Both the position numbers and the translations under genes were made by a program. Positions 1-64,000 of a stretch of 64,000 bases of DNA are shown piece after piece (position 1 is the stretch's first letter; each line of letters begins with the position of its first letter). Source of the stretch: Winogradskyella marincola (GTDB lineage Bacteria; Bacteroidota; Bacteroidia; Flavobacteriales; Flavobacteriaceae); contig NZ_JARSBN010000004.1 in the NCBI RefSeq assembly GCF_029624125.1, positions 372,001 through 436,000 on the forward strand, in the 5' to 3' direction. Below the pieces are notes generated by a model. The model saw only the letters and a program-made list of their open reading frames with translations, searched no databases and had not been told where the DNA came from.

Positions 1-605
1 TTAGCTCTAACGATAAGTTGTTCTTCGTCTAACTTTGGGTAATCAATAACCGTTTTTAGCATAAAACGGTCTACCTGAGCTTCTGGTAAAGGATATGTTC
101 CTTCTTGCTCAACTGGGTTTTGTGTAGCCATTACCAAAAATGGCTTTTCTAATATAAAGGTTTCGTCTCCAATAGTCACTTGCTTCTCTTGCATGGCTTC
201 TAAAAGCGCAGACTGAACTTTTGCTGGCGCACGGTTAATCTCATCTGCTAAGACAAAATTTGCAAATATTGGACCTTTTTTAATTGAGAAATCATTCTCT
301 TTAATGTTGTAAATTAACGTACCTACAACATCTGCTGGTAATAAATCTGGTGTAAACTGAATTCTACTAAAACTAGCATCAATGGCTTTAGACAATGTAT
401 TAATAGCTAATGTTTTTGCTAAACCTGGCACACCTTCTAAGAGAATATGTCCTTGACCAAGTAGACCTATTAGCAAACGTTCTACCATATGTTTTTGACC
501 CACTATTACCTTATTCATTTCTAAGGTTAGTAAATCTACAAATGCACTTTCTTTTTCAATCTTTTCATTAATTGACTTAATGTCAACTGTACTCGTTTCT
601 TCCAT
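1..605 (-). CDS. MoxR-family AAA+ ATPase, partial (C-terminal part lies outside the window)
   Basis: Read on the minus strand from an ATG at 605, the frame stays open to the window edge, so only about the first 200 residues are present. The Walker A motif GVPGLAKT and the Walker B stretch [10 protein letters not shown] are visible, followed by QEKQVTIGD and a sensor-like ATQNP. This order is typical of MoxR ATPases, cytoplasmic chaperone-like AAA+ proteins that often work with von Willebrand factor A-domain and DUF58 proteins on metalloenzyme or envelope assembly. Those partners would lie to the left, out of view. No consensus promoter was found upstream. Family assignment is secure; the specific client is unknown. 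Confidence 0.93.
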
Positions 606-701
606 ATTTGTTAAGTATAAGAGCTTTTCTTTTCTAGTGATTTATTAGGTGATGCAAAATGTTAAAATTATTCGGTAGTTGCTGTTAACAATTGGTTAAA
701 A

Positions 702-734
702 AAAAGCGCGATATCGTAACAATATCGCGCTTTT
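702..734 (-). terminator. Rho-independent terminator of the DUF4382 gene
   Basis: A 13-bp perfect inverted repeat (702-714 with 722-734, core AGCGCGATAT) has a 7-base loop. It lies 20 bases past the stop of the gene at 755-1570 and reads into a T run on the minus strand. Confidence 0.85.
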
Positions 735-754
735 ATATTTTAATGAGTTGCTAT

Positions 755-1570
755 CTACTCTAAAACTATCGTATCTAAATTAGTCGCCTGACCAACCATT
801 ATTTCAACATTATCTATAACAACTGGGCTAATCATAGCGTCATCATCTGGAGTAATTGTAACTGTATAAATACCACTTGGTAAACCAAGAATTTCAAAAT
901 TACCCGATGCATCTGTAAAAGTTGAAGCCGTAATAATACCATTTGTTGCCTCTACCTCTACCGGCACGTCATCAGGCGAAACACTTCCGAATAAACTACC
1001 TGAGTTTACCTCTAGGCTTGCTCTTAATACTGGTTTCAAGTTAATATTTCCAGAGTTTCCAGCCATTACAATCGATTCATCGACATCAAAATCTAGAATA
1101 AAATCATAATTAAATCCATTAATTATTTCTTGATTTACCATAATTTTTAGACCTGATTGTTGAGCGCTAGGTGTATTTAAAGGTCTGGCCTCTGTTTCAC
1201 CTTCTAAAACCACTGTGTTATCATCACCAAGAATTAAACGAACCTGCTTAATTGTACCTTCTTCAATTTCTTCATTATCCACTAATTGCAAACTTACACC
1301 TCCAGTAAGCTCAAGCAAATCATAAACACCTGGTGAAATAACACCTACCGATTGCCAGCCATTTACATCATCATCTTCATCAAAATCTTCACTATCGTAC
1401 TTTACCTTAACATCGATCACCTCAACATACACATGTTCATAATCACCTGGATCATCTACCAATTTAACAGAAAGGGTAGGTGAGGAATTATTGTTAGAAT
1501 CATCTGAGTTGTTGCAAGAAAAAGCAAATAGAATAAGAAATGTAGCAATTAACTGCTTTAATAATTTCAT
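755..1570 (-). CDS. DUF4382 lipoprotein with C-terminal regulatory-like beta-sandwich
   Basis: This 271-residue protein has a lipoprotein signal ending FAFSC (Cys19) and then an Asn/Ser/Asp linker. Residues about 32-170 match the DUF4382 pattern (SVKLVDDPGDYEHVYVEV, then a LLELTGG and ILGDDN stretch). Residues about 190-271 look like a carboxypeptidase-regulatory/SpaA-like fold (GSVSPDD, DASGNFEILGLPSGIYTVTI). It is expected to be membrane-anchored on the periplasmic or surface side; the molecular role of DUF4382 is not known to me. A shorter paralogue lies next door at 1682-2239, same strand. The domain call rests on motif resemblance. Confidence 0.85.
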   Translation of the reverse strand: MKLLKQLIATFLILFAFSCNNSDDSNNNSSPTLSVKLVDDPGDYEHVYVEVIDVKVKYDSEDFDEDDDVNGWQSVGVISPGVYDLLELTGGVSLQLVDNEEIEEGTIKQVRLILGDDNTVVLEGETEARPLNTPSAQQSGLKIMVNQEIINGFNYDFILDFDVDESIVMAGNSGNINLKPVLRASLEVNSGSLFGSVSPDDVPVEVEATNGIITASTFTDASGNFEILGLPSGIYTVTITPDDDAMISPVVIDNVEIMVGQATNLDTIVLE

Positions 1571-1681
1571 AATTTATGTTTTGGTTACTAAAGTATATAC
1601 GTCCAAAACACATATTTGGATGTTAAAACTGAAAGGATTTTTTGAAAAATGAAGAGATAATGCAGAATCTTTCAGGAGCAA

Positions 1682-2239
1682 TTAGTATTCTATTTGACGT
1701 ATTGCTGTGTATAATTTTGGGGCTAAAACCATCATATCTTCATCAGCACTATATGAAACAGACTTTTCTAAGTCTATATCAATGACCATGTCATATCGTC
1801 TCTTAGAATTTAGTTGCATTTCTACTAAATTAGAAGGTGTTGTGTTTTCTATATCCAAACTGTGCAACACAGAATTGATGTCCACAAAATTGTTATAACC
1901 AAGTACCAATCTAATTTCATAAACATAATGCCCTTCAACATTAAAATTATCTACCAGAAGCAAAGGTGTATTTTCGTTTAAATCTGAAATATTAAAAGCC
2001 CCTTGATTAATTGTATTAAGACTCATCCATGCATCAGAATCATGAGCATTTTCATTGATTCTAATTTGAACATCCTGAATATCTACATACACCTTACCAT
2101 CAGAATGATTAGAACTCTTAAGACTTACTGTAATTTGCGATGTAGCAATCGCTTCCTCTATGTTTTCTTTAGTACAACTAGCAAAAACAACCAAGGTTAG
2201 AAGGTATAATAATGGTTTAAAAATAAGTAGCTGTTTCAT
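1682..2239 (-). CDS. Short DUF4382-like lipoprotein
   Basis: This 185-residue protein has a lipoprotein signal ending VVFASC (Cys22). The remainder parallels the neighbouring 755-1570 product: ITVSLKSSNHSDGKVYVDIQDVQI, a short acidic/Trp segment, LLLVDNFNVEGHYVYEIRLVLG, then a C-terminal VLAPKLYTAI. It lacks the extra C-terminal beta-sandwich of its neighbour. The two genes are adjacent on the same strand with a 111-base gap and probably arose by duplication. Function is unknown; a surface or periplasmic location is inferred from the signal. Confidence 0.75.
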   Translation of the reverse strand: MKQLLIFKPLLYLLTLVVFASCTKENIEEAIATSQITVSLKSSNHSDGKVYVDIQDVQIRINENAHDSDAWMSLNTINQGAFNISDLNENTPLLLVDNFNVEGHYVYEIRLVLGYNNFVDINSVLHSLDIENTTPSNLVEMQLNSKRRYDMVIDIDLEKSVSYSADEDMMVLAPKLYTAIRQIEY

Positions 2240-2344
2240 GATTTGGAGAAATAGAATAATTACACATCAAGGTACCTTTTATCTATAGGTTTTCTGTACT
2301 TTTATACACCAATTGCAAAAAAATCCACATAACTTGAAAAAAAA

Positions 2345-3208
2345 GTGAAATATTCTCGATTAATTGCAGGTACAATGACCTGGGGAAGTTGGGGCAAGCA
2401 ACTCTCAAAAAAAGAAATGGCTGATCTAATGCACCATTGCCTTGCTAACAATATAACTACATTTGACCATGCCGATATTTATGGAGCCTATACAACCGAA
2501 GCTGATTTTGGAAAAGCCTATACAGATTCTGGTATTAACCGCAAAGACATTCAGTTAATATCTAAATGTGGCATTCAATATTTAGCTGACAAGCGCAACA
2601 ATAAAGTAAAACACTACAATTATTCTAAAGATTACATAATTTGGTCTGTTGAAGAATCTCTAAAAAACCTCAAAACAGATTATCTAGATCTTCTTTTACT
2701 ACATAGACCAAGCCCTTTAATGGTTGCCGAAGAAATAGCAGAGGCGATTACGATCTTAAAAAAAGACGGGAAAATTAGAGATTTTGGTGTTTCTAATTTT
2801 ACACCTTCTCAAATGGAAATGATTGGCTTACGAATGGATATTGACGTCAACCAAATTGAGTTTTCACTCACGCAACATTCAGCAATGCATGATGGCACAC
2901 TAGACTACATCAAAACAAACGGAATCAAACCAATGGCTTGGTCTCCATTAGGCTCTGTGTTTAGAGAAGATAACGAGCAAACCAGACGTATACACAAGCA
3001 ACTTGGTGAGTTGATAGACAAATACAATGCCACCGAAGATCAACTATTATTAGCCTGGATTATGAAACATCCTGCAGGCATTCACCCAGTTGTTGGCACC
3101 ACAAATAAAGGCAGACTAAAACAAGCTGTTGATGCCTCAAAAATTGAATTAGAGCTCGAAGACTGGTTTTTAATATTGGTAGCAAGTCAAGGTCATAAAG
3201 TTCCTTAA
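2345..3208 (+). CDS. Aldo/keto reductase (YdhF-like), GTG start
   Basis: This 287-residue protein has the full aldo/keto reductase catalytic tetrad in the expected order: Asp41 and Tyr46 in FDHADIYG, Lys74 in ISKCG and His120 in LLLLHRP. A C-terminal HPVVGTT stretch matches the NADPH-binding region. It is a cytoplasmic NADPH-dependent carbonyl reductase; the substrate cannot be told from sequence. The start is GTG at 2345: an in-frame TAA lies five codons upstream and no ATG gives a complete N-terminus (the family usually begins MKYSxxIAGTMTWG). It is a single gene, 117 bases ahead of the next. Confidence 0.92.
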   Translation: MKYSRLIAGTMTWGSWGKQLSKKEMADLMHHCLANNITTFDHADIYGAYTTEADFGKAYTDSGINRKDIQLISKCGIQYLADKRNNKVKHYNYSKDYIIWSVEESLKNLKTDYLDLLLLHRPSPLMVAEEIAEAITILKKDGKIRDFGVSNFTPSQMEMIGLRMDIDVNQIEFSLTQHSAMHDGTLDYIKTNGIKPMAWSPLGSVFREDNEQTRRIHKQLGELIDKYNATEDQLLLAWIMKHPAGIHPVVGTTNKGRLKQAVDASKIELELEDWFLILVASQGHKVP

Positions 3209-3325
3209 AAAAGCTCCATCCCAACCCATCCAAATGGAAAGGCTATAAATAAAACCCCTTGAAGTAAATATGTTAATAGTGGTAGAATCGTCAAAACCTT
3301 AAGAAATTTTTAAACAAAGAATATT

Positions 3326-4111
3326 ATGAGCAACAGTGTTTTTCCCCTTAAGGGAAAGAAAAAGAGGCCTACAGCATTAATAACAGGTGCCACAAGTGGC
3401 ATAGGAAGAGCCACTGCACACGAATTTGCCAAACACGGCATCAACATAGTACTCTGCGGACGCAGGCAAGAACGACTAGACAGCATTAAAAAAGCCTTAT
3501 CTAAACAAACAGATGTTTATACTTTAAATTTTGATGTACGCGATAAAGAAAAAACGCTTGAAGCCATTGCTTCATTACCAGCAAAATTTCAAAATATCGA
3601 TATCTTAATTAACAACGCAGGTAATGCGCATGGATTAGATCCAATACAAGATGGAAATCTTGACGATTGGGATGCCATGATGGATATTAACGTAAAAGGC
3701 TTGCTATATGTTAGCAAAGCTATAATTCCCGGAATGACAGAGCGTCAATCTGGGCACATCATTAACATTGGCTCATCAGCAGGTAAAGAAGTTTACCCAA
3801 AAGGTAATGTGTATTGCGGAAGCAAGCACGCAGTTTTAGCTATTACTGAAGGCATGCGTATAGACCTTAATCCTTTTGGCATAAAAGTTTCTGCAGTAAA
3901 TCCCGGTTTAGTAGAAACTGAATTTTCACAAGTACGATTTAAAGGCGGAAGCCAAGCTGACAATGTTTATAAAGGCTACAAAGCCCTACAACCCGAAGAT
4001 GTAGCGGAAGTTATCTACTTTGCTGTATCCAGACCTGCTCATGTTAATATAGCAGACATCTTGATGTTTTGTACTGCGCAAGCGAGTTCTACTATTGTGA
4101 AGAAGGACTAA
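3326..4111 (+). CDS. Short-chain dehydrogenase/reductase (SDR)
   Basis: This 261-residue classical SDR has the cofactor motif TGATSGIG at residues 20-27, NNAG in the central strand, a Ser in INIGSSAG and the catalytic Tyr163-x3-Lys167 in NVYCGSK. The tail VNPGLVETEFS is the usual substrate-loop start. It resembles the YdfG/serine-3-dehydrogenase branch, NADP-dependent oxidoreductases of small hydroxy acids, but the substrate is inferred only loosely. The stop codon overlaps the start of the next gene (TAATG at 4109-4113), so it is likely translationally coupled to the HD-domain protein. Confidence 0.93.
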   Translation: MSNSVFPLKGKKKRPTALITGATSGIGRATAHEFAKHGINIVLCGRRQERLDSIKKALSKQTDVYTLNFDVRDKEKTLEAIASLPAKFQNIDILINNAGNAHGLDPIQDGNLDDWDAMMDINVKGLLYVSKAIIPGMTERQSGHIINIGSSAGKEVYPKGNVYCGSKHAVLAITEGMRIDLNPFGIKVSAVNPGLVETEFSQVRFKGGSQADNVYKGYKALQPEDVAEVIYFAVSRPAHVNIADILMFCTAQASSTIVKKD

Positions 4112-4731
4112 TGAAAGTAGACATCAAATCTCAATGGTTTAGTTTAGCTTCTAAATATACTAAAGATGATTTTTTAATAAATTCTCTTTGGCTAGAGATT
4201 TCGAAACATTACTCTGAAAAGAATAGATATTATCACACGCTTTCACATATTCAAAATATGCTTCACCAAGCAAAAAACTTTGAAAATAAAATTATAGATT
4301 TTGACGCTTTACTTTTTGCAATTTGGTATCATGACATAATATATAAATCCACTAAAAAGGATAACGAAGCACAAAGCGCACACTTCGCCAAGACTAGCTT
4401 AGAAAACTTCAACGTAGATATAGAGAAAATTCAAAACCTAATTATCTCAACAAAAAATCATACGGCTATTTTAGACAACAATCTGGATAATGCCTACCTT
4501 TTAGATTTTGATTTATCTATTCTCGGATCTGATTGGGAGATCTACAAAAATTACACTCATCAAATCAGAAAAGAATATAAAATATACCCTAATTTTATGT
4601 ACAGATCTGGTCGAAAAAAAGTGCTTCGACATTTTTTAGAACGAGAAACGTTATATTTTACAGAAACTTATCAGATTACTCATGAAAATCGCGCCAGACA
4701 AAACCTAGAAAAAGAATTAGAAATGCTGTAA
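4111..4731 (+). CDS. HD-domain metal-dependent phosphohydrolase-like protein
   Basis: This 206-residue protein has the spaced metal-binding pattern of the COG4339-like HD family: His42 and His46 in YYHTLSHI, the HD pair at His74-Asp75 in IWYHDIIY, and a downstream Asp in YLLDFDLSILG. It would be a cytoplasmic hydrolase of a phosphorylated small molecule or nucleotide; the substrate is unknown. I place the start at the ATG at 4111, sharing one base with the SDR stop codon. A longer frame reaching back to 4069 would intrude into the SDR gene and adds a Cys/Tyr-rich stretch with no family likeness. Confidence 0.85.
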   Translation: MKVDIKSQWFSLASKYTKDDFLINSLWLEISKHYSEKNRYYHTLSHIQNMLHQAKNFENKIIDFDALLFAIWYHDIIYKSTKKDNEAQSAHFAKTSLENFNVDIEKIQNLIISTKNHTAILDNNLDNAYLLDFDLSILGSDWEIYKNYTHQIRKEYKIYPNFMYRSGRKKVLRHFLERETLYFTETYQITHENRARQNLEKELEML

Positions 4732-4743
4732 ACAAGACATGTT

Positions 4744-5877
4744 ATGATCAATAAACGCCTCCTCATAAAAAATCTACTGGCTCACAACGATGAGAACAGT
4801 TTTTATGACAAAAAGCGAAAAGTTGACATCAGCCACAAAGAAGGAAAAGCTAAGTTTTTAAAACACATTTGTGCGCTATCTAACAGCAATCCTAAAAACA
4901 ACTCTTACATCGTTATTGGTGTCGAAGACGAAGACAACAAAGTTGTTGGTACCGACTTTTTTGATGATAGCAAAATACAAAACCTCATCAACGCCTATCT
5001 CACCAATCCACCAATTGTTCAATACGAAAACATTCCCTTTCCGCATTTGCCAGACGACAAAGTTGTTGGCTTGGTAACTATAAGACCTATTGACAAAATC
5101 ACTTCGCTACGCAAAAATATCTGGAAGTATTACGGAGGCTCCGTTTTCTTTAGAGATGGTAGCATGAGTATGCCAAAAGTCTTTGATATTGAAATTAAAG
5201 ATGTTAACTCTAAGATTGTTGCTGCTATAGAAAACCACGCACAAAACAACATTGAGCTGACATTAAATGGTGTATTCGATTTTATGAACAAGCGCCAGGA
5301 TTTTAATCCTCAATACAAAGTCTTCAAAGAGTATTTTGTACTCTGCTGGTCTGGGCAAAAAAAGCATGTTAAAGACGAAGTTTTTTATTCTAGAGTAGAC
5401 ATAGAAATGATTAACGAGCAAGTGCGTTTATTCTATTCGGCATTAGATGAAGTTGCTATATTTTATAACGAAGATTCATTTAAGATTGTAGAATACGTAA
5501 GGCTAGGTCTTCAAAAATCTTATAAATATTACAAACTCGAAGAAAAGATTATTCATTTTGATAATAATGCTAATTATTCTATTGAAGCCAATTTAATCTT
5601 CGAACCACCACAGTTCGACAAAAAAGTATTATACCACATATACAACACTAATAATGCTTTGCTCGAAAAGCTTGAAAAAGGAATTACTATTCCAATCCAT
5701 CAAATTCCAGATTTAAACAATTTAGCCGCAAGCTATCTAATTTGTTACCTCAACGGTTTTGAAGATGCACTACCCAAACTAGAATACGCAAAACCTTACA
5801 TAAAAAATTACAATTTAGACCTATATAAGTCTTATAAAGAAACCATTAGAATCTTAAGAAAGGTAAAATACAATTAA
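4744..5877 (+). CDS. AlbA_2 (Schlafen-type) domain protein
   Basis: This 377-residue protein has residues about 20-150 resembling the AlbA_2 domain: an acidic/basic start, FLKHICALSNSNP, YIVIGVEDEDNKVVGTDFFDD, a run of I/V strands, and GGSVFFRDGS. AlbA_2 domains occur in Schlafen-like nucleases and in helix-turn-helix regulators; here the C-terminal two thirds show no obvious HTH and many Tyr/Asn/Lys residues. It follows the HD-domain gene by 12 bases on the same strand, so the SDR-HD-AlbA_2 trio is probably one transcript. Function is unknown; nucleic-acid binding is an inference from the domain. Confidence 0.75.
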   Translation: MINKRLLIKNLLAHNDENSFYDKKRKVDISHKEGKAKFLKHICALSNSNPKNNSYIVIGVEDEDNKVVGTDFFDDSKIQNLINAYLTNPPIVQYENIPFPHLPDDKVVGLVTIRPIDKITSLRKNIWKYYGGSVFFRDGSMSMPKVFDIEIKDVNSKIVAAIENHAQNNIELTLNGVFDFMNKRQDFNPQYKVFKEYFVLCWSGQKKHVKDEVFYSRVDIEMINEQVRLFYSALDEVAIFYNEDSFKIVEYVRLGLQKSYKYYKLEEKIIHFDNNANYSIEANLIFEPPQFDKKVLYHIYNTNNALLEKLEKGITIPIHQIPDLNNLAASYLICYLNGFEDALPKLEYAKPYIKNYNLDLYKSYKETIRILRKVKYN

Positions 5878-5947
5878 TTTTTATCGGATTTTTACGCGCT
5901 TTCAACTTGATTTTCCTACACATTATCGATAGCAAAAACAAAACAAA

Positions 5948-6012
5948 TGCAGATTATACATTTTTTTCTACCATTCATCAAAAAATTAGGAAACAAAAAG
6001 ATATAATCTGCA
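5948..6012. other. Long inverted repeat in a gene-free gap
   Basis: Two perfect 11-base arms, TGCAGATTATA at 5948-5958 and TATAATCTGCA at 6002-6012, flank a 43-base AT-rich spacer in the 276-base gap between the AlbA_2 and aldehyde dehydrogenase genes. It could be the 3' end of the AlbA_2 mRNA, a small RNA, or a protein-binding site. No reading frame of note lies here. Confidence 0.5.
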
Positions 6013-6040
6013 TCTTTGATATGCTATTAATCAATTATAT

Positions 6041-6090
6041 AACCTTGCCTTAACTGACCAAAAAAAGGTCTATCTAAGGCAAGGTTTTTT
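6041..6090 (+). terminator. Strong nested-stem terminator
   Basis: The 12-bp arms AACCTTGCCTTA (6041-6052) and TAAGGCAAGGTT (6075-6086) pair, with an inner GACC/GGTC stem (6056-6059 with 6067-6070), followed by a T run to 6090. It lies 160 bases past the AlbA_2 stop. Confidence 0.75.
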
Positions 6091-6104
6091 ATGTTTAAAA
6101 AATA

Positions 6105-6130
6105 AAAGCCACATCTCTCGACATGGCTTT
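6105..6130 (-). terminator. Probable terminator of the aldehyde dehydrogenase gene
   Basis: The 7-bp arms AAAGCCA (6105-6111) and TGGCTTT (6124-6130) lie 24 bases beyond the stop of the minus-strand gene ending at 6154 and lead into T-rich sequence on that strand. Confidence 0.6.
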
Positions 6131-6153
6131 ACTAGTTGTTAGTTATTTAACCT

Positions 6154-7707
6154 CTACAAATCAAACTTAATACCTTGTGCCAAAGGCAACTGATCTGAGT
6201 AGTTTACAGTATTGGTTTGTCTACGCATGTACACTTTCCAAGCATCAGATCCAGACTCGCGTCCGCCACCAGTTTCTTTTTCACCTCCAAAAGCACCTCC
6301 AATTTCAGCGCCAGAAGTACCAATATTGACGTTAGCAATACCACAATCACTTCCTGCAAAGGATAAGAATTTTTCTGCTTCTTTCATTTCGTTAGTCATG
6401 ATTGCAGACGATAATCCTTGCGCAACTCCATTTTGCATATCTATTGCATTTTCTACTTCGCCAGAGTATTTCATTAAATATAAAATTGGTGCAAAAGTTT
6501 CGGTTTGTACAATATCGAAGTCATTTTCTGCTTCTATAATTGCTGGTTTTACGTAGCAACCAGACTCGTAACCTTCACCTTCTAAAACACCACCTTCAAC
6601 AAGTACATTTCCACCTTCAGCTTTTGCTTTTTCTATTGCAGACAAGTATGTGTTTACTGAGTCTTTATCAATTAATGGTCCAATGTGGTTTTTCTCGTCT
6701 AATGGGTTACCAATAGTTAATTGCTTGTATGCACCTACAATAGCGTCTCTTACTTTATCGTAAACAGATTCGTGAATAATTAAACGACGCGTACTTGTAC
6801 AACGTTGCCCACAAGTACCAACAGCACCAAATACTGCGCCTGGTACAACTACTTTTAAATCTGCGGTTGGTGTAATAATTATAGCGTTGTTTCCTCCTAA
6901 TTCTAATAAAGATTTACCAAAACGCTCGGCAACTGTAGAGCCAACAATGCGTCCCATACGTGTAGATCCTGTTGCAGAAATTAGCGGAATTCTATGATCT
7001 GTTGTCATAAACTCTCCTACTTTGTAATCGCCGTTTATAATACAAGAAATACCTTCTGGTAAGTTATTTTCTTTTAATACCTCAGCAATAATATTTTGAC
7101 AAGCTACAGCACAAAGTGGTGCTTTTTCTGAAGCTTTCCAAACACAAACATCACCACAAACCCATGCTAAAGCAGTATTCCAAGACCAAACAGCAACTGG
7201 GAAGTTAAATGCTGAAATAATCCCAACAATACCTAAAGAGTGCCATTGCTCTCTCATAACATGTCCTGGTCTTTCAGAAGGAATAGTTTGTCCGTTTAAC
7301 TGTCTAGATAAACCTACTGCAAAATCACAAATATCTATCATTTCTTGTACTTCTCCGTAACCTTCTTGTAAAGATTTACCCATTTCGTAAGATACTAACT
7401 TACCTAATGGCTCTTTTAGCTCTCTTAAACGGTTACCAAATTGTCTTACTATTTCGCCTCTTTGCGGTGCAGGCATTGCTCTAAACTGTAAAAAGGCGTC
7501 TTGAGCTGTCTTTATAACTTTATCGTAGTCTTCTCTGGTTGTTGTAGAAACTTTACCAATTAATTGTCCATCTGTTGGAGAATAAGATGAAATTAACTCA
7601 CCACTTCCAAAGCTATTTGAGCCTGTAGAAGTTCCTTCGTTAACATCTTTAACACCTAATTGTTTTAAAGCTTCTTTTATTCCGAAATCGGTAGCAATTG
7701 CTTCCAT
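6154..7707 (-). CDS. ALDH7-type aldehyde dehydrogenase (aminoadipate-semialdehyde / piperideine-6-carboxylate dehydrogenase type)
   Basis: This 517-residue protein has the aldehyde dehydrogenase catalytic Cys303 in GQRCTSTRRL, the general-base Glu in LLELGGNN, and the NAD-site stretch SATGSTRMG. The overall pattern (SAFNFPVAVWSWN, WKASEKAPL, GEIGGAFGGEKETGGGRESGSDAWK) is that of the antiquitin/ALDH7 group, which oxidises alpha-aminoadipic semialdehyde in lysine breakdown to alpha-aminoadipate. It is cytoplasmic and NAD-dependent. It stands alone and is divergent from the asparaginase gene with about 120 bases between starts. No lysine-catabolism neighbours are present, so the substrate is from family resemblance. 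Confidence 0.9.
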   Translation of the reverse strand: MEAIATDFGIKEALKQLGVKDVNEGTSTGSNSFGSGELISSYSPTDGQLIGKVSTTTREDYDKVIKTAQDAFLQFRAMPAPQRGEIVRQFGNRLRELKEPLGKLVSYEMGKSLQEGYGEVQEMIDICDFAVGLSRQLNGQTIPSERPGHVMREQWHSLGIVGIISAFNFPVAVWSWNTALAWVCGDVCVWKASEKAPLCAVACQNIIAEVLKENNLPEGISCIINGDYKVGEFMTTDHRIPLISATGSTRMGRIVGSTVAERFGKSLLELGGNNAIIITPTADLKVVVPGAVFGAVGTCGQRCTSTRRLIIHESVYDKVRDAIVGAYKQLTIGNPLDEKNHIGPLIDKDSVNTYLSAIEKAKAEGGNVLVEGGVLEGEGYESGCYVKPAIIEAENDFDIVQTETFAPILYLMKYSGEVENAIDMQNGVAQGLSSAIMTNEMKEAEKFLSFAGSDCGIANVNIGTSGAEIGGAFGGEKETGGGRESGSDAWKVYMRRQTNTVNYSDQLPLAQGIKFDL

Positions 7708-7829
7708 ATACGTCTTTTTTTTATGAATTATTAAAATTTGCCACGAAGTTACTAATAATTTATCAGTTTAGCTTGAAGTCTGCGACTTTAAAACGTAACT
7801 TTAAAGCACTTACAAAATCAGCTATTATT

Positions 7830-8930
7830 ATGAAAAAACTTCTCGTTTGCCTTCTCGTGTTTTCACTTTATTTATCCTGTAAAAACGAGAGTAGCTCTGA
7901 TATTAAAAATGAATCTGAAACGGCGACATCCACTTCAAAAGTTGAAACTGCAGAATTTGCCATTATTATTCATGGTGGTGCAGGCACAATTCTTAAAAAG
8001 AATATGACTCCTGAAAAAGAAGCTGCTTACAAAGCAAAACTCGAAGAAGCCATAAGAGTTGGTTATAACATAAGAGTTGGTTATAATATTCTAAAAGATG
8101 GTGGAAGCAGTCTTGATGCCGTTGAAAAAACTATTAACGTGTTAGAAGATTCACCATTGTTTAATGCAGGAAAAGGTGCTGTGTTTACCAATGCCGAAAC
8201 CAACGAACTCGATGCTTCTATAATGGATGGAAAAACCTTAAACGCAGGTGCATCTGCAGGCACTACTACAGTTAGGAATCCAATTAATTTAGCAAGAGCT
8301 GTAATGGAAAAGTCAAAACACGTAATGCTCTCAGGTAAAGGTGCAGAAATCTTCGCAAAAGAACAAGGCCTAACGCTCGTTGATCCATCTTATTTTCACA
8401 CCGAAAACCGATTAGAATCCCTAAAACGTGTTAAGGAACGTGAAGCCGAAAAATCAGGTGAAATCAACTCTGAATCTGCTTACTTAGATTTTTACGATGC
8501 CGATATTAAAAATTCAAAATTTGGGACAGTAGGCTGTGCTGCACTTGATAAAAACGGGAACCTTGCTGCTGGCACTTCAACAGGAGGAATGACCAATAAA
8601 CGTTATGGTAGAATTGGCGATGCACCAATTATTGGTTCGGGTACTTATGCTAATAACGCAACCTGTGCTGTATCGAGCACTGGTTGGGGAGAATATTTTA
8701 TTAGAGCACAAGTTGCTCACGATATTTCAGCGTTGATGGAATACAAAGGCTTAAGCCTTAAAGACGCTGCTAAAATTGTTCTCGATAAAGTTAAAGCACT
8801 TGGTGGTGATGGTGGTATTGTAGCTGTGGATAAAAACGGAAATATGGTGGCAGACTTCAACACAGCTGGTATGTACAGAGCCACAATGAATGACAAAGGA
8901 GAATTGACGATTGGGATATATGAAAAATAG
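7830..8930 (+). CDS. Isoaspartyl peptidase / L-asparaginase (Ntn hydrolase), lipoprotein
   Basis: This 366-residue protein belongs to peptidase family T2. After a lipoprotein signal (MKKLLVCLLVFSLYLSCKN) comes IIHGGAGTI, then GKGAVFTNAETNELDASIMDG. The autocleavage nucleophile is Thr233 in KFGTVGCAALD, with substrate-site residues in GTSTGGMTNKRYGRIGDAPIIG. It hydrolyses isoaspartyl dipeptides or asparagine after self-cleavage before Thr233. I start at 7830 because the lipoprotein signal begins there; the open frame back to 7698 adds a non-signal stretch. Residues 75-86 are a tandem duplication of IRVGYN, an 18-base direct repeat at 8052-8087. Confidence 0.92.
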   Translation: MKKLLVCLLVFSLYLSCKNESSSDIKNESETATSTSKVETAEFAIIIHGGAGTILKKNMTPEKEAAYKAKLEEAIRVGYNIRVGYNILKDGGSSLDAVEKTINVLEDSPLFNAGKGAVFTNAETNELDASIMDGKTLNAGASAGTTTVRNPINLARAVMEKSKHVMLSGKGAEIFAKEQGLTLVDPSYFHTENRLESLKRVKEREAEKSGEINSESAYLDFYDADIKNSKFGTVGCAALDKNGNLAAGTSTGGMTNKRYGRIGDAPIIGSGTYANNATCAVSSTGWGEYFIRAQVAHDISALMEYKGLSLKDAAKIVLDKVKALGGDGGIVAVDKNGNMVADFNTAGMYRATMNDKGELTIGIYEK

Positions 8931-8944
8931 TCTTTTCGTAAAAG

Positions 8945-9012
8945 TTTCCCTTCTCGGGAAGGGTCACTTACGCTTCATAGCTTCAGCGACGAAGCGATTA
9001 AGGGATGGGCTC
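8945..9012. repeat. Paired short palindromes (REP-like element)
   Basis: Two hairpins sit side by side in the 261-base gap: CCCTTC/GAAGGG (8948-8953 with 8958-8963) and CGCTTC/GAAGCG (8971-8976 with 8991-8996). The element is the most GC-rich stretch of the gap and encodes nothing evident. It may also act as an mRNA 3' stabiliser for the asparaginase transcript. Confidence 0.5.
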
Positions 9013-9191
9013 AAAACTTCTCATTAATTTTTCATTAAATTAAAAGTACTCAAAACAACGTTTCTTAACTTTAAGAACATTTTAACAAATACCCAAAATC
9101 TAAATCACAAAAAACTGGCGTAAGTATTTAACAAGAAAGCACCTACCCTTCTTTTTAAGTCAACGTTTTACTATTAAATCCATCATCAGCT

Positions 9192-12100
9192 ATGCAGTTA
9201 AAAAAGCACCTTCTAATCCTACTCTCGCTAACTTTTATTCTTTCTTGTAAAAAAAAGCCTGTTGAAACCGATAACATTTTCAAATTTCGTGATTACATCA
9301 GCTACACTACTTCTGGTCGTGTATCTATAGCTGACCCAATAAAAATTAATTTAGCTGAAGAAGTTAGTGGCTGGGAAGCTGAGCAAAGTATTGATGCCAA
9401 AATCGTAAAAACACATCCTTATGTTCAAGGTTCTTTAAAAGCATTAAACAAGCACACGCTTTTATTTACACCAGACGAAAATCTAGAGCCAGACACCGAA
9501 TATACGGTAACGGTAAACTTAGCCGACATCTATAAAAACATTCCTAAAGACTTTGAATATTACACCTTTCAGTTTAAAACTATAAGACCAAGTTTCAACC
9601 TTAACACCAACAATTTACAATCGTATAGCAAAGAATGGCAATATGTTTTAGGAACGTTACAATCGGCAGATGTAATTTCTCTAGAAGATGCTAAAAAATT
9701 GATAGAAGCTTCTCAAAACAAAAAAGACCTCAATATTGTATGGTTAGAAAGCAATGATACGTCTCGTTATTTCGAATTTAAAATCGATAGCATTAAGCGC
9801 GAAATAGAAGACAGCAAAGTCCTTGTGTCTTGGGATGGTAAGGCCATTAACGCAGATAACAAAGGGGAAAACTACCTCAACATTCCTGGTAAAAACAACT
9901 TTACCATTATAGAAACTAATGTAATTCAAAATCCTGAGCAACATCTTACCATCAACTTTTCAGACCCATTACAAAAGCAACAGAATTTTGCTGGTTTGGT
10001 AACACTTCAAAATGTAAAGAATCCAAAATATATCGTCGATGGTAATGTGCTAAAAGTATATCCAGACACTAAATTGGTTGGTAACATCAGAGTTGATGTG
10101 TTCACAGGAATTAAAAACACAGATGGCTTCAAACTCAAAAATCAACATACCCAAACCTTAACATTTGAAGAATTAAAACCTCAGGTACGTTTGATAAGCA
10201 GTGGTTCTATTCTTCCGAATTCAAAAGACTTAAAATTCAATTTTGAAGCGGTTAATTTGAGCAAAGTGGATGTGAGAATCATCAAGCTTTTTGAAGATAA
10301 TGTGCTTCAATTTTTACAAGACAATAACCTCAATAGCGATAACAGTTATGCCATTAGAAATGTTGGCCGTCGTATTGCTAAAGAGACCATAACACTTATT
10401 CAAAATCCATCTCAAAACACAGGGAAATGGAAAGCCTACAGCATCGATTTATCTAAATATTTACAAGCAGATGCTGGTGCTATTTATCGTGTAGAAATCG
10501 ACTTCAAAAAAGACTATTCCTTATACGATTGTTCATCAAATGTTGAAACTTCAGACGTTGATGAAGACGATTACTATGACGATTATTACGACGACTATTA
10601 TGAGGATGATGTTTATGCTTCCGAAGACATTTCTGAAGAAGAGCAGGACTTAAGAGAAGAGCGTTATTGGGACAATCTTACTTATAGCTATAAGAACAGA
10701 AATTATAACTATCGCGAAAGAAATAATCCGTGTACAGAATCGTATTTCAACTATGGCAATAAAGGCATTGCTGCTAATCTAATTGGCTCTAACCTTGGTG
10801 TTATTGCTAAGCAAGGCAACGATAACAATTACTTTTTTGCAGTGACCAATATTTTGGACACCAATCCAGAACGTGGCACAAAAATCACCTTATACAATTA
10901 CCAACAACAAGCTATTGCCAATGGTACTACCAGCAACGATGGTATTGTAGAAATTGATTCCAAAAAACGTGCAGCCTTTGCCGTTGCTGAAAAAGGTAAC
11001 AACGTGAGTTACGTAAAATTGTTTGATGGTAATTCGCTGTCGCTAAGTAAATTCGATGTATCTGGAAGCAGACTACAACGTGGACTTAAAGGCTACATTT
11101 ATGGCGAACGCGGTGTTTGGCGACCTGGCGACAGTCTGTTTTTAACTTTTATGCTTAATGACAAAGCGAACAAATTACCAAAACGCCATCCTGTAAAATT
11201 AGAAATCACAGACCCAGTTGGCAAGTTGGTATATCGCAAAGTTTCGGTAGATAACATCAATAATTTCTACGATTTTAAAGTGCCTACTTCGGCAGATTAC
11301 AAAACCGGAAATTACAATGCTAAAGTTTCGGTTGGTGGTGCCAATTTTACCAAAAGCTTGAAGATTGAAACAGTAAAACCGAACCGTTTAAAAATTAAAA
11401 TAGATTTTGAAGACAAGGTATTGACCAACAACAAACCACTTCAAGGCGATTTGAATGTGGCTTGGCTTCACGGTGCACCAGCAAAGAATTTAAAAGCTGA
11501 AATTAAAGCAAAATTCACAACAAAATACACCAGTTTTGATGGTTATAAGAATTATGAATTCAACGACCCAACACGTAATTTCAGCACCGAAGAAACTAAT
11601 GTTTTTGAAGGCAATCTTGATGCTGAAGGCAATGCAAAAGTCAATTCAACATTAAACATTGGGAAAAAAGCACCTGGAATGTTAAACGCACAATTCCTAG
11701 TTCGTGCTTTTGAAAATGGTGGCGATTTTTCACTCGATGCATTCACGGTTCCGTACGCACCTTATGAGAGTTTTGTTGGTTTGCGTTCGCCTGAAGGCAA
11801 TCGTTACGGTTCTTTCTTTACAGACGAAAATCACACCTTTGATATTGCTACAGTTGATGCCAACGGAAAACCTGTTCAGCGCAAAAAATTAGAAGTGAAA
11901 ATCTATAAAATTGAATGGCGTTGGTGGTGGAATTCCTCTTACGACAACCTATCAAGCTACGTGTCTAGCAATTACCACAGACCAATGCAACAATATGAAA
12001 TTGATACTGATGCCTCAGGTAAAGCGAGCTTCAAAATCAATATTCCTGAAAAAGATCGTGGACGCTACCTCATCAGAATTGTGGACCCAGTAAGTGGTCA

Positions 12101-14780
12101 CGCAACTGGACGTACTGCCTATTTCTATAAAAACTGGTGGTCTAACTCGCCGTCTGGCGACAAGGATGCTGCTAAAATGTTAGTCTTTTCAACCGACAAG
12201 GACAGCTATAATGTTGGCGAAACGGCAAAATTAACCTTTCCATCTGATAGTGAAGGTAGAGCTTTAATCAGCATAGAAAATGGCACGGAAGTTTTAAAAC
12301 ACCAATGGGTAAAAACGCAACCTGGCGAAACCACAGTAGATATTCCTGTAACGCCAGAAATGGCACCAAACGTGTTTATCAATATTTCGTTGTTGCAACC
12401 TCACGCTATAACATCTAACGATTTACCGATTCGTTTGTATGGTGTTATTCCTATGATGGTAGAAAATCCAGCCACCAAATTAGAGCCGCAAATTAAGATG
12501 CCATATGTTATAAGACCTGAGCAATCTTACGAGATAAAAGTATCTGAAAAGAATAACAAACCAATGACTTACACTATTGCTGTTGTTGAGGAAGGTTTAC
12601 TCGATTTAACCCGATTTAAAACACCAAATGCTTGGAATAGTTTCTACGCTCGTGAAGCATTGGGTGTAAAAACTTGGGATGTTTTTGACGATGTTATTGG
12701 CGCGTATTCTGGCAGTATAGACCAAGTCTTTGCCATTGGTGGTGATGGTTCTGTAGCCAAAGGAAAGAACAAAAAAGCGAATCGCTTTAAACCTGTAGTG
12801 ACATATTTAGGTCCTTTCCTTTTAGATGCAGGAAAAACGCAAACGCACCAACTAAAAATGCCAAATTATATTGGTGCTGTGCGCACAATGGTTGTAGCAG
12901 GAAACAATAATAAAGAAGCTTACGGAAGTGCTGAAAAATCAGTTCAGGTTAAAAAGCCTTTAATGGTTTTGGCAACCTTGCCTCGCAAATTGAGTCCTGG
13001 CGAAAAAGTAACGCTTCCGGTAACTGTTTTTGCGATGGAAAACAAAGTGAAAAACGTCAACCTATCCTTAAAATTAAGTGAAGGTATTACTGTAAAAGGT
13101 CAGCAAACACAATCACTTCAATTTGATAGACCAGATGAAAAAATGGTGTATTTTGAATTGGATGTTTCTAAAGCAAAAGGCATCAATACGATTGAAGTTA
13201 TCGCTTCAGGAAATGGCGAAAAATCGAACTACAAAGTAGAGATTGATGTTGAGAATCCTAACCCAATGACCTCTCGTGTTATTGATAAGGAATTGGCTGC
13301 CAATGGCAATCAGACGATAGAATTTTCAACCTTTGGCGAGCCAGGCACCAACTATGCAACGGTAGAATTTTCAACCTTGCCACCAATGGATTTCTCTAAG
13401 CGTATGGCTTATCTCATTCGTTATCCTTATGGTTGTGTCGAGCAAACTGCATCTAGTGTATTTCCGCAGTTGTATTTAACAGATATTTTCGACTTAACGG
13501 ATAAAAAGAAAAAAGAAGTGCAGCAAAATATTGAAAATGGTATTCGTCGTTTGGGCACATTCCAAAATCCTGATGGTGGACTAGGCTATTGGCAAGGCGA
13601 GCGCACAGCAAGTGATTGGGGAACGAGTTACGCAGGACATTTTATGATTGAAGCTGAAAAGAAAGGGTTTGTTTTACCGTTGAGCTTTAAGAGCAACTGG
13701 ATTGCGTATCAACGTCAAGCGGCTCGCAACTGGCGACCAAGTTACAGACATTATCATAGTGACTTAACACAAGCCTACAGACTGTACACGTTGGCATTGG
13801 CAGGAAGTCCTGATTTAGCAAGTATGAACCGATTACGTGAGTTTGATGAAATTTCGAATGATGCCAAATGGCGATTGGCTGCGGCTTATGCTTTGGCAGG
13901 ACAAAAGGAAGCAAGCCAAGCAATAGCAAAAACTGCAAATATCGATTTTCAACCTATCAATTCTGATAATTACACTTATGGGTCGTTACACCGAAACAGA
14001 GCAATGGCTTTAGAAGCTATGCTGCTTACCAACGATTCTAAAAAAGTTGAATTGGCTAAAAGCATTGCAAAATCGTTGTCTAGTGACCGATGGATGAGCA
14101 CGCAAACCACAGCCTACAGTTTATTGGCAATGGGAAAACTTATTGTTGAAAATGGTGGAAAAGATTTAAAACTAAGCTATTCCATAAACGGAAAATCGGA
14201 AACTATCGATACTAAAAATGGCATTGCTCAACGTAACATTCCTGTGAATGATGGCGTAAATCAAATAACAGTCAATAACAACAGAGACAATGTGGTTTAT
14301 GTTAGAATTTTAAACTCTGGTAAACTGAAATTAGGCGAAGAACTGCCTGTGCAACGTGGTTTTTCAATTTCAACAGTCTATAAAGATTTACAAGGCAACA
14401 GCATTGATGTTACCAAATTACAGCAAGGTCAGGATTTTGTTGCAACGGTAAGCATTTCTAACCTTACGAGTGATTATGTAAATGATGTGGCGCTTACTCA
14501 GATTTTCCCATCAGGTTGGGATATCGTCAACACACGCTTTACAGATTTTGGCGACACAACGGTAAGCCAAGCCAGATATACTGACATTAGAGACGACCGT
14601 GTAAACTTCTTCTTTGATATGAACAGAAGCGGTACACGTGGCACTAAGACCTTTACAGTAATGCTCAATGCTTCGTATTTAGGCACCTATTATTTACCAG
14701 GTGCGCAAGCCGAAGCTATGTACGATAATGACGATTATTTAGTGCGTAACAAAGGGCAATGGGTTACTGTTGAGAAGTAA
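9192..14780 (+). CDS. Alpha-2-macroglobulin family lipoprotein with thioester motif
   Basis: This 1862-residue protein has a lipoprotein signal (ILSCKKKPVE). An Ig-like domain (about 40-130) precedes macroglobulin domains, including the MG2 signature GERGVWRPGDSLFL near residue 638. The thioester motif CVEQ lies at 1415-1418 in YPYGCVEQTAS, followed by the alpha-helical thioester domain and a C-terminal receptor-like domain. Such proteins trap foreign proteases near the envelope; in Enterobacteria the gene pairs with pbpC, which lies two small genes downstream here. Residues about 453-490 form an Asp/Glu/Tyr-rich tract, unusual for the family. The length suits the Bacteroidota branch. Confidence 0.93.
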   Translation: MQLKKHLLILLSLTFILSCKKKPVETDNIFKFRDYISYTTSGRVSIADPIKINLAEEVSGWEAEQSIDAKIVKTHPYVQGSLKALNKHTLLFTPDENLEPDTEYTVTVNLADIYKNIPKDFEYYTFQFKTIRPSFNLNTNNLQSYSKEWQYVLGTLQSADVISLEDAKKLIEASQNKKDLNIVWLESNDTSRYFEFKIDSIKREIEDSKVLVSWDGKAINADNKGENYLNIPGKNNFTIIETNVIQNPEQHLTINFSDPLQKQQNFAGLVTLQNVKNPKYIVDGNVLKVYPDTKLVGNIRVDVFTGIKNTDGFKLKNQHTQTLTFEELKPQVRLISSGSILPNSKDLKFNFEAVNLSKVDVRIIKLFEDNVLQFLQDNNLNSDNSYAIRNVGRRIAKETITLIQNPSQNTGKWKAYSIDLSKYLQADAGAIYRVEIDFKKDYSLYDCSSNVETSDVDEDDYYDDYYDDYYEDDVYASEDISEEEQDLREERYWDNLTYSYKNRNYNYRERNNPCTESYFNYGNKGIAANLIGSNLGVIAKQGNDNNYFFAVTNILDTNPERGTKITLYNYQQQAIANGTTSNDGIVEIDSKKRAAFAVAEKGNNVSYVKLFDGNSLSLSKFDVSGSRLQRGLKGYIYGERGVWRPGDSLFLTFMLNDKANKLPKRHPVKLEITDPVGKLVYRKVSVDNINNFYDFKVPTSADYKTGNYNAKVSVGGANFTKSLKIETVKPNRLKIKIDFEDKVLTNNKPLQGDLNVAWLHGAPAKNLKAEIKAKFTTKYTSFDGYKNYEFNDPTRNFSTEETNVFEGNLDAEGNAKVNSTLNIGKKAPGMLNAQFLVRAFENGGDFSLDAFTVPYAPYESFVGLRSPEGNRYGSFFTDENHTFDIATVDANGKPVQRKKLEVKIYKIEWRWWWNSSYDNLSSYVSSNYHRPMQQYEIDTDASGKASFKINIPEKDRGRYLIRIVDPVSGHATGRTAYFYKNWWSNSPSGDKDAAKMLVFSTDKDSYNVGETAKLTFPSDSEGRALISIENGTEVLKHQWVKTQPGETTVDIPVTPEMAPNVFINISLLQPHAITSNDLPIRLYGVIPMMVENPATKLEPQIKMPYVIRPEQSYEIKVSEKNNKPMTYTIAVVEEGLLDLTRFKTPNAWNSFYAREALGVKTWDVFDDVIGAYSGSIDQVFAIGGDGSVAKGKNKKANRFKPVVTYLGPFLLDAGKTQTHQLKMPNYIGAVRTMVVAGNNNKEAYGSAEKSVQVKKPLMVLATLPRKLSPGEKVTLPVTVFAMENKVKNVNLSLKLSEGITVKGQQTQSLQFDRPDEKMVYFELDVSKAKGINTIEVIASGNGEKSNYKVEIDVENPNPMTSRVIDKELAANGNQTIEFSTFGEPGTNYATVEFSTLPPMDFSKRMAYLIRYPYGCVEQTASSVFPQLYLTDIFDLTDKKKKEVQQNIENGIRRLGTFQNPDGGLGYWQGERTASDWGTSYAGHFMIEAEKKGFVLPLSFKSNWIAYQRQAARNWRPSYRHYHSDLTQAYRLYTLALAGSPDLASMNRLREFDEISNDAKWRLAAAYALAGQKEASQAIAKTANIDFQPINSDNYTYGSLHRNRAMALEAMLLTNDSKKVELAKSIAKSLSSDRWMSTQTTAYSLLAMGKLIVENGGKDLKLSYSINGKSETIDTKNGIAQRNIPVNDGVNQITVNNNRDNVVYVRILNSGKLKLGEELPVQRGFSISTVYKDLQGNSIDVTKLQQGQDFVATVSISNLTSDYVNDVALTQIFPSGWDIVNTRFTDFGDTTVSQARYTDIRDDRVNFFFDMNRSGTRGTKTFTVMLNASYLGTYYLPGAQAEAMYDNDDYLVRNKGQWVTVEK

Positions 14781-14781
14781 A

Positions 14782-14937
14782 ATTCCTGCAAAAGCAGGAA
14801 TCTCATAAAAGCAACGTCTGTTCGAGTGATTCTGACCAAAAGTCAGAATTGTATCGAGAACTTATAGAAAAATAGATTCTGAATCAAGTTCAGAATGACA
14901 TAAAAAAAGCTAAACTACTTGTCGTCCGGAAGACAAG
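14782..14937. repeat. Cluster of four short palindromic repeats
   Basis: Four hairpins lie in this 207-base gap: ATTCCTGC/GCAGGAAT (14782-14801), ATTCTGAC/GTCAGAAT (14829-14849), ATTCTGAA/TTCAGAAT (14876-14896) and CTTGTC/GACAAG (14918-14937). The third, with flanks at 14873-14900, is identical over 28 bases to the copy at 16321-16348. Confidence 0.75.
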
Positions 14938-14987
14938 AATCCAAAGAGAACAAACCGCTAAAATGTTCAATTTAAAACTTAGAAAAA

Positions 14988-15839
14988 ATGAAAAATTTAA
15001 AAATGATTTTAGCGATTGGATTTGTATTCAACATCCTAGTAGTAACAGCGCAACAAAGCGCTTATGTATCGGCAGAAAGTGGATTGTCATTGAGAGACCA
15101 GCCTGATGTTAGCGGCAAAATGCTAACGAAATTAGCTTATGGCGAAGCCATTGGTGTGTTAGAAAAAACCAACAAACAATTGGTTGTACTCGATGCTGGC
15201 GAAAAAGTAAGTGGAGAATGGGTTAAGGTGGAAACCAGAAATCATATTGGTTATGTGTTTGATGGGTATTTATCATCAGAAAAAATTGCCAAAACCATTC
15301 GTTTGAAATTAAAAGATTTAAACGTTGAAATTAAAAACTTGGCAACAAGTGACTACAAGCGTTCACACGATTTAAATAATAGCGAAACGGCAACCATCAA
15401 TGTTGACACAGACGCAACACCAGAAGGCAAAAACATTGTATTAGTAGATAGCGATTATAAGCACGTAAGCTTGTTTCAACGTTATGAAAATAGTTTCTCA
15501 TTTATGAGTGCAGATTCAAAATGCAACACTAACGAGTGGACACAATTTGACACCGAATGGAAGCCATTAAAGCAATTGAATTCTAATACTTATGAGACTT
15601 TGACATACACTGAAAAGGATTGGATTACATTTATTGAAACAGCAACGAAAGATTTAAAAGATGATGTGGTAGATAAATGTGGCGAAGATTGGTTGAATTA
15701 TATAAAAACCATTGATAACGTCAAGGATTTTCCTGTGAGTGTGTCGACAAATCGTGTATTTATCAAAATGATTTTAACGGATTTTGAAGATAACGTAACA
15801 GAAAAAATCATTGAGTTTGAGATGCCAAAAGGCTCTTGA
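14988..15839 (+). CDS. Secreted SH3-domain protein
   Basis: This 283-residue protein has an N-terminal signal peptide (to about residue 22, VTAQQ). Residues about 24-95 match a bacterial SH3 (SH3_3) domain: AYVSAESGLSLRDQPDVSGKMLTKLAYGEAIGV with a later GEWVKVETRNHIGYVFDGYL. Bacterial SH3 domains often bind peptidoglycan or its enzymes. The C-terminal 190 residues are Lys/Asp-rich and not recognised. It sits between an alpha-2-macroglobulin and PBP1C, consistent with an envelope role, but no partner can be shown. Confidence 0.82.
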   Translation: MKNLKMILAIGFVFNILVVTAQQSAYVSAESGLSLRDQPDVSGKMLTKLAYGEAIGVLEKTNKQLVVLDAGEKVSGEWVKVETRNHIGYVFDGYLSSEKIAKTIRLKLKDLNVEIKNLATSDYKRSHDLNNSETATINVDTDATPEGKNIVLVDSDYKHVSLFQRYENSFSFMSADSKCNTNEWTQFDTEWKPLKQLNSNTYETLTYTEKDWITFIETATKDLKDDVVDKCGEDWLNYIKTIDNVKDFPVSVSTNRVFIKMILTDFEDNVTEKIIEFEMPKGS

Positions 15840-15850
15840 AATGTAAATTT

Positions 15851-15914
15851 GTCAATTTGAGTGCAGTCTGAAAATCTTAAAATTATATGAGGTTTCGACT
15901 GCGCTCAACCTGAC
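15851..15914. repeat. REP-like inverted repeat (GACTGCGCTCAA family)
   Basis: The arms TTGAGTGCAGTC (15857-15868) and GACTGCGCTCAA (15897-15908) pair with one mismatch, inside outer GTCA/TGAC ends. The core is shared with the element at 50354-50407. Confidence 0.75.
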
Positions 15915-15930
15915 AAAAAATTAAATACTA

Positions 15931-16266
15931 ATGAAGGACAAAATTCCCTACTACGCAGTCATATTCACATCAACCCAAACTGATGACACTAAAGGCTACT
16001 CTAAAATGGCTGAGAAAATGGAAACTTTAGCTAGACAACAAGACGGTTTTATTAGAATTGAAAGTGCTCGTAACACAATTGGTATCACTGTAAGTTATTG
16101 GGAAAGTTTAGACGCCATAAAAAACTGGAAAGCCAACACTGAACATTTATTCGCCCAACAAAAAGGTCGCGAGCAGTGGTACAATTGGTACAATGTAAAA
16201 ATTTGTAAAGTTGAGCGTGAATACGAATTCGTAAAAAATCAGGAATCTCATAAACAAAAACTATAG
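15931..16266 (+). CDS. Antibiotic-biosynthesis-monooxygenase-like (ABM) protein
   Basis: This 111-residue protein has the small ferredoxin-like fold pattern of the ABM/YgiN family: YYAVIFTSTQTDD, MAEKMETLARQQDGFIRIESAR, then ITVSYWESLDAIKNWKANTEH. Members are cofactor-free oxygenases or haem/quinone-handling proteins; the substrate here is unknown. Length is normal. It stands between REP-like repeats rather than in a tight operon, so any link to its PBP1C neighbour is uncertain. Confidence 0.85.
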   Translation: MKDKIPYYAVIFTSTQTDDTKGYSKMAEKMETLARQQDGFIRIESARNTIGITVSYWESLDAIKNWKANTEHLFAQQKGREQWYNWYNVKICKVEREYEFVKNQESHKQKL

Positions 16267-16278
16267 TAGTCTATACTG

Positions 16279-16348
16279 TCATTCCGTGCTTGACACGGAA
16301 TCCATTATAAATTTCACAGTTAGATTCTGAATCAAGTTCAGAATGACA
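16279..16348. repeat. Inverted pair of short palindromic repeats (REPIN-like)
   Basis: Two hairpins face each other: ATTCCGTG/CACGGAAT (16281-16301, loop CTTGA) and ATTCTGAA/TTCAGAAT (16324-16344, loop TCAAG). The loops are reverse complements, and the outer ends are TGTC and GACA, so the unit is an inverted doublet of one element type. Confidence 0.75.
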
Positions 16349-16356
16349 AAAACAAG

Positions 16357-18705
16357 ATGAAACTAATAAACTATATAAAACGCCACAAAATAAAGTCAGC
16401 AATCCTAGCTGTACTTCTTGTAGTTTATTATTTCTCTTTACCAAAAGACCTCTTTAAAGATCCAACAGCTACTGTAATTACCAGCAATAATAATGAATTG
16501 TTAGGTGCTAAAATTGCAGATGACGGTCAATGGCGATTTCCTGAAACCGATAGAGTCCCTGAAAAATTTAAAACCTGTCTTCTACTTTTTGAAGATGAAT
16601 ATTTCTATAAACATCCTGGTTTCAATCCTATTTCAATATTTAAAGCGTTAAAAGAAAACATAAGTTCTGGTTCGGTAAAACGAGGTGGAAGTACACTCAC
16701 GCAACAAGTGATTCGCTTATCTCGAAAAGGACAATCTAGAACCTATCTCGAAAAGCTGAAAGAAATCATTTTAGCAACACGATTAGAATTCAGACATTCT
16801 AAAGACGACATTTTAAAACTATATGCAAGTCACGCACCATTTGGTGGCAACGTCGTTGGCATCGATGCTGCAGCTTGGCGCTATTTCAATAGAGAAGCTT
16901 CTAATTTATCTTGGGCAGAAAGTGCAACCCTTGCAGTTTTGCCCAATGCACCAAGTCTTATTTATCCGGGAAAAAATCAACAACGACTGCTCGATAAACG
17001 CAATCGCCTATTAAAAAAACTGTTAGATAATGGCACTATAGATGAGCTCACTTACGAGCTTTCCGTCGCTGAAACTTTACCGCAAAAACCGTATCCCTTA
17101 CCTCAAATCGCACCGCATTTATTACAAAAAACAGCCAAACATAATAAAGGTAAGCGACTAAAAACAACGGTTGATATTACCTTACAAACACAAACTAATC
17201 ATATTGTAAAACAACATTACAATAGCTTAAAACAAAATGAGATTTATAACATTTCGGTATTGGTTTTAGACGTAAAAACCAGAAAAGTCTTGACCTATAT
17301 TGGCAATTCGCCAACAGATAATGCACATCAAAAAAGTGTGGATATTATTGATAAGCCAAGAAGCACAGGTAGTATTTTAAAACCGTTTTTGTATGCTGCT
17401 ATGCTCGATGCTGGCGATTTGTTACCACATACTTTGGTCGCTGATGTACCAACACAATTTGGTAGTTACCAACCCGAAAATTACGACAAGTCTTACGATG
17501 GTGCAGTACACGCTAACGAAGCCTTATCGCGCTCATTGAATGTACCTGCTGTGCGAATGCTTCAGGATTTTGGGTTAGACCGTTTTTATCATTATTTGAA
17601 GCAATTAAAGTTGAAAGATTTAAGGTACAATGCTAATCATTATGGCTTGTCTTTAGCACTTGGTGGTGCCGAAAGTAACCTTTGGGATTTATGTAAAAGC
17701 TATGCTGCAATGGCTTCGACCTTAAATCATTTTAATGACCATTCCAGCGCATATTTTACCAACGAATTTATTGAACCTGTTTATAATTTTGAATCTAAAG
17801 TCGACTTCGGAAAACTGGTTTCTGAAAAGTCTGTTTTTGATGCTGCCTCTATCTATCTCACGTTTGAAAGTATGAAACAAGTGAACAGACCTGAAAGCGA
17901 TGAAAGTTGGGAATTTTACGATTCGTCTCAAGACATTGCCTGGAAAACTGGTACTAGTTTTGGATTTAGAGATGCTTGGGCCATTGGCACCACCAAAGAT
18001 TATGTGGTTGGTGTTTGGGTTGGTAATGCTGATGGCGAAGGACGACCTGGTTTGGTTGGTGTACAAACGGCTGCACCAATTTTGTTTGATGTCTTTGATA
18101 TTCTGCCAAAAAGCGATTGGTTTGCAAAGCCTTATGACGAAATGATCGAAGTGAGTATTTGCAAGAAAAGTGGTTACAGAGCTTCAACAGCTTGTGATGA
18201 TATTGAGCCTAGATTTATTCAAAATTCTGGACAAAAAACAGCACCTTGTCCATTTCATAAATTGGTACATTTGGATGCTTCTGAGCAGTTTCAAGTGAAT
18301 TCTTCTTGTGAGGATGTTTCAAACTTAAAAACAACGTCTTGGTTTGTTTTGCCACCTCTTCAGGAATATTATTTCAAAACTAAAAATCCGTTTTACAAAC
18401 CCTTACCGCCTTTTAGAAATGATTGTGTAAAAACTTCAGCAATTCATATGGAATTTATTTATCCTAATCAGCAAAACACTATTTTCTTACCCAAAGATTT
18501 TGATGGTAATACCAACGATTTAATCTTGAAAGTAGCTCATTCTAAACCAGAGTTAACGCTATATTGGTACATAGACGATGCTTTTATTGGCCAAACCAAA
18601 GACATACACGATATGGCTGTTTTACCTCAGCAAGGTGAATATACCATCACTGTAGTTGATGAACTTGGCAACGAAATAAAGCATAAAATAACTGTAGCTA
18701 ATTAA
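16357..18705 (+). CDS. pbpC: Penicillin-binding protein 1C (bifunctional glycosyltransferase/transpeptidase)
   Basis: This 782-residue protein has one N-terminal membrane anchor (AILAVLLVVYYFSL). The GT51 glycosyltransferase domain shows FEDEYFYKHPG and GGSTLTQQVIRLSRK. The transpeptidase domain carries Ser339-x2-Lys342 in STGSILKP, SRSLN as the SxN motif, and Lys530-Thr-Gly in KTGTSFGFRDAWAIG. The C-terminal 150 residues match the BiPBP_C extension of PBP1C. It polymerises and cross-links peptidoglycan on the periplasmic face. The upstream alpha-2-macroglobulin is the classical genetic partner of pbpC. Assignment is strong; PBP1A/1B lack this C-terminal domain. Confidence 0.94.
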   Translation: MKLINYIKRHKIKSAILAVLLVVYYFSLPKDLFKDPTATVITSNNNELLGAKIADDGQWRFPETDRVPEKFKTCLLLFEDEYFYKHPGFNPISIFKALKENISSGSVKRGGSTLTQQVIRLSRKGQSRTYLEKLKEIILATRLEFRHSKDDILKLYASHAPFGGNVVGIDAAAWRYFNREASNLSWAESATLAVLPNAPSLIYPGKNQQRLLDKRNRLLKKLLDNGTIDELTYELSVAETLPQKPYPLPQIAPHLLQKTAKHNKGKRLKTTVDITLQTQTNHIVKQHYNSLKQNEIYNISVLVLDVKTRKVLTYIGNSPTDNAHQKSVDIIDKPRSTGSILKPFLYAAMLDAGDLLPHTLVADVPTQFGSYQPENYDKSYDGAVHANEALSRSLNVPAVRMLQDFGLDRFYHYLKQLKLKDLRYNANHYGLSLALGGAESNLWDLCKSYAAMASTLNHFNDHSSAYFTNEFIEPVYNFESKVDFGKLVSEKSVFDAASIYLTFESMKQVNRPESDESWEFYDSSQDIAWKTGTSFGFRDAWAIGTTKDYVVGVWVGNADGEGRPGLVGVQTAAPILFDVFDILPKSDWFAKPYDEMIEVSICKKSGYRASTACDDIEPRFIQNSGQKTAPCPFHKLVHLDASEQFQVNSSCEDVSNLKTTSWFVLPPLQEYYFKTKNPFYKPLPPFRNDCVKTSAIHMEFIYPNQQNTIFLPKDFDGNTNDLILKVAHSKPELTLYWYIDDAFIGQTKDIHDMAVLPQQGEYTITVVDELGNEIKHKITVAN

Positions 18706-18756
18706 GATGTATTCTTAATTGGCAAATATGTATTTTTGTATCCTAAATTTTTTGAG

Positions 18757-19182
18757 ATGGAAACTATTCAATTTATACATTCTGGTTGGGCATACATTGT
18801 TTTGATAGTCTTAGTCATTGCAACATTTAATGCTTTAATTAAGTTTTTTGGCAATAAAGAATTTGATGCTAAAGATTTTAGAATTTCACTATTTACTCTA
18901 ATTACTATGCACATTCAATTGTTATTTGGAATTATTTTGTGGTTTACAAAAGGATATTTTGATGAAATGTCTGTTGGAGAAGTAATGAAAAATGATGCCG
19001 TAAGAAAGTTAGCTGTTGAGCATCCTGCAACTATGCTAATTGCTGTTGCTTTAGTTACGATTGGTTATTCTAAACATAAAAAGAAATTGGTTTCTAAGCC
19101 TAAATTTAAAGTGCTTGCTATTTTCTATACAATAGCATTAGCTTTAGTTTTATATATGATTCCTTGGAATCAGTGGTTCTAA
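18757..19182 (+). CDS. Small four-helix membrane protein, function unknown
   Basis: This 141-residue protein has four likely membrane segments (about 9-25, 44-62, 86-101 and 116-134). His residues occur near helix ends (FIHSGW, TMHIQLLFG, EHPATML, SKHKKK), which could suggest a haem-binding cytochrome b-like bundle, but this is speculation. I start at the ATG at 18757; a TTG seven codons upstream is possible. It follows pbpC by 51 bases and ends at a shared terminator. I do not recognise a named family. Confidence 0.7.
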   Translation: METIQFIHSGWAYIVLIVLVIATFNALIKFFGNKEFDAKDFRISLFTLITMHIQLLFGIILWFTKGYFDEMSVGEVMKNDAVRKLAVEHPATMLIAVALVTIGYSKHKKKLVSKPKFKVLAIFYTIALALVLYMIPWNQWF

Positions 19183-19188
19183 AAAATA

Positions 19189-19218
19189 AAAAGGCGCAAA
19201 TTAAAATTTGCGCCTTTT
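19189..19218. terminator. Bidirectional terminator
   Basis: Perfect 12-bp arms AAAAGGCGCAAA and TTTGCGCCTTTT surround a 6-base loop. It lies between convergent genes and has T runs both ways. Confidence 0.9.
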
Positions 19219-19239
19219 CTATATATATAAGTTTCAGAA

Positions 19240-20322
19240 TTAATCTTCCGATTTTTCATCTTCGTCTTTTACTTCTTTAACCAAGTAGACGTACACTGGA
19301 AAGTGATCACTAAAACCGTCTGTAAAACTACCATCAGAGAAACTTCTAAATGGATAGCCTTTATACCTTCCGCGTTTATTAGTTAAATAGTTCTTGTTAA
19401 AAATACCTGCTTTATACAACCTAAACGAATCGTAATCTTGCTCAAGGAAAGGTTGAGTCAATAATATTTGATCGAACAAACTCCAAGCATCTCTGTATCC
19501 TGTTGTTCCTAGGCCTTGCTTTTTAAATTGATTTTCAAAAGGGTTATAAATCCCTTTTAAACCTACCTTCTTCTTTTTTGCTTCAGCTTTTAATCCTTCT
19601 TTTAAACTTGCATTGTTTGGGTTATCATTTAAATCTCCCATAGTAATGATTTTTGCATAAGGATCTATAGATTGAAGTGAATCTATAATACGTTTGTTTA
19701 ATTTTGCTGCAGCAACACGCTTTGGTCTACTTCTAGCTTCGCCACCTCTTCTTGACGGCCAGTGATTAACGATGATATGAATAAGTTCTCCATCTAATTT
19801 TCCGCTCACTAACAGTTGATCTCTTGTGTAAACACGTTTTCTTGTATCGTCATCATAAATCTTCAATTCAAAGCTACTTGTATCAATTGGCTTAAAAAGT
19901 GATTTTTGGTACAAAAGCGCAACATCAATTCCTCTGGCATCAGGCGAATCGTAATGTACAATTCCGTAATCCTTATCTAATAATTGAGGATCATTTACCA
20001 AATCTACAAGGACTTGCCTGTTTTCAATTTCTGAAACACCAATAATCGCTGGTGTATTGTTTGTGTCCTCTTTACCTATATCAGCAACTACTCTTGCCAT
20101 ATTTTTCACCTTCTCTACGTAAACTTCGGCTCTGTTAGCTTCATGCATTTCCATGATAGGACTAGCCTCATCATATTTAAGAGGATCATTAATAGTATCG
20201 AATAAGTTTTCGAGGTTGTAAAATGCCACTGTATGAATCTTATATTTCTTCTTTTCTTGTGCATTTACATTGGCAAACACTATTGTTAATAAAAATAAAA
20301 TACTGAGTTTTAATGTTTTCAT
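19240..20322 (-). CDS. Secreted endonuclease/exonuclease/phosphatase-family protein
   Basis: This 360-residue protein has a signal peptide (to VFANVNAQ, about residue 21). The fold's catalytic motifs appear in order: FYNLENLF, IIGVSEIENRQVL (metal-binding Glu), VNHWPSRRGG, ITMGDLNDNP and the C-terminal SDHFPVYVYL. This superfamily includes DNase I-like nucleases and lipid or sugar phosphatases, metal-dependent phosphoesterases. Secretion and divergence from a TonB receptor-DUF5689 pair suggest extracellular cleavage of phosphodiesters, possibly DNA, for uptake. The substrate is an inference. Confidence 0.9.
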   Translation of the reverse strand: MKTLKLSILFLLTIVFANVNAQEKKKYKIHTVAFYNLENLFDTINDPLKYDEASPIMEMHEANRAEVYVEKVKNMARVVADIGKEDTNNTPAIIGVSEIENRQVLVDLVNDPQLLDKDYGIVHYDSPDARGIDVALLYQKSLFKPIDTSSFELKIYDDDTRKRVYTRDQLLVSGKLDGELIHIIVNHWPSRRGGEARSRPKRVAAAKLNKRIIDSLQSIDPYAKIITMGDLNDNPNNASLKEGLKAEAKKKKVGLKGIYNPFENQFKKQGLGTTGYRDAWSLFDQILLTQPFLEQDYDSFRLYKAGIFNKNYLTNKRGRYKGYPFRSFSDGSFTDGFSDHFPVYVYLVKEVKDEDEKSED

Positions 20323-20367
20323 TTAATGTATGTTATGTTATCATTAATTACTTTGCAATTCTTGGGC

Positions 20368-20375
20368 CAAAAGTA
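20368..20375 (-). promoter_or_regulatory. Putative -7 element for the endonuclease gene
   Basis: On the minus strand this reads TACTTTTG, matching the Bacteroidota consensus TAnnTTTG, 45 bases before the start at 20322. No good TTTG -33 box was seen. Confidence 0.4.
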
Positions 20376-20395
20376 TATATTTATTATAAAAGATG

Positions 20396-20403
20396 TACAT
20401 TTG
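20396..20403 (+). promoter_or_regulatory. Putative -7 element for the TonB receptor gene
   Basis: TACATTTG matches TAnnTTTG, 57 bases before the receptor ATG and facing away from the minus-strand element at 20368. The -33 box is not clear. Confidence 0.45.
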
Positions 20404-20460
20404 CACGCCTTAAATAACTTTTATTTAATGTAAGAAATATTATTAACTCTAAAATCAATT

Positions 20461-23250
20461 ATGAAAAAAAGTCTAATTATTTTATTGTTTGGATTGTTTT
20501 CTTCTTTTGCATTGGTGGCACAAAGCACAATGATTAAAGGTAGTGTAAAAGATGCAACTTCTTTAGAACCAATTCCAGATGTAACAATAACAATTGAAGA
20601 AACCCAGCAGTCTACAATGACAAATGGTTTGGGTGAATTTGCTTTTTCTAGCAATGTTCCATTAGGCGAACAAGTATTACAAATATCTAAACCTGGATAT
20701 GTTACAAAACGTTACCCTATTATAGTAAACGAAGGGCAAACAGTTAACATTACAGACATGACTTTAGAAGCAGAATTAGCAAGTGGTAACGACTTATTTA
20801 CCATTACTTTATCTGATGATGAATTAAATGACGACACAAGTGGTGCAGATAACATCTCTGGATTACTATCTTCTTCTATGGATGTTTTTCAAAGAACTGC
20901 AGCTTTTGAATTTAGCTCTTCTTTCTTTAGAATGAGAGGTTTAGACTCTGACAATGGTTCTGTTTTAATCAACGGAATTGAAATGAATAAAGTATACAAC
21001 GGTAGACCTCAATGGAGTAACTGGGGAGGTTTAAATGACGTTGTAAGAAATCAGGTTTTAACTGCTGGTTTAACACCATCTGAATATAATTTTGGTGGTA
21101 TTTTAGGAACAACAAACATTATCGCTAGAGCTTCTAGCTACAGAAAAGGTGGTAGAGTAACATATTCTTCGTCTAACAGAAGTTACACCAATAGAGTAAT
21201 GGCAAGTTACGCATCTGGACTATTAGACGGTGGTTGGTCTTACGCTTTTATGGCAAGTAGAAGATGGGGAAATGAAGGTTACCAAGACGCTACTTTATAT
21301 GATGCAAACTCTTTCTTTGCTACAGTAGAGAAAAAAATTAATGATAAGCACAGCCTTAACTTTACAAGTATATATGCTCCTAACAGAAGAGGTAAATCTT
21401 CTCCTAACACTCAAGAAGTATATGACTTAAAAGGCATTAAGTATAACGAATATTGGGGCTACTTAGATGGTGAAAAGAAAAACTCTCGTATTAAGGAAAC
21501 TGAAGAGCCAATATTAATGCTTAATCATTATTGGGATATTAACAGCAAAACATCTCTTAATACAAACGTGGCCTATCAATGGGGAAAACTTGGCAACAGT
21601 CGTTTAGACTTTCCAGGAGGTGCAAACCCAAGTCCTGCTTACTATCAAAAATTACCGAGTTATTTCTTAGCTGATGATGATGGTCCAGATTACGAAAACG
21701 CATACATCGCTGAGCAAGAATTTATAAACAACGGTCAAATAGACTGGAATAGAATCATTGACGCTAACCTTACCAACAACATAGGAGGTAATTATGCAGC
21801 GTATGCATTATACGAAGATCGTTCTGATGACTCACAAGTAACAGTAAATACTATCTTAAATACTGAACTAAGTGAAAACATCATTTTAAACGCTTCTGTA
21901 AACTATAAGACTTTAAAATCTGAAAACTTTGCTGAAGTTATAGATTTATTAGGAAGCAATACAGGTGTTCTTAATGTAGACTCATTTGATGGTTTCCAGT
22001 TTGATCTTAACAATCCTGATCAAGTTGCTTTTGAAGGAGATAAGTACAGATACAACTACAACCTATATGCAGATGTTATTTCTGGTTATGCACAAGGTGT
22101 ATTTAAGTACAATAAAGTAGATTTCTACTTAGCTGGTAGCATTACAAAAACAGATTACTACAGAGACGGTCTATACAGAAACGAAGCAAACGCTAACAAT
22201 TCTTACGGTAAAGGTGGCGAAGTAGACTTTACAGGATTTGGTGCTAAAGCTGGTTTTACTTATAAAATATCTGGTAAACACTTAATTGACGTTAATGGAG
22301 GCTATATAACAAGAGCACCATCTTTAAGAAACACCTACTCTAACGCTAGAGTAAATCATGATGTTGTTGGTGTTGTTAATGGAGTAAACGTAACAGGACA
22401 AGAGATTACAGAAGAAAAAATAACATCTTTTGATGCTAGTTACATCTTTAGATCACCAATTGTTAATGCTCGTTTAACAGGTTTCTACACTAAGACAGAA
22501 GATGCTAACGAAATTTCTTTCTACTACGCAGATGGTATTGGAGGTTTCTTTGACGATCAAGGTAATGTACAAACAAACAATTTAGTTTCAGAAGTATTAC
22601 AAGGTGTAGACAAAAGACACCTAGGCGCAGAGTTTGGTATTGAAGCACAAGTAACACCAACAATAAAATTAAAAGGTGCTGCTTCTTATGGCCAATACAC
22701 CTACGACAACAATCCTAACTTATACATCTCTGCAAACGATCAGGCAGCATTTTATGGTGAGTCTAACCTAAAAGATTACAAAGTAGCTGGTGGTCCACAG
22801 AAAGCTTACTCTGTAGGTTTTGAATATAGAGATCCGGACTACTGGTGGTTTGGTGCAACTGCAAACTTCTTTGATGAAACTTATGTAGATGTAAGCCCTC
22901 TTTTAAGAACTTCTAGTTTCTACACAGAGCCAACAGACGGATTACCAATGAACGATTACAACCCAGAGATTGCAAGAGATCTTTTAAAACAAGAAGAGTT
23001 TGGCAGTTATATGGTCGTTAACCTTATAGGTGGTAAGTCATGGAAAATAAATGATTATTTTGTAGGTTTCTTTGCAAGTGTAGGAAACGTACTAGACAAG
23101 CAATATAGAACTGGTGGATTTGAGCAAGGTCGTAACGCTAACTACAGAGAGTTACTAGAAGACAATTCTAATCCTAAGCGTCGTTTTGGACCTAAGTACT
23201 GGTATGGTCGTGGCGCAAATTACTTTTTAAATGTATATTTTAGATTCTAA
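20461..23250 (+). CDS. TonB-dependent receptor with carboxypeptidase-regulatory-like N-domain
   Basis: This 929-residue outer-membrane receptor has a signal peptide (to ALVAQ, about residue 20). A regulatory-like beta-sandwich follows (MIKGSVKDATSLEPIPDVTI), then a plug with FFRMRGLDSDNGSVLINGIEMN and NFGGILGTTNIIAR, then a 22-strand-type barrel rich in Asn, Tyr and Asp, ending YFLNVYFRF with the terminal Phe usual for outer-membrane proteins. It imports a ligand using TonB energy. No SusD follows; a DUF5689 lipoprotein takes that place 7 bases downstream. Ligand unknown; the divergent endonuclease suggests a nucleic-acid or phosphate product. Confidence 0.92.
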   Translation: MKKSLIILLFGLFSSFALVAQSTMIKGSVKDATSLEPIPDVTITIEETQQSTMTNGLGEFAFSSNVPLGEQVLQISKPGYVTKRYPIIVNEGQTVNITDMTLEAELASGNDLFTITLSDDELNDDTSGADNISGLLSSSMDVFQRTAAFEFSSSFFRMRGLDSDNGSVLINGIEMNKVYNGRPQWSNWGGLNDVVRNQVLTAGLTPSEYNFGGILGTTNIIARASSYRKGGRVTYSSSNRSYTNRVMASYASGLLDGGWSYAFMASRRWGNEGYQDATLYDANSFFATVEKKINDKHSLNFTSIYAPNRRGKSSPNTQEVYDLKGIKYNEYWGYLDGEKKNSRIKETEEPILMLNHYWDINSKTSLNTNVAYQWGKLGNSRLDFPGGANPSPAYYQKLPSYFLADDDGPDYENAYIAEQEFINNGQIDWNRIIDANLTNNIGGNYAAYALYEDRSDDSQVTVNTILNTELSENIILNASVNYKTLKSENFAEVIDLLGSNTGVLNVDSFDGFQFDLNNPDQVAFEGDKYRYNYNLYADVISGYAQGVFKYNKVDFYLAGSITKTDYYRDGLYRNEANANNSYGKGGEVDFTGFGAKAGFTYKISGKHLIDVNGGYITRAPSLRNTYSNARVNHDVVGVVNGVNVTGQEITEEKITSFDASYIFRSPIVNARLTGFYTKTEDANEISFYYADGIGGFFDDQGNVQTNNLVSEVLQGVDKRHLGAEFGIEAQVTPTIKLKGAASYGQYTYDNNPNLYISANDQAAFYGESNLKDYKVAGGPQKAYSVGFEYRDPDYWWFGATANFFDETYVDVSPLLRTSSFYTEPTDGLPMNDYNPEIARDLLKQEEFGSYMVVNLIGGKSWKINDYFVGFFASVGNVLDKQYRTGGFEQGRNANYRELLEDNSNPKRRFGPKYWYGRGANYFLNVYFRF

Positions 23251-23257
23251 AAAAACT

Positions 23258-24682
23258 ATGAAAAATAAATTTCAAACTATGAAAACAACAAAATTATTAA
23301 CACTTTTACTTGCTCTTTTTGCAAGTATTGCAATTACATCTTGTGTTGAAGATGACGATTACAGCGTTCCTAACAGCTTAGGAAGTGAAGAAAACGCAGG
23401 TTTAGAGCAAATCTTAGCAGATATTAACTCTGGTGATTTAACTGAAATATCAATTGCAGATCTAAAAGCACTTTACCAAGCATACGAAGATGGTCAAAGC
23501 GGTTTTGATTACGATCACTTTATTCAAATTCCAGACAACTTAGTTGTTAAAGGTTATGTAACTTCTTCTGATGCTACTGGTAACTTTTACAAAGAATTTT
23601 ACATGCAAGACGCACCTGAAAACCCAACAGCTGCTTTAGGTGTTCTTTTAAATCAAGTTGACTCTTACAACCAGTTTAACCTTGGTCGTGAGGTTTACAT
23701 TAAACTAAAAGACATGTATGTTGGTTACAATGCTAACGAAATTATCTCTGTAGGTGGTAAACCAGACGAAGATGAAGTAGGTCAATTTACAGCAAATCAA
23801 ATTCCAACTAAGATTTTTAGATCTGCAGTAACAGAAACTATAGTACCATTACAAGTTAGTTTATCTGAAATAAACGAAAGCCATGTTGGATTTTTTGTAA
23901 CTGCTACAGATGTTCAATTCCCAGAAAACTTAGCAGGTAGTACTTATGGTGATCCAACTGAAGATTTTGATACAAGAAGAACGCTTCAAGCTTGTGAAGG
24001 ATTTGGATACTCTAACTTCTTAGTAGAAACTAGTTCTTTTGCTAACTTCTACAACACACCATTACCAACTCAAGGAGGTACAATTTCTGCTGTTGTTTTA
24101 AAATCTTTTGGTGGAGATGATTTAGTATTATTACTTAACGATCTTAACGATGTAGAATTTGACAACGCTCGTTGTATGCCTTTAGATATTAATGACTTTA
24201 CAGTTGTTTTTGAAGATGGTTTTGATGGTGGATTAAACCAATGGTCTACTTTTAACGTTACTGGTGCTCAAGTTTGGGGAACTGCTAATTTTGGTAACCC
24301 AGCACCTAGTGCTTATATGAATGGTTATTCTGGTGGTGCTCAAGAAAACGAAGATTGGTTAATTTCTGAAGCTATCGATTTATCTGATGTTACAAATACT
24401 TTCTTCTTTTTTGAAACAGATAAGCGTTACGACGGTAACGACCTAGAAGTATATATGTCTACAGATTATTCTGGTGGAGATCCTAACTCTAATGGTACTT
24501 GGACTTTATTAGATGCTACTATGGATCCTAACGCTAATAGCTGGAACACTTGGACAAACTCTGGAAGTATTGATGTTTCTAGTGCTGATGGACAAATGTT
24601 ATACATAGCATTTAAGTACACTTCTACATCATCTGCTGCTGCTACTTTTGAATTAGATAATGTTACTGTATTAGGTTTATAA
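23258..24682 (+). CDS. DUF5689 lipoprotein with choice-of-anchor J-like C-terminus
   Basis: The signal ends AITSC (lipobox) and is followed by an acidic linker VEDDD. The DUF5689-like region (roughly residues 75-270) includes LVVKGYVTSSDATGNFYKEFY and VYIKLKDMYVGY. The C-terminal 150 residues (FEDGFDGGLNQWSTFNVTG, NEDWLISEAIDLSD, YIAFKYTS, FELDNVTV) look like a choice-of-anchor J or MAM-like beta-sandwich. It is probably surface-exposed and a substrate-binding partner of the upstream TonB receptor, from which it is 7 bases apart. I use the ATG at 23258; the ATG at 23279 gives a more compact lipoprotein signal and is equally possible. Confidence 0.87.
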   Translation: MKNKFQTMKTTKLLTLLLALFASIAITSCVEDDDYSVPNSLGSEENAGLEQILADINSGDLTEISIADLKALYQAYEDGQSGFDYDHFIQIPDNLVVKGYVTSSDATGNFYKEFYMQDAPENPTAALGVLLNQVDSYNQFNLGREVYIKLKDMYVGYNANEIISVGGKPDEDEVGQFTANQIPTKIFRSAVTETIVPLQVSLSEINESHVGFFVTATDVQFPENLAGSTYGDPTEDFDTRRTLQACEGFGYSNFLVETSSFANFYNTPLPTQGGTISAVVLKSFGGDDLVLLLNDLNDVEFDNARCMPLDINDFTVVFEDGFDGGLNQWSTFNVTGAQVWGTANFGNPAPSAYMNGYSGGAQENEDWLISEAIDLSDVTNTFFFFETDKRYDGNDLEVYMSTDYSGGDPNSNGTWTLLDATMDPNANSWNTWTNSGSIDVSSADGQMLYIAFKYTSTSSAAATFELDNVTVLGL

Positions 24683-24710
24683 TACATATTACAACAATCC
24701 TTATATTTAC

Positions 24711-24740
24711 AAAACCTGCTGTTAAGCAGGTTTTGTTTTT
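24711..24740 (+). terminator. Terminator of the receptor-DUF5689 operon
   Basis: 10-bp arms AAAACCTGCT and AGCAGGTTTT (24711-24720, 24725-24734) have a GTTA loop and are followed by a T run. Confidence 0.85.
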
Positions 24741-24749
24741 TTCTATATT

Positions 24750-25115
24750 ATGTTAGACAACTATTACATAACCATTTTAAACCATTACAAGAAGCGTTTA
24801 GGCAAACGCAGTCTTGGCATAGCCTTGCTTTACATTAACCTTTTAGAACTGTCTATATTTTTAGCTATAGGCATTTTCTTTTTGGCTTTTGCTAAACAAA
24901 TGAATATAACCACCATGTCACTAACTAAATTTTGGATATTGTTTGTTGTGGTCGCTTTGTTTATTGTGTTTAAAAACTGGATGCGATATAATGGAAAAAA
25001 AAGAAATGTACTTAAGGCAAAATCAAGAACCAAAACTCCCTCAGTAATTTTACTATGGTTGTTGCCGCTTGGTGGCATTATACTTTCTATTGTATTTCTG
25101 CAAGTGTTAACCTAA
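24750..25115 (+). CDS. Small membrane protein, function unknown
   Basis: This 121-residue protein has three probable membrane segments (about 25-45, 58-76, 97-118) separated by Lys/Arg-rich loops (KNWMRYNGKKRNVLKAKSRTK). I do not recognise the family. It lies just after a terminator and is followed by a bidirectional terminator, so it is likely transcribed alone. No promoter match was noted. Confidence 0.65.
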   Translation: MLDNYYITILNHYKKRLGKRSLGIALLYINLLELSIFLAIGIFFLAFAKQMNITTMSLTKFWILFVVVALFIVFKNWMRYNGKKRNVLKAKSRTKTPSVILLWLLPLGGIILSIVFLQVLT

Positions 25116-25120
25116 AATAA

Positions 25121-25149
25121 AAAACGCCATCCGATTAGGATGGCGTTTT
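25121..25149. terminator. Bidirectional terminator
   Basis: 12-bp arms AAAACGCCATCC (25121-25132) and GGATGGCGTTTT (25138-25149) lie between convergent genes with T/A runs on both sides. Confidence 0.88.
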
Positions 25150-25172
25150 ATTTTTCAGGCCTATAAGATCTA

Positions 25173-25583
25173 TTATTTTTCTTTTTGAGTTTCTTTAGTA
25201 AAGTCATCAACAACTTTCATATCCTTTACTTTATATACCTCGCCTACCTTAGTTACTGTCTCTTCTAAAGCTTCAGGAGATACTTTTGCTTCATCATACT
25301 CTACCATTGCCATACGCTTATCAAAATCTACTTTTGCAGACTTAACACCTTCCATCTTTGCCATTTTTTTCTCAATAGTCTTGGCACAGCCCATTGCGCA
25401 TGTCATACCTTCTATACCAAACTCTACTTTAGCATAAGTAGCGTTAGGATCTAAAGTTTTTGCAACATCCTTGCTACTCACCTCCACATCAACAGTTTTT
25501 ACTTCTGGCTCTGCTTGTTGTTTACAAGATGTAAAAGCTAAAAGTAAAGCAGAAGCAACTATTATATTCTTAATTTTTTTCAT
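25173..25583 (-). CDS. Heavy-metal-associated (HMA)-like lipoprotein with CxxxC motif
   Basis: This 136-residue lipoprotein (Cys20 in AFTSCKQ) has an HMA ferredoxin-like domain at about residues 50-110: VEFGIEGMTCAMGCAKTIEKKM, KMEGVKSAKVDFDKRMAMVEYDE, EALEETVTKVGEVYKV. The canonical HMA site is GMTCxxC; here it is Cys62-Ala-Met-Gly-Cys66, three residues between the cysteines. It is presumably periplasmic or outer-membrane anchored and could bind copper or another soft metal. No copper ATPase is nearby. Assignment to the fold is secure; metal binding by the altered spacing is inferred. Confidence 0.88.
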   Translation of the reverse strand: MKKIKNIIVASALLLAFTSCKQQAEPEVKTVDVEVSSKDVAKTLDPNATYAKVEFGIEGMTCAMGCAKTIEKKMAKMEGVKSAKVDFDKRMAMVEYDEAKVSPEALEETVTKVGEVYKVKDMKVVDDFTKETQKEK

Positions 25584-25679
25584 TTGTATTAGCTCTAAAA
25601 TTTTGGATAAATCTAATAAATATTAGTGTTTTCTGCGAAATAATTAACGATTTTTGTGATTCATTTGCGTTGTTTTTGT

Positions 25680-26555
25680 ATGAAAAATCTTAATTTAAAA
25701 TGGATCTACCTTGTTATACTATCTGTGATATGGGGAAGTTCTTTTATATTAATAAAAAAATCCCTTTTAGGTCTTACTCCTTACCAATTAGGAGCTTTAA
25801 GAACAATTATCACTGGCTTGATATTACTAAGCGTAGGTTTTAAAAAATTAAAATCTATTGAAAAAACTAAATTAAAATGGATTGCCTTATCCGGATTTTT
25901 AGGCTCATTTTTTCCTGGATTTCTTTTTGCCATTGCAGAAACAGAAATTGATAGTGCTGTAGTTTCAATATTAAATTCTCTGGTGCCATTAAACACAATA
26001 ATATTAGGGTTTACCGTATTTAAAATAATCTCTACAAGACGTCAAATTATAGGTGTTATTATTGGTTTTATAGGCACTTCTATTCTTATTTACAAAGGCT
26101 CTGAACTCAACCCTAATCAAAATTACTTTTTTGCCATCTTTGTTATCATATCTACTTTAATGTATGCCGTAAACGTCAACATTATAAAACGGCATTTACA
26201 AGATGTTAAACCTTTAGCTATAGCTGCTGGTAATTACGCATTTATAATTATACCTGCTGTTATTGTACTTTTATTTACCAATTTTTTCTCTTCTGAGACT
26301 CTAAATAATGAAAAATTACCCAAAGCTTTAATCTTTGTAACTATCCTATCAATATTTGGCACTGCAATGGCTAAAGTGCTTTTTAATAAATTAGTACAAA
26401 TATCTACTCCTGTTTTTGCCTCTTCGGTAACCTATGTTATTCCTATAACAGCATTAATTTGGGGCGTTTTAGATGGTGAATCTTTTAGCGTAATACAAGC
26501 TTTGGCTGCCGTACTAATTCTGTTTGGTGTGTATTTGGCCAACAGACGTAAGTAA
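25680..26555 (+). CDS. EamA-family (drug/metabolite) transporter
   Basis: This inner-membrane protein of 291 residues shows the duplicated five-helix EamA pattern: LVILSVIWGSSFILIKKSL in the first half and a second repeat ending SVTYVIPITALIWGVLDGE with AALAAVLILFGVYLANRRK-like closure. Members export small metabolites or amino acids; the substrate here is unknown. I choose the ATG at 25680 because it opens the first helix directly; the frame can extend back to 25656. It converges on the M16 operon at a shared terminator. Confidence 0.9.
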   Translation: MKNLNLKWIYLVILSVIWGSSFILIKKSLLGLTPYQLGALRTIITGLILLSVGFKKLKSIEKTKLKWIALSGFLGSFFPGFLFAIAETEIDSAVVSILNSLVPLNTIILGFTVFKIISTRRQIIGVIIGFIGTSILIYKGSELNPNQNYFFAIFVIISTLMYAVNVNIIKRHLQDVKPLAIAAGNYAFIIIPAVIVLLFTNFFSSETLNNEKLPKALIFVTILSIFGTAMAKVLFNKLVQISTPVFASSVTYVIPITALIWGVLDGESFSVIQALAAVLILFGVYLANRRK

Positions 26556-26565
26556 ATTGCATAAA

Positions 26566-26593
26566 AAAAACCGAAGCTTTCACTTCGGTTTTT
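26566..26593. terminator. Bidirectional terminator
   Basis: 11-bp arms AAAAACCGAAG and CTTCGGTTTTT with a 6-base loop lie between the convergent transporter and M16 genes. Confidence 0.85.
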
Positions 26594-26620
26594 ATAACTT
26601 ATTAAAAGTATTATTACTTT

Positions 26621-28714
26621 TTAGTTAAAGTCTTCGGCAGTTACACCTTCGTTTATTTTTACTTCTTTAGTATCAAAAGTGAATGACTGAGGACCAGCAG
26701 TAACTTTCATTGTGTAAGGCATTTTTATGCCACCTACTTCTTTATAGTTAGAGTAATCTACAGTTGTTGTTATAGATTGTCCCTGAGCTTCTGTTGTTTC
26801 CTCTGTTCTTAATAAGTAACCTGTTTCAGCATCATAGTATCTGTATGACGTTTCAGCATCTTTAGTTACTTTTATTTTATAAGCATCTTTACCTTCAATA
26901 GTTGTTAATGTTTCTAATTCAATATCTGAAGACTCCATATATAATTCTTCAAAAATACCTTTACTAGATTTTCTAGAAGACAACTCTTTTTCTTCCATAG
27001 GAATTTTTCTTCCTTGTTGCTCCATATATCCATTAGATCCATCGAAGTTTTGCTTCATTAATGTTCCCATACCTTCAGCAACTACTTCCATTTTGTATTT
27101 GTTTGGTGCCATTTGCTTAGTAGTAGCTATTGGCTTAAACGGTGCTCCAACAATGGTCATTTCTGCCACCTCTAATGTAGTATTTACATCTCTTAAAGCT
27201 GCCTCACCACCTATAGCTGCTACGTAATTTTTGATTACTTTTTCTGCAGTTAATCCTTCTGGTAATGGCTTAGAGAAAACAGGCTTCTCTGTTGGGTTAG
27301 CGTATGCATCAAAATACTTTACAGGAATTCCTGTTTTTTCTAAATTTTCTAAAACTTCGCTTCCTTTACCAACAACAACTATACGTGCATTTTCTGGTCT
27401 AAAGTGTTTGTTTGCTACTCGCATAACATCTTCTTTAGTTACTGCATTGATCTTAGCTAAGTATGTAGAATAAAAATCCTCTGGTAAATTATTTAACTTA
27501 ATGCTTAATGCATAGTTAGCAATGGTTCTTGGGCTTTCTAGATCTAAAATAAAATCACCTACGTATTTTGCTTTAGCATTTTCTAAATCTTTAGAATCAA
27601 CTGGCTCTGTTTTAATTCTGTTGATCTCTTTTAAAGTCTCAACAACAGCACTATCCGTCACCATATTTCTTACTGCTGCACCAGCTGTAAAACGAGATGC
27701 TCCATATCTGCTTGGGCTAATACTAGTACGTGCGCCATAAGTATAACCATGCTCTTCACGAAGGTTCATATTTAAATAACTACCAAAACCACCACCTAAA
27801 ATTTTGTTTGCAATTAATACTGCGTGATAATCTTCATCATTCATTTTAAAATCTACATTGTTGGTCAATGAGATATTAGACTGCACTGCGTTTGGCATGT
27901 CTACAAAGTTAACTTGAGTGTACTGTGCATTTGCCATTGGCTTTGGTAAAGTAGTATCTACACCAGCAGACTTTTCCCATTTACCAAAATGCTCTTTTAT
28001 TTTGCGCTTAACATCACCCATTTCTACATCTCCAACAATTACAAGGTATGCGTTGTTAGGATTAAAATATTTTTCATAAAATGCTAAAACGTCTCCAAAC
28101 TCAATGTTGTTTACAGTTTCTTCAGTAACAAACTCTCCATAAGGGTGTTTAACACCATAAGATAATGCAGAACCAACTCTACGAGCAACTGCATCTACAC
28201 TCTTTTTGTCTGATTTAAGACTCTCAATAAGCTTTTCTTTTTCTTTTTCAAATTCTTCCTTAGTTAATAGTGGATTTATTGCTGCATCAGCCATTAATTC
28301 AATTATTCTATCAGAGTATTTTGAAAGCGAACTTGCAAAAGCACTTTGAGATCCGAATCCTAAATTAGCGCCTAAAAAGTCAATCTCGTCATTAAATTCG
28401 TCCTTAGGAATGTTAACAGTTCCGTTACCAAGCATAGCTCCTAAAATGCTAGAAACACCTGCTTTTTTACCTTCTGCAATTGGCTTATTATCGATTCTTA
28501 ATGTGATAGAAACTCTTGGTAATTTATGGTTCTCTACAACTAAAACTTCGATACCATTCTTTAACTTAAATTCACCTGGTTTCTCTAAAGTAATTTTTGG
28601 TGCAGGTCCTGGTTTTGGTTGCTTAGATCTATCTATTTGTGCATTTATTGTGCCTACTGCCATTAAAAACAATACAATAAATGCTGATATTTTAGTTTTC
28701 ATATTACTATTCAT
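26621..28714 (-). CDS. M16-family peptidase subunit, non-catalytic, with LolA-like C-domain
   Basis: About 697 residues. A signal peptide (ending GTINAQ) precedes two M16 half-domains (FKLKNGIEVLVVENHKLPRVSITLRID; YLVIVGDVEMGDVKRKIKEHFGKW; the second at about 190-480). The zinc motif HxxEH is absent: its place reads SSILGAMLGNGT. Residues about 500-697 resemble a LolA/outer-membrane lipoprotein-sorting sandwich (YYDAETGYLLRTEE, VGGIKMPYTMKV). It probably pairs with the upstream catalytic M16 protein. The upstream stop ends at 28722. Starts at 28732 (11-base overlap), 28714 (used here) and 28702 are all possible. Confidence 0.87.
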   Translation of the reverse strand: MNSNMKTKISAFIVLFLMAVGTINAQIDRSKQPKPGPAPKITLEKPGEFKLKNGIEVLVVENHKLPRVSITLRIDNKPIAEGKKAGVSSILGAMLGNGTVNIPKDEFNDEIDFLGANLGFGSQSAFASSLSKYSDRIIELMADAAINPLLTKEEFEKEKEKLIESLKSDKKSVDAVARRVGSALSYGVKHPYGEFVTEETVNNIEFGDVLAFYEKYFNPNNAYLVIVGDVEMGDVKRKIKEHFGKWEKSAGVDTTLPKPMANAQYTQVNFVDMPNAVQSNISLTNNVDFKMNDEDYHAVLIANKILGGGFGSYLNMNLREEHGYTYGARTSISPSRYGASRFTAGAAVRNMVTDSAVVETLKEINRIKTEPVDSKDLENAKAKYVGDFILDLESPRTIANYALSIKLNNLPEDFYSTYLAKINAVTKEDVMRVANKHFRPENARIVVVGKGSEVLENLEKTGIPVKYFDAYANPTEKPVFSKPLPEGLTAEKVIKNYVAAIGGEAALRDVNTTLEVAEMTIVGAPFKPIATTKQMAPNKYKMEVVAEGMGTLMKQNFDGSNGYMEQQGRKIPMEEKELSSRKSSKGIFEELYMESSDIELETLTTIEGKDAYKIKVTKDAETSYRYYDAETGYLLRTEETTEAQGQSITTTVDYSNYKEVGGIKMPYTMKVTAGPQSFTFDTKEVKINEGVTAEDFN

Positions 28715-28721
28715 TTTTATT

Positions 28722-30041
28722 TTATTGATCATCTTTTTTAGGTAAATACTCTAATATTAGACGTTGATTAGGGTTTAAATACTTCTTGGCAACATCTCTT
28801 ATTTCTTCTCTTGTAATAGAGCGATAGATCTCTATCTCGTTATTAATTAAGTTAACATTGTCGTATAGCATGTAGTATCTTGCTAAAGAGTTTGCAATAC
28901 CCTCTATACTAGAATTAGAGTTTACAAATTGATTCTCAAATTGGTTTTGAAGTTTTTGGTAATCGCGCTCAGAGATTAATTCTGTTTGAATTTTAGCAAT
29001 TTCTTCATCCATTTCTGTAATTAAAGTATCTAGCGATACATCACCTAAAGGCAATCCAAACAAGGCATAAATACCATAATCTTCTTGACTAATATTAACA
29101 GCTTGTACTGCTAAAGCTTGCTTTTGCTCATCTACCATTTTCTTGTATAACACAGAGCTTTTACCTCCACTTAAATAGCTAGAAATCATGTCTAAAACAT
29201 AAGCATCTTTATCTTTAAAAGAAGGTGTTCTGTATGCAGCAATTACAGCAGGTATCTGAATATTAGGATCGTAAGTTTTGTCTCTTATAGCTTCTTGTAT
29301 CGGAGCTTCTTTTGGAAGGTCTCTAACAACCTCTTCTCCTCTAGGAATTGGCCCAAAATAATCTTGAATCATTTTCTTAAGCTGAGGCTTATCTATATCT
29401 CCTGCTACTACCAGTACAGCATTGTTTGGCACGTAGAATTTTTTATTAAAAGCCTGAAACTCTTCTAACGTTGCTGCATCTAAATGATCCATAGATCCAA
29501 TAGTTGCCCATCTGTAAGGATGTACTTTAAACATACGTTTTTTAACTTCAGCTAATAAATTACCATAAGGTTGGTTATCTACACGAAGTCTCTTTTCTTC
29601 TTTTACAACTTCATTTTGTGTATCAACACCTACCTGATTGATAACTGGGTGTAATAATCTTTCAGACTCCATCCAAAGACCTAACTCTACACTATTAGAA
29701 GGAAATACTTCGTAGTAATATGTTCTGTCGTCTGTAGTATTTGCATTATTGCTTCCACCATTTGATGTTACAATATTAAACCACTCTCCACGCGGAATAT
29801 TCTCGGTACCTTCAAACAATAAATGCTCAAAAAAGTGAGCAAAACCAGTACGTTCTGGGTTTTCATCTTTTGCACCTACATGGTACATTACAGATACAGT
29901 GACTACTGGAGCAGAATTATCTTGATGCAATATAACGTGCATTCCATTGTCTAAATCGTACTCCTCAAATTCCACTTGTTGCGCATTGGCAAGAGAACCA
30001 ACAAACAACAAGAGTGCTAGAGTAAATAAGCTTTTTCTCAT
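28722..30041 (-). CDS. M16-family zinc metallopeptidase, catalytic subunit
   Basis: This 439-residue protein has a signal peptide (ending GSLANAQ). The inverted zinc motif HxxEH appears in GFAHFFEHLLFEGT, with the downstream zinc Glu in TQNEVVKEEKRLR, and the second M16 half contains VLVVAGDIDKPQLKKMIQDYFG. It is a periplasmic peptidase of the pitrilysin/processing-peptidase class, likely cleaving short or misfolded peptides. It is the first gene of a two-gene operon with the non-catalytic partner, whose start overlaps or closely follows its stop. The substrate is unknown. Confidence 0.92.
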   Translation of the reverse strand: MRKSLFTLALLLFVGSLANAQQVEFEEYDLDNGMHVILHQDNSAPVVTVSVMYHVGAKDENPERTGFAHFFEHLLFEGTENIPRGEWFNIVTSNGGSNNANTTDDRTYYYEVFPSNSVELGLWMESERLLHPVINQVGVDTQNEVVKEEKRLRVDNQPYGNLLAEVKKRMFKVHPYRWATIGSMDHLDAATLEEFQAFNKKFYVPNNAVLVVAGDIDKPQLKKMIQDYFGPIPRGEEVVRDLPKEAPIQEAIRDKTYDPNIQIPAVIAAYRTPSFKDKDAYVLDMISSYLSGGKSSVLYKKMVDEQKQALAVQAVNISQEDYGIYALFGLPLGDVSLDTLITEMDEEIAKIQTELISERDYQKLQNQFENQFVNSNSSIEGIANSLARYYMLYDNVNLINNEIEIYRSITREEIRDVAKKYLNPNQRLILEYLPKKDDQ

Positions 30042-30116
30042 TATTAATAAGTGTTTAAATTTTAAATTGTTTAAGTGTTTGTCTTAACATGATGTGCATT
30101 GTTACACAAAGGCACA

Positions 30117-30124
30117 CAAAAATA
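30117..30124 (-). promoter_or_regulatory. Putative -7 element for the M16 operon
   Basis: On the minus strand this reads TATTTTTG (consensus TAnnTTTG), 75 bases ahead of the start at 30041. No clear -33 box was seen. Confidence 0.35.
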
Positions 30125-30240
30125 AGGAATCATTATGCTTTATTAACATAATTAAATGTGAAAACTACACTCATCGTAGCATCCTGATTTAAAATCAGAT
30201 ATACTTTTAAATTGAAAAGTGCGCTAAATGCCTTAAAACG

Positions 30241-30271
30241 TTTGTAGATTAGGAATTTAGGAGTATATTTG
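30241..30271 (+). promoter_or_regulatory. Bacteroidota-type promoter of rplU-rpmA
   Basis: TTTG at 30241-30244 and TATATTTG at 30264-30271, 19 bases apart, match the housekeeping sigma consensus TTTG-N19-TAnnTTTG exactly. This leaves a leader of about 55 bases before the rplU ATG. Confidence 0.8.
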
Positions 30272-30332
30272 CATCCGCTTTCTGAGAAAAGCATATTTTA
30301 TTTAATAAACAAATTAATAAAAACGTTACGCT

Positions 30333-30968
30333 ATGTACGCAATTGTAGAGATAGCAGGGCATCAATTTAAAGTTGAAAAAGACCAAAAAGTTTTTGTTAA
30401 CCGTTTATCTACTGAAGAAGGTAAAAACGTTGATTTTGACAACGTACTTCTTATAGGTGATGGTAACAATGTTACTTTAGGCGCCCCAGCTATAGACGGA
30501 GCACAAGTAAGTGCAAAAGTCTTAAAGCACCTTAAAGGTGATAAAGTAATAGTTTTCAAAAAGAAAAGACGTAAAGGTTACCGTGTAAAAAATGGTCATA
30601 GACAAGCCTTAACTGAAATCGTAATCGAAAGCATTACTGCTTCTGGAGCTAAGAAAGCTGCTCCTAAGAAAGAAACTAAAAAAGCTGAACCAAAAGCTGC
30701 TGCTAAAAAAGCAACTACAGGTAAAGCTGATGATTTAAAGAAAATTGAAGGTATTGGACCAAAAATCGCTTCTACTTTAGCTGAAGCTGGTCTTGCTACT
30801 TATGCTGATTTAGCTAAGTCTACACCTGAAGCAATTTCTGAAATCATTGCTGATGTTCGTGGTAACCACGTTACTGACACTTGGCCTGCACAAGCTAAAT
30901 TAGCTGCTGAAGGTAAGTGGGACGAGCTTAAAAAATGGCAAGACGAATTAGATGGTGGTAAAGCTTAA
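30333..30968 (+). CDS. rplU: Ribosomal protein L21 with helix-hairpin-helix C-terminal extension
   Basis: This 211-residue protein starts with a normal bL21 (residues about 1-103: MYAIVEIAGHQFKVEKDQKV, KKRRKGYRVKNGHRQALT), an rRNA-binding large-subunit protein. A Lys/Ala-rich linker (AAPKKETKKAEPKAAAKKA, about 108-130) then leads to a folded-looking tail (DDLKKIEGIGPKIASTLAEAG, WPAQAKLAAEGKWDELKKWQ) with a helix-hairpin-helix pattern. Bacterial L21 is normally near 103 residues. It is first in the operon with rpmA, 42 bases upstream. Core assignment is certain; the tail function is unknown. Confidence 0.96.
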   Translation: MYAIVEIAGHQFKVEKDQKVFVNRLSTEEGKNVDFDNVLLIGDGNNVTLGAPAIDGAQVSAKVLKHLKGDKVIVFKKKRRKGYRVKNGHRQALTEIVIESITASGAKKAAPKKETKKAEPKAAAKKATTGKADDLKKIEGIGPKIASTLAEAGLATYADLAKSTPEAISEIIADVRGNHVTDTWPAQAKLAAEGKWDELKKWQDELDGGKA

Positions 30969-31010
30969 TTGCAAAACCACTTAAGTTTAACAATATAAAA
31001 CCTTAAGACA

Positions 31011-31271
31011 ATGGCTCATAAAAAAGGAGTTGGTAGTTCTAAAAACGGTAGAGAATCAGAATCGAAACGATTAGGTGTTAAGATTTTTGGTGGTCAAGCT
31101 GCTATCGCTGGGAACATAATCGTAAGACAAAGAGGTAATACACACCATCCAGGTGAAAATGTATACCAAGGAAAAGACCACACTTTACACGCTAAAGTTG
31201 ATGGTATCGTAACATTTACTAAGAAAAAAGACAACAAGTCTTACGTTTCTATAGCACCATTTGAAGCTTAA
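31011..31271 (+). CDS. rpmA: Ribosomal protein L27
   Basis: This 86-residue protein has the bL27 signature ([54 protein letters not shown]). Its N-terminus reaches toward the peptidyl-transferase centre. Length is normal and there is no N-terminal cleavage extension of the Firmicutes type. It follows rplU and ends 29 bases before a strong terminator. Confidence 0.98.
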
Positions 31272-31300
31272 GAAACTATTTTCTTAATAAAGAGACTTTT

Positions 31301-31334
31301 AAAAAAGCGACTAGAATTATCTAGTCGCTTTTTT
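31301..31334 (+). terminator. Terminator of rplU-rpmA
   Basis: Perfect 14-bp arms AAAAAAGCGACTAG and CTAGTCGCTTTTTT with a 6-base loop. Confidence 0.9.
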
Positions 31335-31417
31335 ATTCATAACATTTTCATCATACAAACTATAGATTTAAATAACATGCACTGCATTACTTTACAAGTT
31401 TAAATCATAGTTTCACA

Positions 31418-32983
31418 TTGTTTACCAATAGCTACTTTAAAACCCTTTTTCTTCTTGTTGTTGCATTCTCAATTAATGCCCAAGAAACAATCGCAACAAA
31501 AGAAACAGAACTCTTTTCTTTAAAAGCTGAATTAGAAAATGCAATTAAAGAAGATAACCGCACCTCCATTGGTATAACAAACATTAAACTTGCAGACTTT
31601 TTTTATCGTATTTCACTTTATAAAGAAGCCACTACCTATTACCAAAACTACTTAGAATTACATCTTCCTAAGGATTCTAGTTTTATTAAAGTTCAAAACC
31701 AACTGGCTCTTATTAACTTAGAACTAAAACAATATGGTTTGGCAGAAAGCCATGCTTCACTTGCGCTAAGGACTTCAGAGTATATAAATTACAAAAAAGG
31801 AGAAGCAACATCTAACGCTTTGTTAGGGAGTGTGGCAGAAAAACAAAGTAACTACAACGATGCACTAAAATTTCAGAAAAAGAGTTTAGCCTTGTTTAGC
31901 TTTTTAAAAGACAGCACTGGCATTGCCATTACTAACGAAAACATTGGCAGTATTTACGAAGATTTAGAGCAATACCAAAAGGCCTTAAATTACTTTAATG
32001 TTGCACAGAGCTTTTCTAAGAATAGTCCATGGGATTTAAAAATAAATATCATTAATAACATTGGTGATATTAACAGAAAAACAAAAAAATATATTGAAGC
32101 TATCGGCTACACAGAACAAGCTCTGGAACTCGCCAAAACCTCAAACAACCAGTCACAATTGGTTAGCGCTCTTAAAGATCTATCCAGAACCTATGCTGAC
32201 ATGGGCAACTTTTCCAAAGCTTATGAATACCTCAACAATCAAAACATTGCTAACGAAGAAGAGCTTATTCAAAACAACAATGAAATAGTAAGCGCACTAC
32301 AAATTCTACACGATGTAAAAGAAAAAGAGAATGAGGTGCAATTACTAAATAAGCAAAACGAAATAAACAAAGTACAGCAAAGCATTATCCTTATTATAGC
32401 AAGTGCTCTAACTCTAGGACTATGTGCACTTTTTTTATACTGGAAGAAAAGAAAAAAACACGAAAAACACATCTTAGAATATCAGCAACAATTACTACAG
32501 GCAGATTTAGATAAAAAAGCAGCCAAAGAAATTGCTCTAAACAGAGAAATAGACATTAAAGTCTCTGCTCTCACAAATTATAGTCTTCATATTGCGCACA
32601 AAAACAAAATGCTTTCTGACATTTCTAAGACACTCTCTAAATTAAAAGACCGCAACAGTGCACTGGTTTCAAAAAAGCTAAAAGATATTGTTAAAGACAT
32701 AGAATCAGATTTAGAAAACAATAATGAATGGACAGAACTTATGAGTTATTTTGGCCAGATACATCCAAGTTTCTTTTCAAAACTTAAAAATGATGCTAAA
32801 GAAAAACTCTCTTCTTCAGAAATGCGATTGTGTATGTTGCTCCGTCTTAACCTTTCATCTAAAGAAATTGGAGGTATCTTAAGAATTACATCAGATAGTG
32901 TTAGAATAGCACGTTACAGACTTAGAAAAAAACTGCCTTTAGAATCCAAGGACGACCTACAAGCTTATCTTCTCAATTTATAA
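31418..32983 (+). CDS. TPR sensor-like protein with membrane helix and LuxR-type C-terminal HTH
   Basis: This 521-residue protein has a signal-like N-terminus and then five or six TPR-like repeats over about 60-290 (AISLYKEA-type helices, NIGSIYEDLEQYQKALNYFN, TEQALELAKTSNN). One membrane helix lies near 325-345 (SIILIIASALTLGLCALFLYW). A coiled-coil stretch follows, then a C-terminal HTH with LSSSEMRLCMLLRLNLSSKEIGGILRIT and SVRIARYRLRKKL. This is the common Bacteroidota layout of a membrane-bound transcription regulator. It starts with TTG at 31418; no in-frame ATG exists upstream. It precedes a TonB receptor-phytase pair, which it may control. Confidence 0.85.
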   Translation: MFTNSYFKTLFLLVVAFSINAQETIATKETELFSLKAELENAIKEDNRTSIGITNIKLADFFYRISLYKEATTYYQNYLELHLPKDSSFIKVQNQLALINLELKQYGLAESHASLALRTSEYINYKKGEATSNALLGSVAEKQSNYNDALKFQKKSLALFSFLKDSTGIAITNENIGSIYEDLEQYQKALNYFNVAQSFSKNSPWDLKINIINNIGDINRKTKKYIEAIGYTEQALELAKTSNNQSQLVSALKDLSRTYADMGNFSKAYEYLNNQNIANEEELIQNNNEIVSALQILHDVKEKENEVQLLNKQNEINKVQQSIILIIASALTLGLCALFLYWKKRKKHEKHILEYQQQLLQADLDKKAAKEIALNREIDIKVSALTNYSLHIAHKNKMLSDISKTLSKLKDRNSALVSKKLKDIVKDIESDLENNNEWTELMSYFGQIHPSFFSKLKNDAKEKLSSSEMRLCMLLRLNLSSKEIGGILRITSDSVRIARYRLRKKLPLESKDDLQAYLLNL

Positions 32984-33109
32984 CCAATGTTTTGTCAACC
33001 TTTATGCAATGTTACGTAATTGTAAATGTTGCCATGTTTTATAGTGTTTTTAGGCAGGTAAGTTACTTTTTGTTAACGCTCATTTTATCTACAAGTACAG
33101 TCTTGAGTA

Positions 33110-33117
33110 TAGTTTTG
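33110..33117 (+). promoter_or_regulatory. Putative -7 element for the TonB receptor-phytase operon
   Basis: TAGTTTTG fits TAnnTTTG, 23 bases before the ATG at 33141. There is no convincing -33 box, which would fit an activated promoter. Confidence 0.35.
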
Positions 33118-33140
33118 AGGTAAACAAAAATCAACCTTAA

Positions 33141-35975
33141 ATGAAACATTATTTTACCCTTTTATTATTAACAATATCTTTCTTCGGATTGGCTCAATCC
33201 GGAAACTTACAAGGTGTTATAACAGATAAGGATGGTATTACCATTCCTGGCGCAACGGTGTCTGTTGCATCGCTTAACAAAGGAACTGTAACAGATTTTA
33301 ATGGAAAATACGTTCTGGTAAATATTCCTGAAGGAAAGCATACCATTACCGTAAAATATCTTGGTTTTTCAGATGTTACTCAAGATATAGACATTGTAGC
33401 AGACCAAACTGTAGCATTAAACTTTACCCTAAATTCTGAAGATACCGAATTAAAAGAAGTTACAATTAGTGGCTTTGGACTTAGCGGACAAGCAAGAGCA
33501 CTAAACACCCAAAAGAACAAACAAAACATTACTAACGTAGTGTCTACAGACCAAATTGGTAAATTCCCAGACGCAAACATTGGAGATGCTGTAAAACGTA
33601 TTCCTGGTATTACAATGCAGGTAGATCAAGGTGAAGCACGTAACATAATTGTTCGTGGTCTTTCTCCTCAATTAAACTCAGTTACCTTAAACGGAAGTAG
33701 AATTCCGTCTGCTGAAGGCGATAACCGTAACGTTCAAATGGATTTAATTCCATCGGATATGATTCAGACTATCGAAGTAAACAAAGCCGTAACGCCAGAT
33801 ATGGATGCTGACGCTCTTGGTGGTTCTGTAAACTTAATTACGCGTACATCGCCTCAAGGTTTCCGTTTGTCTGCAACAGTTGGTTCTGGCCTTAACTTTA
33901 TTACAGACAAAAGAATTTTAAACGGATCGTTCTTAGTTGGAGACCGAAGTAAAAACGATAAATTCGGTTGGATGGTTTCTGCATCTATTAACGATAACGA
34001 CTTTGGTAGCGATAACGTTGAAGCAGAATGGACAGACGAGTTTGAATTTAACAATGGAGATGCTGACAACCTCGAAGCTGTAGATGTTAATCCTTATGCT
34101 AACGTTTTTGAAATTAGAGAATACCTTGTACAACGTGTACGTCGTAGCTTTTCAGCTAATTTAGATTACAAATTCGATGATAATAATTCTGTTTATTTCA
34201 AATCAATCTACAACTGGAGAGACGATAGAGAAAACCGTTTTAGATTAGAGCATGAAATCTTAGATGGCGAAGATATTGAGGCTGGTGATTTCTCAGTAGA
34301 TGGCAATGGCAACCTTACTATGTTCCCTGTTGAGGCAAAACGCCAATCTAAAGGTGGTATTAATAACGACCGCAACAAAAACAGACGTTTAGAAGACCAA
34401 CGTATGCAAAACTACAGTCTTGGTGGAGAGCATTTATTGAGCAACGTACAACTAGACTGGATGGCATCTTTCGCTAAAGCTTCAGAAGAGCGTTTAAACG
34501 AGCGTTATTTAGAGTACGAAAGCGAATATGCTATCAACTTTAATAACAATCAAGATAAACCTTTATTCTCGCCTACAAATCCTGCTGATGCTAGCTTCGC
34601 AGATTTTGAATTTGGCGAGCTTACAGAAGAAAACCAATATACAGAAGAAGAGGACATTAATATTTTTGTGAATGCACAATTACCTTTATCTGTTATTGAT
34701 GGTAATGATGGCTTTTTAAAGTTTGGTGCTAAAACAAGATTAAAAAATAAAAACAGAACAAACGGTTTTATCGAATACAGTGATGAAACTGGCGCTTTAG
34801 AATTTTTAGGAATGGTACCTACAAGAAGCTATTCTGATACAGACTTCTTAGCTGGTAGCCAATACCAAATCGGCACCTTTGCTAGTCCAGAATTTTTAGG
34901 AAGTATAAATCTTAACGACACTAACCTTTTTGAAGCTGAAGATTTACCAGAAGAATATGCTACTGCTAACTTCGATGTTAACGAAAACGTATATGCTGGT
35001 TACGCTATGCTTAACCAAAACATTACAGACAAATTAAGTGTTTTGGCAGGTGTGAGATTAGAGCATACTTCTATAGAAAGTACAGGTAACGAGCTTGTTT
35101 TTAACGAAGATGGTGATGTTGATGGTATTGCTGAAGTTAAAGACGAAAACTCATACACCAACATATTACCTGGTGTACATTTTAAATATGATATAACGGA
35201 TAATACCGTTTTACGTTTTGCTTGGACTAACACTTTAGCAAGACCAAACTATGTAGATTTAGTACCATACAGAGAAATCAATAACGAAGATGAAGAAATT
35301 TTCTTAGGAAACTCTGAACTAGACCCAACAACATCTATGAATTTCGACTTTATGGCAGAGCACTACTTTAAATCTGTTGGTATTGTTTCTGGAGGTTTAT
35401 TCTACAAAAGTATATCTGACTTTACTTATGTGTTTCAATCTGAAGATGAAAACGGCTACGAGGTTTACCAACCTTTAAATGGTGATGACGCTTCTGTATT
35501 TGGTGCAGAAGTATCTTTTCAACGTCGATTAGATTTCTTACCTGGTTTTGCTAAGAATTTCAGTATTTATCTTAACTATACCTACTTAACTTCCAGTGCA
35601 GATGGTATCCGTAACGAGGATGGTGAAAAGCGTACAGATTTAGATTTACCACAAACGTCGCCAAATATGTTCAACGGTTCATTAGGTTATGCTGGTAAAA
35701 AATTCAGCTTACGTTTATCGGCTAATTATTCTGATGCTTATATCGATGAAATTGGTGGAAATGCGTTTGAAGACCGTTATTACGATCAGCAATTCTTCTT
35801 AGATTTCAATGCAAACGTGGCTTTAAATAACAACTTAAGCCTTTACTTAAACCTTAATAACATTACCAACCAACCGTTACGTTATTACCAAGGTGTGAGT
35901 AGCAGAACAATGCAAATGGAATACTACGATATGCGTTTAACATTCGGATTAAAATATGATCTATTCAAAAAGTAA
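33141..35975 (+). CDS. TonB-dependent receptor with carboxypeptidase-regulatory-like N-domain
   Basis: This 944-residue receptor has a signal peptide (ending FFGLAQ). The regulatory-like domain (LQGVITDKDGITIPGATVSV) is followed by the plug with GRIPGITMQVDQGEARNIIVRG-type residues, NSVTLNGSRIPS and DADALGGSVNLITRT. The barrel ends in FGLKYDLFKK. It belongs to the oar/CirA-like class rather than SusC, since no SusD follows. The beta-propeller phytase starts two bases after its stop, so the likely ligands are products of phytate breakdown, phosphate-bearing inositol compounds. Specificity is inferred from the neighbour. Confidence 0.92.
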   Translation: MKHYFTLLLLTISFFGLAQSGNLQGVITDKDGITIPGATVSVASLNKGTVTDFNGKYVLVNIPEGKHTITVKYLGFSDVTQDIDIVADQTVALNFTLNSEDTELKEVTISGFGLSGQARALNTQKNKQNITNVVSTDQIGKFPDANIGDAVKRIPGITMQVDQGEARNIIVRGLSPQLNSVTLNGSRIPSAEGDNRNVQMDLIPSDMIQTIEVNKAVTPDMDADALGGSVNLITRTSPQGFRLSATVGSGLNFITDKRILNGSFLVGDRSKNDKFGWMVSASINDNDFGSDNVEAEWTDEFEFNNGDADNLEAVDVNPYANVFEIREYLVQRVRRSFSANLDYKFDDNNSVYFKSIYNWRDDRENRFRLEHEILDGEDIEAGDFSVDGNGNLTMFPVEAKRQSKGGINNDRNKNRRLEDQRMQNYSLGGEHLLSNVQLDWMASFAKASEERLNERYLEYESEYAINFNNNQDKPLFSPTNPADASFADFEFGELTEENQYTEEEDINIFVNAQLPLSVIDGNDGFLKFGAKTRLKNKNRTNGFIEYSDETGALEFLGMVPTRSYSDTDFLAGSQYQIGTFASPEFLGSINLNDTNLFEAEDLPEEYATANFDVNENVYAGYAMLNQNITDKLSVLAGVRLEHTSIESTGNELVFNEDGDVDGIAEVKDENSYTNILPGVHFKYDITDNTVLRFAWTNTLARPNYVDLVPYREINNEDEEIFLGNSELDPTTSMNFDFMAEHYFKSVGIVSGGLFYKSISDFTYVFQSEDENGYEVYQPLNGDDASVFGAEVSFQRRLDFLPGFAKNFSIYLNYTYLTSSADGIRNEDGEKRTDLDLPQTSPNMFNGSLGYAGKKFSLRLSANYSDAYIDEIGGNAFEDRYYDQQFFLDFNANVALNNNLSLYLNLNNITNQPLRYYQGVSSRTMQMEYYDMRLTFGLKYDLFKK

Positions 35976-35976
35976 A

Positions 35977-36993
35977 ATGATGAAGAAAACCTTAATACTA
36001 GGTGTCATTTCTGCTGTAGTTTTTTCTTGCGGAAACGGATTACCAGAAATTGCACCAACACTTAAATCCGAAAAATTACCACACGATAGTGACGACCCAG
36101 CAATTTGGATTAATCACAAAAACCCTGAACAAAGTATTGTCTTTGGCACTGATAAAGATGAAATTGATGGTGGAGTTTACGCTTTAGATTTAGACGGAAA
36201 AATCATAAAAGAGAAAAGTTTAACTGGAGTAAGTTATCCTAATAATGTGGATGTAGAATACGGTTTTAAACTGAACGACTCTACAAAAACCGACATTATA
36301 GTATTTTCTGAACGTGAGAAAAACCAAATTAGAGTATACTCAGTACCTGATATGAAACCATTGGATAATGGAGGCTTCAAAGTGTTTGAAGATGAAACAG
36401 ATGTTTTACAAAAACGACCAATGGGAGTTTCTATTTATAAGAATCCATCAACTAAAGAGATTTCTGTATTTGTGAGTAGAAAAGCAGGACCAACGGAAGG
36501 TTATTTATACCAATATGCCTTGGTTAGCGATTCTTTAGGAGTACATTCTAACTTATTGCGTAAAATGGGAACTTTTAGTGGCCAAAAAGAAATTGAAGCC
36601 ATTGCTGTAGATGACGAATTAGGTTTTGTGTATTTCTCTGACGAAGGCGTTGGTATTAGAAAATACCACGCAGACCCTAAAAAGGGAAACAAGGAAATTG
36701 CACTATTCGGAACGGATAATTTTAAGGATGACATTGAAGGTATTGCGATTGCAACTTACCCAAACGGAGAAGGTTTCCTTATCGTGTCTAACCAACAAAA
36801 CCACAGTTTTAACATCTTTAAACGAAGCGATAACAGCTTTGTAAAGGAAATAAACTTAGGAACGATTGAGACAGACGGTTGCGATGTTGTAACGACACCT
36901 TTAGGCAAAAAATATCCAAACGGACTATTTGTATCTATGAATGACGAGCAAGACTTTTTCTTTCATGCTCTTGATTCATTAAAGTTGAAGTAA
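35977..36993 (+). CDS. Beta-propeller phytase (3-phytase), lipoprotein
   Basis: The protein has a lipoprotein signal (AVVFSCGNG) and the beta-propeller phytase pattern: DDPAIWINHKNPEQSIVFGTDK, NNVDVEYGF, RPMGVSIY, EIEAIAVDDELGFVYFSDEGVG, DDIEGIAIATY and SNQQNHSFNIFKR. These residues ring the calcium and phosphate sites. The enzyme removes phosphates from phytate at the cell surface or in the periplasm. It starts at 35977, two bases after the TonB receptor stop (ATGATG, either Met possible). About 338 residues, normal for the family. A terminator follows at 37027. Confidence 0.93.
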   Translation: MMKKTLILGVISAVVFSCGNGLPEIAPTLKSEKLPHDSDDPAIWINHKNPEQSIVFGTDKDEIDGGVYALDLDGKIIKEKSLTGVSYPNNVDVEYGFKLNDSTKTDIIVFSEREKNQIRVYSVPDMKPLDNGGFKVFEDETDVLQKRPMGVSIYKNPSTKEISVFVSRKAGPTEGYLYQYALVSDSLGVHSNLLRKMGTFSGQKEIEAIAVDDELGFVYFSDEGVGIRKYHADPKKGNKEIALFGTDNFKDDIEGIAIATYPNGEGFLIVSNQQNHSFNIFKRSDNSFVKEINLGTIETDGCDVVTTPLGKKYPNGLFVSMNDEQDFFFHALDSLKLK

Positions 36994-37026
36994 TTTTTTT
37001 CAAGTTAATTTTTATAATTGGTTAAG

Positions 37027-37056
37027 AACCCTTTCTGTTTTGGAAAGGGTTTTTTA
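37027..37056 (+). terminator. Terminator of the receptor-phytase operon
   Basis: 9-bp arms AACCCTTTC (37027-37035) and GAAAGGGTT (37043-37051) with a T run after. Confidence 0.85.
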
Positions 37057-37065
37057 TTTAAAAAA

Positions 37066-37145
37066 CACCCCTAAAGTCCCCTCAAGGGGACAGCCCTCAT
37101 AAGTTTAATTGTAACTATTGTCCCCTTGAGGGGACTTCAGGGGTG
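37066..37145. repeat. Inverted pair of GTCCCC palindromes (REPIN-like)
   Basis: Two 27-base arms (37066-37092 and 37119-37145) are inverted copies with one mismatch. Each contains its own palindrome GTCCCCTCAAGGGGAC or its complement. Outer ends are CACCCCT and AGGGGTG. The 26-base spacer is AT-rich. This is the GC-richest non-coding stretch of the window. Confidence 0.85.
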
Positions 37146-37213
37146 TAATTATAGTTTTGCCAACACTATTCCCATTTAATTTCCGTTATTGTATTGAAAA
37201 CCAACCAATCTTT

Positions 37214-37936
37214 ATGAAACGCTTAGTACTCTTTTTAAGTCTTGTATTTCTTTTACAAAGTTGTAAATCTTCATACAGCAAAACTGAATTACTTAAAGAA
37301 AATAAAGCCTTAAAAGAACGTATTAAAAAACTTGAAACTGCTGATACTGTAAATCAAGAAGCCGCTATTGAACTTAAAAAAATGAATGTGGTTTATCGAG
37401 GTGTTATAAATCCAGTTTACATATCAAAACCTAATGCTGTTTCCTTTGAAGCTACTGCTCCAGGCCTGAGAAAAATTGACAGTTTAGGAAATTATAATTT
37501 AAGTCCTGGTACAGGTAGAGCAGTAGATATTACAATAAAATCTAAACTTAAAAATGGAGATTCTTTAACCGAAACAAAAACATTGAGGATTAAAGATATT
37601 TCTGCACCTATTGGCACAATAAATGGCATTGGTTGTGGTAGTAAATGTGAACTTAAATTGAAGAAAGAAGATTTAACTGATGCTGTAATAAATGCTGAAA
37701 TGAAAAACTTTTTACATGATTTAGGCATAGCAGTGATTTCATTTAAGATTAAAATGCCTCACTATAGAGTAATTAAAATAAGCGGTAATAAAATGAATGT
37801 TAGAGCTAATGATTTATTCACTTTACTTCAGCCTGATGATTCCGTAATAATATTCGATATAAAAATTAGACTTTCAGGCAACTCTAGGTACAAATTAAAA
37901 GGTGTTGCACCTATAATAATTAAAATAATAGAATAA
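37214..37936 (+). CDS. Lipoprotein with GldM C-terminal-like domains
   Basis: This 240-residue lipoprotein (VFLLQSCKSS) has a coiled-coil start (TELLKENKALKERIKKLE). It then has two beta domains resembling the C-terminal part of the gliding/T9SS protein GldM: MNVVYRGVINPVYISKPN with VSFEATAPGL, and a second part with ISAPIGTINGIG, LGIAVISFKIKM and SVIIFDIKIRL near the end. GldM itself has an N-terminal membrane helix and is about twice as long, and gldKLN are not adjacent. It may be a periplasmic or surface adaptor. I start at the ATG at 37214, which opens the signal. Homology is by pattern, not alignment. Confidence 0.75.
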   Translation: MKRLVLFLSLVFLLQSCKSSYSKTELLKENKALKERIKKLETADTVNQEAAIELKKMNVVYRGVINPVYISKPNAVSFEATAPGLRKIDSLGNYNLSPGTGRAVDITIKSKLKNGDSLTETKTLRIKDISAPIGTINGIGCGSKCELKLKKEDLTDAVINAEMKNFLHDLGIAVISFKIKMPHYRVIKISGNKMNVRANDLFTLLQPDDSVIIFDIKIRLSGNSRYKLKGVAPIIIKIIE

Positions 37937-37939
37937 TTT

Positions 37940-39715
37940 CTAAACAATTTCCATCTTCTTCAATAGGAAGCTCGCATTCATATTTTGGCAAACGCCTTTC
38001 TTTAGTTTGTAGTCAAAAAAGAGTTCGTCGTTTTTAATTTCAGCATCAAAGTAGTAGTTTTTTACAGCCTCTAATTCAGTTTCAATTTCAGTAAGACTTA
38101 AATCGTGCGTTGCTATAATTCCTGTAGCATTTTGGCCAACTAATTTTTCTACAAACTTTCTTGAGCCAATGGCTTTGTCAGTTGAATTGGTGCCTTTTAA
38201 GATTTCATCTAAAATCACGAAATAGTTTTTGTCTTCAGCAATAGTGTCTACAATAAATTTTAGTCGTGTAAGCTCACTAAAAAAGTACGAACTATCATCG
38301 GTCAACGAATCTGTAGTACGCATACTTGTAATGAGTTTAATCGGCTTGTATTTGCTTGTTTTCGCACAAATAGGCAAACCAACATTTGCCATAACAATGT
38401 GCAACGCAACCGTTCTTAAAAAGGTACTCTTACCAGCCATATTAGCTCCTGTAACGATGAAAAACTGCTCTTGTAACAATTCTAAATCGCTATCAATTCG
38501 CTTTTCAGCATTCAACAAAGGATGTCCTAAACTTTCGGCTTTAATTGTAATATTTTCTGAAGTAATTTCAGGGTAACTAAAGTCTTGATTATTATAAGCA
38601 TAATTACCCAAAGTGTTGTACGCATCAAAAAACGTCACCACTTCAAACCAATCCTCAACCTTATGTGCATACTTACTAATCCATTGTTCCACACGATAGG
38701 TTTGCCTTATATCCCAAAGCAAATATCCATTTCCAAAAATGGCTGATATGAGGTTATTTCTGTTATCTAAAGCATCTAAAGCTTTTGAGAATTTTGTAAA
38801 TATCTGTGAGGCTTTTTCACCTTCAGACTGTATTTTTTGTTGCTGTTGTTGCAATAACTCAGACTGAAATTCTTTCTGTTCAATTTCTTTCAGTAATAAA
38901 GCATATTGTCTAAAGGTGTCTTTAGCTTTTTCGGTGTTTTGGGCAACATTATTAATTGATTTTAAAAATCTTCCAGTAATCGCTAAACCTAAAAGCAACC
39001 AATATCCAGCATATTTTATTGGAATAATTTCAGTAAATCCTAAGACCAAAAGTGCTACTGAAGCTACACTAAAGCCAATTGTTAACCAATATAATGTAGC
39101 GTTTAAAAATGGTTTATAATCCTTTAGCCATTCAATAATAGATTTTGCAGAATGCTCCACTTTTACACCTTGCGCTACACCAGAATAGTATTGCCTCCAT
39201 TCGGGCTCATCAGCTAATTCTTTAATCGCATTTTGTCTTGCTTCTATATTAGTAATATCGTTTGCCAACAAACAATTAACAAGCGATTGCGTGCCTTCAT
39301 TTATAGTTGTTCTGTTGATGTATTGAAAGAAAGAACCTCTTCCAAACAAATCGATATCTAAACTATAGGCATGAGCAGGATTTTGAAATACTTTTCCATC
39401 TGCTCTATCATGAAAATCGCCAGAAGCTATTTTAATTTCATCTTCATTAATAGTGGCTAAACGTTTGTGTAGTTCGCGTTTGGTTTTAAGATCTGTATGT
39501 CTGGATAGTAAAAACAGAAACACAGCAATGCCAACCACAGCTATAATTGCTGCAACTTGCCAGTTTTGATAGGTTAGATAGATACCAAAGCTAGCCAACA
39601 AAAATACGGTAAGCCTAAGCACACTGTATAATCCCATCTTTTTATACAAATCCTTTGCGGTTTGCTGGTGTATTTGCAGTTGTGCTTTATAAAATGTATT
39701 TGGGTTTTTCATCAT
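37940..39715 (-). CDS. Membrane-anchored MutS-like ATPase
   Basis: This 591-residue protein has a MutS-type ATPase C-terminus: Walker A GANMAGKST (Lys429), Walker B FVILDEILKGTNS, and the His switch ATHDLSL. The mismatch-recognition domain of MutS is missing. Instead there are two pairs of membrane segments (about 30-48 and 52-68; 208-228 and 234-250) before a lever-like helical region. Such proteins are widespread in Bacteroidota and are usually labelled DNA mismatch repair protein, but membrane anchoring makes that role unlikely. It is convergent with the GldM-like gene, 3 bases between stops. Confidence 0.88.
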   Translation of the reverse strand: MMKNPNTFYKAQLQIHQQTAKDLYKKMGLYSVLRLTVFLLASFGIYLTYQNWQVAAIIAVVGIAVFLFLLSRHTDLKTKRELHKRLATINEDEIKIASGDFHDRADGKVFQNPAHAYSLDIDLFGRGSFFQYINRTTINEGTQSLVNCLLANDITNIEARQNAIKELADEPEWRQYYSGVAQGVKVEHSAKSIIEWLKDYKPFLNATLYWLTIGFSVASVALLVLGFTEIIPIKYAGYWLLLGLAITGRFLKSINNVAQNTEKAKDTFRQYALLLKEIEQKEFQSELLQQQQQKIQSEGEKASQIFTKFSKALDALDNRNNLISAIFGNGYLLWDIRQTYRVEQWISKYAHKVEDWFEVVTFFDAYNTLGNYAYNNQDFSYPEITSENITIKAESLGHPLLNAEKRIDSDLELLQEQFFIVTGANMAGKSTFLRTVALHIVMANVGLPICAKTSKYKPIKLITSMRTTDSLTDDSSYFFSELTRLKFIVDTIAEDKNYFVILDEILKGTNSTDKAIGSRKFVEKLVGQNATGIIATHDLSLTEIETELEAVKNYYFDAEIKNDELFFDYKLKKGVCQNMNASFLLKKMEIV

Positions 39716-39777
39716 AAACTTTTCGAAGTCGAAATATATGAAAAACCCATACTTTATAGCCTAACTTTAGCTTTATA

Positions 39778-41466
39778 TTAAAAGTCTAAATGCGATTTGT
39801 TAAAGTCATTATCCAACAATTTAGGCAAGTCCACTTCTTTTATTGGTAAGTATTTTACCAGAACGTCTTTACCTTCTCTTTCAATAGTGAATTCTGCTTC
39901 GTGATCTATAGAATCATAGTAATAGCTCATTCCTTTTACCGAATCTCCTTGTCTTAAACCTGCCTTATAAGCTTCTGAATTCTCATCGATAGACGCAATC
40001 TGCTTTCTATCTTCTGGAAAGGTAAAACCTAAATCAAACACTTTAGAAGTTGGTTCGTATTCAAAACCTAATTCATCATAAATTGATTTAAAATCATAGA
40101 GTTTTCCCTCTTCAATATGCTTAGTAAAGAATGGTTGAAAGTCTTCTTTCAAATATTGATTTACAGTTTTAATAAAATAAGCATGTGTGATTTTTTGCTC
40201 CGTTTTTTCAGCATCATTTTTAAAATCGAGCATCACATCATCTAAACTTTTAGTACCATCAGAATCTTGTTTTATTTTTTGATCTAAGTAAAACGCAAGG
40301 AAAGCACCTCGTCTGTAAGGTAGTTTTTGAATGCCTTCTTTCCCACTCCAAAAGTTTTCATACGTCATTTCACTATTTGGCATTTCTCTTGCCGGATTGG
40401 TATAAAGTGCCTTTACAAAAGTATTAAATTCATTGATAAAATAGCTTTCATCATAATTATAAATGTTATTCCTGGCTATGTTTTTTAAAGTGTAATAGTC
40501 TGTAAATCCTTCGCTAAACCAGTATTGTTTTTCTTCATCATCGTTTCTGATTAAAGACCCAATCCAATTGTGTTGCAACTCATGATTGAATAGATATACC
40601 AATCCTGAAACTTCTAAATACTCATTATTTGAAGCATTGGTCGCAAATGAATTGGTTAATCCAGACCCTTGGAAGGAACTGCCTCGTTCTTGCACTGTTG
40701 GAATCATAGTAACTACATAGTATTTTTGAGAATTGTCTTGCCAAAATTCACGCTGCGCAGTTACCGTTTTGTCTAGAATACTCAACATCTCAGAGTCTTC
40801 AAACACTTCCCAATTACCTCTTATGGCAAACACCACTTTATTACCATTGATGTCCATCTTGTGTGCTCTGAAATCACCACCAACAAAAACAGCAGTATGA
40901 AATTTTTCCTCCGAAATACCTTCTATAGTTTGATGGTATTCTCCACTCCCAAAACTATTGACCAGCTTGTAATCATGAGGAAAATCATTCCAAGAAATAT
41001 TGACATTAAAATTATCTTCTGACTGTTTTAAAACATGCTTTGGAAGCATAAAAAAGTTATGTGAAAACAAATGAAAATATTGAGGTTGAATAATTGGTCT
41101 GTATGCTTGTCTGGTTTTTAAATCACCTTTACTGTCTTGCTTTATTGTATATTCAACTTCAATCTGGTTTAATTTTTTAGGATGCGAAATCACATACCAA
41201 CCACTATCTCTATTGGTTGTTATTTCAGCCTGTTCAGAAAGTACTTTTACATCATGAATTACATTATGTAAACTATCTTGTCCCCAAGCTTTATCTTGAA
41301 ATAACAAGGTTGTTTGACCATTTTCATTGGCTTGGAAAGTCATTTTTACATTTAGACCAGAATGGTCTTTTGAAGGTGTAACAGTGTAGTTAATAGTGTG
41401 GTCTAATGTCTTACTACATGAAAAACAAAGACATAGCACACAAAGCACAAGGATAAATTTTTTCAT
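39778..41466 (-). CDS. M61-type metallopeptidase with C-terminal PDZ, lipoprotein
   Basis: This 562-residue lipoprotein (LCFSCSKTL) has the gluzincin zinc motif His295-Glu296-Leu-Gln-His299 in LFNHELQHNWIG, with the third zinc ligand in YWFSEGFTDYYT. The C-terminal region includes a PDZ-like stretch (QIASIDENSEAYKAGLRQGDSVKGM). This matches family M61 (glycyl aminopeptidase-like). It would act in the periplasm or at the outer surface on peptides or proteins. It lies alone, 62 bases past the MutS-like gene's start and upstream of nothing co-directional nearby. The substrate is unknown. Confidence 0.88.
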   Translation of the reverse strand: MKKFILVLCVLCLCFSCSKTLDHTINYTVTPSKDHSGLNVKMTFQANENGQTTLLFQDKAWGQDSLHNVIHDVKVLSEQAEITTNRDSGWYVISHPKKLNQIEVEYTIKQDSKGDLKTRQAYRPIIQPQYFHLFSHNFFMLPKHVLKQSEDNFNVNISWNDFPHDYKLVNSFGSGEYHQTIEGISEEKFHTAVFVGGDFRAHKMDINGNKVVFAIRGNWEVFEDSEMLSILDKTVTAQREFWQDNSQKYYVVTMIPTVQERGSSFQGSGLTNSFATNASNNEYLEVSGLVYLFNHELQHNWIGSLIRNDDEEKQYWFSEGFTDYYTLKNIARNNIYNYDESYFINEFNTFVKALYTNPAREMPNSEMTYENFWSGKEGIQKLPYRRGAFLAFYLDQKIKQDSDGTKSLDDVMLDFKNDAEKTEQKITHAYFIKTVNQYLKEDFQPFFTKHIEEGKLYDFKSIYDELGFEYEPTSKVFDLGFTFPEDRKQIASIDENSEAYKAGLRQGDSVKGMSYYYDSIDHEAEFTIEREGKDVLVKYLPIKEVDLPKLLDNDFNKSHLDF

Positions 41467-41524
41467 TTTTTGATTGATTAGATGTTATAATAAAAGACGA
41501 AAGATTTGACTTTATGTTACAAAA

Positions 41525-41551
41525 AAACCTCAAGCTAATAACTTGAGGTTT
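41525..41551 (-). terminator. Terminator of the sdhCAB operon
   Basis: 10-bp arms AAACCTCAAG and CTTGAGGTTT end 28 bases past the sdhB stop and run into T's on the minus strand. Confidence 0.85.
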
Positions 41552-41578
41552 AATATTATAAACTTAAATACGTTTTAT

Positions 41579-42325
41579 TTATCCTTTAAAAGCCGCTTTT
41601 AAGTATTCGCGATTCATACGAGCAATGTTTTCAAGAGAAATACCTTTTGGACACTCCACTTCACATGCACCTGTATTAGTACAGTTACCAAAACCTTCTT
41701 CGTCCATTTGCTTCACCATGTTTAGTACACGATCAGTTGCTTCAACTTGACCTTGTGGTAATAATGCAAACTGCGATACTTTAGCTCCAACAAATAGCAT
41801 GGCTGACGAGTTTTTACAACTCGCTACACAAGCACCACATCCAATACATGTTGCAGCAGCAAAGGCATCATCTGCATCGTGCTTATTTACAGGAATAGCG
41901 TTAGCATCTATAGTATTACCAGAGGTATTTACAGAAATAAATCCACCTGCATGCTGTACACGATCAAAAGCACTTCTATCTACAACTAAATCTTTAATTA
42001 CAGGAAAAGCTGTTGCTCTAAATGGTTCAATTGTAATAGTGTCACCATCCTTAAACATACGCATGTGTAACTGACATGTTGTTACACCACGATCAGGACC
42101 ATGTGCTTCTCCATTGATATATAGAGAACACATACCACAAATACCTTCACGACAATCGTGATCGAAAGCTACAGGTTGTTCACCTTGCTCAATAAGTTGT
42201 TCGTTTAAAACATCTAACATTTCAAGGAAAGACATATCTGGTGAAATATCACTTACTGGATAATCTACCATTTTTCCTTTATCGCTTGCGTTCTTCTGAC
42301 GCCAAATTTTTAAGGTTAAATTCAT
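41579..42325 (-). CDS. sdhB: Succinate dehydrogenase iron-sulfur subunit
   Basis: This 248-residue protein has the [2Fe-2S] ferredoxin motif [19 protein letters not shown] plus a downstream TTCQLHM. Two further cluster motifs are [15 protein letters not shown] and [15 protein letters not shown] for the [4Fe-4S] and [3Fe-4S] centres. It passes electrons from the flavoprotein to the cytochrome b/quinone site. Pattern and operon order (C-A-B) match the SQR/QFR type with one dihaem cytochrome b subunit, as in Bacteroidota. It is last in the operon, 8 bases after sdhA. Confidence 0.96.
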
Positions 42326-42333
42326 AGTCTTTC

Positions 42334-44346
42334 TTATTTATACGAACGTTGTTTTAATTCAATATCTTTAAATTCCAAGTCTTCTTTATGAAGCACTGCA
42401 TCTTTAGGTTCACCTTTGTATTCCCAAGCTGCTACATACGTAAAGTTTTCGTCATCACGTTTTGCTTCACCTTTTTGAGGACCATCTTCTTCAACAGACT
42501 CTTCTCTAAAGTGACCTCCACAAGATTCTGTTCTGTGTAAAGCATCTTTAGCAAATAATTCTCCTAATTCTAAAAAGTCTGCTACACGACCTGCTTTTGC
42601 AAGTTCTTCGTTGTATTCATCAGCTGTTCCTGGAACTTTTACATCTGCCCAGAACTCTTTACGAAGTGTTGAAATCTCTTCAATAGCTTCTTTTAATCCT
42701 TTTTCGTTACGAGACATTCCTACTTTGTTCCACATGATTTTTCCTAATTTCTTGTGGAAGTAATCTACTGAATGTGATCCGTTGTTGTTGATTAAACTTG
42801 CTATTCTATCTTTTACATTTTTCTCTGCTTCTTCAAACTCTTTAGTGTCTGTAGAAATAGGTCCTGTTCTAATATCATCAGCTAAATAATCTCCAATAGT
42901 GTATGGTAACACAAAGTAACCATCAGCTAAACCTTGCATTAATGCCGAAGCACCAAGACGGTTAGCACCATGATCAGAGAAGTTAGCTTCTCCAATAGCA
43001 TATAATCCAGGTACGGTTGTCATTAAGTTATAATCTACCCAAATTCCTCCCATGGTATAGTGTACCGCAGGATAAATCATCATTGGTGTTTCGTATGGGT
43101 TTTGATCTACGATTTTTTCGTACATCTGGAATAAGTTACCATACTTAACTCTTACAACTTCTTGACCTAATTTTTTAACCAGAGCTGCATCGTTTTCATC
43201 TAAACCTTTAATATGCGCTTGTTCTTTTCCGTAACGTTGAATTGCCGAAGCAAAATCTAAATAAACAGCTTCTCCAGTTGCATTTACTCCGTAACCAGCG
43301 TCGCAACGCTCTTTAGCTGCACGAGAAGCAACATCACGAGGTACAAGGTTACCAAACGCTGGATAACGACGCTCTAGATAATAATCTCTATCTTCTTCAG
43401 CTATTTGTGTTGGTTTTAATTGACCAGCTCTAATAGCTTCTACATCTTTCATGTGTTTTGGTACCCAAATACGACCATCATTTCTTAAAGATTCAGACAT
43501 TAACGTTAGTTTAGACTGATGATCTCCAGAAACCGGAATACATGTTGGGTGAATTTGTGTATAACAAGGGTTAGCGAAGTAAGCACCACGTTTGTGAGCT
43601 TTCCAAGCTGCAGTAACATTACTTCCCATCGCATTAGTTGATAAGAAGAATACATTACCATAACCACCTGTTCCTAAAACAACAGCGTGCGCTGAATGTC
43701 TTTCTATTTCTCCTGTAATTAAGTTACGTGTTATAATTCCACGTGCTTTACCATCAACGATAACAACATCTAGCATTTCGTGACGGTTGTACATTTTTAT
43801 TTTTCCACGACCAATTTGGCGGTTCATAGCAGAGTAAGCACCTAATAATAACTGCTGACCTGTTTGACCTGCTGCATAAAACGTACGCGATACTAATACA
43901 CCACCAAAAGAACGGTTGTCTAAAAGTCCACCATACTCACGTGCAAAAGGCACACCTTGCGCCACACATTGGTCAATAATATTTGCTGAAACCTCAGCCA
44001 AACGGTATACGTTTGCTTCACGAGAACGGTAATCACCACCTTTTACTGTATCGTAAAATAATCGGTATGTAGAATCACCATCTCCTTGATAGTTTTTTGC
44101 TGCATTAATACCACCTTGAGCCGCAATAGAGTGCGCACGTCTTGGTGAATCTTGAAAGCAAAATGCTTTTACATTGTAGCCTAGCTCTGCTAAAGTTGCA
44201 GCAGCAGAACCACCTGCTAATCCTGTACCAACAACAATAACATCAATAAGACGCTTGTTTGCTGGGTTAACAAGATTGATATGATTTTTATAATTTGTCC
44301 ATTTGTCTGCAATTGGACCTTGAGGTATTTTAGAATCTAAAGCCAT
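42334..44346 (-). CDS. sdhA: Succinate dehydrogenase/fumarate reductase flavoprotein subunit
   Basis: This 670-residue protein has the FAD-binding dinucleotide motif [18 protein letters not shown], the covalent-FAD histidine His72 in [13 protein letters not shown], and the active-site region [15 protein letters not shown]. It oxidises succinate to fumarate on the cytoplasmic face and is held to the membrane by SdhC. It is the middle gene of sdhCAB, 11 bases from sdhC and 8 from sdhB. At about 670 residues it is longer than the E. coli subunit, normal for the Bacteroidota b558 type. Confidence 0.97.
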
Positions 44347-44357
44347 ATTTAGATATT

Positions 44358-45032
44358 TTAATGTCCTGTTAAATGATGAAACAATGCAATAAAGATGAAT
44401 CCTGCTGGAATACCTATTGCATAAATTTTACTAAATGTTTTCAACCCTTTTGTGTACTTGTTGTTAGCACCAACCGATTGAAATGCCGAATTAAAACCAT
44501 GCAGTAAGTGCAATGCTAAAAACACAAATGCTACTACATAAGCTCCAACACGAAGTGGACTATGGAATTTTTCTACTAATTCGTGAAAATATCTGAACTC
44601 ACCATTGTGCATACCAGACATATCACCAACAATATATTTTGTATTAATCTCTGGAATCCAGAAATCAATAAAGTGAAGCACTATAAAAGCTAAAATTGCT
44701 AAACCACTCCAAATCATGTTGCGGCTCATCCAAGATGAATTTGCAGCTCCATTGTTTTTAGCGTAGCTTATTTGTCTTGCTTTGTTGTTTTTAATTTCTA
44801 GTACAAAACCCATCACAAAGTGAAAGATTACACCAAAAATTAATACAGGTTGCAATAAATACTGTACAGCCCAAAACGTTCCCATAAAATGAGACACTTC
44901 GTTAAATGCATCTGGACTAAAAACTGAAAGGATATTAATTGCAAAGTGTTGAAGTAAGAACACCATTAGGAAAAGTGCCGAAAGTGCCATGGCAAACTTT
45001 CTTCCTATCGAAGAATTTAAAATTCCGCTCAT
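44358..45032 (-). CDS. sdhC: Succinate dehydrogenase cytochrome b558 subunit
   Basis: This 224-residue protein has five membrane segments and His residues at helix positions ([41 protein letters not shown]) suited to binding two haems b. It anchors SdhAB in the inner membrane and holds the menaquinone site. The single large cytochrome b subunit means no sdhD is expected. It is first in the operon; a promoter match lies at 45062-45093. Confidence 0.94.
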
Positions 45033-45061
45033 TGTAGATTAAATCTTTGTTGTTTATACCA

Positions 45062-45093
45062 CAAAGATACAGCGCAGATGGTTTTTAGCCAAC
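45062..45093 (-). promoter_or_regulatory. Promoter of the sdhCAB operon
   Basis: On the minus strand a GTTG box (45090-45093) and a TATCTTTG -7 box (45062-45069) are 20 bases apart. This fits the Bacteroidota consensus with one mismatch, and the -7 ends 29 bases before the sdhC ATG. Confidence 0.6.
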
Positions 45094-45149
45094 TGCGTTG
45101 TAGTATAATTAATTATTTAGAATGAATTTAATTAGAGCTGTTCTACTTC

Positions 45150-46367
45150 TTATTTTTTTAAATTTTCTAAATGTTCGCTAAACATCGATTTGTAATAGTC
45201 ATAATTTTCAGGATCATACTGGTTCTTAGTTTTTTCCAATACGTCCAATGCTTTTTTGTAGTAGCGTTTAGCTTCTTTTAGTTGGTTGCTTTTTTCTAAT
45301 GCTTCGGCTTTACTATCATAAAGATTAGCATCATTAGGATACAGTTCTAGTGCCCAATCAAAAACTTTTAAAGCTTCTTCTGTTTTTTCAGCATTCAAAC
45401 AGAAATAACCATAGCCATTGACTTCGTCTACTCCAGGCCTTACCTCATAGTTAGCCCAGACAGATAACTCTGCGTAAAAATTCTTTAAATTCTCAACAAA
45501 TAATTTGGATTCATCTTCTAGAAATTTTTGCTTATTCTCTTCTGAAATTGTCCATATTTTTGCAACTTCTTTAAAAGCATTACTAATCGTGTAAATTGGT
45601 GTTGTAGAATGATTTTCACCTTCAAAAATTCTAAACGTATAATTTAAATTTTTAGGGTTATGGTATTTTATAATATGATCTAACTTTTGTGCTGATTTCC
45701 TAAATTTATTTTCCATATTTCCAACAGTACCAGCTGACATATAAATTAGTTTATTTAAGCTTTCGTTAGATTTAAAATAATCATCAAACGCTTTTACCAA
45801 CTGCTCATAATCGTAAGACAAATTGGGACTTATGGCGATTATTGCCTGAAAAAAATCGGGTTGTGAAAACACAGTATTGAGCACAAAAGTTCCTCCCAAA
45901 GAATGACCTATTGCCATCTTAAAAGGCTCTACTCTGTAATTTTGCTCTACAAAAGGAAACACCTCATCTCTTAAGTGATTTTCTAAAAGCTGAGACTTAC
46001 CGATTTCTATATCCTTCCAATCGGTTTTGGTTTTTTCGTTAACGTATTTTGGAGTAAACTCTTTTGGTCTGTGCTCGGTTTTTATACCCACAATAATAAA
46101 CTCATTGAGCTCACCAATTTGTGCCATATAATCCATTAAACCTGCTGTCATATCAAAAAACGCATCAAATTGCGCATCAAAAAGATAGATTGTAGGGTAT
46201 TTCTGCGTATCGCTTTCTGTGTAAGAAAAAGGCATAAATACTCGGATTTCACGTTCGGTATCAAAAACTGTAGATGTTATCTTATGCGATTTTGAAATAC
46301 CACTATACTGTTGTGCAGATAGAATTAATGAAAAAAGGATTGATATTATGGTAAATGTTCGCTTCAT
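45150..46367 (-). CDS. Secreted esterase (Fes/EsteraseD-like alpha/beta hydrolase) with TPR-like tail
   Basis: This 405-residue protein has a signal peptide (ending LILSAQQ). The hydrolase domain includes YPTIYLFDAQFDAFF and nucleophile Ser156 in IGHSLGGTFV, with a later His in FEGENHSTTP. Residues about 320-400 look like two TPR repeats (AEKTEEALKVFDWALELYPND, QLKEAKRYYKKALDVLEK). This COG2819-type architecture includes siderophore- and glycan-linked esterases, but the substrate is unknown. It is downstream of an AraC regulator on the same strand, 75 bases away, with its own putative -7 element at 46396. Confidence 0.85.
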   Translation of the reverse strand: MKRTFTIISILFSLILSAQQYSGISKSHKITSTVFDTEREIRVFMPFSYTESDTQKYPTIYLFDAQFDAFFDMTAGLMDYMAQIGELNEFIIVGIKTEHRPKEFTPKYVNEKTKTDWKDIEIGKSQLLENHLRDEVFPFVEQNYRVEPFKMAIGHSLGGTFVLNTVFSQPDFFQAIIAISPNLSYDYEQLVKAFDDYFKSNESLNKLIYMSAGTVGNMENKFRKSAQKLDHIIKYHNPKNLNYTFRIFEGENHSTTPIYTISNAFKEVAKIWTISEENKQKFLEDESKLFVENLKNFYAELSVWANYEVRPGVDEVNGYGYFCLNAEKTEEALKVFDWALELYPNDANLYDSKAEALEKSNQLKEAKRYYKKALDVLEKTKNQYDPENYDYYKSMFSEHLENLKK

Positions 46368-46395
46368 GATTTGATGATTTATTAAAAACAGATTA

Positions 46396-46403
46396 CAAAT
46401 CTA
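46396..46403 (-). promoter_or_regulatory. Putative -7 element for the esterase gene
   Basis: On the minus strand this reads TAGATTTG (TAnnTTTG), 28 bases before the start at 46367. The -33 box is not evident. Confidence 0.35.
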
Positions 46404-46441
46404 TCAGCCTTGCTTTTATAAAAATTGTAGAAATGGGACAG

Positions 46442-47284
46442 TTAATTTTTTAAAAGTGTCCAAAACGTGTCTTCTGTACCCAAATGAGAAATTCCTGAGA
46501 AGAATTTTTTGGGATTAAAACCTGTTGCTTTTTTGAAGTGTTTTATAAAATCAGATTGGTCATAATACTTGTTGGCATGTGCCAATTCTGTAAAATTGGA
46601 ATTTCCTTTCTGATAAATTTCTATGGCTTTTCTAAACTTCACCAAATTCGAAAACTCTTTTGGCGAACAGTTAAGGTGTTTACGAAATAACCGAAGCACT
46701 GTTTTTCTGCTCAACTGCAATTTTTCAGACAATTCTTGGATGGTTAAGTCTTCTTCAAACAAATAGTTGACTGCTTTAATAATTCTAGTTTCAGCTAAAG
46801 GGTTGAGCTCGTCTTTAAAAAAGGCATCAAGCGCAGCTACTTTTTCATCGACATTATTGGTGTTGTAAACTTTTTTTAGAGCAATTTCGAAATTATGTCC
46901 AAAATAATTAAAATCATTTATTGGACTTTCTTTAATAATATCGCTGAAGGGTTCGCTCAAAAAATTATTGATTCCTAATGGCTGAAACACAATGCCTATT
47001 TTATCAAAAGGAGCATTAATTTCACCTATTCTACTTTGATTATGAATGCCTGTGTAGATAATTTCAAACTCTTTGGAAGCATCAGGTACCACAATAGATC
47101 CCGTTTTTGAAAAACTGATTTTTGAACGCTTATAAACCGTTATAGCATTTCTAAAATGCGGATAAAAAATGTACCGCTTTTTATAGTCCTCTTGATTAGA
47201 AAAGTTGAAATAATAATACGCAATATATTTCTGCAAACTCTTGCTAGAAGGCTTTACAGAAATATAATGTTCCTTCTCATCCAT
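46442..47284 (-). CDS. AraC-family transcriptional regulator
   Basis: This 280-residue cytoplasmic regulator has an N-terminal region of DUF6597-like type and a C-terminal double HTH: LTIQELSEKLQLSRKTVLRLFRKHLNCSP, then FTELAHANKYYDQSDFIKHFKKATGFNPKKF. The ligand is unknown. Its ATG shares one base with the stop of the upstream Asp-box protein (TAATG at 47282-47286 on the minus strand), which suggests coupled translation and possible control of that gene or the esterase. Confidence 0.92.
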   Translation of the reverse strand: MDEKEHYISVKPSSKSLQKYIAYYYFNFSNQEDYKKRYIFYPHFRNAITVYKRSKISFSKTGSIVVPDASKEFEIIYTGIHNQSRIGEINAPFDKIGIVFQPLGINNFLSEPFSDIIKESPINDFNYFGHNFEIALKKVYNTNNVDEKVAALDAFFKDELNPLAETRIIKAVNYLFEEDLTIQELSEKLQLSRKTVLRLFRKHLNCSPKEFSNLVKFRKAIEIYQKGNSNFTELAHANKYYDQSDFIKHFKKATGFNPKKFFSGISHLGTEDTFWTLLKN

Positions 47285-50127
47285 TATTTTATTTCGAGCG
47301 TTGTAGAGCTATCACCAATTTTTACTGTGTAACTTCCTTTTGGCAAGTAATATTTTCCGTTGCCAGATTTACCAATCTTTAATTCTTTATTCTCTTTTTC
47401 TAAAGCTTTTTTTCCTTTTCCTGTCAACGTTAAATCATAATCTACGTAGTTTAAACCCTTAGAAACATCAACAGCTATACTGTTTAATTCTGCACCATTT
47501 TCTGACAAAATTTTCAAGGTTTTTGTACCTGAAGCATTACTGTAAAACTGAATGGTTGTTTTAGGCTCAAAAGCATCGTACCATCTTCCCCAAGAACTTC
47601 CCCAACGACCAGAATGACGTACAGACTCCATATCAAAAAACGTTATGGCTTTGGCTTCCATTTCTGAATTTACCTTCTGTAAAGCCGAAATGTTGGTTTT
47701 ATAAATACTACGTCCATGCGTTCCTAATAATAAATCGCCAGCTTCTGGTTGCACTACAATATCATGAATCGCTACGTTTGGCAAGCCTTCTGAAAACACG
47801 TTCCAAGATGTACCTTTATCAAAAGACACATAGGCTCCGTTATCGGTTCCTAAGTACAAGATATTTTCGTTTTTAGGATCTTCTTTTATCACATTTACTG
47901 GAGATGCTGGTATATTTCCGCTGATGTCTTTCCAGGTATTTCCATAATCATCACTCATGTAAGCATAGACTTTAAAATCGTCCCAACGGTAACCATTCAA
48001 GGTCACATAAACACGTTCTTTTTTATGTTGCGACGCAACCACACGACTTACCCATAAATCTTTAGGAAATGATGCTGATATTGGTTTCCAAGAAGCACCA
48101 GAATCTTTAGTTAATGCGACTATGCCATCATCACTTCCTGTGTAGATTAACCCAAACTGAAATGGACTTTCTGAAATAGACGTCAATGTACCATAAGCTA
48201 CATTTCCTTTTTTACCTCCATTGGTTAAATCCTCACTAATGGCTTCCCAATCGTTTCCTTGATTCATAGAACGCATCAGCTTATTGCCACCTAAATACAA
48301 AATATCTTGGTTGTGAGGTGACAATAAAATTGGAGTTTGCCAATTGAAACGGTACGGATTTTCACCTAAAGTATGCTTTGGCTGAATGTATTTCTGATTT
48401 TCAGTTTCAAGATTTAATCGGTAATAATTTCCGAATTGATAGCCTGTGTATACAACATTAGAATTTCTGCTGTCAATTTGAATTTGCATACCATCACCTC
48501 CCATTATAGATTTCCATGGATACTGACCTTCTTGCTGCCAAGCCTTATCTTCGCGTGCATTGTGTGCACCAACCCAAACACCATTATCTTGCAAGCCTCC
48601 ATACACATTGTATGGTTTTTCGTTATCCACATTGATGGCATAAAATTGTCCTACTGAAGGCGAATTATTCTTTATCCAGTTTTCGCCATCATCGTAAGAA
48701 ATATTGATACCTCCATCATTACCATCGATTAAATGATTTGGATTTTTTGGATTAATCCAAAGCGCATGATGATCGGCATGCACATTTTCTGCACTGATAG
48801 ACGTCCATGTTTTTCCGCTATCTTTAGATTTTACAATCGGCACACCATAAATGTAAATATCATTTTCATTAACTGGAGACACGTGGATATGACCAAAATA
48901 ATAGCCATAACTGTAGTAAATACCATCTAAATAATCATCGTGTGTTTTCTTCCAGGTTTTTCCACCATCTGTACTTTTGTATACCTCAGCACCAACCACA
49001 GGAGTATCAAACAACATAGAGTTAGCATCTTCAAGATATTTTGCTAAATCTTCAGGTTTTACATTGCCTGAACGCACCATTTGTTTCACATTTTCTGGTC
49101 TGTATTTTTCCTGAAAACCATTCGTTCTTAAAAACACATTCAATTTTTTGTTGTCTAAAGCCAAGAAATCTGCATTAGACATGGTCTTAAAATCTTCTTT
49201 GGTTAAGCCTTCTTTATCATCTTTCTTTTTATCATCTGGTCGTCTAAACTGACTATCATGAACAGCATATACCACATCATCATTAAAAACCGCAATTCCG
49301 ATACGGCCAACTCCTTCACCTGTTGGAAAACCACTTTTTTCAGTAGACACTTTGGTCCAGGTTTCACCTGCATCTGTACTTTTATAAATGGCTGAATTGT
49401 TACCGTTTCCTGAGAAATTCCACGCTTTACGATCTTTAGTCCACGACGTTGCAAACATCACATTGTAATTTTTTGGACTGTGTTGCAAATCGATAATACC
49501 ACTTTCATCATCTACAAAAAGTGTCTGCTTCCAAGTTTTACCACCATCAGTCGTTTTATAAATTCCGCGTTCTTTGTTTTGTGAGTACAAATGTCCTGTA
49601 GCACCAACGGTTACCACATCTGGATTGTCTGGATGGATTAAAATTGGAGCAAAATGATGTGCATCCATCAAACCTAAATTTCCCCAAGTCTTTCCGTTGT
49701 CTGTAGATTTTAACAAACCAATACCAGCATATGAAGAACGCGACGCATTATTTTCGCCTGTACCAACATATATCGTTCTCGTTGGCCAGTGTACAGCAAT
49801 ATCACCAACATTCTGAGTGTCTGAACTGTCTAAAATTGGATTGAATGTAGTTCCGTTATTGGTTGTATGCCAAACACCACCAGACGCATAACCAACATAA
49901 AATTCCGATGGCATTTCTGGATTGACATCCACATCTACCACACGACCACTCATTACGGTTGGTCCAATATTTTTAAAAGGCACTTGTTTTACCAAGGACG
50001 TTTTTGCCATTTCGCGCTTTTGCACTAAAGCATTTTTTACGGTTTCAGCAGAGGTTGCTGGTTGTTGTGCAAAGGCTACTAAAGCACTTGCAGCAAATGC
50101 AAACGACAGGAATTTAGTTTTAAACAT
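47284..50127 (-). CDS. Secreted Asp-box (BNR/VPS10-like) beta-propeller protein
   Basis: This 947-residue protein has a signal peptide (ending LVAFAQQ) and at least eleven Asp-box-like motifs such as STDNGKTW, TTDGGKTW, STDAGETW, SKDSGKTW, SYDDGENW, TKDSGASW, SDDYGNTW and SFDKGTSW. These build one or two seven- or ten-bladed propellers of the VPS10/sortilin and sialidase-like superfamily. No sialidase Arg triad or catalytic set can be confirmed, so glycosidase activity is doubtful. An insertion near 300-370 is Lys/Asp-rich. It is first in a coupled pair with the AraC regulator. Confidence 0.85.
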   Translation of the reverse strand: MFKTKFLSFAFAASALVAFAQQPATSAETVKNALVQKREMAKTSLVKQVPFKNIGPTVMSGRVVDVDVNPEMPSEFYVGYASGGVWHTTNNGTTFNPILDSSDTQNVGDIAVHWPTRTIYVGTGENNASRSSYAGIGLLKSTDNGKTWGNLGLMDAHHFAPILIHPDNPDVVTVGATGHLYSQNKERGIYKTTDGGKTWKQTLFVDDESGIIDLQHSPKNYNVMFATSWTKDRKAWNFSGNGNNSAIYKSTDAGETWTKVSTEKSGFPTGEGVGRIGIAVFNDDVVYAVHDSQFRRPDDKKKDDKEGLTKEDFKTMSNADFLALDNKKLNVFLRTNGFQEKYRPENVKQMVRSGNVKPEDLAKYLEDANSMLFDTPVVGAEVYKSTDGGKTWKKTHDDYLDGIYYSYGYYFGHIHVSPVNENDIYIYGVPIVKSKDSGKTWTSISAENVHADHHALWINPKNPNHLIDGNDGGINISYDDGENWIKNNSPSVGQFYAINVDNEKPYNVYGGLQDNGVWVGAHNAREDKAWQQEGQYPWKSIMGGDGMQIQIDSRNSNVVYTGYQFGNYYRLNLETENQKYIQPKHTLGENPYRFNWQTPILLSPHNQDILYLGGNKLMRSMNQGNDWEAISEDLTNGGKKGNVAYGTLTSISESPFQFGLIYTGSDDGIVALTKDSGASWKPISASFPKDLWVSRVVASQHKKERVYVTLNGYRWDDFKVYAYMSDDYGNTWKDISGNIPASPVNVIKEDPKNENILYLGTDNGAYVSFDKGTSWNVFSEGLPNVAIHDIVVQPEAGDLLLGTHGRSIYKTNISALQKVNSEMEAKAITFFDMESVRHSGRWGSSWGRWYDAFEPKTTIQFYSNASGTKTLKILSENGAELNSIAVDVSKGLNYVDYDLTLTGKGKKALEKENKELKIGKSGNGKYYLPKGSYTVKIGDSSTTLEIK

Positions 50128-50353
50128 GTTGGTTAGTTTTTAAGATGGCTGAATTTAGCCATTAATCCGTATATCTTCAAAATTTGATTATAAAGTTTAA
50201 CAGATTATCTTAATAGGCTTGGGCTTGCGTTTTACTTTGTTTATTTTTGAAAACCCATAATGGGCACTTGGCAAACAATTACAATCAGCTTCATTATAAT
50301 TTAACCTTACTTTGTTAATTCTTTAAGCTGAAAAATGAAATTGTTTATCACAC

Positions 50354-50407
50354 TGAGCGCAGTCGAAGTGTTTTTTGATAGCTCAATTTAGCTTTCGACT
50401 GCGCTCA
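50354..50407. repeat. REP-like inverted repeat (GACTGCGCTCA family)
   Basis: Perfect 14-base arms TGAGCGCAGTCGAA (50354-50367) and TTCGACTGCGCTCA (50394-50407) share the core of the element at 15857-15908. Confidence 0.8.
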
Positions 50408-50434
50408 AGCAGACACTTAACTAATATTAATAAG

Positions 50435-50454
50435 ATTCCTGCCTTCGCAGGAAT
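50435..50454. repeat. REP-like hairpin (ATTCCTGC family)
   Basis: Arms ATTCCTGC (50435-50442) and GCAGGAAT (50447-50454) flank a CTTC loop. The arm sequence equals that at 14782-14801. Confidence 0.7.
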
Positions 50455-50469
50455 AACAATACATAACAA

Positions 50470-51762
50470 ATGAAATACCATCCTATAGACCGTAACCTAT
50501 TCATAAAAAACCGTAAAAACTTTGCTTCTCAGATGAAGCCAAACAGTTTAGCTGTTTTTAACTCCAACGATATTTATCCTGTAAGTGCAGACAGCACCTT
50601 GCCTTTTGCCCAGCATCGCGATATTTTTTACCTCAGTGGTGTAGATCAGGAAGAAAGTATTTTGGTTATTTTTCCAGATTGCCCAAAAGAAAAACATCGT
50701 GAAATCTTATTCTTAAAAGAAACTAACGATCATATTGCCGTTTGGGAAGGCGAAAAACTCACTAAAGAAAAAGCCTTTGAAACCTCTGGTGTAAAAACCG
50801 TGTATTGGTTACAGGATATGGAAAAAATTATGTTTGAACTGATGACGCAATGCGACACGGTTTACATTAACACTAACGAACATTACAGAGCCAATGTTGA
50901 GACCGAAACACGTGAAGATCGTTTCACGAAATGGTTAAAAAATCTGTATCCTGCACATTCTGTGGCGAAAAGCAATCCAATTTTACAACGTTTACGCTCG
51001 GTTAAAGATCCTATAGAAATTGACTTGATGCAAAAGGCTTGTAATATTACCGAAAAAGCCTTCCGAAGAGTTTTAGGTTTTGTAAAACCTGGTGTTTGGG
51101 AATTTGAAATTGAAGCGGAAATGATGCACGAATTCTTAAGAAATCGTTCTAAAGGTTTTGCTTACACTCCAATTATTGCCTCAGGAAATAATGCCAATGT
51201 ATTACATTATATTGAAAACAACCAGCAGTGTAAGGATGGCGATTTAATCCTATTTGATACAGCTGCTGAATACGCCAATTACTCTAGTGATTTAAGTCGA
51301 ACCATTCCTGTAAACGGTAAGTTCTCTGAACGCCAAAAAGCAGTTTACAATGCTGTTTTGCGTGTAAAAAATGAAGCGACCAAGATGTTGGTTCCTGGTA
51401 CACTTTGGGAACAATATCATATAGAAGTTGGTAAATTAATGACATCTGAATTATTGGGTCTTGGTTTATTGGATAAAGCGGATGTGCAAAACGAAAACCC
51501 AGATTGGCCAGCGTACAAAAAGTACTTTATGCATGGCACAAGTCACCATATTGGTTTAGATACGCACGATTATGGTTTACTACACGAACCAATGCAAGCT
51601 AACATGGTATTTACTGTAGAGCCTGGTATTTATATTCCAGATGAAGGTTTTGGTATCCGTTTAGAGGATGATGTAGTGATACAAGAACAAGGAGAACCAT
51701 TTAATTTAATGGCGAATATCCCAATTGAAGCCGACGAGATTGAGGAATTAATGAACGCATAA
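50470..51762 (+). CDS. pepP: Xaa-Pro aminopeptidase (aminopeptidase P)
   Basis: This 430-residue cytoplasmic M24 metallopeptidase has the N-terminal AMP_N domain (about 1-130) and a pita-bread catalytic domain. Metal ligands are Asp263 and Asp274 (LFDTAAEYANYSSDLSRT), His in GTSHHIGLDTHD, Glu in EPGIYIPDEG and Glu in RLEDDVVI. It removes N-terminal residues ahead of proline using two Mn ions. Length is typical. A small lipoprotein gene follows 20 bases later and may be co-transcribed. Confidence 0.94.
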   Translation: MKYHPIDRNLFIKNRKNFASQMKPNSLAVFNSNDIYPVSADSTLPFAQHRDIFYLSGVDQEESILVIFPDCPKEKHREILFLKETNDHIAVWEGEKLTKEKAFETSGVKTVYWLQDMEKIMFELMTQCDTVYINTNEHYRANVETETREDRFTKWLKNLYPAHSVAKSNPILQRLRSVKDPIEIDLMQKACNITEKAFRRVLGFVKPGVWEFEIEAEMMHEFLRNRSKGFAYTPIIASGNNANVLHYIENNQQCKDGDLILFDTAAEYANYSSDLSRTIPVNGKFSERQKAVYNAVLRVKNEATKMLVPGTLWEQYHIEVGKLMTSELLGLGLLDKADVQNENPDWPAYKKYFMHGTSHHIGLDTHDYGLLHEPMQANMVFTVEPGIYIPDEGFGIRLEDDVVIQEQGEPFNLMANIPIEADEIEELMNA

Positions 51763-51782
51763 TAACCAAAAACTGATTATAT

Positions 51783-52004
51783 ATGAAACGTATTTGCATA
51801 GGCTTACTTTGTTTAAGCTTGCTTTTTAGCACCACAGGATGTGCCACTATTTTAGGTGGACCAATTTCATCGAGTCAAAAAACAAAACCTGCTCCTGGAC
51901 AACAACAACGCGATGTTAGAGTAGGATGGCTTATTGCAGATATTCTACTTTTTGCACCTGGTCTTATTGTTGATTTTGCTACTGGTGCTATTTATAAGAG
52001 GTAA
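51783..52004 (+). CDS. Small lipoprotein of unknown function
   Basis: This 73-residue protein has a lipobox in FSTTGCATI (Cys20) followed by Gly/Pro/Ser/Gln-rich sequence and a hydrophobic C-terminal stretch (WLIADILLFAPGLIVDFATGAIYKR). It resembles short Bacteroidota lipoproteins with a CATxLGG start. It lies 20 bases after pepP. No function is assigned. Confidence 0.75.
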   Translation: MKRICIGLLCLSLLFSTTGCATILGGPISSSQKTKPAPGQQQRDVRVGWLIADILLFAPGLIVDFATGAIYKR

Positions 52005-52047
52005 AAGGTTTATTTGACTTTTAAGCTTAAGATTAAAAGCTAAAAAA

Positions 52048-53277
52048 TTAACTCTTTAAAGGAATTTGTATTTGAGGAAGTGGTTTGCAAAGTAATTTGT
52101 TTACCACTTTTTTTCTCATCAGTGATTTATCTGAAAAATGACGTGACATATTTTGAATAATATCTCTAAAATTGTCATCATAATTTCCTTGATGATAATA
52201 TGCTTTTATAGATTTACAATTTTCATTTTCAAATATTGTTTTTAAGAGTACGCGATCTGAGAGCCCAAGAGAATGACCCATTATTATTAGCTGAAAAGGT
52301 TCTGAGTCAATAAAATTTAAGAAGTTATTATAATTTTTATTCTCCAAATACTTAAAAGATTTGAAAAAATTTAAATACTCATTATCATTTATATCTTCAA
52401 TTAAATGATAATCAACATCAGACTCATCTCCGAAACCAAAAACTACATCGCCCTCAACTTTCCCATGTATTTGATTTAATCGGATATCATAATTATCCTT
52501 TTTCAAAGAATCAACATACTTATACAATGTAGGTGTGTAATTAAAGCTTAAAAAATATGATGTTGTTCTTGTCTTATCATTCGATTTCTTTTCTTCATCA
52601 AACAGTAACTTAATTGAATCTTTATCTTCAGAATCCATAAATTCTTCTAACAATTTTGATTCGTTGTTAAATAATGAAATGGGTTTAAATAATTGATAAA
52701 AACTCATCCATTCATCATCTTTCGATTCGAAATTATATTTATCTATTATTTTAGTTAGATAACTTTTTAGTAAATCCTCAATTTGCTTAAACTCCTTATT
52801 TAAAATCGCTACTCTTTTTCTACTTTTCCTTGCCCAACTCTCATCTGATTCAGTTACGTCCAAACTTTTAGATTTTACAATCTTTTTAAGCTCTGAATAA
52901 TACAAATTTTCTATATCAACCCAATTATCAATTGACTGGTTTTTATTTATTGTTAAGAATAATTCATTCTTAAATTCAAAAACAAATTTGAACTGGTCTC
53001 TCGATTTTTTTAATCTGATTTTTTTTTCATCAAACCTGCACTCTCTTTCATTAGCATAATCCTTGATATTTTGAATAAAGTCATTAAAGCACTTCGTTGG
53101 CTTTGTAAAATCGAAGAAACCTGTATAACTATCATCAATGTGTAGTAATTCAGAGTTAATTTGTTTCTTAAAATCATCCTTCAAATTACTCCAAAAATCA
53201 TTTATAAAATGATTATAAGAAGTCGGTAAGCCATGAGCTAAATCAAAGCCGTTTCCAATAATAAAAACTCTGTTCAT
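52048..53277 (-). CDS. AbiH-like phage-defence protein
   Basis: This 409-residue protein starts with the AbiH signature FIIGNGFDLAHGLPTSYNHF, followed by an Asn/Lys/Asp-rich middle and a C-terminal FSFNYTPTLYKYV-like block with IMGHSLGLSDRVLL. AbiH proteins were first described as abortive-infection factors on lactococcal plasmids; the enzymatic basis is not settled. The gene is more AT-rich than its neighbours and stands alone between a lipoprotein and aspartate kinase, no partner. This fits horizontal acquisition. Confidence 0.85.
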   Translation of the reverse strand: MNRVFIIGNGFDLAHGLPTSYNHFINDFWSNLKDDFKKQINSELLHIDDSYTGFFDFTKPTKCFNDFIQNIKDYANERECRFDEKKIRLKKSRDQFKFVFEFKNELFLTINKNQSIDNWVDIENLYYSELKKIVKSKSLDVTESDESWARKSRKRVAILNKEFKQIEDLLKSYLTKIIDKYNFESKDDEWMSFYQLFKPISLFNNESKLLEEFMDSEDKDSIKLLFDEEKKSNDKTRTTSYFLSFNYTPTLYKYVDSLKKDNYDIRLNQIHGKVEGDVVFGFGDESDVDYHLIEDINDNEYLNFFKSFKYLENKNYNNFLNFIDSEPFQLIIMGHSLGLSDRVLLKTIFENENCKSIKAYYHQGNYDDNFRDIIQNMSRHFSDKSLMRKKVVNKLLCKPLPQIQIPLKS

Positions 53278-53331
53278 TCCGAATATTTGATTTTCTCCAA
53301 TATAGGAATTACTTGTTTCTATTCAAAAAAT

Positions 53332-54660
53332 CTAAACTCCCACAAAACCACCCTCAAAAACATAACGCTGTAACTTCTGCAAAGTTTCTAACTTATCGCT
53401 GGTATTTACTAAAAGTGAAATATTATTGTTGCTACCACCATAAGCAATCATACGTACATTAACATCTTGTAACACCTGGAAGAGTTCTGGCGTATCAGGA
53501 TGGTAAATAATATGGTTACCAACCAGACAAACAATACTCATGTAGTCGTCAATGGCTACCGTTGCAAATTTTTCGAGTTCTTCGATAATGGCTTCTAAAT
53601 GTGTGGTGTTGTCTATGGTTAAAGACACTGCAATTTCTGAGGTTGTTACCATATCTATAGACGTTTCGTAACGCTCAAAAACTTCAAATACTTTCTTTAA
53701 AAAACCGTGTGCCAACAACATACGTACCGACTTAATTTTTATGGCTGTAATACCATCCTTAGCTGCAATGGCTTTAATGCCTTCTCCATGAATTTGGTTG
53801 GTAATTAAAGTACCATGTGCTTGTGGTGCCATGGTGTTTTTGAGTCGTAATGGAATATCCAGTTGACGCACTGGCATTACGGTTTGCGGATGCAAAATCT
53901 TAGCTCCAAAATAAGCCAACTCAGCAGCTTCATCGTACGATAAATGCGATAAGGCTTGTGTATCGTTGACATAACGTGGATCGTTGTTGTGGAAACCGTC
54001 AATATCGGTCCAGATTTGCACCTCAGCGGCTTCAATGGCCGCACCAATGATGGTTGCTGTATAATCGCTTCCACCACGTTGCAGATTAGTAATTTGTCCT
54101 TCGGCATCTAAACAAATAAAACCTTGTGTGATGTAAATATCAGCTGGCTCCAGAGTATCTATAAGACGGTTTAGATTTTGTTTGATATAGAAATTATCAG
54201 GTTCATTATGGCTATCAATACGCATAAAATCTAAAGCTGGCAATAACCTTACATTAAACCCTTCTTGTTGTAACAAACGGCTAAACATAAAAGTAGATAG
54301 CAATTCGCCATTGGCAACGATACTGTTATGCAACCTTTGTGAAAATGGCTCGTTAATCGCATCTAATAACAGCTTAAACCTAGCGTTGACGTACTTGCTC
54401 ACTTCCAAACGTAATGCTTGGTCTTGCAACAAATCGTAAACTACAGCATTATACGTTTCGTTCAGTTCTGTGATGATGGTTTTTGCTGTTGTAAGATTAC
54501 CAACCTCAACCAGTCTTGAGATTTCAACCAACGTATTTGTGGTGCCAGACATGGCAGATAGCACAACAATCTTGCGGTCTTTGGTGTTAATGATATCCTT
54601 TACATGATTCATATTCACTACCGAACCTACTGAGGTGCCACCAAACTTATATACTAACAT
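53332..54660 (-). CDS. Aspartate kinase
   Basis: This 442-residue single-domain kinase starts with the phosphate-binding KFGGTSVGS motif and shows VANGELLSTFMFS, LQRGGSDYTATIIGAAI and TDIDGFHNNDPR. The C-terminal part carries two ACT-like modules (IKIKSVRMLLAHGFLKKVFEVF; VRMIAYGGSNNNISLLV) for amino-acid feedback, probably lysine and/or threonine. It catalyses the first step of the lysine/threonine/methionine pathway. There is no fused homoserine dehydrogenase. A -7 element match lies at 54681. Confidence 0.93.
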   Translation of the reverse strand: MLVYKFGGTSVGSVVNMNHVKDIINTKDRKIVVLSAMSGTTNTLVEISRLVEVGNLTTAKTIITELNETYNAVVYDLLQDQALRLEVSKYVNARFKLLLDAINEPFSQRLHNSIVANGELLSTFMFSRLLQQEGFNVRLLPALDFMRIDSHNEPDNFYIKQNLNRLIDTLEPADIYITQGFICLDAEGQITNLQRGGSDYTATIIGAAIEAAEVQIWTDIDGFHNNDPRYVNDTQALSHLSYDEAAELAYFGAKILHPQTVMPVRQLDIPLRLKNTMAPQAHGTLITNQIHGEGIKAIAAKDGITAIKIKSVRMLLAHGFLKKVFEVFERYETSIDMVTTSEIAVSLTIDNTTHLEAIIEELEKFATVAIDDYMSIVCLVGNHIIYHPDTPELFQVLQDVNVRMIAYGGSNNNISLLVNTSDKLETLQKLQRYVFEGGFVGV

Positions 54661-54680
54661 AATGCGTTTATTTTAGAGCG

Positions 54681-54688
54681 CAAATGTA
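54681..54688 (-). promoter_or_regulatory. Putative -7 element for the aspartate kinase gene
   Basis: On the minus strand this reads TACATTTG (TAnnTTTG), 20 bases before the start at 54660. No clear -33 box. Confidence 0.45.
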
Positions 54689-54791
54689 GATGACCTTTAA
54701 GCTATTGACCTAAATTTTGAAAAAATAGTACAATTAATTACAATTTGTTATATAATTAACAAAACGAGAAGAGTGACATCACTAAAAGGTG

Positions 54792-54816
54792 GATTCCTGC
54801 ATGCGCAAGAATGACA
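54792..54816. repeat. Degenerate REP-like hairpin (ATTCCTGC family)
   Basis: ATTCCTGC pairs imperfectly with GCAAGAAT and is followed by GACA, like the elements at 14782 and 50435. Confidence 0.55.
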
Positions 54817-54824
54817 ATAGCGCT

Positions 54825-55529
54825 TTAGTTCTTGTAGATAAATAAACGCTCTACACTCTTTTTAGCAGGCAAGTTATCAGCATGCCATGAGAAACTTGTT
54901 TTTGCTGGTTTTTCCCAAATACAGTTGAAATCTTCTGGTGCATTGTATTCGCTAACAAACAATTGATGTCCTATTTTGCTTTGCTGTCTGCACCATTCCC
55001 AAAATTTGTCATGGTCGAAACTATCTCTGTATTTAGTGGTAGACGCGTAAGGTGGATCGCAGTACACAATACTGTTTTCAGGAATCTCTAATTCGGTATA
55101 CGATTTACAGGATAAAATAACACCTTCGAGATTTGGCACTTGTTTGGCAATATTTCGGTAATGTTCTGCCCAATAATCGCGTTTACCTTGCTTATCGCGT
55201 CGGTAACCTGCAAACCATTTCCCACCAAACGAATTAAAACCAACATAAGCCACCAAATGTTTAGGATAGTCGTCTTGATTGTATTTTATGGCTTTGTATT
55301 CGTCCTCACTTACCGATTTTGGAGGATCCCAATTCTCGTAAATCAAGGCTTGCCACATGGCCATTAATTCTTCGTGCTGATCGTTGGCAATTCGGATACC
55401 ATCGACCTTGTCTATCATATTCATACCACCTGCAAAAGGCTCAATATAAGATTGATTTGGCTGTCTGTCTTTTAGAATAATTGGTAATATATGTTTGGCA
55501 AAACGCGCCTTGCTTCCCATGTATTTCAT
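54825..55529 (-). CDS. D12-class N6-adenine DNA methyltransferase
   Basis: This 234-residue protein has the D12 layout: N-terminal KYMGSKARFAKHI, SAM motif YIEPFAGGMNM, and the catalytic Asp158-Pro-Pro-Tyr161 in VYCDPPYASTTKY. It methylates adenine in DNA; the target site is unknown. I start at 55529 (ATGA overlap with the BrnQ stop), which gives the usual KYMGSK opening; the frame extends back to 55595 within brnQ. No restriction enzyme is adjacent, so it is an orphan methyltransferase in an operon with a transporter. Confidence 0.9.
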   Translation of the reverse strand: MKYMGSKARFAKHILPIILKDRQPNQSYIEPFAGGMNMIDKVDGIRIANDQHEELMAMWQALIYENWDPPKSVSEDEYKAIKYNQDDYPKHLVAYVGFNSFGGKWFAGYRRDKQGKRDYWAEHYRNIAKQVPNLEGVILSCKSYTELEIPENSIVYCDPPYASTTKYRDSFDHDKFWEWCRQQSKIGHQLFVSEYNAPEDFNCIWEKPAKTSFSWHADNLPAKKSVERLFIYKN

Positions 55530-56830
55530 GCGTCTTTCGGCTTTGATTTCACCATAGATACTATTCCAAAGGTTACAACTGAAGGTAACACCCAACCCAA
55601 ACTGTGCTTTGCTAAAGGAATGTAACCTGTTAGTTTTTGTAAGCCTTCGAAAGGGCTTAAAAACCCAATAACATCTGGTATGCTGAATACTAAAGTGACG
55701 ATAATTACAGCTCTAAACACAAGTGGAGTTGCTAGTCTCTCAGGCAAAACATTCAGTAAAATAAGCATAATAGTAATTGGATATACTAATAACAATACAG
55801 GAATAGCCACTACAACAATGGAGTTAAAATCGAGCTGCCCAACAATAACACCCAACACACAACCAATGATTGCAGTTACTACAAAAACAGTTTGCGAATT
55901 ATTCAACAACCCTTTAAAATAATCTGCTGTACCAGCAATAATACCAACAGCTGTGGTAAAACAAGCCAAAGAAATAAGAACACTCAAAACCGTGTTACCA
56001 AACTCGCCCAAGGACTTTATGCTAATATCTCTCAGTAGATTGGCACGTTGCATATCGTTACTCAAGGCTTTATCAACGCTAATCTCAGAACCATAATACG
56101 CACCAACAGCAATTAATCCAGCGTAAATTACAAACAGACCTAAACCTGCAATAAAGCCTGAGTTTCTAATGAGTTTTCGTTTCGATTCGAAGCGGCTTAC
56201 TTCCATATTATCGAAGTTAAGCGATATAATAATCACTGCACCTACAACCACTGCACCAATAGCATCAAAGGTTTGATAGCCTTCTAAAATTCCAGAAACT
56301 AGAGGTGTGTTAAATTGAGGACTTCCTGTAGAAAATTCTGAATAAAATAATCCAATCGCTATAACTGCCAGCAACATAATAACAATAAATGGTGTTAGAA
56401 ACTTTCCGATGAGATTCAATATTTTGGAACGATTCAACACAAAAACCAACACTAAAGCAAAATAAATACTACTGGTTAATAATGGAGACGTACCAAATGC
56501 AGGATGAATAGCAATCTCGTGTGTTGCAGCAGCTGTTCGAGGAGATGGAATGGCAACAGCAATAACATAAATTAAAATGCAATAAATCAAACTGAATGTT
56601 GGCGATACTTTTTTGCCAAAATCAAACAACGTACCTTGAAGTCTGGCATGTGCTAATATTCCAATGATAGGAATAACAACGGCTGTAATCATAAAGCCTA
56701 CAGCAACCCAAAGCCAGTTTTCGCCAGAATTGTAACCCAACATTGGTGGCAACAATAAGTTTCCCGCTCCAAAAAAAAGGGAAAACAAAGCGAAACTTGT
56801 GACTAAAAGTTCTTTGCGTTGTATATTCAC
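55526..56830 (-). CDS. brnQ: Branched-chain amino acid transporter BrnQ, GTG start
   Basis: This 434-residue carrier has about twelve membrane segments and the family opening KELLVTSFALFSLFFGAGNLLLPP, plus GAVVVGAVIIISLNFDN and a final GFLSPFEGLQKLTGYIPL. BrnQ imports leucine, isoleucine and valine with sodium or proton. It starts at GTG (56828-56830), which shares its first base with the upstream TAG stop. The downstream methyltransferase start overlaps its own stop (ATGA). Family call is strong; the exact substrate range is not visible. Confidence 0.93.
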   Translation of the reverse strand: MNIQRKELLVTSFALFSLFFGAGNLLLPPMLGYNSGENWLWVAVGFMITAVVIPIIGILAHARLQGTLFDFGKKVSPTFSLIYCILIYVIAVAIPSPRTAAATHEIAIHPAFGTSPLLTSSIYFALVLVFVLNRSKILNLIGKFLTPFIVIMLLAVIAIGLFYSEFSTGSPQFNTPLVSGILEGYQTFDAIGAVVVGAVIIISLNFDNMEVSRFESKRKLIRNSGFIAGLGLFVIYAGLIAVGAYYGSEISVDKALSNDMQRANLLRDISIKSLGEFGNTVLSVLISLACFTTAVGIIAGTADYFKGLLNNSQTVFVVTAIIGCVLGVIVGQLDFNSIVVVAIPVLLLVYPITIMLILLNVLPERLATPLVFRAVIIVTLVFSIPDVIGFLSPFEGLQKLTGYIPLAKHSLGWVLPSVVTFGIVSMVKSKPKDA

Positions 56831-58380
56831 TATTTGGTCTTTTTAAGTTCTAAATCGTGAAAATCGAAACTAAAATCAGTAATTGGCGCAATGTACTTCA
56901 TCGTTGCAGAAACGGCTTCCTCCTTTTCATTAAATGTGAACTGCACAAATACATCAGCATCGTAACTTCTATCGTTCCATTTGGCAACAAATGTTGTTGC
57001 GTTGTATGGTAACAATTCGCCAAATAGCCTTGGCGAACGCTCGCATTTGATACTGTATTTTTTGCCGTCGTGTGCAATAGTGATATCACCAAACCAATCG
57101 TCTGTGTAGGTTCCAACTATTTGCTCTGCACTTGGTATTGTTAATTGCGTTTTTGCCTTTTCTACCTGAGCAAAAACTTCTCTTTTTATGCTATCGTTAT
57201 ATTTTAAATAATCGGCATTATTTTGTCCTAAGCGTTGCAACCAATTACGGTTTTCATAGCCTAAATAAGAATCTTTAATGGTGTTTGTAATTGTCGTAAA
57301 TGCAGAACCGTTCATTTGATTGGTTAATACTACAATAGCCAAATCCAAATCTGGAATCATGGTAAACTGCGTCACAGTACCAATCAATCCTCCTGTATGA
57401 TAAACTTGTATATGTCCACCTTTCACATCTGTTACAAACCAACCCAATCCGTAACCTCTAAAATTAGAATCATACGAATCGTTGGCTCTGACTTTTAATG
57501 GTGTTTGCAATTGCCAAAGCTCGTGAAACTGTGCTTCGCTCAATAAACGTTCTCCTTTTTCTGTAACAGCATCATTCATTAAAAACTTTGCCCAAGTCAT
57601 CATATCATGTACATTACTCACAATACCACCTGCTGCGTTTGCAGTTTCGCTCCAATCATGTGGAATTTGAATCACCTTACCTTCAGCTCTGGTGTGTGCA
57701 TCAATAATATTAGATTTATCAGTAACACGATTATAAGAAGCTTTAGAACTCGTCATACCAACAGGTTTCATAATCTTGGTTTCAATGAAATCTTCCCAAG
57801 ACAATCCACTAATGCGTTTTAAAACTTCACCAGCAATAATGAACATATTATTGTTATAGGCAAACTTACTTCTGAATGAGGTTTCAGGCTCTAAAAACTT
57901 TACGTTATCAATGATATCCTGAACCGTAAAATCATTCCCTTCAGGAAAAAACATAAGATCACCAGCACCTAATCCCATACCACTTCTGTGTGTTACCAAA
58001 TCTCTAACCGTAAAATTCTCGGTAACCCAAGGATCGTACAATTGAAACTCTGGAATGTACTTACGCACAGGATCGTCCCAATCTAATTTTCCTTCGTCAA
58101 CCAGCATCGCCAATGCAAAACACGTAAAGCCTTTACTATTGGAAGCTACACCTACTAAGGTTTCAGAATTCATGTCTTTTTTGGAGGTTAAAGATCGTAC
58201 TCCATGCCCTTTTGCATAGACTTCTTTTCCGTCTTTAAATACACCAACCGAAATGCCTGGCACATCGAAAGTAGTGAGTGTTTCTTTCACTAGTTTATCT
58301 ATTTCAGCTTCTTTTAGTTGTGCAGAAGCATTGATGCTACCTATAAAAATAATGGCTATAAAAAGTCGTTTTAAAAGCAT
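56830..58380 (-). CDS. Serine hydrolase (beta-lactamase/AmpC-like fold) with C-terminal DUF3471-like domain
   Basis: This 516-residue protein has a signal peptide (ending GSINASAQ). The penicillin-binding-like SxxK motif is Ser80-Asn-Ser-Lys83 in VGVASNSKGF, with a Tyr-x-Asn site in FAYNNNMF and a HTGG motif in VYHTGGLIG. The C-terminal 100 residues (VGTYTDDWFGDITIAHDGKKYSI) resemble DUF3471. Such enzymes include D-aminopeptidases, esterases and carboxypeptidases; the substrate is unknown. It is first of three coupled genes with brnQ and the methyltransferase. No KTG box of a true beta-lactamase was seen. Confidence 0.9.
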   Translation of the reverse strand: MLLKRLFIAIIFIGSINASAQLKEAEIDKLVKETLTTFDVPGISVGVFKDGKEVYAKGHGVRSLTSKKDMNSETLVGVASNSKGFTCFALAMLVDEGKLDWDDPVRKYIPEFQLYDPWVTENFTVRDLVTHRSGMGLGAGDLMFFPEGNDFTVQDIIDNVKFLEPETSFRSKFAYNNNMFIIAGEVLKRISGLSWEDFIETKIMKPVGMTSSKASYNRVTDKSNIIDAHTRAEGKVIQIPHDWSETANAAGGIVSNVHDMMTWAKFLMNDAVTEKGERLLSEAQFHELWQLQTPLKVRANDSYDSNFRGYGLGWFVTDVKGGHIQVYHTGGLIGTVTQFTMIPDLDLAIVVLTNQMNGSAFTTITNTIKDSYLGYENRNWLQRLGQNNADYLKYNDSIKREVFAQVEKAKTQLTIPSAEQIVGTYTDDWFGDITIAHDGKKYSIKCERSPRLFGELLPYNATTFVAKWNDRSYDADVFVQFTFNEKEEAVSATMKYIAPITDFSFDFHDLELKKTK

Positions 58381-58399
58381 AGAAATTTTATTTTTTCTT

Positions 58400-58431
58400 C
58401 AGTTCGAATGATTCCGAATTCATTCGAACTG
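58400..58431. repeat. Perfect 12-bp palindrome between divergent genes
   Basis: Arms CAGTTCGAATGA (58400-58411) and TCATTCGAACTG (58420-58431) flank an 8-base spacer, upstream of the serine hydrolase start. It may be an operator or a REP-like repeat. Confidence 0.65.
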
Positions 58432-58508
58432 ACGTATAGTGTTAATAATAATGAGTGGTAAATATAACAAATATGAAAGGGATTGCATCGCTAACCAATT
58501 TCAAAAAT

Positions 58509-58516
58509 TATCTTTG
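58509..58516 (+). promoter_or_regulatory. Putative -7 element directly before the alpha/beta hydrolase start
   Basis: TATCTTTG (TAnnTTTG) ends five bases before the ATG at 58522. If active, the mRNA would have almost no leader. The -33 box is weak. Confidence 0.45.
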
Positions 58517-58521
58517 CAAAC

Positions 58522-59298
58522 ATGACTATAGACTACAAAAACATTAGTGTTTATTTTACAGTTTCTGGCAAAGGTGAAACTGTTGTTTTGTTGCACGGAT
58601 TTTTAGAAACATCTGAAATGTGGCGCGACTTAGCTCCTGAAATTGCAAGAACACATCAAGTAGTTTCCATAGATCTTTTAGGTCATGGAGAAACAGCGTC
58701 CTTAGGCTATGTGCATACTATGGAAGACATGGCTGACGCAGTCTTTGCCGTGTTGCAACACCTAAGCATTGAAAAAGCAAAGTTTATAGGTCATTCTATG
58801 GGAGGCTATGTAGCTTTAGCATTAGCAGAACAACAACCTCAACTTTTTGAAGGACTTTGTTTGATGAATTCTACGTTTGAAGCTGACACAGAAGAACGTA
58901 AAGCCCTAAGAACTCGCGCCAACGAAATGGCTAAGACTAATTTTGAGAATTTAATACGCATGTCTTTTGCTAATCTTTTTGCACCTCAAAGCAAAATCAA
59001 CTTTAAAGCGCAATATGAAGCTGCTTTAAACATTGCGCTAAAAACATCGCTTCAAGGCTACATGGCTGCTAATGAAGGTATGAAGCTTAGACCGAACCGA
59101 TTTGAAGTTTTTAAGACCCTTAATGCTGATAAACTTGTAATTATAGGCAAAAAAGACACATTAATCAACAGAGAACAACTTCTTTCTAAAATTGAAAATA
59201 CAGATATAAATTTTGCTGAATTATCTGAAGGCCACATGAGTTATATTGAAAATATATCAGAATTAACTTACTTTTTAATTCGTTTTATCGAAAAATAA
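58522..59298 (+). CDS. Alpha/beta hydrolase
   Basis: This 258-residue cytoplasmic protein has the fold's oxyanion stretch VVLLHGFLETSEMW, nucleophile elbow GHSMGG with Ser92, an Asp in IGKKDTLINREQL and the catalytic His in SEGHMSYIENI. It resembles MenH/BioH-like carboxylic-ester or C-C hydrolases, but no pathway neighbours fix the substrate. Length suits that class. Confidence 0.9.
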   Translation: MTIDYKNISVYFTVSGKGETVVLLHGFLETSEMWRDLAPEIARTHQVVSIDLLGHGETASLGYVHTMEDMADAVFAVLQHLSIEKAKFIGHSMGGYVALALAEQQPQLFEGLCLMNSTFEADTEERKALRTRANEMAKTNFENLIRMSFANLFAPQSKINFKAQYEAALNIALKTSLQGYMAANEGMKLRPNRFEVFKTLNADKLVIIGKKDTLINREQLLSKIENTDINFAELSEGHMSYIENISELTYFLIRFIEK

Positions 59299-59373
59299 CT
59301 CATTTAAACGTTTTGTGTTGATTTTTTACTAAGTTTAACCAACCATTTTGTTTACCCATAATCCTAACCTACT

Positions 59374-59616
59374 ATGTCAGCAACCAAAATCTACTGCGAT
59401 TTCTTTGGTCATAAGTACAAGATGACAAGAAAAGTAACAAACCACGTTAAAGAGTACACCTGCACTTGCTGCAAAAAACAATTAACTACAGATAGTAACG
59501 GCAAGCTCAGAGAATTAACACCTAAGTATCAAGAAATAAACTCTGCACTAGAACGCATATACAACAACAGAATGTTGCGTTTAAAGCGAAAAACACTCAA
59601 TTCATCGATTTGTTAA
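59374..59616 (+). CDS. Cys/His-rich mini-protein (first of a tandem pair)
   Basis: This 80-residue protein shows Cys8, FGH, VTNHVKEYTCTCCKKQL and a basic C-terminus with LTPKYQEINSALERIYNNR. Two Cys pairs and His could bind zinc. It shares the order CxxFGHxY, HVKEYxCxxC, LTPKxxEINSxLxRxxNxR with the 76-residue protein 85 bases downstream, so the two are duplicates. The start of the protein resembles DUF1660-type phage proteins, but that link is uncertain. Function unknown. Confidence 0.75.
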   Translation: MSATKIYCDFFGHKYKMTRKVTNHVKEYTCTCCKKQLTTDSNGKLRELTPKYQEINSALERIYNNRMLRLKRKTLNSSIC

Positions 59617-59701
59617 GTGTTAACAACCTGTGAATAACCCTTTTTCTTATATTTAATTCCTATTGAATTACATCCCTTAAACTAAGAAAATAGTACTCAC
59701 A

Positions 59702-59932
59702 ATGAAAAATGTGTATTGCTCGTTATTTGGACATGATTATCAAGTCTCAAAATTAGTAACCTATCATGTTAAAGAATACAAATGCAAGCATTGCAAATCT
59801 GAAATGACTATAGATGGCAATGGCAAATTCATTCCTTTAACACCAAAATTCAAAGAAATCAATTCGGTTTTAAACCGCGTACACAACAAGCGTTTAGAAA
59901 AAGGCCAAAAACTTCTTATGGCTGATTATTAA
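59702..59932 (+). CDS. Cys/His-rich mini-protein (second of a tandem pair)
   Basis: This 76-residue protein has the pattern CSLFGHDYQ, TYHVKEYKCKHCKSEM, IDGNGKFIPLTPKFKEINSVLNRVHNKR. The CxxC and FGH/HV residues may bind zinc. It is a paralogue of the protein at 59374-59616. Its last 17 bases overlap the 3' end of thiL, which runs the other way. Function unknown. Confidence 0.78.
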   Translation: MKNVYCSLFGHDYQVSKLVTYHVKEYKCKHCKSEMTIDGNGKFIPLTPKFKEINSVLNRVHNKRLEKGQKLLMADY

Positions 59933-60968
59933 GTGCATTCCAACCTTTTGCAATAATTGGTATTTTTTGCTCTGCTCTTGTCACTAAGTGCATTCCTCTC
60001 TCTTCTTCTGTCATGTAACCAATAACAGTAAGATTAGGATTTCCTTTTATCTTCGGATAATCTTCTTGAGAAATTGTCATTAACAACTCATAATCTTCAC
60101 CTCCATTTAAAGCTACCGTTGTACTGTCTATATCAAACTCTTCGCAAGTTGATATTACTTGAGGGTCTAGTGGAATCTTATTTTCGTAGATATCAACACC
60201 AACCTTACTTTGCTTACATAAATGAATAACCTCAGACGACAAACCATCACTAATATCAATCATACTCGTAGGTTTTACCTCTAATTTCTGAAGCAACTCT
60301 ATAATATCTCTTCGTGCTTCAGGCTTTAATTGTCTTTCAACAATATAGGTATACATAGACAAGTCTGGCTGCGAATTTGGATTTACCTTAAAAACTTCCT
60401 TTTCGCGTTCTAAAACTTGTAGTCCCATATAAGCTCCACCAATATCTCCCGTTACAACTAACAAATCATTTGGTTTTGCACCAGAACGCAAGACTTCGTT
60501 TCCTTTTTCAACTTCACCTATTGCTGTAACAGAAATAATTAAACCAGACGTTGACGACGTTGTATCACCTCCAACAACATCAATTTTATAAATTTCTGCT
60601 GCTGTGGTAATACCAGCATACAATTCTTCCAAAGCTTCCAGAGGAAAACGATTAGACACAGCTATAGACACCGTAATTTGTGTTGCTTTAGCATTCATAG
60701 CATATACATCTGAAAGATTGACCATTACAGCCTTATAACCCAAATGTTTTAACGGCACATAACTTAAATCAAAATGCACTCCTTCTACCAATAGGTCTGT
60801 AGATACTACAATTTGCTTTTTCCCATAACTTAAAACTGCTGCATCATCTCCAATACCTTTTACAGTAGATTTATGACTAATCTTAAAATGTTCTGTTAAG
60901 TGGTCTATAAGTTTAAACTCACCTAACGCACTCAAAGGTGTTCGCTTAGGATTCTTATCTTCTATCAT
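59916..60968 (-). CDS. thiL: Thiamine-monophosphate kinase
   Basis: This 350-residue protein has the ThiL pattern: VKGIGDDAAVLSYG, STDLLVEGVHFDLSYVP, VNLSDVYAMNAKA, DVVGGDTTSS, VTGDIGGAYMGLQVL and the C-terminal IDISDGLSSEVIHLC and NGGEDYELLMTI. It phosphorylates thiamine monophosphate to the active diphosphate using ATP. It is cytoplasmic and close to the usual length. Its 3' end overlaps the mini-protein gene by 17 bases. A -7 element match lies directly before the start. Confidence 0.95.
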   Translation of the reverse strand: MIEDKNPKRTPLSALGEFKLIDHLTEHFKISHKSTVKGIGDDAAVLSYGKKQIVVSTDLLVEGVHFDLSYVPLKHLGYKAVMVNLSDVYAMNAKATQITVSIAVSNRFPLEALEELYAGITTAAEIYKIDVVGGDTTSSTSGLIISVTAIGEVEKGNEVLRSGAKPNDLLVVTGDIGGAYMGLQVLEREKEVFKVNPNSQPDLSMYTYIVERQLKPEARRDIIELLQKLEVKPTSMIDISDGLSSEVIHLCKQSKVGVDIYENKIPLDPQVISTCEEFDIDSTTVALNGGEDYELLMTISQEDYPKIKGNPNLTVIGYMTEEERGMHLVTRAEQKIPIIAKGWNALNNQP

Positions 60969-60972
60969 AGTG

Positions 60973-60980
60973 CAAAAATA
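60973..60980 (-). promoter_or_regulatory. Putative -7 element directly before thiL
   Basis: On the minus strand this reads TATTTTTG (TAnnTTTG), four bases before the ATG at 60968. If active, the mRNA would be nearly leaderless. No TPP riboswitch-like sequence was recognised here. Confidence 0.4.
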
Positions 60981-61075
60981 TTATGCTTTTTTAAATAAAA
61001 GCGTCTAGACCCACGTTAATTATCTAGTAATACTAATAATTTTTAAAAATTACTGTAAATTGCTAAAAAAAGCTT

Positions 61076-62314
61076 ATGAAAATTACAGTCTTTAAAAGGC
61101 AGACCTACACGTATACTATTATTAGCTTCCTTTTTATATCACTTTTATTATCAGGATGCTCTGATGACGACAACAGCAGCAACGTTAATTCCTCACCTCA
61201 ACACCCTTGCGAAAATGGATTTGCCAACGGACTTCCATGCAATGGTTTTGATTTAATGAGTCAGATACCTGTCGATATTTTGGGTGGAGATGGAGCAGAA
61301 GGAAATGATTCTTGGGGCTGGACAGACCCTCAAACCGGAAAAGAATATGCTTTAGTTGGCACTAATGTTAATGCTGCTTTTGTTGATATTACAGACGCAT
61401 CAAACCCTATTTTATTGGGTACGCTTCCTACTGCAACCTCTAATAGTCCTTGGAGAGATATTAAAGTATATAATAACCATGCATTTATTGTAAGTGAGGC
61501 ACCTGGACATGGCATGCAAGTCTTTGACTTAACACGTTTGAGGAATGTTGCTAATCCTCCAGAAACGTTTACAGCAGACGCCAACTATAATGAGTTTGGC
61601 CGAGCTCACAATATCGTAATTAATGAAGATAGCGGTTTTGCATACGCAGTAGGATCGGATACATATAGTGGAGGTCCGCATTTTGTAAATATTCAAAACC
61701 CTACATCTCCTGTTGCTGCTGGAGGTTATGCTGCAGATGCTTATTCTCATGATGCTCAGGTAGTGACTTACAATGGTCCAGACACAGATTACACTGGCAA
61801 AGAAATTTTGATCGGAAGTAACGAAAATGAAGTAGTCATAGTTGATGTTACAGACAAGGATAATCCTGTTCAAATTTCTACCATAGATTATGGTAACATT
61901 GGATACACACATCAAGGCTGGTTTACAGAAGACAAGGTATATTTTATACTTGGGGACGAAGTCGACGAAATAAGTTTTGGTATCAACTCAAGAACTATCG
62001 TTTTTAATTTTAGCGACCTGGACAATCCTCAATATCATATGGAATATCTTGGACCAACCGCAGCGATAGACCACAACGGCTATGTGGTTGGCAATACATT
62101 TTATGTTGCCAATTACACCGCAGGACTTAGAGCTATTGATATTTCTAACCTAGATGCCGGAATTATGACAGAAACTGCATACATAGACACTTACATTGCT
62201 GATGATAATACATCTTTTAATGGTGCGTGGAATATTTATCCTTTTTTTGAAAGTGGAAATATTGTAGTCAGTGACATAAATGGTGGACTGTTTATTGTAA
62301 GACCTTCAAATTAA
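61076..62314 (+). CDS. Choice-of-anchor B lipoprotein with LVIVD-type propeller
   Basis: This 412-residue lipoprotein (LLSGCSDDD) has the choice-of-anchor B opening LPCNGFDLMSQIP, then GNDSWGWTDPQTGKEYALVG and repeated YV/AFVDITDASNPILLG strands, with VVSDINGGLFIVRP at the end. These build a beta-propeller likely exposed on the cell surface. The role is unknown. It starts a three-gene run (5 and 15 bases apart) with a repeat-propeller lipoprotein and an MbnP-like protein. Confidence 0.88.
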   Translation: MKITVFKRQTYTYTIISFLFISLLLSGCSDDDNSSNVNSSPQHPCENGFANGLPCNGFDLMSQIPVDILGGDGAEGNDSWGWTDPQTGKEYALVGTNVNAAFVDITDASNPILLGTLPTATSNSPWRDIKVYNNHAFIVSEAPGHGMQVFDLTRLRNVANPPETFTADANYNEFGRAHNIVINEDSGFAYAVGSDTYSGGPHFVNIQNPTSPVAAGGYAADAYSHDAQVVTYNGPDTDYTGKEILIGSNENEVVIVDVTDKDNPVQISTIDYGNIGYTHQGWFTEDKVYFILGDEVDEISFGINSRTIVFNFSDLDNPQYHMEYLGPTAAIDHNGYVVGNTFYVANYTAGLRAIDISNLDAGIMTETAYIDTYIADDNTSFNGAWNIYPFFESGNIVVSDINGGLFIVRPSN

Positions 62315-62319
62315 AGCTC

Positions 62320-63645
62320 ATGTCCAAAACAGTTGCTACATATTGTTTTTTGATTCTTCTACTAACGAACTGTAGCAGTGATGATTCTTCACCTGCTAAT
62401 AACAATAACTCTCCTGAGTTTGTCAAAACCTATGGAGGCTCAAAAAATGATAGTGCTCAATCTGTAACAGCAGCCACTGATGGTGGTTATATTGTATTAG
62501 GACACACGCAAAGTAATGACAACGACATTACAGACAAACAAGACGATAGTTTTGATTATTGGATACTAAAATTTGACGCAAATGACCAACTGCAATGGCA
62601 AAAAACCTATGGAGGATCTTTAGACGACAGAGGCAATGATATTATTGAAACTTCAGATGGTGGCTACGCCATTTTAGGCTATAGCTTTAGCAACAATGAT
62701 GATGCTTCAAACAATGCAGGATTACAAGACTATTGGATAGTTAAGCTAAATGCAAGTGGAAGTATATTATGGGAAAAATCGTTTGGTTACCAAGGAGCTG
62801 ATTCTGGTATTTCTTTGATTGAAACTAATGATCAAGGGTTTTTAATCACAGGCATTTTAGATGTCACGGCTTCTGGAGGTGAAGGAAATACCCAACGAAC
62901 AGCCAACAGACATGCTGGTGGAGATTACTGGGCTTTGAAACTCGATATCTCAGGCAATTTAGAATGGAGCCGTTACTATGGCGGAAACTTCACTGACACA
63001 CCTTACGGAGTGGTTCAAACCGAAGATAACGGGTTTATTATCGCAGGAAGCTCAGACAGCGAAGACACTGATATTTCGGGCAATATTGGTACTTATGATT
63101 TTTGGGTTATTAAAATTTCATCATCCGGTGACCTAGTTTGGGAAAAATCATTTGGTGGCTCTCAAATAGATGAAGCCAGAGCCATTATTAAATCTGGCGA
63201 CGGTAATTACATCATAGCTGGAGACACACGCAGTAATGATAATGATGTTTCGCAAAATAAAGGAGCTGCAGATTTATGGCTAATAAAAATTTCTCCAACC
63301 GGAAATCTCATTTGGGAAAAAACCATAGGAGGTTCTAATTTTGATGTAGCCAGAGCGATAGAAAATTCACAAAACAATGGTTTTATAATTTCTGGTAGTT
63401 CCAGAAGTAGCGATATAGATGTCTCTGAAAACAAAGGACAAAATGATGCCTGGATTTTAAAAACCGACAACAACGGAAACCTTTTATGGGAGACTACTTT
63501 TGGCGGTTCTAACATTGACTTCTCATATGATGTTGCAGAACTTGCAAATGGATCAGTTATTGCTGTTGGTGATACTGCCAGCAATGATGGTGATATTATA
63601 GAAAATAAAGGATTCTCTGATTTGCTGATTATTAAAATTGATTAA
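62320..63645 (+). CDS. Lipoprotein with repeated beta-propeller motif
   Basis: This 441-residue lipoprotein (LLTNCSSDD) is built of about seven repeats near 55-60 residues: a W-K/E-K-ygGs, then aDS/DGGyiilG, then Nd-D and a DYWILKLD-like strand. Examples are FVKTYGGSKNDSAQSV, QKTYGGSLDDRGND and EKTIGGSNFDVARAIE. The repeats probably form a closed propeller on the surface side. No enzyme motif is seen. It lies 5 bases after the choice-of-anchor B gene. Confidence 0.85.
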   Translation: MSKTVATYCFLILLLTNCSSDDSSPANNNNSPEFVKTYGGSKNDSAQSVTAATDGGYIVLGHTQSNDNDITDKQDDSFDYWILKFDANDQLQWQKTYGGSLDDRGNDIIETSDGGYAILGYSFSNNDDASNNAGLQDYWIVKLNASGSILWEKSFGYQGADSGISLIETNDQGFLITGILDVTASGGEGNTQRTANRHAGGDYWALKLDISGNLEWSRYYGGNFTDTPYGVVQTEDNGFIIAGSSDSEDTDISGNIGTYDFWVIKISSSGDLVWEKSFGGSQIDEARAIIKSGDGNYIIAGDTRSNDNDVSQNKGAADLWLIKISPTGNLIWEKTIGGSNFDVARAIENSQNNGFIISGSSRSSDIDVSENKGQNDAWILKTDNNGNLLWETTFGGSNIDFSYDVAELANGSVIAVGDTASNDGDIIENKGFSDLLIIKID

Positions 63646-63660
63646 AAAAACAGAATCAAA

Positions 63661-64000
63661 ATGAAAAAAATTGTTTCACTCTTTTGCCTACTTGTTATAC
63701 TGATTTCGTGCAACTCTAGTGACGATTCAGGTAATGTTACTGAGGTTTCAACAACATTTAAGTTTACCCACAATTGGGATGGAGCATTAATCAGACATTA
63801 TAATTTTGGTCCTATTCAATATGTAAATGCACATGGAGAAACTATTGGCTTAGAAAGACTTCGATATGTTATTTCAGATATCATTTTTACAAAAGAAAAT
63901 GGAGAAGAAATTGAACTCGATGTATATAATCTGGTGGACCTCACTAATGAAGTAAATACGGAGTACACACCAAACACTCGTATTCCTATTGGCAACTATA
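63661..64000 (+). CDS. MbnP-like lipoprotein, partial (3' end beyond the window)
   Basis: The first 113 residues are visible: a lipoprotein signal (ILISCNSSDD) and the MbnP-type start FKFTHNWDGALIRHYNFGPI, LERLRYVISDIIFTKENGEEIELD. MbnP-family proteins are periplasmic, linked to copper and to the dihaem peroxidase MbnH. Such a peroxidase would be expected just downstream, but it cannot be seen here. The last visible codon is not a stop. Confidence 0.8.
   Translation, partial: MKKIVSLFCLLVILISCNSSDDSGNVTEVSTTFKFTHNWDGALIRHYNFGPIQYVNAHGETIGLERLRYVISDIIFTKENGEEIELDVYNLVDLTNEVNTEYTPNTRIPIGNY

Follow-up and report, generated by a model that had tools for sequence, protein, structure and literature searches.

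Why would a flavobacterium carry, away from its gliding genes, a lipoprotein made of the last two domains of the GldM motor arm? The question is raised by a gene in a 64,000-nucleotide stretch of Winogradskyella marincola DNA (the window), which lies on contig C19 of that genome (G000). From the DNA letters alone, its 240-aa product had been described as a lone lipoprotein with GldM C-terminal-like domains, and was suggested to be a periplasmic partner of the type IX secretion (T9SS) and gliding machine, a decoy of it, or a reused fold. The reused fold is the best supported of the three: the protein is best explained as a GldM derivative that has departed from the motor. The surprising part of the finding is the exchange of its fourth domain, D4, between genomes, which was absent from the preliminary description, as were the fixed genomic slot and the D4-only genes reported below.

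A lipoprotein that retains D3 and D4 of GldM

Pfam detects the third and fourth domains of GldM in the protein (Table 1), PF21602 (GldM_3rd) with 38.0 bits (cut-off 25.2) and PF12080 (GldM_4th) with 47.4 bits (cut-off 24.6), and nothing else above cut-off; D1 and D2 are missing. In a phmmer search of the PDB, residues 49-238 match GldM (6ey4) with an E value of 6.4e-32. The AlphaFold2 model, built with 6 sequences, is of middling confidence (mean pLDDT 77.9, pTM 0.54). Foldseek pairs it with 6ey4 at E 5.9e-17, and the structural alignment to 6ey4 gives Z 16.6 with 38% identity. Four GldM/PorM entries range from Z 11.5 to 16.6, against 7.7 for the first unrelated entry. The GldM-like domains noticed at the outset are therefore real, and the structural comparison that had been proposed as a check found the GldM fold.

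The protein is derived from GldM but is not GldM. With 89.9 bits it misses the cut-off of 180 of the GldM equivalog model TIGR03517. It shares the fold and the sequence of D3 and D4 with GldM/PorM (TIGR03517; 6ey4, 6ey5, 7cmg), the arm of the T9SS/gliding motor. In contrast to these proteins it lacks the transmembrane motor helix and D1-D2, is lipid-anchored, has lost the conserved D4 loop, exchanges its D4 between genomes and is encoded outside the gldK/gldL/gldN operon. Its identity as a GldM D3-D4 lipoprotein with an exchanged D4 is almost certain. Annotation pipelines that name every GldM_4th match 'GldM' would mislabel such proteins.

Table 1. Features of the locus, in window coordinates
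Feature	Position	Strand	Basis
Gene of the GldM D3-D4 lipoprotein	37214..37936 (including stop codon)	+	ORF, Pfam, PDB match
Signal sequence and lipobox, residues 1-17 (Cys17)	37214..37264	+	Protein sequence
Predicted helix / short coiled coil, residues 23-48	37280..37357	+	AlphaFold2 model, Leu spacing
GldM D3 (PF21602), residues 50-127	37361..37594	+	Pfam; fold match
Cys141-x3-Cys145 pair between D3 and D4, close to the left boundary of the exchanged segment	37634..37648	+	
GldM D4, segment exchanged as a cassette; PF12080 matches residues 148-238	37646..37933	+	
PHYR, residues 182-185, in the place of the GldM PG(Q/K)P loop	37757..37768	+	Profile alignment
MutS-family ATPase gene (PF00488) in convergent orientation, bordering the slot on its conserved right side	37940..39715	-	

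The membrane helix of the motor is indeed replaced by a lipid anchor, as had been proposed: a lipobox, LLQSC, read by eye from the protein sequence, ends at Cys17. This cysteine is present in 12 of 15 proteins of this short D3-D4 form (hereafter short forms) and absent from the other three, so that the anchor is not essential. An acidic surface-export motif (SDDFE, K-(D/E)2), following the rule given for surface lipoproteins in PMC5080379, was sought after Cys17, where positions +2 to +6 read KSSYS. Because no acidic export signal follows the cysteine, the anchor would keep the protein facing the periplasm, most probably at the outer membrane.

The coiled coil mentioned in the preliminary description corresponds to the predicted helix, which carries Leu26, Leu33 and Leu40 together with Asn30 and Ile37, and for which the model confidence is mostly low or intermediate (62, 66 and 49 as block means). 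It is not the motor helix of GldM. This zipper-like helix may, together with D3, pair two copies of the protein; we infer a dimer from the zipper pattern and from D3, since PMC5790014 reports that D2-D3 of PorM dimerise and that its isolated D4 is monomeric.

A fixed genomic slot

The statement that the gene has no gld neighbours holds. The GldK, GldL, GldM and GldN equivalogs lie together on contig C10 (L041). Within the window, translation starts were read for ORFs of at least 100 aa, and family searches covered eleven ORFs (the lipoprotein and ten others). The neighbours in the window are MutS-like, phytase and TonB receptor genes. GldM itself scores above its cut-off in the window genome and in the 9 other genomes directly tested.

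The MutS-like neighbour was located in 66 of 68 Winogradskyella genomes, and the slot beside it was read in all 66. A D3-D4 gene occupies it in 13 genomes (the copy of G471 is broken; that of G478 is open but reaches a contig edge) and a D4-only gene in five (four intact, one decayed). The remaining 48 slots have neither gene, and 57-206 bp separate the flanking stop codons there. The left neighbour of the slot is rplU-rpmA or, in some genomes including that of the window, a TonB receptor-phytase module; at window positions 32201-36990, regulator-like, TonB-receptor and phytase genes lie between rpmA and the lipoprotein gene. The phytase end also sits in slots that have no D3-D4 gene, and the slot therefore accepts other cargo. 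Just upstream of the gene, at window positions 37060-37152, is a 93-bp palindromic repeat with 28-nt arms that are 96% complementary. It is matched at four places in the genome, this one included, and G001 and G031 seem to lack it, judging from an alignment gap of about 90 columns.

Beyond the genus, the short form occurs in at least 3 of 394 genomes of the family (G443, G288 and G411), in a survey that scored seven candidates per genome; second matches appeared in G144, G404 and G138, that of G138 being a broken GldM-like frame. The genes of G443 and G288 also adjoin a MutS-like gene, and that of G443 is preceded, at a distance of 10 bp, by a D4-only gene. G028 encodes a 213-aa D3-D4 lipoprotein off the slot (L043, 5260-5901), amid small genes of unassigned function. 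This protein and the broken G471 copy are excluded from the trees and from the loop and entropy counts given below.

Exchange of D4 between genomes

Between related genomes, D4 is replaced as a unit, like a cassette. When the window genome is compared with G001, DNA identity is 91.4% upstream of the gene (gap columns excluded), 98.5% over codons 1-45 and 91.2% from there to the end of D3; it falls to 50.0% in D4 and returns to 92.5% on the MutS side. In 60-bp steps, identity goes from 93 to 60, 48 and 41 and then back to 83 and 96. The same drop is seen between G031 and G001 (85, 51, 84) and none between G000 and G031 (86.5, 88.5, 84), while G461 and G003 show the reverse pattern, with DNA identities of 75.6% over codons 1-45 and 98.3% in D4. 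At the protein level, G000 and G001 share 91% of the N-terminal part and D3 (N+D3) and 34% of D4, whereas their MutS ends do not differ in any amino acid (dN 0) and identity is 94% between their true GldM D4s and 90% between their GldN proteins. A third D4 type is found on the same backbone in G478. G001 and G478 are metagenome-assembled genomes, so that assembly error is a conceivable source of these two swaps; the single-domain swap recurs in a different genus, between G443 and G288 (81% protein identity in N+D3, 31% in D4).

Consistently, the N+D3 and D4 trees of the 15 proteins conflict and a common history is rejected. In AU tests, the D4 data reject G000, G001, G478 and G031 as one clade (p 6e-12), and the N+D3 data reject two clades formed by D4 type (p 0.001 and 0.006); the clades were picked after the pairwise identities were known, and the trees themselves have modest support (starred inner branches: 3 of 12 in one and 1 of 11 in the other). 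Synonymous distance between G000 and G031 is 0.46 in N+D3 and 1.3 in the MutS-like gene, so longer pieces of the gene must also move between species. The exchange would proceed by homologous recombination between conserved flanks: to the left the DNA of the N-terminal part and D3, to the right the convergent MutS-like gene. Gene conversion from GldM was considered as a source and rejected, as the short-form D4s stand apart from GldM D4s in a tree of 49 D4-like domains, where the branch with all 15 short forms on one side is weak (73/83).

These patterns could also be produced by a dispensable GldM paralogue under weak constraint, whose recombination-prone slot would generate D4 variety by hitch-hiking and drift. 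The 48 of 66 genomes that do without the gene, the one broken D3-D4 copy and the one broken D4-only copy, the TonB receptor-phytase module that takes the slot in some genomes, and a D3 that evolves fast as well are all in keeping with such a paralogue. However, dN/dS within one D4 type is 0.13-0.28 (four pairs), and the alleles are therefore maintained under constraint. The replaced D4s are, moreover, complete, in-frame domains in which fold residues are preserved (Gly191, for example, in all 15 proteins), and the precise one-domain swap is repeated in another genus. We thus consider mere dispensability quite unlikely.

Loss of the docking loop

Within GldM, it is D4 that touches the ring of the gliding/T9SS motor. 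According to PMC12421860, PorM S460 and PorN A241 cross-link once both are cysteines. In a profile alignment PorM Ser460 falls on Tyr184 of the lipoprotein, which takes the place of the Q/K of the GldM PG(Q/K)P loop. This alignment is made at 17-18% identity, with the PorM chain offset deduced from the construct 224-516 and consistent with the ranges of the structural alignment. Among true GldMs (83 distinct sequences from 86 loci, all kept), all 83 have the loop glycine, 81 have Q or K and 80 have the second proline. None of the 15 short forms has the glycine (equivalent to Gly183) or the second proline (equivalent to Pro185); Q or K occurs in 2 of them and the first proline in 12. A C-terminal Glu found in 81 of the 83 GldMs is Arg or Lys in 14 of the 15 short forms. 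The loop comparison calls for some caution: the PG(Q/K)P letters are missing from PorM itself, and the PorM-PorN contact surface is called "not substantially conserved" in PMC12635249.

In the 10 genomes with both proteins, mean column entropy of D4 is 1.32 in the short form against 0.36 in GldM, and that of D3 is 0.79 against 0.34. Of the positions that at least 90% of GldMs conserve, short forms retain on average 0.68 in D3 and 0.47 in D4, and position 184 is the most variable of all those aligned from residue 57 onwards (3.14 bits).

These results bear on the possibility that the protein is a T9SS/gliding accessory, an outer-membrane-anchored D3-D4 dimer that would dock onto the GldKN ring or track and act there as a partner, brake or decoy of GldM. 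PMC5790014 describes PorM D4 as binding PorN on its own, with D2-D3 dimerising it, and PMC8986121 describes contacts of the periplasmic part of GldM with GldK, GldN and GldO; the short form retains exactly D3-D4, in genomes that, where tested, have GldM. Against this stand the loss of the loop glycine and second proline from every short form and of the C-terminal Glu from nearly all, the swapping of D4 despite a conserved GldN and a nearly constant GldM D4, and the lack of gld neighbours. The accessory role is for these reasons unlikely, and a plain GldM decoy is probably not what the protein is. The partner and decoy readings of the preliminary description are thus disfavoured insofar as they imply binding of the ring as GldM does.

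A pair of cysteines, 3 to 5 residues apart, marks the D3/D4 junction in 13 of the 15 short forms. SprF and PorG bond GldK through CxC pairs (PMC12635249), and one may speculate that the lipoprotein rides the track in a similar manner, its junction cysteines bonding GldK by disulfide exchange. The spacing is C-x2-4-C and not CxC, however; G411 has no pair and G035 a single Cys, and similar pairs in M56-type proteins and in one D4-only protein suggest a structural disulfide. Such a track rider is highly improbable.

A possible recognition role for D4

If the protein has left the motor, what could an exchangeable D4 be for? We propose that it is a periplasmic dimer with an allele-specific recognition head, a reading that is plausible though its chances are a little under even. 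The lipid anchor would hold it to the membrane, the helix and D3 would pair two copies, and D4 would be the head that recognises a partner. As D4 swaps while the neighbouring genes, GldM and GldN remain nearly constant in the pairs compared, this partner would itself vary between strains and be encoded elsewhere or arrive from outside, which is the weakest step of the proposal. Candidate partners include a variable protein of the envelope, or an antibacterial or phage-borne factor that enters from outside. No co-varying neighbour is seen between G000 and G001 in the MutS-like end or the upstream phytase region (91% DNA identity).

Several observations weigh against a recognition head. D3 too varies faster than the D3 of GldM, so that part of the pattern is that of a fast-evolving gene. 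The gene is absent from most of the slots read and broken in one genome. PorM itself, as noted above, lacks the PG(Q/K)P letters in the aligned loop. No toxin domain was found in the lipoprotein by Pfam, no linked toxin, immunity or defence gene among its MutS-like, phytase and TonB receptor neighbours, and no PADLOC family at E ≤ 1. A mobile-element origin was rejected within the collections searched: the protein had no match among 50,697 records of phages and 72,556 of plasmids, and of 58 stretches of viral contigs that fit a pattern none was confirmed; PHROGs gave weak matches alone (best E 0.027).

A more specific and more doubtful version of this reading is that of a strain-recognition or immunity protein made from the tip of a T9SS motor. 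According to this speculation, a constant anchor, coiled coil and D3 present exchangeable D4 alleles, each suited to a different attacker or partner in the envelope, from a pool that is shared across genera via recombination. The TANFOR toxins of Bacteroidetes, as described in PMC7073777, likewise combine a constant carrier with an exchanged C-terminal module. The lipoprotein is not a member of that group, however, as neither a toxin domain nor an immunity neighbour was found and its D4 is a binding fold.

If the speculation is correct, this would be the first docking domain of a rotary motor turned into a polymorphic recognition module, 'first' resting on literature searches, which lay outside subscription papers and found neither a D3-D4 lipoprotein nor D4 exchange in print; extra porM orthologues in F. 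johnsoniae are mentioned in PMC5790014. Should the polymorphism reflect conflict, it would point to an undescribed periplasmic attacker or partner in marine flavobacteria. A natural family that keeps D3-D4, lacks the docking loop and swaps D4 also supplies variants with which to learn what surfaces of D4 bind GldN, GldK or another target.

Other proteins with D4-like domains

D4-like domains are not restricted to GldM and the short form. Apart from the short-form branch, the 49-domain tree groups GldM with full-length GldM-like lipoproteins (98/98) and M56-type with D4-only domains (99/98). Its labels are the analysts' own; Pfam was used to check three D4-only proteins, two full-length lipoproteins out of five and two M56 rows out of nine. 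PF05569 was shown by Pfam in L152 and L205 only, and the three D4-only proteins score below the PF12080 cut-off (15.0-22.5 bits).

M56/BlaR1-type and secreted D4-only proteins share the D4-like domain with the short form, often with a Cys pair before its first strand, but have no D3; D4-only genes occupy the same slot as the D3-D4 gene. It could therefore be asked whether the short D3-D4 and D4-only proteins modulate envelope signalling by competing with, or feeding, the GldM_4th-like domains of M56/BlaR1-type sensors. The presence of such domains in M56 proteins, the grouping of same-slot D4-only proteins with them and the D4-only gene just ahead of the D3-D4 gene in G443 are suggestive. However, the short D3-D4 domains fall outside the M56 group, and of the two Pfam-tested M56 rows (L152, L205) one has 23.8 bits for PF12080, just below the cut-off; nor are the genes known to be linked. 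A signalling role is very unlikely. A family search of eight genomes with absent or doubtful GldM revealed no clear D4 protein without T9SS.

GldM_4th-like domains in M56/BlaR1-type and ExbD-containing periplasmic proteins were noted at L152, L205, L157, L150, L159, L197, L201 and L204, and the window genome has one of this kind (G000:C19:122897-123130, L003). The small secreted D4-only proteins (110-127 aa) lie in the Winogradskyella slot at L103, L105, L112 and L144, and in related neighbourhoods of other genera at L147, L213 (6306-6659) and L219 (4836-5198).

The full-length GldM-like lipoproteins, of about 450-500 aa, are found at L198, L199, L200, L202 and L203 (G439, G262, G175, G272 and G429, respectively) and at L217 (3381-4724). 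Like the short form, these proteins carry a lipobox where GldM has its motor helix, and the first five join it to GldM domains (two of the five tested). These five differ from the short form in keeping D1 and D2, in having no D3 by Pfam and in a D4 that groups with GldM; Pfam recognises GldM D1, D2 and D4 in L199 and L200. The gene of G262 sits a few kb downstream from gldKLMN-like genes. In G254 (L220, 4482-6032), GldM itself seems to be in two open frames, between gldL-like and gldN-like genes.
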